A DNA stretch of 25,877 nucleotides. Source: a virus. Positions 1 to 25,877 of this stretch are shown in pieces. The first letter of the stretch is position 1. Each line of letters opens with the position of its first letter. Position numbers and translations under genes: made by a program. Under the pieces are notes generated by a model. The model made no database searches. It was given only the letters and a program-made list of their open reading frames with translations, and was not told the DNA's origin. The stretch is taken from positions 1 through 25,877 of the IMG/VR virus record IMGVR_UViG_3300020471_001340; one strand, given 5' to 3'.

Positions 1-75
1 TGGAGTGTGTTCTACTTCTGTACCAGTGAAGTAGGTTATGTTATCAAATTCGCCTGCGTCATAGTTTCTTTTCAT
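1..75 (-). CDS. Hypothetical protein, N-terminal fragment (cut by window edge)
   Basis: An ATG at 75 opens a frame that stays open to base 1. The 25 visible residues begin MKRNYDAGEF and contain the stretch FTGTEVEHTP. The start lies 3 nt after the stop of the transglycosylase-like gene, so it is probably co-transcribed and translationally coupled with it. I see only a weak G-rich ribosome site (TGGG) upstream. I do not recognise the family from this fragment. Its position next to a DpdA-like gene makes a role in base modification possible, but that is a guess from location only. Confidence 0.55.
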   Translation of the reverse strand, partial: MKRNYDAGEFDNITYFTGTEVEHTP

Positions 76-78
76 AAT

Positions 79-1548
79 CTACCCAAATAGTTCGTTAAAC
101 TTTGTTGCCGCATTTACAGTTTTTTTGCCTATTGCACCTCTAGTGCCGATGATAGACATCCAGAATCTTGAAAACTCTTCTATTACCAAGTTCGCTTCGT
201 CTCTGTTGTCAGTTGCAAATATTGCTTCCACAACATCTTTAAAAAATAACCTGTCGAATTGCTCTTCAACAAGCATGTTCGGAATGACGCCATTGTCGTA
301 TTGTCTATTGGCTTCTTGTACTGCATTGATATGACTCCACACATTATGTCCCATTTGAATAGCATATGAAAAACTATCCCAACTAGTTTTACCTTCTTTA
401 CCTATTTTATTTAAATCTCCTGGACCATATACACATATATCTTTGGCTTGTAATTCTGCTGTCACAGGAGAATCTTTAAAACTTGTATGTTTACCTTCTC
501 TTACAAATGCACTTGCAAACGGACTTGAATCGTTAGCTAAAGACTTATCGTCTATACTAGGCACCATTCGATACACCCATTTTGCTCTATCTTGTGTTTC
601 TAGTTCACAATAAATCTGTCCGTTTGCAGTTGCTAAGAACGGTGATGCACAATCAAATGTAACCATAAAGTTAGGATTATGATATTTTCTAACTGCTCTT
701 TGTATGTCAGTTAACAATGTAGCCCATTCTAATTTTGATGTGCCTAGAAAATGCATAACATCATGTACGCCTTTTTCTAATAATCCATCGAATCTCAAAG
801 CAACCAAACGTTTCAAAACTAGATGAACATCACACATATTCTGTCCACCCATTGACCAGCCATTAAAGTGTCTATCTGGATATACTTTAGGATCGCAGTA
901 ATCTTTCATTTGATCATACCAATCATCTGCGTCTGCGTGATTTTCTCCTTGTAAAACATTCAAAAATTTGCAATCACCTGTCCTGTGTTGCATAAAATAA
1001 TCATTATTAATTCGTGTTGCTTTAACTGCTTCTGCATATGTACTAATGCCTGTTGCTTTTGCACCTTCAGGAGATCGTGAAACCCAAGCTGGAATATCAA
1101 GTATCATTCCATAGTCCATATAAGCATCCATCCAACGTAAAACACCATCACGTTTCTTTTGAGCTTTAGGACAATTAGGATCCTTCCAATCACCTTCCCA
1201 AACACCTTTACCAATTTGGAAACCACCGGAATCGCCTAATAACCAAGTGTTTGCTCTATCTCTATTACGAACCATATCTTCTTTAGGCACAAATTTATTA
1301 GTATCTAAATCAGCATGTCCTGCAGAGTATAGTGTCCATTTATACTGAAACATTCCTTCTTGGTTATTAAGATAATTAAGGCTTTCTACTCCGTTAGGAA
1401 AATTGCTAGGTATTCTAGCTGGATCAACATAAGGCCCTTTAACAGGATCAGGATGACGCTGTTTACCAATATAAGTGGCAAAGAAACCACTCAATGCTGG
1501 TAAGAAAGTTGCGTAATCTTTCTGAGCTGTTGTTAAGTCTGTGATCAT
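79..1548 (-). CDS. dpdA: TGT-superfamily transglycosylase, DpdA-like (candidate 7-deazaguanine DNA modification enzyme)
   Basis: A 489-residue protein with the signature of tRNA-guanine transglycosylases (TGT). GDSGGFQIG carries the general-base Asp (about residue 106). VLQGENH matches the TGT VQGG region, GWSMGGQN the glycine-rich substrate loop, and HFLGTS the LMGVG motif. FDCASPFLATANGQ matches the bacterial FDCVxPTRNAxxG segment that carries the nucleophile Asp (about residue 299). The Cys-x-Cys-x2-Cys...His zinc site that follows in true TGT enzymes is not visible. In known phages, TGT homologues of this divergent kind (DpdA) insert preQ0-type bases into DNA to evade restriction; the role here is inferred. 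I chose the ATG at 1548, preceded by AGGTAAC and overlapping the stop of the 37-aa ORF (ATGA), over an upstream in-frame TTG at 1575. No preQ0 synthesis genes lie in this window. A tRNA role cannot be excluded. Confidence 0.72.
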   Translation of the reverse strand: MITDLTTAQKDYATFLPALSGFFATYIGKQRHPDPVKGPYVDPARIPSNFPNGVESLNYLNNQEGMFQYKWTLYSAGHADLDTNKFVPKEDMVRNRDRANTWLLGDSGGFQIGKGVWEGDWKDPNCPKAQKKRDGVLRWMDAYMDYGMILDIPAWVSRSPEGAKATGISTYAEAVKATRINNDYFMQHRTGDCKFLNVLQGENHADADDWYDQMKDYCDPKVYPDRHFNGWSMGGQNMCDVHLVLKRLVALRFDGLLEKGVHDVMHFLGTSKLEWATLLTDIQRAVRKYHNPNFMVTFDCASPFLATANGQIYCELETQDRAKWVYRMVPSIDDKSLANDSSPFASAFVREGKHTSFKDSPVTAELQAKDICVYGPGDLNKIGKEGKTSWDSFSYAIQMGHNVWSHINAVQEANRQYDNGVIPNMLVEEQFDRLFFKDVVEAIFATDNRDEANLVIEEFSRFWMSIIGTRGAIGKKTVNAATKFNELFG

Positions 1549-1658
1549 GTTACCTGCACAGCAATATACACACAAAGGGCAAGTATTGCTAACTTGCCAT
1601 AGTCAAGGTCAAAGTCTGTACCTTCACCATACTTTTTTCTAAATTCACTAAACTTCAT
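1545..1658 (-). CDS. 37-residue single-pass membrane peptide, unknown function
   Basis: A short ORF not covered by long-ORF calling. It has an ATG at 1658 preceded by a strong AGGAGG site at 4-nt spacing and ends in a TGA that overlaps the start of the DpdA-like gene (ATGA). The peptide begins MKFSEFRKKYGEGTDFDL and ends in a hydrophobic stretch (about residues 21-36, KLAILALCVYIAVQV). It is therefore charged at the N terminus with a C-terminal membrane helix. The good ribosome site and the coupled stop/start make it credible as a gene. It may also serve as a leader that delivers ribosomes to the transglycosylase gene. No family recognised. Confidence 0.6.
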   Translation of the reverse strand: MKFSEFRKKYGEGTDFDLDYGKLAILALCVYIAVQVT

Positions 1659-1666
1659 ATTACCTC

Positions 1667-2398
1667 CTATTTGCTTTGTGCTGGCAAAATGTAATCATAT
1701 TTTGCTAGTCCACTATCAACACTTATTTGCATTGCACCTTGATCGCTAATACTCATTGTAATATCGCCATCTAAGTTTAAAATAGCTTGTACTTGTGCTA
1801 CTGGCCAACTCCATGTATGTGCCAATGTACCTTCAACACCTGCTTCAAATACAAATGTACCTGCGTGTGTACTTTGATCACCAAAGCTAAACACTAAGTC
1901 GCCATCTTTAGTTGAAACATTAAATGTTGGTTCTTCTGCATGTGCCGCACTTTGTAATTTCATTCTACCAATTGCCGCAACACTTGGTTGAAATGTTACA
2001 TTCCAGGCCGCACCTTTAAACTTTACACTTTTTAGTTTTTCATCGATAATTTGCTTGTTCATAAATCGATAATCATTTTCAAAATCGCCACTTGCGTTTT
2101 CAAAGTGAATATGTGTAGGAATTGTTTCGCCGTTTCTATCAGCATTCACTACGTCAATCTTTGCATCTTTCTGATATTCTGGATTCTTCAAATGTAATGC
2201 AAGTTTGTCTAAGTTAGGCATACCAAATGTGCCATTAAATTCAGACACACTATTATGTGTTGTAGAATTTAAAATTACAGAACGATCTTCTGCCATACTT
2301 TCAATTGTTGTTGTATCAGCTTCACTATTAACTTTTACCAAAGTTAAAAATCCTAGTGCGTGTGTTTTAGCAACAACGTCTTGTAAAATGTCTTTCAT
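1667..2398 (-). CDS. 45: Sliding clamp, DNA polymerase processivity factor (T4 gp45 type)
   Basis: A 243-residue protein, close in size to T4 gp45 (228 aa). It shows the pattern of marine T4-like clamps: an N-terminal helix (MKDILQDVVAKTHALGF), a segment with FGMPNLDKLALHL, the VTFQPSVAAIGRMKLQSAA central region and a C terminus ending DYILPA. gp45 forms a trimeric ring on DNA that tethers gp43 polymerase and, in T4, also activates late transcription at TATAAATA-type promoters; such promoters occur in this window. It overlaps the stop of the epimerase gene by 4 nt (ATGA). The clamp loader genes (44, 62) are not adjacent, unlike in T4. Family call is from recognition of overall pattern rather than a single motif. 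Confidence 0.8.
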   Translation of the reverse strand: MKDILQDVVAKTHALGFLTLVKVNSEADTTTIESMAEDRSVILNSTTHNSVSEFNGTFGMPNLDKLALHLKNPEYQKDAKIDVVNADRNGETIPTHIHFENASGDFENDYRFMNKQIIDEKLKSVKFKGAAWNVTFQPSVAAIGRMKLQSAAHAEEPTFNVSTKDGDLVFSFGDQSTHAGTFVFEAGVEGTLAHTWSWPVAQVQAILNLDGDITMSISDQGAMQISVDSGLAKYDYILPAQSK

Positions 2399-3159
2399 GC
2401 GGGTTCTCCATTAGTTATATTAAGTATAATGCCTTTGTTGGGCTTTGTCAAGAAGTTTTCTATTGTATATTTAGGTTTAAAGCCTAAAACTTTCATCTTT
2501 TCTATATTAGCACATGTAAATTTCCTTTCATGTGGGGTATTTAGACGGATAGGAGCATTTGGTACTAAGTCTCGAACTCTAATCGGGTTACCAGTACCAA
2601 TGTCCACTATACCAGTTACATGGGGTTTGTTAATTAGTATTTTAATTGCATCACACACGTCATCTAAATGTATAAAATCTCTATGATGAGTAGTTACATA
2701 TTCTAATTCATTGTTTAACACTTTATCTAAGAACATTCCTTTTCTAGGAGTTTCACTAAACACAGTATGAAATCTCATTCCAAGTGTATTAGGATACCTA
2801 GCGGCAAGTTCCTCAATGATATATTTAGATGCCGCATAAGGATTTAAGTCAGGCTCGTATGCACTCGAACTACTCGCATAAAGTATTCTTGTATCTGCAT
2901 ATCTTTCAAATAATCTACGACTTGCTTCAACATTGTTTTGCCAATATGAAGCAGGGTCGTCTAAACTTTCTCTGACACCAGACTTACCAGCTAAATGGAT
3001 TATTAAATCAAATTCTTCATTCGGCAACTCACAAGTTAGTAAATCGTTACCATCTATTAAATCAAAACCTGTAACTTCATTATGTATTAATTTTTCATAA
3101 AGCCTACTGCCTATAAAACCTCTATGTCCTGTAATTAATATCTTTTGTACAGCTATCAT
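2395..3159 (-). CDS. NAD-dependent epimerase/dehydratase (extended SDR, nucleotide-sugar type)
   Basis: A 254-residue Rossmann-fold protein. The N terminus has ITGHRGFIGSRLYEKL, the GxxGxxG dinucleotide-binding motif. Further on come LIHLAGKSGVRES (NNAG-type region), the ASSSSAYEP strand with the catalytic Ser/Thr position, and YAASKYIIEEL, the YxxxK catalytic pair. IDIGTGNPIRVRDLV is the usual C-terminal substrate-domain motif. Members convert UDP-, GDP- or CMP-linked sugars. The protein is somewhat short for the class (usually 300-340 aa). It is coupled by ATGA overlaps to the HAD gene upstream and the clamp gene downstream, and forms a sugar-related group with the HAD, cytidylyltransferase and cupin genes. 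The exact substrate cannot be assigned. Confidence 0.85.
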   Translation of the reverse strand: MIAVQKILITGHRGFIGSRLYEKLIHNEVTGFDLIDGNDLLTCELPNEEFDLIIHLAGKSGVRESLDDPASYWQNNVEASRRLFERYADTRILYASSSSAYEPDLNPYAASKYIIEELAARYPNTLGMRFHTVFSETPRKGMFLDKVLNNELEYVTTHHRDFIHLDDVCDAIKILINKPHVTGIVDIGTGNPIRVRDLVPNAPIRLNTPHERKFTCANIEKMKVLGFKPKYTIENFLTKPNKGIILNITNGEPA

Positions 3160-3878
3160 AGTGCTATTCCTAATTCTTTAAAATATTCAAGATATTCTTT
3201 TGTTTGCGACCAGTTTATTACTGATCTGCTTGCACTTACTACTTGTGCAAGAGGGTAGTCATTTCCATCTTCGTCCATTCTATCTCCGAAGAAATATGTC
3301 TTATCTTGTGGACCAAAGTCTTTTATAATTTGTGCTTTATCAGTGCCTACGGGTGATATATCTATTCCTGTTTCCCCGCCTACAGTTGCTTTAATATTAG
3401 GAAATAAGAAGTTGAAATTTTTTGCAATTATGTTTCTTTCATTTGTAAGTGTATCATACTTGAAATAGTCTGCCCTTTGTTCATTATTAGCATTTCTGCC
3501 TACTACACTAAAATTTACCATACCAGGTCGATGTTCGAAATGTAAACCTGTTCTAATTTTAAAATCACTTTCAGTTAATTGAATACTTAACCATTCGTGT
3601 GCATCTTCAGGTAAAATCCAATCATTGGTTCGTACATTTACATCTTTTTCCCAAACATCATTACCATTACAATTATAAACCCTTTGACATTTATTATAGA
3701 TAGTTTCTCCAATTTGTTCAATTGTCTTAGGCCTATCACTCCCAGTCACAAGGTATACCTCATTAGAGTTACAAAAATCTCTAAACCAAACTGCAAATCT
3801 TTTATCTATAGGTTGTCGACTTGGAGTTAATGTTCCGTCAACATCAAATATAAATTTATTTTTTAGTTTTTTTGTCAC
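3156..3878 (-). CDS. HAD-superfamily hydrolase resembling eukaryotic-type phosphomannomutase
   Basis: About 240 residues. FIFDVDGTLTPSRQPID is HAD motif I with both aspartates. YLVTGSDRPKTIEQIG matches the VGGSD motif II region of PMM. FEHRPGMVNFSVVGRN matches the FRNGMLNVSPIGR motif, GGETGIDISPVGTDKAQ the GGQISFDVFPxGWDK segment, and YFFGDRMDEDGNDYP the FFGDKTxPGGNDYE acidic motif IV. This motif order is that of PMM1/PMM2-type enzymes, which interconvert mannose-6-phosphate and mannose-1-phosphate. I prefer the GTG at 3878 (AGGAAG site just upstream) over the ATG at 3899, which has no site. It overlaps the 60-aa gene before it and is ATGA-coupled to the epimerase, consistent with a GDP-mannose-like sugar route. 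Mutase versus phosphatase activity is not settled by sequence reading. Confidence 0.75.
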   Translation of the reverse strand: MTKKLKNKFIFDVDGTLTPSRQPIDKRFAVWFRDFCNSNEVYLVTGSDRPKTIEQIGETIYNKCQRVYNCNGNDVWEKDVNVRTNDWILPEDAHEWLSIQLTESDFKIRTGLHFEHRPGMVNFSVVGRNANNEQRADYFKYDTLTNERNIIAKNFNFLFPNIKATVGGETGIDISPVGTDKAQIIKDFGPQDKTYFFGDRMDEDGNDYPLAQVVSASRSVINWSQTKEYLEYFKELGIAL

Positions 3879-4038
3879 CTTTCTTCTTCCTTTTAGCATA
3901 CATACCGCTTGTATATTCTACCTCTTCAGAACGAGCACCATAAGGATAAACTGTAATTTTATTTCCTTTTGCTAACCATTCGTCTATTAATTTTTTATCT
4001 TCCGCTCTCTCTTTTTCTCTTTCATCGTTTATGCTCAT
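3856..4038 (-). CDS. Small basic hypothetical protein
   Basis: 60 residues, highly charged, with the central motif KGNKITVYPYGARSE and a lysine-rich tail (KRKKKGDKKTKK). I recall similar short proteins with an ITVYPYGARSE-like core from marine T4-like phages, but no function is known to me. Its start overlaps the stop of the cytidylyltransferase gene by 4 nt and its 3' end overlaps the HAD gene, so it is embedded in the sugar-related operon. The basic tail could bind nucleic acid; this is speculation. Confidence 0.7.
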   Translation of the reverse strand: MSINDEREKERAEDKKLIDEWLAKGNKITVYPYGARSEEVEYTSGMYAKRKKKGDKKTKK

Positions 4039-4451
4039 CTGTCCTCCGTTTCAGCAACTCGTGAACGTAAATCACTTGTGCTGAATCGGTGATCTCGTTT
4101 ATTAAAATGTAAGTCAATATCTCTACTACGACATATATCTTTACCTGTAAAATCTTTGTCTCGATATTCTTCTCCTAGTATTCTTACATTAATAGGATAC
4201 ATTTGTAAAATATCTTCTAAATCTTTTTCGGTGCCATAAGGAATAATTTCGTCTACATATTCAACTGCATTAAGTTGTGTATACCTTTCGACAATACTTT
4301 GTATAGGAGCATTTTTTTCTTTTCTATCTAAACTAGGATCAACTTGTAACCCTACTAACAAATAGTCACATTGTTCTTTTGCTTCACGTAGCATTATCAC
4401 ATGTCCAGCATGTAATAAATCAAAAGTTGAGCATGTAAATCCTACCTTCAT
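4035..4451 (-). CDS. Cytidylyltransferase-like nucleotidyltransferase (TagD/GCT type)
   Basis: 138 residues from the ATG at 4451 (MKVGFTCSTFDLLHAGHV). The HxGH nucleotide-binding motif is LLHAGH near residue 15, and the C-terminal signature is FSTSDLRSR (STSxxR), both typical of the glycerol-3-phosphate cytidylyltransferase family. The internal GLQVDPSLDRKEKNAP and RILGEEYRDKDFTGK segments also fit. Such enzymes join CTP (or ATP) to a phosphorylated alcohol or sugar. I chose 4451 because it forms a TAATG overlap with the cupin gene stop; an extended frame starting at 4481 adds eleven unlikely residues. It is part of the sugar-related group between polymerase and clamp. The acceptor is unknown. 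Confidence 0.82.
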   Translation of the reverse strand: MKVGFTCSTFDLLHAGHVIMLREAKEQCDYLLVGLQVDPSLDRKEKNAPIQSIVERYTQLNAVEYVDEIIPYGTEKDLEDILQMYPINVRILGEEYRDKDFTGKDICRSRDIDLHFNKRDHRFSTSDLRSRVAETEDR

Positions 4452-4780
4452 TAGTGTTTCCTTTTTCCATCGAAGACACAAACAAAATACATGTCTGCAT
4501 CACGCAAATTCATTACCTTATGAAATACTCCATCTTGGATAGGTACTACATCGCCTGCTTCTACTTTAATAAATTCATTATCCAATTGCATTTGTCCTGC
4601 CCCTTCAATAAAGAAATAAACTTCTTCTTGACCATCATGACTATGCCCACTTGTTTGTTTATGCCCATGCAATCTTGTACTACTTAGAACAAGTGTATTA
4701 CCAAAGGGATTGTCTTTTACCACATACCTATCATCCTGTTTAGCAATATAACCACCAATGTCATCAATGTTTACTTTCAT
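4451..4780 (-). CDS. Cupin-domain protein (small, possibly sugar-phosphate isomerase-like)
   Basis: 109 residues with a single cupin barrel. Motif 1 is HGHKQTSGHSHDGQEEVYFFIEG (cut here to key parts: SGHSHDGQEEVYF, with His, His and Glu metal ligands). Motif 2 is GDVVPIQDGVFHKVMN, carrying the third His. The start at 4780 has a GGAG site 7 nt upstream, which makes it better than an in-frame start at 4867 inside the polymerase gene. Cupins of this size include mannose-6-phosphate isomerase-like proteins, which would fit the PMM-like neighbour, but the domain is too general to assign a reaction. It follows the polymerase stop by 10 nt and is TAATG-coupled to the cytidylyltransferase. Confidence 0.82.
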   Translation of the reverse strand: MKVNIDDIGGYIAKQDDRYVVKDNPFGNTLVLSSTRLHGHKQTSGHSHDGQEEVYFFIEGAGQMQLDNEFIKVEAGDVVPIQDGVFHKVMNLRDADMYFVCVFDGKRKH

Positions 4781-4790
4781 TATTTCTCCT

Positions 4791-7463
4791 TTAAGTTCCA
4801 AAATCAAATAAGCTGTTAAATGTATTGTGTTGCTTTGTATCTTCAAGTGGGTAATCAAGCACACCAATTAAGTTGTCCAGTTTGTTATCAATTATAGTTT
4901 CAGCCATTGCGGCATCATCAAACGGAAGTTCTTTAAACCAATCAGGAATATGTAATTCATCTGTTGGATATGCTACACTTGTATAACCTAACGGGTTTTG
5001 TTTTAGCTTACACACAATTACTTTCATACCATCTACAATTTCTTGAGAATATTTGTCGCCGTTCATACGTTTAAGTGTATTCCAATTAATGCTCGCTCTT
5101 ACATGGCCAGGCATATTTGCCTTTCCCTGTTTCTCCTCCAGTCTCTGATAGTGACCAATTTTATTTGCACGTTTCGGCGAACCTTTTTCCCAGCCAGGAC
5201 GTTCACTGAATTCTTTTCTGAATACAGTAATACGTTCTAGTACATCTTCTTGTGGTGCATTTGTAAGTACCATAAGGAGTAATTCGCTGAGAAACTCTTG
5301 CATAAAAACAGGAGTATCTGATCTACGCAAGTCTAAGCCCATTGCTTTTACTTTTCCTGCTTTACCATCTACGTCTGTTCTAAAACCTTCGTTATCAATA
5401 ACCAGTGCCGCATAACGTTTTTTTGTAATATATAATCCGCTTTCAGCAACAATCTCTCTACCTGCCGCAATTACATCTGATCGTGTCTTTGGACAATGGA
5501 ATGCTTGTAACATGAACTTTTCAAATGTAGTATTTGCCGCTTCGCATACTTGATCATATAAAGTAATTACGTTGTCTTTCGACCAAGGAATCTTTTTGCT
5601 TTCAATATCATTTTTCAATGTAGGATATGCACTAAAGTAACAAGAGTCAGTATCACCATAAATCATAGCTTCGCCAACATGATCATACTTTCCAGTAATT
5701 ACTTTGTTTACTTCTGCTGACATATGCTTTACAATAGTTCTACCTGTCAGTGTAGTAGACTGACCAATACGTTTATCGAAAAAACGACAGCCAGGGTTGA
5801 GAATAGCGCCGTACAAGCTATTAAGATTAATTTTTTTAACAAGTTGTCTTTTGTCCCAGTACTCTGTTTCGATTGCATTTCCAGCATCCTTTGCTTTTTT
5901 AAGTTGTGCTTGTAGTTCTTTACGTTCGCTATACCAACGTTTTAGCAGTCCAGGAATAACACCTTCATGCTCTGTAGTAAAAATTGTACCATTCGAACTT
6001 AGCATCCAAGGTTTGTTACTATCAAAGATAATTTTGTAAAGTTCTGCACCACTTACTACTTCAGTATTACCATTTTCAAAGTCAACTGTTAGTGCAACAT
6101 CTTTACGTTGATCCATAACTGCATCATATTCCTCTGTAGCAAATTTACCTTCCCAACTCCCTGCAAATGATTTCTTCTTTAAAGTTGTATCTTCGTGTAC
6201 ACGAGCTTCACTTATTTCAGGACGTATTTGTCCTACGATAGTTGCTGGATCCATATTTAATGCACGAATAACACTCGGATATAGACTGTTTAAGTCCATA
6301 CTACCTATCCATTTATGAAGTCCTTTTTTAGGAAATGCAACATACGCACCTGCCGCGGCTGTGTTTTCGCTATCATCTCTTTTAGGTCTATTTGGAACTT
6401 GCATGCCTCTATGATGTGCTTCATTAACAATAGCTTGTTCTGTAACTGCTACTGCACCCATTGTGGTCTGTAGCAAAACAGTATTTGCATGTGCAAGTTC
6501 GTTACTTAGATCAATGAATCTTAGTTTTTTGTCCAGCTTGTCCAGTAGTGCGGTATCTTGTATGTTGTATTCAATGAATTTTCTAAAGTCATTGTTGTAC
6601 AATTGATCCAAAGTTCCTTCATAAGGCACTTTGTTCTCACCAACTTCGATTTCACCAATAGCATCAAGTCTATAACTGTGTCTTTCTTCATATGTGTATT
6701 TACGATATAATTCTAAACTGTCTAAATGCACTCTGCCTATTAGGTCAAAGGTAACAGCTGATTTTCCATACTTTTCATACTCACGTTTTTTAGGCAGTTG
6801 CCCCCATAAGCAAAATCTTCTTGTATCGTCTTTACTTAATACTCTACTTGTTCTATTTACTGTGTAAGGAATATCATATCCTTCACTATTCCAACCACTT
6901 AGTATGTCAGCATCTTCAATTAGTGTTAAAAAAGTATCGATCATTTCGCTTTCTTTTTCAAAAAGCATTACATTATCAATACCTTCAAGTTCTTTTTTAG
7001 CTTGATCCATTGTAAGGGTCTTTGGAGGGACTGCCAAGCAGACCATTGTTTCTAGCCACTGTAAATATACAGCAATAGAGGTAATAGGCATAAATGGATC
7101 AGCAGGATCAGCAAAACCTCTCTCTGGATCAAAGTCAGTCTCGATATCAAAGAATGCAATGTTTAGTTTTGGTGCATCTTGATTAAGATAATTTTCGCTT
7201 AAACATTGGAATATAGGATTAATGTCGCTTTCGAAAAGTTGTTTGTCTCGATTAATTGCAACTTCTTTACGAAAGTCTTTTGTGTTTTTGCAAACAATTC
7301 GACTCAAAGGGTCATCATATATACTTCTATATTTGCCTCTTTGGTCTTTATAATAGAAAGTGTACTTTGCCTGATATTCAGTATAATGTCTTTTGCCTTC
7401 TTTACGCTCAACGACTCTAATAATGTCAGAGTCCCTATCAAATAGTGCGTCTACGTAACTCAA
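4791..7463 (-). CDS. 43: Family B DNA polymerase (T4 gp43 type) with proofreading exonuclease
   Basis: About 890 residues, the usual length for gp43 (T4: 898). The exonuclease domain comes first: FFDIETDFD (Exo I), SGWNSEGYDIPY (Exo II) and YNIQDTALLDKLD (Exo III). The polymerase domain has DLNSLYPSVI (motif A), KINLNSLYGAI (motif B) and YGDTDSCYFSA (motif C, catalytic DTD). The protein ends FNSLFDFGT, a hydrophobic C-terminal peptide of the sort that docks on the sliding clamp. The frame can be extended to a TTG at 7490, but the internal TTG at 7463 is preceded by GAGGAG at 7-nt spacing and gives a start MSYVDALFDRD. I prefer it. Transcription probably comes from the sigma-70 promoter at 8141-8169 through the two small genes upstream. 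Confidence 0.95.
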   Translation of the reverse strand: MSYVDALFDRDSDIIRVVERKEGKRHYTEYQAKYTFYYKDQRGKYRSIYDDPLSRIVCKNTKDFRKEVAINRDKQLFESDINPIFQCLSENYLNQDAPKLNIAFFDIETDFDPERGFADPADPFMPITSIAVYLQWLETMVCLAVPPKTLTMDQAKKELEGIDNVMLFEKESEMIDTFLTLIEDADILSGWNSEGYDIPYTVNRTSRVLSKDDTRRFCLWGQLPKKREYEKYGKSAVTFDLIGRVHLDSLELYRKYTYEERHSYRLDAIGEIEVGENKVPYEGTLDQLYNNDFRKFIEYNIQDTALLDKLDKKLRFIDLSNELAHANTVLLQTTMGAVAVTEQAIVNEAHHRGMQVPNRPKRDDSENTAAAGAYVAFPKKGLHKWIGSMDLNSLYPSVIRALNMDPATIVGQIRPEISEARVHEDTTLKKKSFAGSWEGKFATEEYDAVMDQRKDVALTVDFENGNTEVVSGAELYKIIFDSNKPWMLSSNGTIFTTEHEGVIPGLLKRWYSERKELQAQLKKAKDAGNAIETEYWDKRQLVKKINLNSLYGAILNPGCRFFDKRIGQSTTLTGRTIVKHMSAEVNKVITGKYDHVGEAMIYGDTDSCYFSAYPTLKNDIESKKIPWSKDNVITLYDQVCEAANTTFEKFMLQAFHCPKTRSDVIAAGREIVAESGLYITKKRYAALVIDNEGFRTDVDGKAGKVKAMGLDLRRSDTPVFMQEFLSELLLMVLTNAPQEDVLERITVFRKEFSERPGWEKGSPKRANKIGHYQRLEEKQGKANMPGHVRASINWNTLKRMNGDKYSQEIVDGMKVIVCKLKQNPLGYTSVAYPTDELHIPDWFKELPFDDAAMAETIIDNKLDNLIGVLDYPLEDTKQHNTFNSLFDFGT

Positions 7464-7505
7464 TTTTTTCTCCTCGTTGCTTTTGGCCAACTTAACCGTC
7501 TACAT

Positions 7506-7516
7506 GCCCTGTGGGC
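7506..7516 (-). promoter_or_regulatory. Small hairpin in the leader of the DNA polymerase gene (possible)
   Basis: GCCC-ACA-GGGC (minus strand) can form a 4-bp GC stem about 43 nt upstream of the preferred TTG start. T4 gp43 represses its own translation by binding a hairpin near its ribosome site, so a leader hairpin here is of interest. This one is short and not at the ribosome site, so the link is weak. Confidence 0.2.
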
Positions 7517-7570
7517 GATATTGTACTTATTCAAGTATTTTACCTTGTAAAGTATTTGTGGTTGTAATCA

Positions 7571-7849
7571 TTAATTTACCACAATTTGTATTAACGCAAT
7601 AGTATTCATTACAACAAACCAACTACATAAGAAAATTGTAAATGCGGCCTTTCTTATCACTGTGCTTATCAAGCCCAATATACTTCCTATTAAGTACATA
7701 GGAATAAAAATTTCAGTAGCAGGATCTAGCACTGTCCAAGTTAGCACCGCACTAGCACTTACTAAAAATAAAGTTTCAAAAAACTCACAGTAAAATGCAA
7801 ACGGACTTAGCCGGTAGCTTTCCTTAAAATATCTAACGACTCCATTCAC
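7571..7849 (-). CDS. Small integral membrane protein, unknown function
   Basis: 92 residues starting MNGVVRYFKESYRLSPF. Three hydrophobic segments follow: roughly residues 20-40 (FYCEFFETLFLVSASAVLTW), 49-63 (IFIPMYLIGSILGLI) and 68-90 (AAFTIFLCSWFVVMNTIALI). It is therefore probably a three-helix inner-membrane protein. It overlaps the DsbA-like gene stop by 4 nt (ATGA) and sits between that gene and DNA polymerase, downstream of the sigma-70-like promoter, so it is likely an early or middle gene. No family is recognised. Confidence 0.75.
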   Translation of the reverse strand: MNGVVRYFKESYRLSPFAFYCEFFETLFLVSASAVLTWTVLDPATEIFIPMYLIGSILGLISTVIRKAAFTIFLCSWFVVMNTIALIQIVVN

Positions 7850-8106
7850 TTATCTTTACCCACTGTCACAACTAAAGTTTCAAGATCGTCAAAAGCGTCG
7901 GCGTGTGCCGCCCAATCGCCTTTTTGTGCAATTTTGATTGCTTTGTTTATAAGAGTGGGTTTAATGTCTAATTCTTCAGCAACTGCTTTTACAGTTTCTT
8001 TTAGACCCGTGTTTAAATCTTCTATTTCTTGTAATACTGTAACACCTTCGTTCACAAGGCGTTCTAATTTGGCCTTCTCTTCAGGTCCATAAGTACGATC
8101 ACTCAT
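7846..8106 (-). CDS. Small acidic/helical protein, probable DsbA-like double-stranded DNA-binding protein
   Basis: 86 residues: MSDRTYGPEEKAKLERLVNE, then a segment LNTGLKETVKAVAEELDIKP followed by LINKAIKIAQKGDW and an acidic C terminus. The layout and size are like T4 DsbA (89 aa), a late-transcription-associated dsDNA-binding protein, whose relatives in marine phages share a helix-loop pattern with ELDIKPxxxNKAIK. The start at 8106 has GGAGG upstream and is the first gene after the 8141-8169 promoter. T4 dsbA lies near genes 33 and 59, which are absent here. The DsbA assignment is a pattern-based inference; the coding call itself is solid. Confidence 0.7.
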   Translation of the reverse strand: MSDRTYGPEEKAKLERLVNEGVTVLQEIEDLNTGLKETVKAVAEELDIKPTLINKAIKIAQKGDWAAHADAFDDLETLVVTVGKDK

Positions 8107-8140
8107 AATTCCTCCATTAGGTATTTGTGTAATTGTATCT

Positions 8141-8169
8141 ATTATACTACAATTTTATGAGATTGTCAA
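8141..8169 (-). promoter_or_regulatory. Consensus sigma-70 promoter
   Basis: On the minus strand TTGACA (8169-8164) is followed after exactly 17 nt by TATAAT (8146-8141). Both boxes match the consensus fully. The expected start site is near 8134, leaving a leader of about 28 nt with a GGAGG ribosome site before the gene at 8106. It would be read by unmodified host RNA polymerase and so fits an early promoter for the DsbA-like, membrane protein and polymerase genes. Confidence 0.8.
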
Positions 8170-8172
8170 CTA

Positions 8173-9069
8173 TTATTTTGCTTTAAGTGCCGCCCAGAGT
8201 TGGGACTTTATAGATTCTGTAGCGTAATCTTTTTTATGTTTTGTAATACCTGCTTTGGCATCTTTTTTCTTATCTTTATGCTTACCTGCGGCTCCACTTT
8301 TACGTAAAGCTTCCATATCACGCCAATTTGGATCTCTAGCTTTCATAAGTTTTGGCTTCTTTTTGCCTTCTACAAATTCTTTTATTACATCTTCAAGATA
8401 AGCTATTCTTGCTTCTAATGCTTCAATAGTACCAGTCCCTGCTTTTGCGTCTACTAATGTAAACTTTTTACCATTTACCGACATTATTTGTTTACGGCTT
8501 ATAGCGTAAGTAGCACCTTTCATATTAAGTTGGATTTGTGGTTTGCCTTCACCATCAACTTTGCCTTGGATTAGGTCAACTACAGGTACATCTTTTCTAA
8601 ATTGTCCTTTTGCATTCTTATATGAAACTAGATCACCTTTAGCTAAAGTATGACCTTCTTTACTTGTTGGCCAATCACCACCTTGTGGCTTTGGTGCAGG
8701 TTGTCCTGGTTTTGGCTTAGGTGCAGGTGTAGTACCTTTTACAGGAGTAGGTTTGTCTTTTGGAGCATCTAATTTAACATTAAGTGCATCTACTTTGTTA
8801 TAATTTTTAAAACCATGTTTAATAGCATCTAACGGAGTAGCTTCATTCAATTGCACTCCGGCGAGTTTAGCAAAATCGCTAACACTATAATCTTTATCTA
8901 CTGGAACCGATCCTGGTTCAACTTCTACAGTTTCTGTAATTGTTTTATTTAAAACTTCATGTCCAGAGGGTGCTTCTCCTTCAGCCATCTCTCTAATTTT
9001 TCGTATATCTTCCGCAGGATCTGCAGGATCAAGTTCAAATAACTTTTGTTGGAGTGCATGATAATCCAT
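8173..9069 (-). CDS. Hypothetical protein with proline-rich linker and basic C terminus
   Basis: 298 residues. The N-terminal part (about 1-105) is acidic and helical and includes DYSVSDFAKLAGVQLNEATP. It is followed by a proline/lysine-rich linker (about 105-130, TPAPKPKPGQPAPKPQGG). A small beta-rich domain (about 133-210) comes next, with KGDLVSYKNAKGQFRKDVP and IQLNMKGATYAISRKQIM. A helix with IEALEARIAYLEDVIKEFVEG (coiled-coil-like) and a lysine-rich tail end the protein. The middle domain looks like a small SH3-type or barrel fold, but I do not recognise a family. It is TAATG-coupled to the 159-aa gene. Structural or DNA-associated roles are both possible. Confidence 0.75.
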   Translation of the reverse strand: MDYHALQQKLFELDPADPAEDIRKIREMAEGEAPSGHEVLNKTITETVEVEPGSVPVDKDYSVSDFAKLAGVQLNEATPLDAIKHGFKNYNKVDALNVKLDAPKDKPTPVKGTTPAPKPKPGQPAPKPQGGDWPTSKEGHTLAKGDLVSYKNAKGQFRKDVPVVDLIQGKVDGEGKPQIQLNMKGATYAISRKQIMSVNGKKFTLVDAKAGTGTIEALEARIAYLEDVIKEFVEGKKKPKLMKARDPNWRDMEALRKSGAAGKHKDKKKDAKAGITKHKKDYATESIKSQLWAALKAK

Positions 9070-9548
9070 TATTTTTTTCTTTTGCCAGAAGCTTTCCCAG
9101 CATGTACAGCTTTACGATGTGCGGCTGATTTAAACTTACCTTCTAGTTTTGCATGTAGTTGCTCTTTGTAAGTTTTTTCTTCCGGTATACTATCATCGTT
9201 GCAATTACAGTGTTTGCAGTTTGGAGGACATTCGCAGTCTTCTCTTTTTACTTCACTACCACAACACTCATCTTTGCAATGTGTATCTTTTTGTGATTCT
9301 GACATTGGGCTATTTTCATAATCTAAATGATGATAAACAGAACCTAGCATTTCACTAGCTTTTGTAATTTTAGATTGTATCCAACCTTCAAGGCCATCAG
9401 CTTCGCTTACATTTTTAAGCATCTCGTGAAGCTTTATTGAATACTTTGCGGATTTGTAAAGCTGAGCACGGGCCATTTGCACTTCGTGATCTTTTTCAGC
9501 AATGTCTGCTAGTTCGCCTAATCCTTCTTCTATTTCTGCTTTTCTCAT
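9069..9548 (-). CDS. Helical protein of marine-phage type carrying a cysteine-rich insert
   Basis: 159 residues. The first 80 form amphipathic helices (EKDHEVQMARAQLYKSAKYS, KLHEMLKNVSEADGLEGWIQ, KITKASEMLGSVYHHLDYE). I recall this pattern from small cyanophage proteins. Residues 91-116 hold eight cysteines (positions 91, 95, 96, 105, 107, 111, 114, 116, with CxC and CxxC spacings) plus histidines, probably a metal-binding patch. The tail is basic (HRKAVHAGKASGKRKK). A GATAAATA late promoter lies about 25 nt upstream of its start. Function unknown; the Cys patch may bind zinc or iron. Confidence 0.75.
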   Translation of the reverse strand: MRKAEIEEGLGELADIAEKDHEVQMARAQLYKSAKYSIKLHEMLKNVSEADGLEGWIQSKITKASEMLGSVYHHLDYENSPMSESQKDTHCKDECCGSEVKREDCECPPNCKHCNCNDDSIPEEKTYKEQLHAKLEGKFKSAAHRKAVHAGKASGKRKK

Positions 9549-9572
9549 TTTAGGTTCCCGTTGTTCTATACG

Positions 9573-9580
9573 TATTTATC
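9573..9580 (-). promoter_or_regulatory. T4-type late promoter GATAAATA
   Basis: Minus-strand GATAAATA lies 25 nt upstream of the ATG at 9548 and overlaps the stop codon of the 72-aa gene. The 20-nt block that contains it (9562-9581) matches the one at 23507-23526 at 19 of 20 positions. That shared context, and its position before a gene, support a real promoter recognised by the gp55/gp33/gp45 late system. Confidence 0.65.
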
Positions 9581-9794
9581 GTTTTATAGCCTTGCCGCCC
9601 ATTACGTTGGCCTTGAGATCTAGTGCATTTTTAGCTGTGCCGTCTGAATTTGTAGCTTGCGGTGCTTCAGGTGCTCCATACTTGCCTCTTTTCTTTACTT
9701 TGCGTTTTGCTCCAGGTACACTTGCAATGGTTGCAATACTACCCGCGACGGTTACACCAGATTCACTAGTTTCTAATATTTCTTTTATTTTCAT
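9576..9794 (-). CDS. Small basic hypothetical protein
   Basis: 72 residues beginning MKIKEILETSESGVTVAGSI, then a basic Gly/Pro/Ala-rich middle (KRKVKKRGKYGAPEAP) and an end of KANVMGGKAIKR. The N-terminal MKIxEI...TSESGVTAGSIATI pattern recalls short proteins in marine myoviruses, but no function is known to me. Its ATG directly follows the stop of the cysteine-rich 26-aa gene (TAAATG), so the two are translationally coupled and share the promoter at 9895-9902. Confidence 0.65.
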   Translation of the reverse strand: MKIKEILETSESGVTVAGSIATIASVPGAKRKVKKRGKYGAPEAPQATNSDGTAKNALDLKANVMGGKAIKR

Positions 9795-9875
9795 TTAGCA
9801 CCCGCAATCAGAACCTGCACAAGTGCAGGGTGAGCAAGTACAATTTTCGCATTTGCAATTTGGATTTGCACACAT
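9795..9875 (-). CDS. 26-residue cysteine-rich, metallothionein-like peptide
   Basis: A tiny ORF with ATG at 9875, a GGAG site 7 nt upstream and a late promoter GATAAATA 20 nt upstream. The product begins MCANPNCKCENCTCSPC and ends CAGSDCGC. It has nine cysteines in 26 residues (positions 2, 7, 9, 12, 14, 17, 19, 24, 26) in CxC and CxxC spacing, with no aromatic residues. This is the composition of metallothioneins, so zinc, copper or cadmium binding is likely; it does not match a named family I can be sure of. It is followed immediately by the 72-aa gene. A neighbouring protein (9069-9548) also carries a cysteine cluster. Confidence 0.75.
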   Translation of the reverse strand: MCANPNCKCENCTCSPCTCAGSDCGC

Positions 9876-9894
9876 AATAAATCTCCTTATAATA

Positions 9895-9902
9895 TATTTA
9901 TC
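9895..9902 (-). promoter_or_regulatory. T4-type late promoter GATAAATA
   Basis: Minus-strand GATAAATA lies in the 31-nt gap between the 96-aa gene and the cysteine-rich peptide gene, 20 nt before the ATG and just before its GGAG site. It would drive the peptide and the 72-aa gene late in infection. Confidence 0.6.
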
Positions 9903-9906
9903 CTAA

Positions 9907-10197
9907 TTATTTTCTTTTGCCACGAAATCTTCTTACGTGTCCTTCGTAAAAAATCATGGTATACCAAGGTGCATTTCTAGGCATTTTTCTTGTATATTCC
10001 CACGCCACATTATTTTTATCAATCCATACTACATGATAACCTGCCCACCTACGAGAAGGATACCATTCTGTACTGCCGCCTTTTGTAATGAGTTGTTCGA
10101 GTGTCCAATGATAACAATTATTTTTTTTAGTAAAAAACCTTACAGGCCAAAACCAAAAAAAGATAGCTATGATTAAGCCTGTATTAACCAATTTCAT
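9907..10197 (-). CDS. Small membrane-anchored hypothetical protein
   Basis: 96 residues. The N terminus (about 4-20, VNTGLIIAIFFWFWPVRFF) is a membrane helix or uncleaved signal anchor. A basic, tryptophan-rich soluble part follows, with NNCYHWTLEQLITKGG, WAGYHVVWIDKNNVAWEYTR and a C terminus HVRRFRGKRK. There is no strong ribosome site. It follows the 753-aa gene stop by 11 nt. No family is recognised; I know similar FFWFWPVR-type anchored proteins only as unknowns of marine phages. Confidence 0.65.
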   Translation of the reverse strand: MKLVNTGLIIAIFFWFWPVRFFTKKNNCYHWTLEQLITKGGSTEWYPSRRWAGYHVVWIDKNNVAWEYTRKMPRNAPWYTMIFYEGHVRRFRGKRK

Positions 10198-10208
10198 GTA
10201 AGTAATTA

Positions 10209-12470
10209 TTACTTTTTAGAGCGACCGCTTTTCATATTGGCGCACCAATGATACATAGCACGTTTTTCGCCTGAGGAATTTTTGGCTCTTTTACGTAAAT
10301 CAGTGACAGAACCTTTACAACTTGCACCTGAACGTTTCACACGTCCTGGTCTGCTTTTGCCTTTTTTCTTACCATCTGCAAAATTTTCGGTTGCAGGTTC
10401 TTTGATTTTTTGTTTTATTTCTTTTGCTGTCCTTTGGAACTTGTAATCTTTGTATTTAAAACCTATACCACCAGCGTTTTCCCAAGACTCTATATTTTTT
10501 CCAAAGTCATCTATTAGTATATTAGGTGTGCCGTCTTTTTGTGTTGCAAATTGTGCTTTATTATGTGTTACAAAAACATTTTTTGGCGGAAAAAAACTTA
10601 AATTATTTTTAATCCATTCACGTTTGTGTGGTTCGCTACGTGGATCATCTGCTAATGGACTGGTACATATACTATAACTACCTTTTACTTGTTTTATTAA
10701 TCCTAATAGCTCTTTTGCTTTAGGAAGTAATGGTAAATTTAACCAAAAGTCATCTATATCTTTGATATCACCTATTGCTTGTGCAGGATCTTTTATATCT
10801 TTCCAATTATCAACGCCTTGTGACTTTGACCATTCGCCGAAAAAGTCAGCAAGTACACCATCCATGTCTACATAAATTTCAGAGTTTTTTTTTATTTCGC
10901 CTAAAGCTTCCCTAAGACTTTCATCTACGTGACCGTCATCACCGTGCTTATCTGCGTCTTGTGTTTTATAACCTATACGATTTAAATGCTTTTTTAAATG
11001 TTTCTTTTCTTTTTCGCCACCAAAAGGAACAACCATTACATCTGGTTCATCTCTGTTTGCTCCTTTTTTTACACTCTTGATATTAGCAACATGCTTTCCT
11101 ATACGAAGGAAGTCATAAGCAGTATCTGCCTTTGTAAGAAAAGTATTCTTTGGATTCTTAAAATGATCTGCTTCAAATATTTCTAGTATTTTTTCTAGTG
11201 TAAAAGGTAATCTAGCAACATCTGCTTCTTTAATTCCTAACATTTGTAGTGCAGTGTATCTATGATGTCCGTTTACTATTCTATTTTTAGTATCTATAAT
11301 AATAGGATTATAGTCGCCTGCAACAATATTGTCAACTTGTTTTTTAAAATTTTCTAGTATACGTTCCTCTTGTACAGGAATAAGCTTTTTGATATCTATA
11401 GTTTCAAGTCTATGTTTGATATTTTCAAGTTGTTTGTTTTTAATTTGCGGTAGTTCGTTTCTAGTGTAATTTGATTTAAGTTTACGCTTTTTTTTAGGTT
11501 TCTTATCTAATGAAAGTTTTTTAACATTCATATATTCACCACCAACAGGAACATCCTTTGTAGCATTTTGTTTTGTTACAATGCCAACACCGTATTCTTT
11601 AACTTTGTTTTTTACATTTTTAGCTTTACCGCGTCTATCTGGATTAGGATCTTTTTTCCTTTTGCGTTTAACAGCATTTGCTATAGCTTTTTTGCCACCA
11701 CTTGATCTTAAACTTGCGGCTTTTGACTTACTCAAACACTTTGGCTTGCCTTCACCAGGTTTAGAATCACCACACTTACCTATACGCTCACCTTTGGTGT
11801 TATATCTATCCCAGCCGCCACCACCTGCACCGCCTTTTTTACCTTTACCAAACCATGCACGTAGATCTTCCTTTACGAGATATCCAGTATCGTCTACATA
11901 ATGTCCTGGAGGTATGGGTTTACATTGCTTACTATCGTTACAGTAGTATTCACCGTCTTTACATTGTGTTGTGCCTTCGAACATTTGGTCATTCATATCT
12001 AGCCATTGCATCAAAGGATAAAGTGTATTAACTACTAAATTAGCAAAAGCTGCCGCACCCATATGATCATTGCTATGCTGTAAATCGGGTTTGTAAATTC
12101 TTTCCATTTTTTTAGCTTCGCCCCGTAAAGCCATTACATCTTTTAAAATAGGTTTTAATTTATCAGGAGCACCTGCAGGAAATCCGCCTAATTTGTTTTC
12201 CATCCAAGTATATACGTCATATACATCGTTTACATATTCATTTGGTAGATTGCCTTTGTATTCTTGTTGCCCTCTTTCAAGCTGTTTTCCTTTACCTCTA
12301 AGTTGGGCAAGTACTTCTATAGCATCTCTTGTGCTACTAATACTAGCTTCTTCAAGGTCTGCTTCATTTTTTACACAATTAGGCACACGTTTTCCGAACA
12401 TAGTTTTCATGCCCTTCTTTTTGTAGCCCTTCCAGCAACGTGTTCCTTCTTTGAAATCACTGTATCTCAT
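10209..12470 (-). CDS. Multidomain fusion: DUF6321-like region, ParB-like domain and HAD nucleotidase-like domain
   Basis: 753 residues made of several modules. Residues 8-35 hold the motif CWKGYKKKGMKTMFGKRVPN. Residues 200-290 (DLRAWFGKGKKGG...WDRYNTKGERIGKCG...GKPKCLSKSKAASL...DPNPDRRGKAKNVK) look like the DUF6321 pattern of marine phages. Residues 345-430 form a ParB/sulfiredoxin-like domain with the box IVNGHHRYTALQMLG. Residues 531-690 form a HAD domain of 5'-nucleotidase/NT5C type, with YVDMDGVLADFFGEW (motif I), ICTSPLADDP (motif II) and NILIDDFGKNIESW (motif IV). Residues 715-748 hold a Cys-containing tail (GASCKGSVTDLRKRAK, YHWCANMKSG). The ParB-like domain could bind nucleotide or DNA, and the HAD domain could dephosphorylate nucleotides; both are inference. 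The stop is 11 nt upstream of the next gene and the start is ATGA-coupled to the 64-aa gene. Confidence 0.8.
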   Translation of the reverse strand: MRYSDFKEGTRCWKGYKKKGMKTMFGKRVPNCVKNEADLEEASISSTRDAIEVLAQLRGKGKQLERGQQEYKGNLPNEYVNDVYDVYTWMENKLGGFPAGAPDKLKPILKDVMALRGEAKKMERIYKPDLQHSNDHMGAAAFANLVVNTLYPLMQWLDMNDQMFEGTTQCKDGEYYCNDSKQCKPIPPGHYVDDTGYLVKEDLRAWFGKGKKGGAGGGGWDRYNTKGERIGKCGDSKPGEGKPKCLSKSKAASLRSSGGKKAIANAVKRKRKKDPNPDRRGKAKNVKNKVKEYGVGIVTKQNATKDVPVGGEYMNVKKLSLDKKPKKKRKLKSNYTRNELPQIKNKQLENIKHRLETIDIKKLIPVQEERILENFKKQVDNIVAGDYNPIIIDTKNRIVNGHHRYTALQMLGIKEADVARLPFTLEKILEIFEADHFKNPKNTFLTKADTAYDFLRIGKHVANIKSVKKGANRDEPDVMVVPFGGEKEKKHLKKHLNRIGYKTQDADKHGDDGHVDESLREALGEIKKNSEIYVDMDGVLADFFGEWSKSQGVDNWKDIKDPAQAIGDIKDIDDFWLNLPLLPKAKELLGLIKQVKGSYSICTSPLADDPRSEPHKREWIKNNLSFFPPKNVFVTHNKAQFATQKDGTPNILIDDFGKNIESWENAGGIGFKYKDYKFQRTAKEIKQKIKEPATENFADGKKKGKSRPGRVKRSGASCKGSVTDLRKRAKNSSGEKRAMYHWCANMKSGRSKK

Positions 12471-12661
12471 TTTTTTGACTTATTGCCCCAGTTTTTTGCG
12501 CCTACTTTACGACAACGTACTAATGCACCACTTGCATATGCACTTGGCCATACTTTATAGCGACTTTTAACTTTGTGATAACAAGCATCTTTTTTGCCAG
12601 CGGCTTCATCAAATTCTGCTTCTGTTACAAGTTTTTGTTCTGTTACTTCATTTGTTTTCAT
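12467..12661 (-). CDS. Small basic protein with KVKSRYKVWPSAYASGAL motif
   Basis: 64 residues. The core DACYHKVKSRYKVWPSAYAS followed by GALVRCRKVGAKNWGNKSKK is a motif I have seen in many marine viruses, alone or at the ends of larger proteins, with no assigned function. It has two conserved cysteines and a strongly basic charge, so it may bind nucleic acid or pack in the virion. It is coupled to the downstream 753-aa gene (ATGA), which carries other motifs of the same kind. Confidence 0.75.
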   Translation of the reverse strand: MKTNEVTEQKLVTEAEFDEAAGKKDACYHKVKSRYKVWPSAYASGALVRCRKVGAKNWGNKSKK

Positions 12662-12662
12662 T

Positions 12663-12908
12663 TTACCAAACCTTCTTAATATGATATTCTATTGGCTTCA
12701 AAAATTTCAATTCATTCCTATTATTATCTAGATCTTTAAAAATAATGTGCTTTGGTGTTACCTTAATTAATTTCTTTGCTTTGTATTTAACCTGTTTTGT
12801 GGATTCAGTCCTAGTTCCGTCAGCATGAACCAATGTATCGTTCGGTACTGTTAATATAAGTTCATACTCTTCTTTAGTAACTCGTTGCCACCAAGTTCTT
12901 AAGCTCAT
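12663..12908 (-). CDS. Small hypothetical protein, beta-rich
   Basis: 81 residues: MSLRTWWQRVTKEEYELILT, then TLVHADGTRTESTKQVKYKA and a beta-strand-rich end with HIIFKDLDNNRNELKFLKP. Alternating hydrophobic/charged residues and a HADGTRTES turn suggest a small beta barrel or sheet. No family is recognised. It overlaps the stop of the 68-aa gene by one base (TAATG) and is followed after 1 nt by the 64-aa gene, so it is clearly part of the same operon. Confidence 0.65.
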   Translation of the reverse strand: MSLRTWWQRVTKEEYELILTVPNDTLVHADGTRTESTKQVKYKAKKLIKVTPKHIIFKDLDNNRNELKFLKPIEYHIKKVW

Positions 12909-13114
12909 TACTTCCTTCCTCTAAATGTTGCCCCTGTCATATAAGGCTTGCTAAACCATAGTTCAAACCATTCCTTATCTCCAGGCTTAATATTGTTTTC
13001 CTTTTCTTTCTTTTTTAGCTCATTTGCAGTTTTACTCATATTCTCCAAAGTATATTCTGTGTAACCTTTAAATTCATTTACACCTGCTAGTTCTTTTAAA
13101 CGTTCAATATTCAT
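12908..13114 (-). CDS. Small hypothetical protein, marine-phage type
   Basis: 68 residues: MNIERLKELAGVNEFKGYTE, a lysine-rich helix (TANELKKKEKENNIKPG) and the C terminus KEWFELWFSKPYMTGATFRG. The last segment (W-F-x-LWFSxPYxTG) is a pattern I recall from short cyanophage proteins. Function unknown. Its start overlaps the stop of the nucleotidyltransferase fusion gene by 4 nt. Confidence 0.65.
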   Translation of the reverse strand: MNIERLKELAGVNEFKGYTEYTLENMSKTANELKKKEKENNIKPGDKEWFELWFSKPYMTGATFRGRK

Positions 13115-14421
13115 TTTTTCTTCTTTAAACGTCTTCTAAGTTTATCTATATCATCTGCCGCGTGATCTGGATTATCTTTATCCAATGAATAGTATCCAGG
13201 TCCTTTTAAATTTTTTAATGCCTTCTTTATTCCTTCTAAAATATCTTCATCTGTAACAGTAAAGTATTTTTTATTTCTTGTTTTTACTTTTTGACCACTT
13301 AATTGTTTAAGTATAAAGCTTAGTTTTTCTACATCAGTTTCTTGACTTGCAAATTTTTCAATTTCTCTTTGTAAGTGTGCTATTAATGCTGATCTGTCTA
13401 AAACAAGATCACCTTCGTTTGCGTTTTCCTCTACTTGTACACGTATTCCTAAATTTTTAAATAAATTCTGAGCACCTTGAAAAGTCTTTAATGCTTTTTG
13501 CATAAGCTCTTGTTCATCTTCTGCTCTAGTATCATAAAAATTAATAAATTTTGTTGCTTCTTTAGGACCAATAAAAATTTTGCCTCCTGAACTTGCTGTC
13601 ATATCACCTGTATCTTTATAACTTAGTGGCCAAGGATTCTGATCTTTTCTTGCACTTATATTTGTTAAAACATCTATCTTAGGTCTTTGTTGTGCTACTT
13701 TAAGTTCTGCAATATCTTCTTGGTTTTTTGCAAGTTTAGTTGCTGTTGCATACATTACAGCATCAGCATCTTTTCCGTAACGCTTTTTAAAACTACTTTT
13801 TGTTTTTTTCATACCCTTTACAATACGTTCTTTTTCTTTTTCTTCACCTTTTGTAAGTTCTCGTTCTGTAATTCCCATTCCTTTGCGTACTGCATCGTAT
13901 AAAGCATTGGCTAATTTTTGATCTATTACACCTTGTTTGAAAGAATCAAAATCGTCTGACATTGCCGCGGCTCTCATTTTACTAGCACTCATTCCTTCTG
14001 CACCGTCAGCGTCAGGATCACGTTCTCCAGCACTTACAACTTGTATATTTTTAAAATTATACTCCTTGCCATTATATTTTGTAATTAATTCTTTGAAATC
14101 ATCTACTCTGTCACTGCCAGCTACATAAGTTATACTGGTATAACCTAAAGACTCTAATTTTTGTAATGCTTTTATAATAGTATTAACACTACTATCACCT
14201 ACTGTAACATTGGGAAAAAATTGTTTTGCAAATTTAAGTTTTGTTTGGAAATCTAAAGGATCAGTTTTTGGTTTTTGTGTTTGGGTTATAAACAGAAAAG
14301 GATCACCTTGCTGGGAAGCTACAACGTCAACTAACTTTTTGTGACCTATAGTGGGAGGATTCATTCTCCCAAATGCTAGTGTTGCCGCCTTTTCGGCTTC
14401 ATATAATTCCCTGACCAGCAT
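13111..14421 (-). CDS. Nucleotidyltransferase-domain protein with long helical C-terminal extension
   Basis: 436 residues. The N-terminal domain (about 12-165) is a cytidylyltransferase/NMNAT-like HxGH-superfamily fold. It has TLAFGRMNPPTIGHKKL (nucleotide-binding motif, first His replaced by Thr), FLFITQTQKPKTDPLDFQTK, ITYVAGSDRVDDF and GMSASKMRAAA (STSxxR-type motif). After it comes a charged helix with EKERIVKGMKKTKSSFKKRY and GKDADAVMYATATKLAKN, a segment also seen as a stand-alone motif in marine phages. The rest (about 240-436) is unassigned, helical and basic at the end (LRRRLKKKK). It is adjacent (TAAATG) to the 109-aa gene. The acceptor substrate is unknown; the altered first His could reduce activity. 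Confidence 0.78.
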   Translation of the reverse strand: MLVRELYEAEKAATLAFGRMNPPTIGHKKLVDVVASQQGDPFLFITQTQKPKTDPLDFQTKLKFAKQFFPNVTVGDSSVNTIIKALQKLESLGYTSITYVAGSDRVDDFKELITKYNGKEYNFKNIQVVSAGERDPDADGAEGMSASKMRAAAMSDDFDSFKQGVIDQKLANALYDAVRKGMGITERELTKGEEKEKERIVKGMKKTKSSFKKRYGKDADAVMYATATKLAKNQEDIAELKVAQQRPKIDVLTNISARKDQNPWPLSYKDTGDMTASSGGKIFIGPKEATKFINFYDTRAEDEQELMQKALKTFQGAQNLFKNLGIRVQVEENANEGDLVLDRSALIAHLQREIEKFASQETDVEKLSFILKQLSGQKVKTRNKKYFTVTDEDILEGIKKALKNLKGPGYYSLDKDNPDHAADDIDKLRRRLKKKK

Positions 14422-14751
14422 TTAGTATGCTCCAGTTTCAATCTGCTTCATTTCTTCACCAAAAATTTTGTTTATGGCTTCGTCACGATCTTGCAGTTTA
14501 AATATTTTATCTCGACTGCCTAATTTAAACTTTTCGCAGTATTTGTCCATAGCTTCATCTACAATAGGACCTAATACTTGCTGTGGTACAATACTCTTTT
14601 GTCCATCATGCATATCTTTCATTTTCATAATACATGGATACATTCTTTTACGGTAAAACATAGGGTCGTTACGCATGAAAATAGATAGATCATCTACAAC
14701 GTCATAGGGTAAATTATCAGTATGTGGTGTTGCGAATTCATTTATTTTCAT
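14422..14751 (-). CDS. Hypothetical helical protein, marine-phage type
   Basis: 109 residues: MKINEFATPHTDNLPYDVVD, then DLSIFMRNDPMFYRKRMYPC and IMKMKDMHDGQKSIVPQQVL, ending EEMKQIETGAY. It is all-helical by pattern. I recall the segment with MRNDPMFYRK from other T4-like marine phages, always as an unknown, sometimes near neck or head genes. It starts after an AGAGAG stretch and is adjacent to the nucleotidyltransferase gene (TAAATG). No catalytic motif is visible. Confidence 0.7.
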   Translation of the reverse strand: MKINEFATPHTDNLPYDVVDDLSIFMRNDPMFYRKRMYPCIMKMKDMHDGQKSIVPQQVLGPIVDEAMDKYCEKFKLGSRDKIFKLQDRDEAINKIFGEEMKQIETGAY

Positions 14752-14768
14752 TTTTTCTCTCTAACTTC

Positions 14769-14942
14769 CTAATATCGAGGTATACTTGCTTTTGCCTGTA
14801 AATCATTGCAACGATTTTCCATACCTTGTAGTTGCATTTTTAATTTACTAATTTCTTCTTTGAGCTTTGTAATTTCTATATCTTTTGCTCTCACTTCTTC
14901 TAATCCTCTATAGCCGTACTCTGTATAACCACCATCTACCAT
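14769..14942 (-). CDS. 57-residue coiled-coil protein
   Basis: A short ORF beginning MVDGGYTEYGYRGLEEVRAK, followed by a heptad-rich helix (DIEITKLKEEISKLKMQLQG, about residues 21-47) and the end ASIPRY. The ATG overlaps the last codons of the 188-aa gene by 7 nt, and a GGAG site lies 9 nt before it. A short tyrosine-rich head followed by a coiled coil is a layout I know from unknown small proteins of cyanophages. The coding call rests on the ribosome site, the gene-filling position between two genes and the sensible protein. Function unknown. Confidence 0.65.
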   Translation of the reverse strand: MVDGGYTEYGYRGLEEVRAKDIEITKLKEEISKLKMQLQGMENRCNDLQAKASIPRY

Positions 14943-15502
14943 TTACGGCAACTCCAATACCTCGCTTTTGTTCTTGGTCCTGGATTGTCGCAATTATGTC
15001 TAGCTCTAAAACTCCTACGTCTTGCAGGGTTAGATTTTTTAATTTTCATATTTGGGTCACCAAAGTTTACTTTTTTGATATTTTTTGTTTTGGGGTCTCT
15101 TACATAAACTTTAAACTTTTTGACATCCCCACGGGTTGGCTTTCCCAATTTTACTTTACGCCCCCTGTACTCTGCTTCATCTAAATCGTCATCTTCGTTA
15201 AACCACATTACTCCATATTCTTCGTAAAAATCATCACCGTCATATGTTTCTTCATCGAGGTCGTCTTCTAAATCAGTGCTTATTTCAATATCAAAATCTT
15301 CATGCCCTTGTTCAAACATATAATTAGCTAAACGATTTGCATATTCTGTAGCTTCATCTTCTGAAAGTAATCTAGCCAAAGGTATTTCAATAACTGTTGC
15401 ACCCTGTTCTGATTCGTATACTTCGCTACTAGGAAAAATTGATTCATCTAATTTAGTTAGTGATTCATGTTTTTCCATTACTACTCTTACAAAATTTTCC
15501 AT
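14936..15502 (-). CDS. Acidic-then-basic hypothetical protein, widespread in marine myoviruses
   Basis: 188 residues. The N-terminal half is acidic (EDDLDEETYDGDDFYEEYG) with a possible small alpha/beta domain (GATVIEIPLARLLSEDEATE). The C-terminal half (about 110-188) is basic. It contains EAEYRGRKVKLGKPTRGDVK, GDPNMKIKKSNPARRRSFRA and RHNCDNPGPRTKARYWSCRK. I recall this C-terminal module from many cyanophage and other marine phage proteins, where it appears fused to different N termini; its function is unknown. Two conserved cysteines and a Trp-rich end suggest a compact fold. The start at 15502 has a GAGGAA site. Confidence 0.75.
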   Translation of the reverse strand: MENFVRVVMEKHESLTKLDESIFPSSEVYESEQGATVIEIPLARLLSEDEATEYANRLANYMFEQGHEDFDIEISTDLEDDLDEETYDGDDFYEEYGVMWFNEDDDLDEAEYRGRKVKLGKPTRGDVKKFKVYVRDPKTKNIKKVNFGDPNMKIKKSNPARRRSFRARHNCDNPGPRTKARYWSCRKW

Positions 15503-15512
15503 TTTTAATTCC

Positions 15513-15854
15513 TCAATGATTCATTACAATACTGTTTATAGTGCCATCTGTATAAGACACATGGGCTCTAAGCCAAATATAGTTTCCAGTAAAATTGTTT
15601 ATAGTTGAGCCAGTATCATTAGATAATACAACACTATCTACATGAAACCAATCAGCGGTGCCAGGTGTTGTTGCAAGTGTTGCTTCTACTTTTAAGGTTC
15701 CTGTAAACCCAGTATAGTTGTATTGTACAGTATGAAGGCCATCACTGCGGCCGTAGTACCCGTCACCTTTAAATTGTTCGCCAGTTATAAAGGTTTGTGT
15801 ACTATCGCCTGGATGCGTATTTGCTGATAAAATTATTTCACTATTACTGCTCAT
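15513..15854 (-). CDS. Small beta-rich protein, possible virion/fibre component
   Basis: 113 residues from the ATG at 15854 (MSSNSEIILSANTHPGDSTQ). Beta-strand-rich with Gly/Thr/Asn turns: VQYNYTGFTGTLKVEATLAT, ADWFHVDSVVLSN and FTGNYIWLRAHVSYTDGTIN. The pattern resembles small jelly-roll or fibre-like domains known in marine T4-like phages as structural unknowns. The frame extends to a TTG at 15869, but that codon lies inside the promoter/hairpin. There is no Shine-Dalgarno sequence; the GATAAATA element ends only 5 nt before the ATG, so the message may be nearly leaderless. Confidence 0.7.
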   Translation of the reverse strand: MSSNSEIILSANTHPGDSTQTFITGEQFKGDGYYGRSDGLHTVQYNYTGFTGTLKVEATLATTPGTADWFHVDSVVLSNDTGSTINNFTGNYIWLRAHVSYTDGTINSIVMNH

Positions 15855-15856
15855 AT

Positions 15857-15874
15857 AACTATTTATCAATAGTT
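15857..15874 (-). promoter_or_regulatory. Late promoter GATAAATA (15860-15867) inside a perfect 7-bp palindrome
   Basis: The minus-strand late-promoter box GATAAATA sits within the palindrome AACTATT-GATA-AATAGTT (7-bp arms, 4-nt centre). The box also contains the stop codon of the 232-aa gene. It lies 3 nt upstream of the ATG at 15854, leaving almost no leader. It could act as a promoter, an RNA hairpin, or both. Confidence 0.45.
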
Positions 15875-16557
15875 GGAGGCATGTACACTAAATTGTATGT
15901 GCCTCTTATAGCGTGTCCTACTAACATTTGCACAATAGATAATACTTTCTCGTCTCTTACATGAAAGTAAAAACCACCCAAATTTAAATTATCATCTATT
16001 GATTGTAGAGCTTTATCGCCTATCCTTGATTTATCTCTATTTGCACGTAGCCAATTAGCAAAATCAGGAGCAACTTTTTCGTCTTTAAATATTACTCTGA
16101 TAGGAAATTCCGTCTTAGTGTTTACGATAATATTATCTTCTTTGAGGATATGTCCTACTGCTGGAGCAGGTCGCCATATTCCGTGTATAGAATTTTCTAA
16201 TTTGTCTATTAATTTGTATAAAAGTGTATCATTGTTTGTATAAACAGAAATACTAGCTCCAGTTTCTACTCTTATTTTATACTCTTTTTCATCTTTTAAT
16301 AGCAAATATAAATTTTTTGCACCTAAATAATCATCCATAGGTACTTCACGTTCTGTTCTAAAAACTTTTTGTACTAATGGTTGTCCATTACGGTAATTGC
16401 TTGCAAAAGAGTCTAACTGTTCTCTTGCAAAATCTAAAGATTTACTTTTCTGATTTTCTGATCTAAATATTATGTTGAGTTGATTTTTAAGCTCGACTTT
16501 AAATAAGTATTGTTTAAAAAATAACTTCTTTGTCTCATACTGTTTCAACAATTTCAT
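15859..16557 (-). CDS. Hypothetical protein downstream of the ClpA-like gene
   Basis: 232 residues starting MKLLKQYETKKLFFKQYLFK. The middle includes GAKNLYLLLKDEKEYKIRVE and ISVYTNNDTLLYKLIDKLEN, and the C-terminal part contains NLGGFYFHVRDEKVLSIVQM and GTYNLVYMPPTIDK. Mixed alpha/beta, with no transmembrane segment or recognised motif. The start overlaps the 3' end of the ClpA-like gene by 23 nt, which suggests coupled expression and possibly a related role, for example an adaptor or client; that is inference from position only. The stop codon lies within a late-promoter box. Confidence 0.7.
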   Translation of the reverse strand: MKLLKQYETKKLFFKQYLFKVELKNQLNIIFRSENQKSKSLDFAREQLDSFASNYRNGQPLVQKVFRTEREVPMDDYLGAKNLYLLLKDEKEYKIRVETGASISVYTNNDTLLYKLIDKLENSIHGIWRPAPAVGHILKEDNIIVNTKTEFPIRVIFKDEKVAPDFANWLRANRDKSRIGDKALQSIDDNLNLGGFYFHVRDEKVLSIVQMLVGHAIRGTYNLVYMPPTIDK

Positions 16558-18781
16558 CTTTTACACAATCCAATTTAATCTCTTTATCTCTATAATCAAT
16601 AGTTAAAGAGCCACCATTTTTAAGATCACCAAATAACATCTCTCTTGCAAGTTTACGTTTTATATCTTGATCAATTACTCTTTGTAAAGGTCTTGCACCC
16701 ATTTTAGGATCAAATCCTTTTTCTACCAAGTAATCTAATGTGTCGTCAGTAATAGTAATTGCAATATCTTTTTCAATAACCATTTGTTTAAGTTCTAGTA
16801 GAAACTTACCTACTATTTTCATCATTACTTCTTTGCTTAATTTAGCAAAAGTAATCACACCATCTAATCTATTTCTAAATTCAGGAGCAAAGTAACGTTT
16901 TAAGTCGGTATCTTCATACTCTTGTTCTAATGTTTTGGTAAACCCAATAGTGTTTTGTTCGGCTTTTTCTGATCCTAAATTTGTTGTTAGTATTAAAGTA
17001 CAATTTCTAGCATCAGCTACTTTACCATTTGAGCCTGTAACTTTACCGTTGTCCATAAGTTGCAGTAAAATCGTACTCACATCAGGGTGAGCCTTTTCAA
17101 TTTCATCTAGCAATAAAACACAGTTAGGAAATTCCTGTAACTTAGTAATAAGCAATCCATTATTTTCTTCATATCCAACATATCCTGGAGGAGAACCAAT
17201 TAGTTTTGCTACACTATGTCTTTCCTGATACTCACTCATATCAAATCTAACAAGTTTGACTCCTAATCCTTTTGCAAGTTGTTTAGCAGTTTCAGTTTTA
17301 CCTGTACCAGTAGGACCCATAAACACAAAAGAACCTATGGGCTTATCGTTTGCTTTAAGTCCTGCTTGGCTTACTAGAACTTTGTCAACAATACTTTCTA
17401 TTGCTTCATCTTGACCATATACAGAACCTTTAATATTCTTTTCTAGATTTGCTAAACTTTCAGTTTCTTTTTCTGCGATTCTTTCTGTAGGCATATCAAC
17501 TATTTTTGCAAGCTCAAACTCTATTTGCTCTGAGCCTACTACTTTTTCTTGTTCTGCAATATCGTTTACTTTGAATCTAGAGCATGCAATATCAATTAAG
17601 TCTATTGCTTTATCAGGAAGTTTTTTATCTGACTGATATTTTATACTTAATTTAATAGCAGTATCTATTGCTTCTTCTGTAATTGTTGTTTCGTGAAACT
17701 TTTCATAATATTTTTTAATACCAACTAAAATATCTTTGGTAGTTTCTTTTGTAGGTTCTCCTATAGTTACTCTTTGAAACCTACGCATTAATGCACGATC
17801 TGACTCGAAGTATTTTCTATATTCTTCCCACGTGGTTGATGCAACCACTTTTAAATCACCTTTTGTCAAAGCAGGCTTTAACATATTTGCTAGGTCATTA
17901 GAGTTATTACCGCCGCCAGTGCCTGCACCATTCATCATATGTGCTTCGTCGATAAACATTATAGTCTTGCCTTGCTTGATCAAAGCAGATAAAACTAATT
18001 TAAACCTTTCTTCAAAGTCGCCTCTATACTTAGACCCTGCTAGCATTGCGCCTATATCTAAATTATACACCTTGTATTCTTTAAGGAAAGAAGGGACTTT
18101 GTCATTTTCTATATTATATGCCAAACCTTCTGCAATAGCTGTTTTACCAACACCTGGATCCCCTACCATTAGGACATTATTTTTTTGCCTGCGTCCTAAT
18201 GCAAGTGCTAAACTTTCTAGTTCATTACCACGTCCTATAATTGGATCTATTTTTTCTCTTTTAACCTGATCATTTAGATTTGTTGTAAAAGCTCTTAATG
18301 CCCTTTTAGCTTCTCCACTTACTTCTTCTTCATCGTAAAGATCATGTGCAATTTCTGCATCAAGGAATTCTGCAAATCCTGGTTTTGTTACTCCGCCTTT
18401 TTCTAAATAATATACCGAAACTGATTTCTTCTCATTCAGCATACTTAATACTACATCTGTAAGATCAATAGTATTTCTACCAGCAAATAATACTTGTGTA
18501 AATGCCCTATTCAATACTCTTTCCACAGTATGGGTTTTTTTTGGTTTAAATTTTTCGTTATCAGTAATAATGTCCTGCATATTATTTTTTAAATGATGCT
18601 CTAAATTTCCTTTTATGTACTCAATATCAGCACCAAACATAGTAATAATATTACAGAACTTTTCTTCGCAAAAAATTGCATAAAGTAAATGTTCTAATGT
18701 AACATATTCATGCTGAAGCTTTTTGGCATCATTAATTGCTTTATCAAAAACTAACTGTAACTCTTTAGACGGTTCTACCAT
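16535..18781 (-). CDS. clpA: ClpA-like Hsp100 AAA+ unfoldase with two ATPase domains
   Basis: 748 residues, near the 758 of E. coli ClpA. The N-domain (1-140) has a Clp_N-like repeat (EYVTLEHLLYAIF and GRNTIDLTDVVLSML). D1 has Walker A GDPGVGKT (207-214) and Walker B IMFIDEAH. D2 has GPTGTGKT (489-496), LLLDEIEKAH (557-564) and the FAPEFRNRLD sensor region. There is no ClpB-type coiled-coil insert between the domains, so this is ClpA rather than ClpB. The D2 segment EQNTIGFTK (IGF at 612-614) occupies the place of the IGL loop with which ClpA docks on ClpP. No clpP is present here, so it may work with host ClpP to unfold and degrade proteins, or act alone as a remodeller. It follows the dnaJ stop by 1 nt. 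Confidence 0.93.
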   Translation of the reverse strand: MVEPSKELQLVFDKAINDAKKLQHEYVTLEHLLYAIFCEEKFCNIITMFGADIEYIKGNLEHHLKNNMQDIITDNEKFKPKKTHTVERVLNRAFTQVLFAGRNTIDLTDVVLSMLNEKKSVSVYYLEKGGVTKPGFAEFLDAEIAHDLYDEEEVSGEAKRALRAFTTNLNDQVKREKIDPIIGRGNELESLALALGRRQKNNVLMVGDPGVGKTAIAEGLAYNIENDKVPSFLKEYKVYNLDIGAMLAGSKYRGDFEERFKLVLSALIKQGKTIMFIDEAHMMNGAGTGGGNNSNDLANMLKPALTKGDLKVVASTTWEEYRKYFESDRALMRRFQRVTIGEPTKETTKDILVGIKKYYEKFHETTITEEAIDTAIKLSIKYQSDKKLPDKAIDLIDIACSRFKVNDIAEQEKVVGSEQIEFELAKIVDMPTERIAEKETESLANLEKNIKGSVYGQDEAIESIVDKVLVSQAGLKANDKPIGSFVFMGPTGTGKTETAKQLAKGLGVKLVRFDMSEYQERHSVAKLIGSPPGYVGYEENNGLLITKLQEFPNCVLLLDEIEKAHPDVSTILLQLMDNGKVTGSNGKVADARNCTLILTTNLGSEKAEQNTIGFTKTLEQEYEDTDLKRYFAPEFRNRLDGVITFAKLSKEVMMKIVGKFLLELKQMVIEKDIAITITDDTLDYLVEKGFDPKMGARPLQRVIDQDIKRKLAREMLFGDLKNGGSLTIDYRDKEIKLDCVKDEIVETV

Positions 18782-18782
18782 A

Positions 18783-19649
18783 CTATTTTATCTCTTCTTT
18801 TAAATTTCTAATTTTATTTAACAAATTCTCATCTGCTATTTTAGGTGTTTCGACATCAATAATAACGTGTATGTTACCACGTTGTTTTGAATGTATGTCA
18901 GTTATTCCATAACCTGGAATACTAAATCTTTGGCCTGGATTTGTGCCTGGTGGTATTGTTAATTTTACTTGCCTATTGTCTAATGTGTTTACTATTATAG
19001 CACATCCTAGCAATAAGTCAAATAGATTTATTACTTTTCTTGTAATTAAATCGTTATTTTTTCGCTCCCAACCTTGAACTGGACTAACTTGAATAACAAC
19101 ATGCAGATTTCCCCTCTTTAATTCCTTATGTCTATCGTCACCGAGCCCTTGATATTGGATAGTATCTCCGTCTTTGGCTCCAGGCGGAATATCTATATTT
19201 AATGTTTCCGTTCTACCTGAACCAAGTTGTATTTGAACAACTAAATTTTTACCATTTACAACATCATGTAAATCAATATTTGCAACAATACGCATGTCTT
19301 GATTTCTTGGAGGTTGTCTACGCATATTTGCAAAAGGATGTCCGCCTTGAAACATGCCGTCAAATGGAGTGCCTGCAAATGGATTCCCATTACTTAAATC
19401 GTCTGCATTAAAATGGAAATTAAAACCTTGTGGACGTTGTTGCTGGGGATCAGTAGTACCGTATTGGTCGTACATTTGACGCTTGCTTGGATCTTTTAAT
19501 GTTGCATAAGCTTCATTAACTTTTTTGAATTGCTCTTCGTCACCTCCCCTATCAGGGTGGTGTTGCATGCTTTGTTTTTTGTAAGCTTTTTTTAATTCCG
19601 CGTCAGAAGCTTGCTTACTTACACCAAGTATATCATAAAAGTCACTCAT
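18783..19649 (-). CDS. dnaJ: Class B J-domain co-chaperone (DnaJ/CbpA type, no zinc finger)
   Basis: 288 residues. The J domain (1-66) starts MSDFYDILGVSKQASDAELK and has the HPD motif at 31-33 needed to stimulate Hsp70. A short Gly/Phe-rich linker follows (about 85-115, GFNFHF, GNPFAGTPFDGMF, GGHPFANM). Two C-terminal client-binding domains follow, with IDIPPGAKDGDTIQYQGLGD and LTIPPGTNPGQRFSIPGYG. The four CxxCxGxG repeats of class A DnaJ are missing, so it is closer to CbpA. It should act with host DnaK; no dnaK is in the window. It is adjacent to the ClpA-like gene (TAG-T-ATG), giving a two-gene chaperone module. Its start codon lies at the foot of a hairpin and lacks a ribosome site. Confidence 0.92.
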   Translation of the reverse strand: MSDFYDILGVSKQASDAELKKAYKKQSMQHHPDRGGDEEQFKKVNEAYATLKDPSKRQMYDQYGTTDPQQQRPQGFNFHFNADDLSNGNPFAGTPFDGMFQGGHPFANMRRQPPRNQDMRIVANIDLHDVVNGKNLVVQIQLGSGRTETLNIDIPPGAKDGDTIQYQGLGDDRHKELKRGNLHVVIQVSPVQGWERKNNDLITRKVINLFDLLLGCAIIVNTLDNRQVKLTIPPGTNPGQRFSIPGYGITDIHSKQRGNIHVIIDVETPKIADENLLNKIRNLKEEIK

Positions 19650-19672
19650 ACTACTACTTATTTGTAGTAGTA
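19649..19672 (-). promoter_or_regulatory. 9-bp hairpin directly abutting the dnaJ start codon
   Basis: The minus strand reads TACTACTAC-AAATAA-GTAGTAGTA and then TG, so the last base of the right arm is the A of the ATG. The 9-bp arms pair perfectly and the loop is 6 nt. No Shine-Dalgarno sequence is visible nearby. A structure at the start codon could limit translation in a temperature-sensitive way or could be a promoter remnant: the loop and right arm (AAATAAGTA) also match part of the late-promoter block at 23507-23526. Confidence 0.5.
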
Positions 19673-19686
19673 TTAGTGTTTACTAG

Positions 19687-20061
19687 TCACGATTCTTTAT
19701 TATGATTTGTAGAAGTTGAATTTACATATAATCCAAACCAAGCCGCACCTGCACCTACAACAACACTTACAAGTCCTGCTTGTTGTGTGTTAGGATCAGG
19801 TAGTGCCATGAACCACATAGTAACTGCATAAAGTAGATAGATGTACATGCTTATGAACACTCTTGGAAATATTCTCCAACGACTAAAGTATTCAGGTGCT
19901 ATCCACAACCATCCATCTTTTGATACAGGTTTTGTTTTCCACCATCCGTCTGAATCGGCAGGAGCAGGAGCATCTGCTTCTAACTCTGCGATTCTATCAC
20001 GCATTGCATCATAATCGGCCCTGCTTACATTTACTGTATCTTTACTAGTTCCTGTTGCCAT
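19687..20061 (-). CDS. Two-helix membrane protein, holin candidate
   Basis: 124 residues. The N-terminal 45 are soluble with a short helix (SRADYDAMRDRIAELEAD) and Pro/Ala-rich stretch. Then WIAPEYFSRWRIFPRVFISM leads into a helix (about 65-85, VFISMYIYLLYAVTMWFMAL) and a second helix (about 94-113, AGLVSVVVGAGAAWFGLYVN). Two membrane segments in a protein beside a muramidase and spanins suggest a holin, but size and topology alone are weak evidence. The gene overlaps the MscS-like gene by 1 nt (TAATG) and ends 37 nt before dnaJ. Confidence 0.7.
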   Translation of the reverse strand: MATGTSKDTVNVSRADYDAMRDRIAELEADAPAPADSDGWWKTKPVSKDGWLWIAPEYFSRWRIFPRVFISMYIYLLYAVTMWFMALPDPNTQQAGLVSVVVGAGAAWFGLYVNSTSTNHNKES

Positions 20062-20480
20062 TACTTCTTCCCTCCGTTTTTAATTTTGTTAATTTCTTTT
20101 GCGTTTTCATGTATTTTATTTTCGTTATGCTCTGGTTTTGTATCAAATATAACCTTTTCTAGTTTAAGGAAAGGTATACGCTCATTAGGAACATACCTCC
20201 ATACATAATCCCCATCAAATTCACCCGAAGTTTTCGTAACACCGAATACTGTTTGGGTAATACCAATCTTTACAATTAATGCACGTTCGCCGTCGAGTAT
20301 AACTTTATCACCTTCTTGGAATTGTTTGTTCATACTAAAAGCTAAACCTTTAGCAATCTTCCCTGCAAAATCTTTAAACCACAAGGTAATTACTACCATT
20401 ATAAGTACACTTATAAACGGCATTATTAATAAAGTTATATCATTTGCTAGTGTTGCTACGTCCATTATTTCATTTTCCAT
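20061..20480 (-). CDS. Miniature MscS-like mechanosensitive channel protein
   Basis: 139 residues. One membrane helix (about 13-35, NDITLLIMPFISVLIMVVIT) is followed by LWFKDFAGKIAKGLAFSMNK, which looks like the amphipathic pore helix of MscS. Then QFQEGDKVILDGERALIVKI with IGITQTVFGV and YVPNERI follows, the beta-domain pattern (F-x-x-GD-x-V-x-x-x-G and IPN-like turn) of the family. Full-length MscS has three membrane helices and a large cytoplasmic cage; this protein keeps only the last helix and beta domain. It might form a small channel, modify host MscS, or help lysis. Its ATG lies inside the 3' end of the 94-aa gene. Family assignment is by pattern, not search. Confidence 0.6.
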   Translation of the reverse strand: MENEIMDVATLANDITLLIMPFISVLIMVVITLWFKDFAGKIAKGLAFSMNKQFQEGDKVILDGERALIVKIGITQTVFGVTKTSGEFDGDYVWRYVPNERIPFLKLEKVIFDTKPEHNENKIHENAKEINKIKNGGKK

Positions 20481-20754
20481 CGCCCTTACCTTTCTGTAAC
20501 CTTCTGATTTCTAACTCAAGAAAATTAATTCTTTCTTCTAGTTCATCAGTTCGCTTCGCTACATTAGGATACTTTGTCCTCCATGCTATATCCTCCTTAT
20601 TGAGAATATCAATGCCATACCGATCGGTTGCCCAAACAGCTATAGCTTCGTATTTTTTGTAACACCAAACGCCTGCTTTAGTATCTTTGAACCACCTGGT
20701 AGTCGCCGCTCCGAGCAGACTGCCTGCAATACTTGATACTATCCATAACCACAT
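20470..20754 (-). CDS. Membrane-anchored coiled-coil protein of the lysis region
   Basis: 94 residues: an N-terminal membrane helix (about 2-19, WLWIVSSIAGSLLGAATT), a middle with WFKDTKAGVWCYKKYEAIAV and a C-terminal coiled coil (KRTDELEERINFLELEIRRL). It starts after an AGGAG site and a TATAAATA late promoter 24 nt further upstream. The topology could fit an inner-membrane lysis accessory protein or a pinholin-related factor, but there is no defining motif. It overlaps the MscS-like gene. Confidence 0.65.
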   Translation of the reverse strand: MWLWIVSSIAGSLLGAATTRWFKDTKAGVWCYKKYEAIAVWATDRYGIDILNKEDIAWRTKYPNVAKRTDELEERINFLELEIRRLQKGKGDGK

Positions 20755-20777
20755 TCGGTACTCCTGTTAGTTATATG

Positions 20778-20785
20778 TATTTATA
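20778..20785 (-). promoter_or_regulatory. T4-type late promoter TATAAATA
   Basis: An exact T4 late-promoter box on the minus strand, 24 nt upstream of the ATG at 20754 and in the 45-nt gap after the outer-spanin gene. It continues as ACATATAAC, similar to the GTATAGAAC that follows the GATAAATA boxes at 9573 and 23518. It should drive the membrane-protein part of the lysis region. Confidence 0.7.
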
Positions 20786-20799
20786 ACTATTTGGAGGTA

Positions 20800-21276
20800 T
20801 TATTTGAAGGGATTTAATTTATCTAGCACAGATTCGCTATTGTTATTCTTTTGTTGCTGTTCATCAATTTGATCTTGTGTAGATTCAATTCTTTTATTGG
20901 CACTATCTAATGCTTCACTAGATTTTTCATAATATTGTTTGTATGCCGCAATTATTGTTTGCTGTTGTTGCACTAAAGCTCTAATAGCACTAAAATTTGT
21001 ACTTAGGTTTTCGTAACCTTGGCCAGATAATCCAAATATTGCTAAAGGTTGACCTGAAGCTTTCAGATCTGCGATAACTTCTTCTAGGTTATCTTCGGTT
21101 ACAATTATCCATTTTACCTCTTTCATTATAACAGTATCTACAGGTGGTACTATTAATGAGGGTTTTTCAATAGGTTTTGTGCTTACAGTAATGCTAGGTG
21201 GTACAGATGCACAGCTAGTCAGTAGTAGTAGGACCAGGCCAGAGCCAAGGACATTCATTATTGAACGCTTTTCCAC
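20800..21276 (-). CDS. Lipoprotein, probable outer-membrane spanin (Rz1-like)
   Basis: 158 residues from a GTG at 21276 with a strong AAAGGAGG site six bases upstream. The signal peptide ends in the lipobox LLLLTSC (about residues 16-22), so the mature protein begins at Cys with lipid attached. A proline-rich stretch (PPSITVSTKPIEKPSLIVPP) follows, then a mixed domain and a coiled coil (ALVQQQQTIIAAYKQYYEKS through QDQIDEQQQ). Its first 62 nt overlap the 3' end of the inner-spanin gene in another frame, as in embedded Rz/Rz1 pairs. It is longer than typical Rz1. Together with the upstream protein it would fuse inner and outer membranes during lysis. Confidence 0.75.
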   Translation of the reverse strand: MEKRSIMNVLGSGLVLLLLTSCASVPPSITVSTKPIEKPSLIVPPVDTVIMKEVKWIIVTEDNLEEVIADLKASGQPLAIFGLSGQGYENLSTNFSAIRALVQQQQTIIAAYKQYYEKSSEALDSANKRIESTQDQIDEQQQKNNNSESVLDKLNPFK

Positions 21277-21679
21277 TTTTCGCCTCCTTTTCTTTATCGG
21301 TTAACGGTGCGCCACTTAATATTTCAAAACATCTTCCAGCATTGACTGTCCCTCTGTTAATCAATCTTGTGATACTTTTTGGTCTTTCTGCGGCTAATGA
21401 GTTTAAATCATGTTCAGCTAACTTTTGAGATAATACATTGTTTTGGGCTCTTGCGGCTCTAAATTCAGAATTTACTTCTTCTAAGTTTTTTTGCAAAGCT
21501 TCGTAGCTTTCTTTTTGTACTCTTAAAGCTTCTTCATTTTGTGCTACAGCAATTTGTAATTTTTCGGCATTAAGTCTGTGTATCTCGGCAGTTTTCTGTA
21601 AATTGGTTACATAGGTGTAGGCTCCTCCTGCTCCTGCGAGCAACATCAGGATAAGCACTACTTTAATCGATCCGAACAT
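21215..21679 (-). CDS. Inner-membrane spanin (Rz-like)
   Basis: 154 residues with a single N-terminal membrane helix (about 5-25, IKVVLILMLLAGAGGAYTYV). A long coiled coil follows (about 28-90, KTAEIHRLNAEKLQIAVAQN through SQKLAEHDL), then a periplasmic end with AAERPKSITRLINRG, GRCFEILSGAPLTDKEKEAK and NECPWLWPG. This is the Rz plan; two cysteines in the tail may form disulfides. It lies 18 nt after the muramidase gene, and its end overlaps the lipoprotein gene. Rz-type proteins work with an Rz1 lipoprotein in Gram-negative hosts, so the host has an outer membrane. Confidence 0.8.
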   Translation of the reverse strand: MFGSIKVVLILMLLAGAGGAYTYVTNLQKTAEIHRLNAEKLQIAVAQNEEALRVQKESYEALQKNLEEVNSEFRAARAQNNVLSQKLAEHDLNSLAAERPKSITRLINRGTVNAGRCFEILSGAPLTDKEKEAKSGKAFNNECPWLWPGPTTTD

Positions 21680-21697
21680 ATATTTAATTATCCAAAG

Positions 21698-22210
21698 TTA
21701 AATCATACTAACTGCTAATTCGGTTGTTTCTGTATTCCTTCTAGTCCAACCTCTTCCAAAAGTTTCAAAAGTTTTTAATTTTTCATAATAACTTTGTCTA
21801 TTATCTTGGAAAGTTTTAATAGCACCTTCTAAACCTACTTCATCAACGTAATTTGCTACAGCTCTAAGTGTATTTGGCCCTATTCCGCCATCAACAGTTG
21901 TACCAATCATACGTTGTAAGTATTTAGCCGATCTTCCAGTGCCTGCATTAACTCCAAAATCAAAAACACATAAATCTAAACCTCTTGGTAGATCATCGCA
22001 CTTCATTCTATCCCAATAGTTTTTCCTATAAATTGGTGCTACATCTTCTACAGTTAGATCTTTCATGTTTTTATTACCGCCCCATTCTTCGTAAACTCTT
22101 TTAGTAACTCCTAAATTAGTTTCTCCTCCTGGATCTTTTGGGTGATTTACATATCCGCCTTCGTGATGTAAAATAGCTTTTAAACATTTGTCATAATTTT
22201 CACTTGCCAC
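21698..22210 (-). CDS. Endolysin, GH108-type N-acetylmuramidase with PG-binding C-terminal domain
   Basis: 170 residues from a GTG start at 22210 behind GGAAG. The N-terminal domain has ILHHEGGYVNHPKDPGGETN (catalytic Glu at about residue 17) followed by LGVTKRVYEEWGG, the hallmark of the glycoside hydrolase 108 family. The C-terminal part, with CVFDFGVNAGTGRSAKYLQR, VDGGIGPNTLRAV and QDNRQSYYEKLKTFETFGRG, is the PG_binding_3-like domain usual in these enzymes. It cleaves peptidoglycan at the end of infection. There is no signal peptide, so release needs a holin. It begins the lysis cluster running to the spanins and membrane proteins downstream. Confidence 0.93.
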   Translation of the reverse strand: MASENYDKCLKAILHHEGGYVNHPKDPGGETNLGVTKRVYEEWGGNKNMKDLTVEDVAPIYRKNYWDRMKCDDLPRGLDLCVFDFGVNAGTGRSAKYLQRMIGTTVDGGIGPNTLRAVANYVDEVGLEGAIKTFQDNRQSYYEKLKTFETFGRGWTRRNTETTELAVSMI

Positions 22211-22259
22211 TTTTCTTCCTTTCAGTTAGCTTGATATAGGTCGCGGAAAACGCCTAAAG

Positions 22260-22985
22260 TTAGTTTTGTATTCTTTCAGTAACCAGAACGTGTTTGTCAT
22301 TTTCGAATGTAAGTTTGTTACCGTACTTAGTGATATTGTAATCGCCAATATACTTGCTTAAAAAAATAATTTCTGCAAAGTCATTAGCATTAAAAGACTC
22401 TTTGATACTATCTAAAGTCTCTTGTGTAGGACCAAAATCTACAACTTTAAATTGTATAGGATCAGCCCATTTCTTTTTAAGTGTTAAAGTTGTTTTTCTT
22501 AGCTCAACAGATTCTAAATAACTTTTATTAAAAAAGTTTTTATAATTGTTAATACTATTTTCATTTACTGAAACACTAATTCCATAGTCGTCAGCACTAG
22601 TAGGTATATTTTCATCTAATGCTTCTTGTGTAAGATCTAAACTACGAAAATTTTTGTAATAACGGAATCTAAAATCATCACGTCCTGTTAGATTTTTCAT
22701 GCCATCGGCTAATTCCATAATTTGCTCACCAGCTTTCTTGGATCTTTCTAATTCTACGAATACTTTATATGTGCCATCATTTTGCTCACTATTTGTAGAG
22801 TCAGCATCTAATACAAAAGTATATCCTCTTTCTAAAAATTCTTCAAGATCTTTTGCTGATTCTTTTGTAATTGTGCTAATTGCTACAGTTACAATATCTT
22901 TGTCATCACCCATTTTTGATTTGTATGAATCTATTTCTAAAATGCTATCAACTAAATCTTTTAAATCGTTTTGTTGTAGTGTCAT
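22260..22985 (-). CDS. Hypothetical protein
   Basis: 241 residues, acidic, mixed alpha/beta. It opens MTLQQNDLKDLVDSILEIDS and includes RGYTFVLDADSTNSEQNDGT, YKVFVELERSKKAGEQIMEL, FRFRYYKNFRSLDLTQEALD and the end DKHVLVTERIQN. There are no membrane segments or familiar catalytic motifs. It shares a TAATG overlap with the 166-aa gene upstream, and the pair is probably transcribed from the late promoter at 23518-23525. A virion-associated role would fit late expression but is not shown by the sequence. Confidence 0.75.
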   Translation of the reverse strand: MTLQQNDLKDLVDSILEIDSYKSKMGDDKDIVTVAISTITKESAKDLEEFLERGYTFVLDADSTNSEQNDGTYKVFVELERSKKAGEQIMELADGMKNLTGRDDFRFRYYKNFRSLDLTQEALDENIPTSADDYGISVSVNENSINNYKNFFNKSYLESVELRKTTLTLKKKWADPIQFKVVDFGPTQETLDSIKESFNANDFAEIIFLSKYIGDYNITKYGNKLTFENDKHVLVTERIQN

Positions 22986-23485
22986 TATACTGCCGCCTCC
23001 TCAGGTGCTTCTGCAGTTTCGTCTGCTGTTTGTTGTGGTGCTGGAGGAGATACATTAATCATATTTTGCTCTGTATATCCTGTGTAGATATCAGCAATAA
23101 GTTTTTTTGGCATTTGTATTTGTACAATCCAGATAGGTTTTCTGTCAAGTTTACCCTTTTTTGTGCCTGGTCTAATATCATCGGGGCTTTCTATTTTCCT
23201 TGGTACTACTAAGTGTGATTTTTGGTATGAAACTTTACAATCATAGTCAAGCAAACGCTTGCCACCTGTAGGATCAGGCATTTCAGTTCTTGGCCACATA
23301 AATGAACAAGTTACCCAATGTCTATCTATATTCGGACCAGAACATAATTCGCCATCTTTCCAATTAGAGTAAACATATAGATCTAATTCGTCTAATACTC
23401 TTTCATAGTCTTTCAGTACTTGGAAAGAAGTATTATTGTCGTATATCGACTCAATGTTTTTAATAATATCTACTACATCTTGCAT
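22985..23485 (-). CDS. Hypothetical protein of marine-phage type, late-expressed
   Basis: 166 residues with a helical N terminus (MQDVVDIIKNIESIYDNNTS). A conserved-looking core follows: DGELCSGPNIDRHWVTCSFM, WPRTEMPDPTGGKRLLDYDC and KVSYQKSHLVVPRKIESPDD. The protein ends in an acidic Pro/Ala tail (APEEAAV). I recall a very similar SGPxIxRHWVxCxFMWPxxxMPDPxG core in other T4-like marine phages, with no known role. A GATAAATA late promoter lies about 33 nt upstream of the ATG. It is the first gene of the leftward run that continues into the lysis region. Confidence 0.75.
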   Translation of the reverse strand: MQDVVDIIKNIESIYDNNTSFQVLKDYERVLDELDLYVYSNWKDGELCSGPNIDRHWVTCSFMWPRTEMPDPTGGKRLLDYDCKVSYQKSHLVVPRKIESPDDIRPGTKKGKLDRKPIWIVQIQMPKKLIADIYTGYTEQNMINVSPPAPQQTADETAEAPEEAAV

Positions 23486-23517
23486 TTTAAATATTCCAAG
23501 CTTTTCTGTTCTATACT

Positions 23518-23525
23518 TATTTATC
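23518..23525 (-). promoter_or_regulatory. T4-type late promoter GATAAATA
   Basis: Minus-strand GATAAATA followed by AGTATAGAACA, 33 nt before the ATG at 23485. The 20-nt block at 23507-23526 recurs at 9562-9581 with one mismatch. It lies in the divergent gap with phoH and should start the leftward late transcript. Confidence 0.65.
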
Positions 23526-23570
23526 GACTTTTTAGAGTTAACTTACCTTTTTTCGGTGATCCTTAACATA

Positions 23571-23577
23571 CTAAATA
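23571..23577 (+). promoter_or_regulatory. Possible late promoter CTAAATA for phoH
   Basis: Plus-strand CTAAATA (within ATACTAAATATTAG) lies 71 nt upstream of the phoH ATG. CTAAATA-like boxes are known late promoters in marine T4-like phages. It is AT-rich sequence, so chance is possible; no good sigma-70 pair was seen here. Confidence 0.4.
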
Positions 23578-23582
23578 TTAGT

Positions 23583-23603
23583 GTAGGGACGTTTAGCCTC
23601 TAC
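23583..23603 (+). promoter_or_regulatory. Small hairpin in the phoH leader
   Basis: GTAGGG pairs with CCTCTAC (one bulged T) around an 8-nt loop, 45 nt before the phoH ATG and upstream of its AAAGGAGG ribosome site. It may shape the 5' end of the message; no known element is recognised. Confidence 0.3.
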
Positions 23604-23647
23604 GGTTGAACGACTTACTTCTTTAATATCCCAAAGGAGGACAATTT

Positions 23648-24373
23648 ATGGGTGCAAAACGAGCCTCTCGTAAGAGACATAACTCAAGCAATAACTACAG
23701 CAATGTAGTAGAACTCAACACATATCAAAAACAACGAAACGTTACAATAATTCCCCGAAATAAAAATCAAGAAACTTATGTTTTAAAACTGTTAGATGAC
23801 ACCAAGGACATTGTCTTTGGAATCGGTCCGGCTGGTACGGGAAAAACACTACTAGCAGTTCAGGTCGCAGTAAAATTATTTAAGGCAGGCGTTATTGATA
23901 AAATTATTGTAACTAGACCAGCAGTCTCAGCTGATGAAGATCTAGGGTTTTTACCTGGTACATTAGAACAAAAAATGGCACCATGGACAAGACCTATATT
24001 CGATGTTTTAAGAGAATATTTTCAAGCAAGGGAAATAGAAGGTATGATTGATGAAGGCATCATTGAAATTGCGCCATTAGCATATATGCGTGGGCGTACT
24101 TTTAAACACAGCTTTATTTTAGCTGATGAGATGCAAAATGCTACCCCTAATCAAATGAAAATGTTACTAACTAGACTTGGCGAAGGAAGTCAAATGGCTG
24201 TAACAGGCGATTTAGCACAAGCTGATCGCTTGAATGAAAACGGCTTAATTGACTTTGCTCGCAAGCTAACAAATAGTAACCTTAGCCATTTGGACATAGT
24301 CCACTTCGCTCAAGGAGATATTGAGCGACATCAAGCAGTTAAGGAGGTCCTGGAAATATACGGAGATGAATGA
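23648..24373 (+). CDS. phoH: PhoH-family ATPase
   Basis: 241 residues, the only clear plus-strand gene. After a basic N terminus (MGAKRASRKRHNSSNN) come FGIGPAGTGKTLLAV (Walker A at about 60-67), VTRPAVSADEDLGFLPG and the Walker B region ILADEMQNATPNQMKMLLTR. The motif AVTGDLAQAD is typical of PhoH helicase/ATPases. PhoH is very common in marine phages; it is often linked to phosphate stress but its role in infection is unclear, possibly RNA handling. The start has an AAAGGAGG site 8 nt upstream. It faces the PqqA cassette across a shared terminator. Confidence 0.95.
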   Translation: MGAKRASRKRHNSSNNYSNVVELNTYQKQRNVTIIPRNKNQETYVLKLLDDTKDIVFGIGPAGTGKTLLAVQVAVKLFKAGVIDKIIVTRPAVSADEDLGFLPGTLEQKMAPWTRPIFDVLREYFQAREIEGMIDEGIIEIAPLAYMRGRTFKHSFILADEMQNATPNQMKMLLTRLGEGSQMAVTGDLAQADRLNENGLIDFARKLTNSNLSHLDIVHFAQGDIERHQAVKEVLEIYGDE

Positions 24374-24374
24374 A

Positions 24375-24402
24375 AATAGTGGGGGAGAAATCCCCCACTA
24401 TT
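24375..24402. terminator. Bidirectional hairpin terminator between phoH and the converging cassette
   Basis: A perfect 12-bp stem (AATAGTGGGGGA with TCCCCCACTATT) closed by a GAAA tetraloop. It begins one base after the phoH stop codon and, on the other side, overlaps the stop of the 26-aa peptide gene. The minus-strand side is followed by TTTTCATT, the plus side by AATCC, so the T-run is better for leftward transcripts. The five consecutive G:C pairs make it very stable. Confidence 0.85.
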
Positions 24403-24481
24403 AATCCGGAAATAGGTGTATCACTATCATAGCAAATACGATGTATGCTATACCTATAATTATAGGACTTAATTCACCCAT
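24401..24481 (-). CDS. 26-residue single-pass membrane peptide
   Basis: An ATG at 24481 gives MGELSPIIIGIAYIVFAMIV and ends IHLFPD. Nearly all of residues 5-24 are hydrophobic, so it is one membrane helix with short polar ends. It starts 3 nt after the PqqA-like stop (TAA-GTG-ATG), and its stop lies against the terminator, so it is the last gene of the cassette. The ribosome site is weak, which fits re-initiation from the gene before. Function unknown; an accessory subunit for a membrane redox protein is one speculation. Confidence 0.6.
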   Translation of the reverse strand: MGELSPIIIGIAYIVFAMIVIHLFPD

Positions 24482-24484
24482 CAC

Positions 24485-24556
24485 TTAGTTGCTCTTAGCA
24501 TACATTGTGATTTCGAAGCCAAGTCTTATATTTTCATACGTTGGTTTTGTCCACAT
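24485..24556 (-). CDS. pqqA: PqqA-like precursor peptide of pyrroloquinoline quinone
   Basis: A 23-residue ORF with AGGAG 7 nt before its ATG. The peptide is [19 protein letters not shown] followed by AKSN. Compared from memory with Klebsiella PqqA (23 residues), it shares the MWxKP start, the RLG turn and, decisively, E15 and Y19 in the E-x-T-x-Y arrangement. These are the two residues that PqqE cross-links and that become the PQQ skeleton. The length is also the same. It overlaps the end of the 73-aa lipoprotein gene by 23 nt in another frame. No pqqB-E genes are visible, so the phage would have to rely on host enzymes (inference). PQQ is the cofactor of periplasmic methanol, alcohol and sugar dehydrogenases. 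Confidence 0.82.
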
Positions 24557-24755
24557 AGTTTTTCTCCTGTGCAATTTTGAAGAGATCTTCGGCAGCACAA
24601 TGTGGTGCAGACCTACAATCTCTTAGGTTTCTCTGGAATCTAAGAGGATCTATAAAGTTCATAGGTTGTGGATCATCGTAATATTCCAAAAAATCTGTTG
24701 GGCCAGGCGTATGGCAACCGGCTAGTAAAAAACAAACTAATAAAAGTTTTTTCAT
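24534..24755 (-). CDS. Small lipoprotein
   Basis: 73 residues. The signal peptide [14 protein letters not shown] has a good lipobox (LLAGC, Cys at 14), so the mature form is a lipid-anchored protein of about 60 residues: [20 protein letters not shown], then [20 protein letters not shown] and a polar end. Two cysteines in the mature part (DCRSAPHC) could form a disulfide or bind metal. It is ATGA-coupled to the 57-aa lipoprotein before it, and its end overlaps the PqqA-like gene. Family unknown. Confidence 0.75.
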
Positions 24756-24925
24756 CTAATCATCCTTTGTTGTATTTCTCTATAATTCATGCTAACATTA
24801 GGCCTTAAACTCTGCATGAAGATATCTTGATTTCTCATAGTTTGCATAGACCAGTCTTGTGCCGACCTTTCTGGCAAATTACTACAGCCAGTTAATAAAA
24901 TACATGTAAGTATTAGTCTTTTCAT
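24752..24925 (-). CDS. Small lipoprotein, 57 residues
   Basis: An ORF too short for most callers: ATG at 24925, TGA overlapping the next start (ATGA), and its own start overlapping the stop of the copper-enzyme gene (ATGA). The product starts MKRLILTCILLTGC, a signal peptide with lipobox LLTGC (Cys at 14). A polar, Met/Gln-rich mature part follows (SNLPERSAQDWSMQTMRNQD and [19 protein letters not shown]). Met-rich segments sometimes bind copper, which would suit the neighbour, but this is speculation. Family unknown. Confidence 0.72.
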   Translation of the reverse strand: MKRLILTCILLTGCSNLPERSAQDWSMQTMRNQDIFMQSLRPNVSMNYREIQQRMIR

Positions 24926-25877
24926 TTTTCTGCTAACATCCTTTGAGCTTTTAGCTCATTGTATCCTTCCTCATCTAAGTGTGTAATTGCAAGCCAGGCA
25001 TGAGTCATTTCATCTCCTGTCCTACTACCACCCATTACCCACATGTCAGGATCAGGATTGTTTGGGTTATTTGCGGTATTGTCATACCACTGCTTCAATA
25101 TAATAACTGCACCTGCAGGTATTAATGGGGCTACATGTGGTTCAAATAAATGACTGTGGTGCCATGTTGCACTCCAATTAGATATTTGACTCACAGGTTC
25201 TGTACGACCAGTTTCTGGATAAAATATTTCTAAACTAGCCGCATTCATTCTCAAATGTCCGTGTGGTTGAAAGCTATCTAAACGCACAGGATGATCAAAA
25301 CTGTGGAAACCTTGTGTCATATGATAGCCATGTGGAGGAATAACGATATCGTCTTGATTGCCTAGCCGATATAAACTTAAATCTTGTTTGTATTTCAGTT
25401 CTTGGCTTTCCTCTTCGCTGTATAACCAAAGTCCAATTTCCACCACGTTGTCTTTGATAACTGTACCTGGAGCCATTGTTCCTAAACCGCCAGGAAACAT
25501 ATGTATGTCCCAACGAACTTGTGAATTTGCAGGAAGTGTCCTGCAAACTCCTTCCGGAACAATCTCTCCCCACTTTCCCATAGCGTATTCCGTAAGCATA
25601 CCTTCACGACCTCCATCAATAACTACATTAGAATTAGCATGATGAACTACAGACTTTGCATCGCCCCTAGGTTTTACTTGCACTGCTTTAATACATCTGT
25701 CTTCTGTGAGTCCTGTCGGTACTAGATGCTTGTGCCACAGATCGTTACCACTTGCTGGAATATCTATAGGAACGCTAGGAATTATTAGATTCGGTGGACC
25801 AAAGTCTCCAGCAAAATTCCATTGGTCTGGATCAGCAAGATTAGGAGGTTGCACGACTATGTCGGTGTCTCCATATT
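24922..25877 (-). CDS. Copper type II (PHM-like) monooxygenase-family protein, C-terminal part
   Basis: The frame is open to the window edge (YGDTDIVVQPPNLADP precedes the first possible GTG at 25854), so the N terminus is missing. Counting from that GTG, HLVPTGLTEDRCIKAVQVKP leads to VVHHAN (His71-His72), RWDIHMFPGG (His118), FQPHGHLRMN (His198-x-His200) and GDEMTHAW (Met283). The order and spacing match the CuH (H, H, H) and CuM (H, x, H, Met) sites of peptidylglycine monooxygenase. The ending YDNTANNPNNPDPDMWVMGG is typical of bacterial relatives, which often carry a redoxin or cytochrome domain at the N terminus. The bacterial family has no settled substrate. Two lipoproteins and the PqqA-like peptide follow in one coupled unit. 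Confidence 0.75.
   Translation of the reverse strand, partial: YGDTDIVVQPPNLADPDQWNFAGDFGPPNLIIPSVPIDIPASGNDLWHKHLVPTGLTEDRCIKAVQVKPRGDAKSVVHHANSNVVIDGGREGMLTEYAMGKWGEIVPEGVCRTLPANSQVRWDIHMFPGGLGTMAPGTVIKDNVVEIGLWLYSEEESQELKYKQDLSLYRLGNQDDIVIPPHGYHMTQGFHSFDHPVRLDSFQPHGHLRMNAASLEIFYPETGRTEPVSQISNWSATWHHSHLFEPHVAPLIPAGAVIILKQWYDNTANNPNNPDPDMWVMGGSRTGDEMTHAWLAITHLDEEGYNELKAQRMLAEK

Follow-up and report, generated by a model that had tools for sequence, protein, structure and literature searches.

A phage-encoded pqqA gene behind copper monooxygenase-like genes in a jumbo phage, and its probable role in supplying the consumable part of PQQ synthesis

The window, that is, the whole stretch of DNA analysed here, is an entire virus record of 25,877 bases. 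The end of it that carries the gene for the PQQ precursor peptide (pqqA) contains the following features:

23648–24373, plus strand: phoH-like gene, convergent neighbour, found at the same place in L131 and in a 335-kb phage contig
24382–24396, minus strand: terminator-like hairpin separating the pqqA operon from the convergent phoH
24401–24484, minus strand: possible membrane peptide of 26–27 aa (uncertain), starting directly after the pqqA stop
24485–24556, minus strand: pqqA, coding for the 23-aa PQQ precursor peptide with E15 and Y19 intact (from translation, profiles and dN/dS)
24534–24755, minus strand: small lipoprotein of 73 aa, lipobox LLAGC (by eye), its end overlapping the pqqA start by 23 nt
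24564–24568, minus strand: Shine-Dalgarno sequence AGGAG, 7 nt before the pqqA ATG (read from the sequence)
24752–24925, minus strand: small lipoprotein of 57 aa, lipobox LLTGC (by eye)
24922–25877, minus strand: last 317 of the 432 aa of a PHM/DBH-like copper monooxygenase homologue fused to cytochrome c; the N-terminal part lies beyond the record end

The initial annotation had described a 23-aa PqqA-like frame at positions 24485–24556, giving no strand. This frame was confirmed on the minus strand, where it runs from 24556 to 24485, starts with ATG and comprises 23 codons; a plus-strand gene at this place was rejected, as the plus strand encodes no such peptide. The peptide scored over the cut-offs of two curated profiles, Pfam PF08042 (E 3.7e-10; 40 bits, cut-off 21.1) and NCBIfam TIGR02107 (E 9.7e-12; 44.4 bits, cut-off 20), and the PqqA profile is covered over the whole length of the phage peptide. 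In PqqA, a Glu/Tyr pair four residues apart is the source of PQQ. The same pair had been claimed to be intact in the phage peptide, and the minus-strand translation bore this out, E15 and Y19 both being present at that spacing; the AGGAG site mentioned there was likewise found, 7 nt before the ATG. The PqqA core DNA pattern occurred once in the window and in none of 100 dinucleotide shuffles, and, given this result and the two profile scores, a chance match was rejected. After Tyr19, the window peptide ends in AKSN, and its syntenic relatives have F[SK]xR at this position.

The window aligned end to end, at 99.1% identity, with part of a 335,231-base contig (PBPT01000016.1; L318) whose PqqA peptide is identical to that of the window. 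Its DNA polymerase was closest to those of phages of 349–490 kb, such as Sinorhizobium phage Phosso, Agrobacterium phage Atu_ph07 and Cronobacter phage GAP32 (among the best 15 of 2,414 records), and its genes also code for PhoH, endolysin, spanins, a Clp-type ATPase, a DnaJ-like protein and virion proteins. This phage gene content and the polymerase kinship indicated that the window is a piece of a jumbo phage. The 335-kb contig is titled part of a Neomarinimicrobiota MAG, and it is most simply explained as a misbinned relative of the window phage. It carries the sole PqqA of that MAG (possibly incomplete), in which neither a PQQ_2 protein nor a PqqE over the cut-off was found. On these grounds, and given that binning is not host evidence, a Neomarinimicrobiota host was not favoured. 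A 7,440-base contig of a Euryarchaeota MAG (L322) also has pqqA with no pqqB–E in its stretch and may be a second misfiled phage. Elsewhere in the window (79–1575, minus strand), a protein of 498 aa matched nothing in Pfam, PHROG or NCBIfam; it contains a DSGGFQ motif, which may recall tRNA-guanine transglycosylase or DpdA proteins.

The gene order around pqqA continues in the 335-kb contig beyond the end of the window: first comes the gene for the 432-aa protein, which begins with a signal-like sequence and contains a CxxCH haem motif, followed by those for the two small lipoproteins, pqqA itself and, on the opposite strand, phoH. Four terminator-like hairpins occur in the region, versus 1.6 expected. 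One scan of viral contigs gave 254 relatives of the 432-aa protein, of which the best 80 were retained. In relatives, the gene or gene pair preceding pqqA codes for PHM/DBH-like copper monooxygenase homologues fused to cytochrome c; of the 87 loci in which such a gene is complete, two copies occur in 45 and a single one in 42. The gap between the end of the second paralogue and pqqA is 10–12 bases in 11 of the 15 syntenic loci containing pqqA and 138 bases in the remaining 4. Short lipoproteins resembling those of the window (by eye) also lie behind the copper-enzyme gene in relatives lacking pqqA. A CHASE2 adenylate/guanylate cyclase is encoded near the copper-enzyme and pqqA genes of one 339,794-base virus record (L169:8844-10916; PF05226 1.5e-38, PF00211 2.6e-16).

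Several lines of analysis bear on the nature of the 432-aa protein. In an alignment of 22 sequences including both paralogues (27–84% identical to the first), CxxCH, His-His, His, His-x-His and Met were invariant; the positions H178, H179, H225, H305, H307 and M390 were conserved in 22/22 sequences, and this HH, H, HxH, M pattern we take to match the six residues that bind copper in PHM and dopamine beta-hydroxylase. For comparison with known structures, a structure model was used. With Foldseek, the top 31 PDB matches were all PHM or DBH (best E 4.9e-10, with a TM-score by query of only 0.29–0.34), as were the top 26 entries obtained with VIA-align (Z 8.3–10.7, rmsd 5.9–7.2). Thus, the product of the upstream gene is predicted to have a PHM/DBH-type fold with candidate copper ligands, in a model with a mean pLDDT of 65 and low TM-scores. 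Sequence profiles placed it outside the thresholds of known families: PF03712 reached 16 bits (cut-off 23) in one paralogue, NCBIfam gave no match, and a PDB sequence search returned two chance-like matches with the copper-enzyme profile and none with the truncated protein of the window. Since no curated family cut-off was passed, the protein is named PHM/DBH-like and not a member of that family.

The coding character of pqqA was assessed by substitution patterns. For seven distinct alleles (those at the syntenic position plus the window), dN/dS was 0.176, and for 96 distinct alleles from pattern matches, considering pattern-free codons only, it was 0.18; in both sets the pairs are non-independent, and in the larger one synonymous sites are far diverged. 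Window-type pqqA is therefore a real short coding gene under purifying selection, with a dN/dS of about 0.18. The initial annotation had also proposed a search with a PqqA profile and a check of the conservation of Glu, Tyr and gene position. A profile built from other phage PqqA peptides detected pqqA in 15 of the best 80 (of 254) loci with a copper-enzyme gene, in every case behind the copper-enzyme genes, and Glu15, Thr17 and Tyr19 were kept in all 15 of these copies, which were found independently of the PqqA pattern. Glu and Tyr were also kept in 8/8 phage records retrieved from a named phage collection (a chromosome-like Acinetobacter record being set aside; see below). Two further pattern scans of viral contigs required Glu, Thr and Tyr, and their copies were consequently excluded as evidence for the conservation of these residues. 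Three outcomes had been named as speaking against the annotation (no profile match, Glu and Tyr not conserved, a non-coding substitution pattern); all were tested and none was observed. Taken together, the curated profiles, the E15/Y19 pair, purifying selection, synteny and the near-identity to PqqA of bacterial operons (see below) support the reading of the window frame as a true, phage-encoded pqqA.

The gene is facultative. No pqqA match was found in 65 of the 80 loci, some of which end close by, and when whole records were searched for 50 loci taken from these 80, PqqA was present in 12. Relatives that lack pqqA have other small frames downstream of the copper-enzyme genes, which makes pqqA an optional insert there. 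To find out how far it is distributed, the window peptide was compared by tblastn with 50,697 phage records, and 12 records matched; a second peptide retrieved the same 12. Nine of them are Methylophilales/Methylophilaceae phages (Venkman EXVC282S, MEP301, MEP401, MEP402, P19250A and four Melnitz), and the remaining three are a Manatee Spring phage and a pair of contigs named 'Acinetobacter phage'. One of the latter, 'Acinetobacter phage MD-2021a' CAKLQF020000010.1, was set aside as a phage copy, because the presence of ppk and pqqBCD makes it chromosome-like; a sister record of the same name, CAKLQH020000055.1, has a PqqA match too. Of nine places retrieved from the 12 records, five have pqqA without annotation. 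In the four Melnitz records a hypothetical protein is annotated under pqqA, on the opposite strand in the two that were retrieved (MZ577095.1:74848-74943 and MZ577098.1:76100-76195). Nine named Methylophilales/Methylophilaceae taxa, which may not be in the collection, were not among the matches (Venkman EXVC038S, phiMB624-A, HIM624-A, MEP431, MEP432, MEP433, MEP434, MG-MtP1 and RSA-MfP1), and for this reason pqqA is not claimed for all phages of these bacteria.

Each of the two pattern scans of viral contigs gave at least 120 matches, and all 120 listed for the first scan were ATG-started frames of 23–25 aa. Overall, at least 242 viral loci (including the 15 syntenic ones; some share a contig) encode 116 distinct peptides, starting with ATG in 241 cases and GTG in one. 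Peptides of OM43 phages form a group with the sequence MWTxPxAxEMRFGFEVTMY, and the window peptide falls into an RLG group. A pattern search meant to find the PqqA of OM43 hosts gave no match in 369 genomes drawn evenly from the class, a set that may contain no Methylophilaceae. The same gene thus recurs in unrelated phages of PQQ users. This recurrence, together with the dN/dS of about 0.18, argues against pqqA being a neutral passenger, acquired with host genes at a variable spot beside phoH and having no effect. Such a passenger would fit the other small frames found at this spot in relatives and the 65 of 80 loci showing no pqqA, and on balance we regard it as very unlikely.

Attention was then given to the partner genes that PqqA would need. 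No match to pqqB, pqqC, pqqD or pqqE was found in any viral locus stretch examined, and none of 47 pqqA-containing records (46 viral ones plus the MAG) has a PqqE over the cut-off. A radical SAM match below the PqqE cut-off was obtained in four of the 47, among them the window's phage contig (G001:C57:153658-154134; 40.6 bits), where it lies about 43 kb from pqqA. These radical SAM proteins would fit the view that an enzyme of this class, from either phage or host, cross-links phage PqqA into another RiPP with a purpose other than PQQ, an alternative already raised in the initial annotation. Their presence in so few records, always below the cut-off, and their distance from pqqA in the window's phage count against this view, as do the fit of the peptide to the PqqA profile along its entire length, the retained Glu/Tyr pair and the likeness to host PqqA; we consider it very improbable. 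PQQ-dependent enzymes were also scarce: a PQQ_2 protein was found in none of the 27 records of the window's group and in 1 of 50 other pqqA-containing viral records, so this phage brings no PQQ enzyme. The one positive record is a pqqA contig (L064; record G076, 72,356 bases) with a 628-residue frame reading as methanol dehydrogenase at about 34406–35671. AmoC/PmoC was found in 1 of 32 pqqA-containing records, an 8,067-base contig (L301), in which pmoC/amoC and pqqA (TIGR02107, 44 bits) are adjacent on one strand (3656–4635, minus) in what looks by eye like a T4-like capsid/tail region. The gene was named pmoC/amoC because it passed both the TIGR03078 (methane/ammonia monooxygenase C; 427 bits) and the NF041641 (bacterial AmoC; 393 versus a cut-off of 319) thresholds. 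On this contig, a subunit of an oxidation enzyme is encoded beside a cofactor precursor.

The possible host of the window phage was approached through bacterial PqqA. A genome scan with the pattern YEN[IV]RLGFE[IVM]TMY retrieved eight stretches: the 335-kb phage contig, L322 and six pqq operons. In five of these operons pqqA lies with pqqB, C, D and E (L319, L320, L321, L324 and L325), and in the sixth with pqqB at the end of the stretch (L323). The six PqqA are identical to the window peptide at 17–18 of 23 residues and to four other phage peptides at 18–22 of 23. The MAGs containing them (G002, G003, G004, G006, G007 and G008) are titled Pseudomonadales (three), Pseudohongiella (one) and Gammaproteobacteria (two), and appear to have an unusual quinoprotein-rich metabolism. 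Each gave 24–49 matches, counted as pieces and not genes, to the PQQ alcohol-dehydrogenase model TIGR03075. The same model was applied to 75 genomes of that class, a set containing one of the six: 11 had any match over the cut-off, and the runner-up had 16 matches, with at most 16 candidates scored per genome. The same six MAGs gave 12–17 matches each to the phage's second copper-enzyme paralogue, with up to 55% identity over almost the full length of the latter. In candidate hosts, copper-enzyme and PQQ dehydrogenase genes are not clearly clustered: at least 5 of 72 lie within 1 kb of each other versus 2.8 expected, and at least 7 within 3 kb versus 5.0.

Since the closest PqqA operons, the PQQ dehydrogenase matches and the copper-enzyme matches all occur there, a quinoprotein-rich gammaproteobacterium, mostly of the Pseudomonadales MAG type, is the likely, though not proven, host of the window phage. 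A methylotroph host was not favoured for this phage, given that its peptide belongs to the RLG group and that the closest bacterial operons are those of other Gammaproteobacteria. The initial annotation had offered a XoxF-type methylotroph as an example; this is not the best fit for the window phage, whose PqqA and neighbouring genes lead to Gammaproteobacteria with many PQQ alcohol dehydrogenases, and it fits the separate Methylophilales phages.

In PQQ synthesis it is PqqA that is consumed, at one peptide for each PQQ formed, the enzymes being reused. Supplying just the 23-aa peptide would consequently be the cheapest route for a phage. We consider it probable that this jumbo phage supplies pqqA as the consumable of PQQ synthesis, and that host enzymes finish PQQ, thereby sustaining quinoprotein dehydrogenases. 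In this process, PqqA peptide would be made by the phage during infection, host PqqE with PqqD would cross-link Glu15 to Tyr19, and host PqqB, PqqC and proteases would complete PQQ, so that periplasmic quinoprotein dehydrogenases and the energy supply of the cell could be kept going after host gene shutdown. The upstream genes, for copper monooxygenase homologues fused to cytochrome c, probably contribute to this as well by sustaining periplasmic oxidation. A boost of host PQQ, as proposed in the initial annotation, is thus the explanation preferred here. Here we infer the host of the phage pqqA, its expression, its processing and its benefit. Several observations count against a supply role: the AKSN tail after Tyr19, the facultative nature of the gene, the lack of a phage PQQ enzyme, the binning of the 335-kb contig with a MAG that showed neither PQQ_2 nor a PqqE over the cut-off, copper-enzyme and PQQ dehydrogenase genes that are not clearly clustered in the candidate hosts, and published work on which steps limit PQQ (see below).

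The differing tail would also suit a decoy or regulator, in which case the phage peptide would keep PqqE/PqqD engaged and reduce or divert PQQ synthesis, for instance so as to halt periplasmic oxidation. A close likeness to the natural substrate speaks for it as well, and is something that a competitor also needs. Loss of Glu15 or Tyr19 would be expected of a decoy, but both are retained in 15/15 syntenic copies and in 8/8 retrieved phage records, and the two contigs that pair pqqA with a methanol dehydrogenase-like protein or with PmoC/AmoC fit supply and not a block. We therefore think it highly unlikely that the peptide acts as a decoy.

The supply of PqqA by the phage can also be set against published work. 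In the passages considered, the literature agrees in part that pqqA dosage matters. In Acetobacter pasteurianus, pqqAB together raised PQQ by 29% and the whole operon eightfold (PMC7936290). Another report describes one methylotroph with five pqqA copies, three of them outside pqq operons, from which it follows that operon linkage is not defining for PqqA, and mentions the conversion to PQQ of PqqA added to a cell-free extract (PMC9851590). The same source names PqqB and PqqC as possible rate-limiting steps, pqqE being the gene that rose most (PMC9851590). PqqA supply thus need not limit PQQ, because PqqB or PqqC may do so and because the 29% rise was obtained with pqqA and pqqB together.

Extending this interpretation, jumbo phages may carry a periplasmic oxidation module, formed by cytochrome c-fused copper monooxygenases and PqqA and tuned to hosts with dozens of quinoprotein dehydrogenases. 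PqqA-only supply may accordingly be a general, convergent phage strategy for PQQ-dependent hosts (Methylophilales, methane and ammonia oxidisers, and quinoprotein-rich Gammaproteobacteria), often overlooked since so short a gene escapes annotation; we lean only slightly towards this broader proposal. The results suggest phages that steer a cofactor rather than an enzyme, by making just its consumable precursor. Should this hold, how much methanol and alcohol abundant aquatic bacteria can oxidise would be determined in part by viral infection. Several pqqA carriers are recorded with cultured hosts (Venkman, MEP301, MEP401, MEP402, P19250A and Melnitz), which makes the proposal directly testable, and pqqA may serve as a sequence clue to PQQ-using hosts for viral contigs with no known host. 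For OM43 strain H5P1, the growth medium is reported to include 1 nM PQQ (PMC9004378), and an effect of phage pqqA could be masked there.

Viral pqqA is already known as a kind, from reports on Lake Baikal (PMC7678222) and on reservoir sediments (PMC13188868). In the open-licence literature passages we did not find the jumbo-phage setting, the link to copper monooxygenases, the quinoprotein-rich likely hosts or the pqqA-pmoC/amoC pairing. Similarly, a phage pqq gene is not named in the passages of the main texts on eight of the nine cultured phages, namely Melnitz, Venkman, MEP301 and MEP401/402 (PMC9004378, PMC8163748, PMC8024684, PMC10580990). As far as these passages go, the new elements are the operon with copper-enzyme genes in a jumbo phage, the type of host that is likely, and pqqA occurring in cultured phages.

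Compared with known PqqA (PF08042, TIGR02107), the window peptide shares the length, the WTKP start, the RLGFE core and the Glu15-x3-Tyr19 spacing and passes both curated cut-offs; it differs in being phage-encoded and outside any pqq operon, with pqqB–E not adjoining. The upstream protein resembles the type II copper monooxygenases PHM and DBH in its fold matches and its invariant HH, H, HxH and M positions, and differs from them in being fused to a c-type cytochrome, phage-borne and only 8–15% identical. With respect to phages, the Lake Baikal population VP_266 was reported to encode PqqA, proposed to support a PQQ enzyme in infection (PMC7678222, Microbiome 2020). As described there, this T4-like phage was assigned to Methylophilaceae and encodes a methanol dehydrogenase. 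The pqqA contig with a methanol dehydrogenase-like protein (L064/G076) is like these Baikal phages, whereas the window phage is a jumbo phage with no PQQ enzyme found in its group, has pqqA behind copper monooxygenase-like genes and points to other Gammaproteobacteria. The study of reservoir sediments lists pqqA, pqqE and pqqD as virus-encoded (PMC13188868, Appl Environ Microbiol 2026); in the passages available it treats pqqA as a phosphate-solubilisation gene and gives no peptide, phage type or neighbours. The pmoC phages of methanotrophs (PMC7674155, Nat Microbiol 2020), in whose available text 'pqq' is absent, share pmoC/amoC with contig L301, where pqqA adjoins it. They too are large phages that encode a single component of an oxidation pathway of the host and depend on the host for the others. 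The difference lies in the component: PmoC is an enzyme subunit, and PqqA is a cofactor precursor that is consumed.
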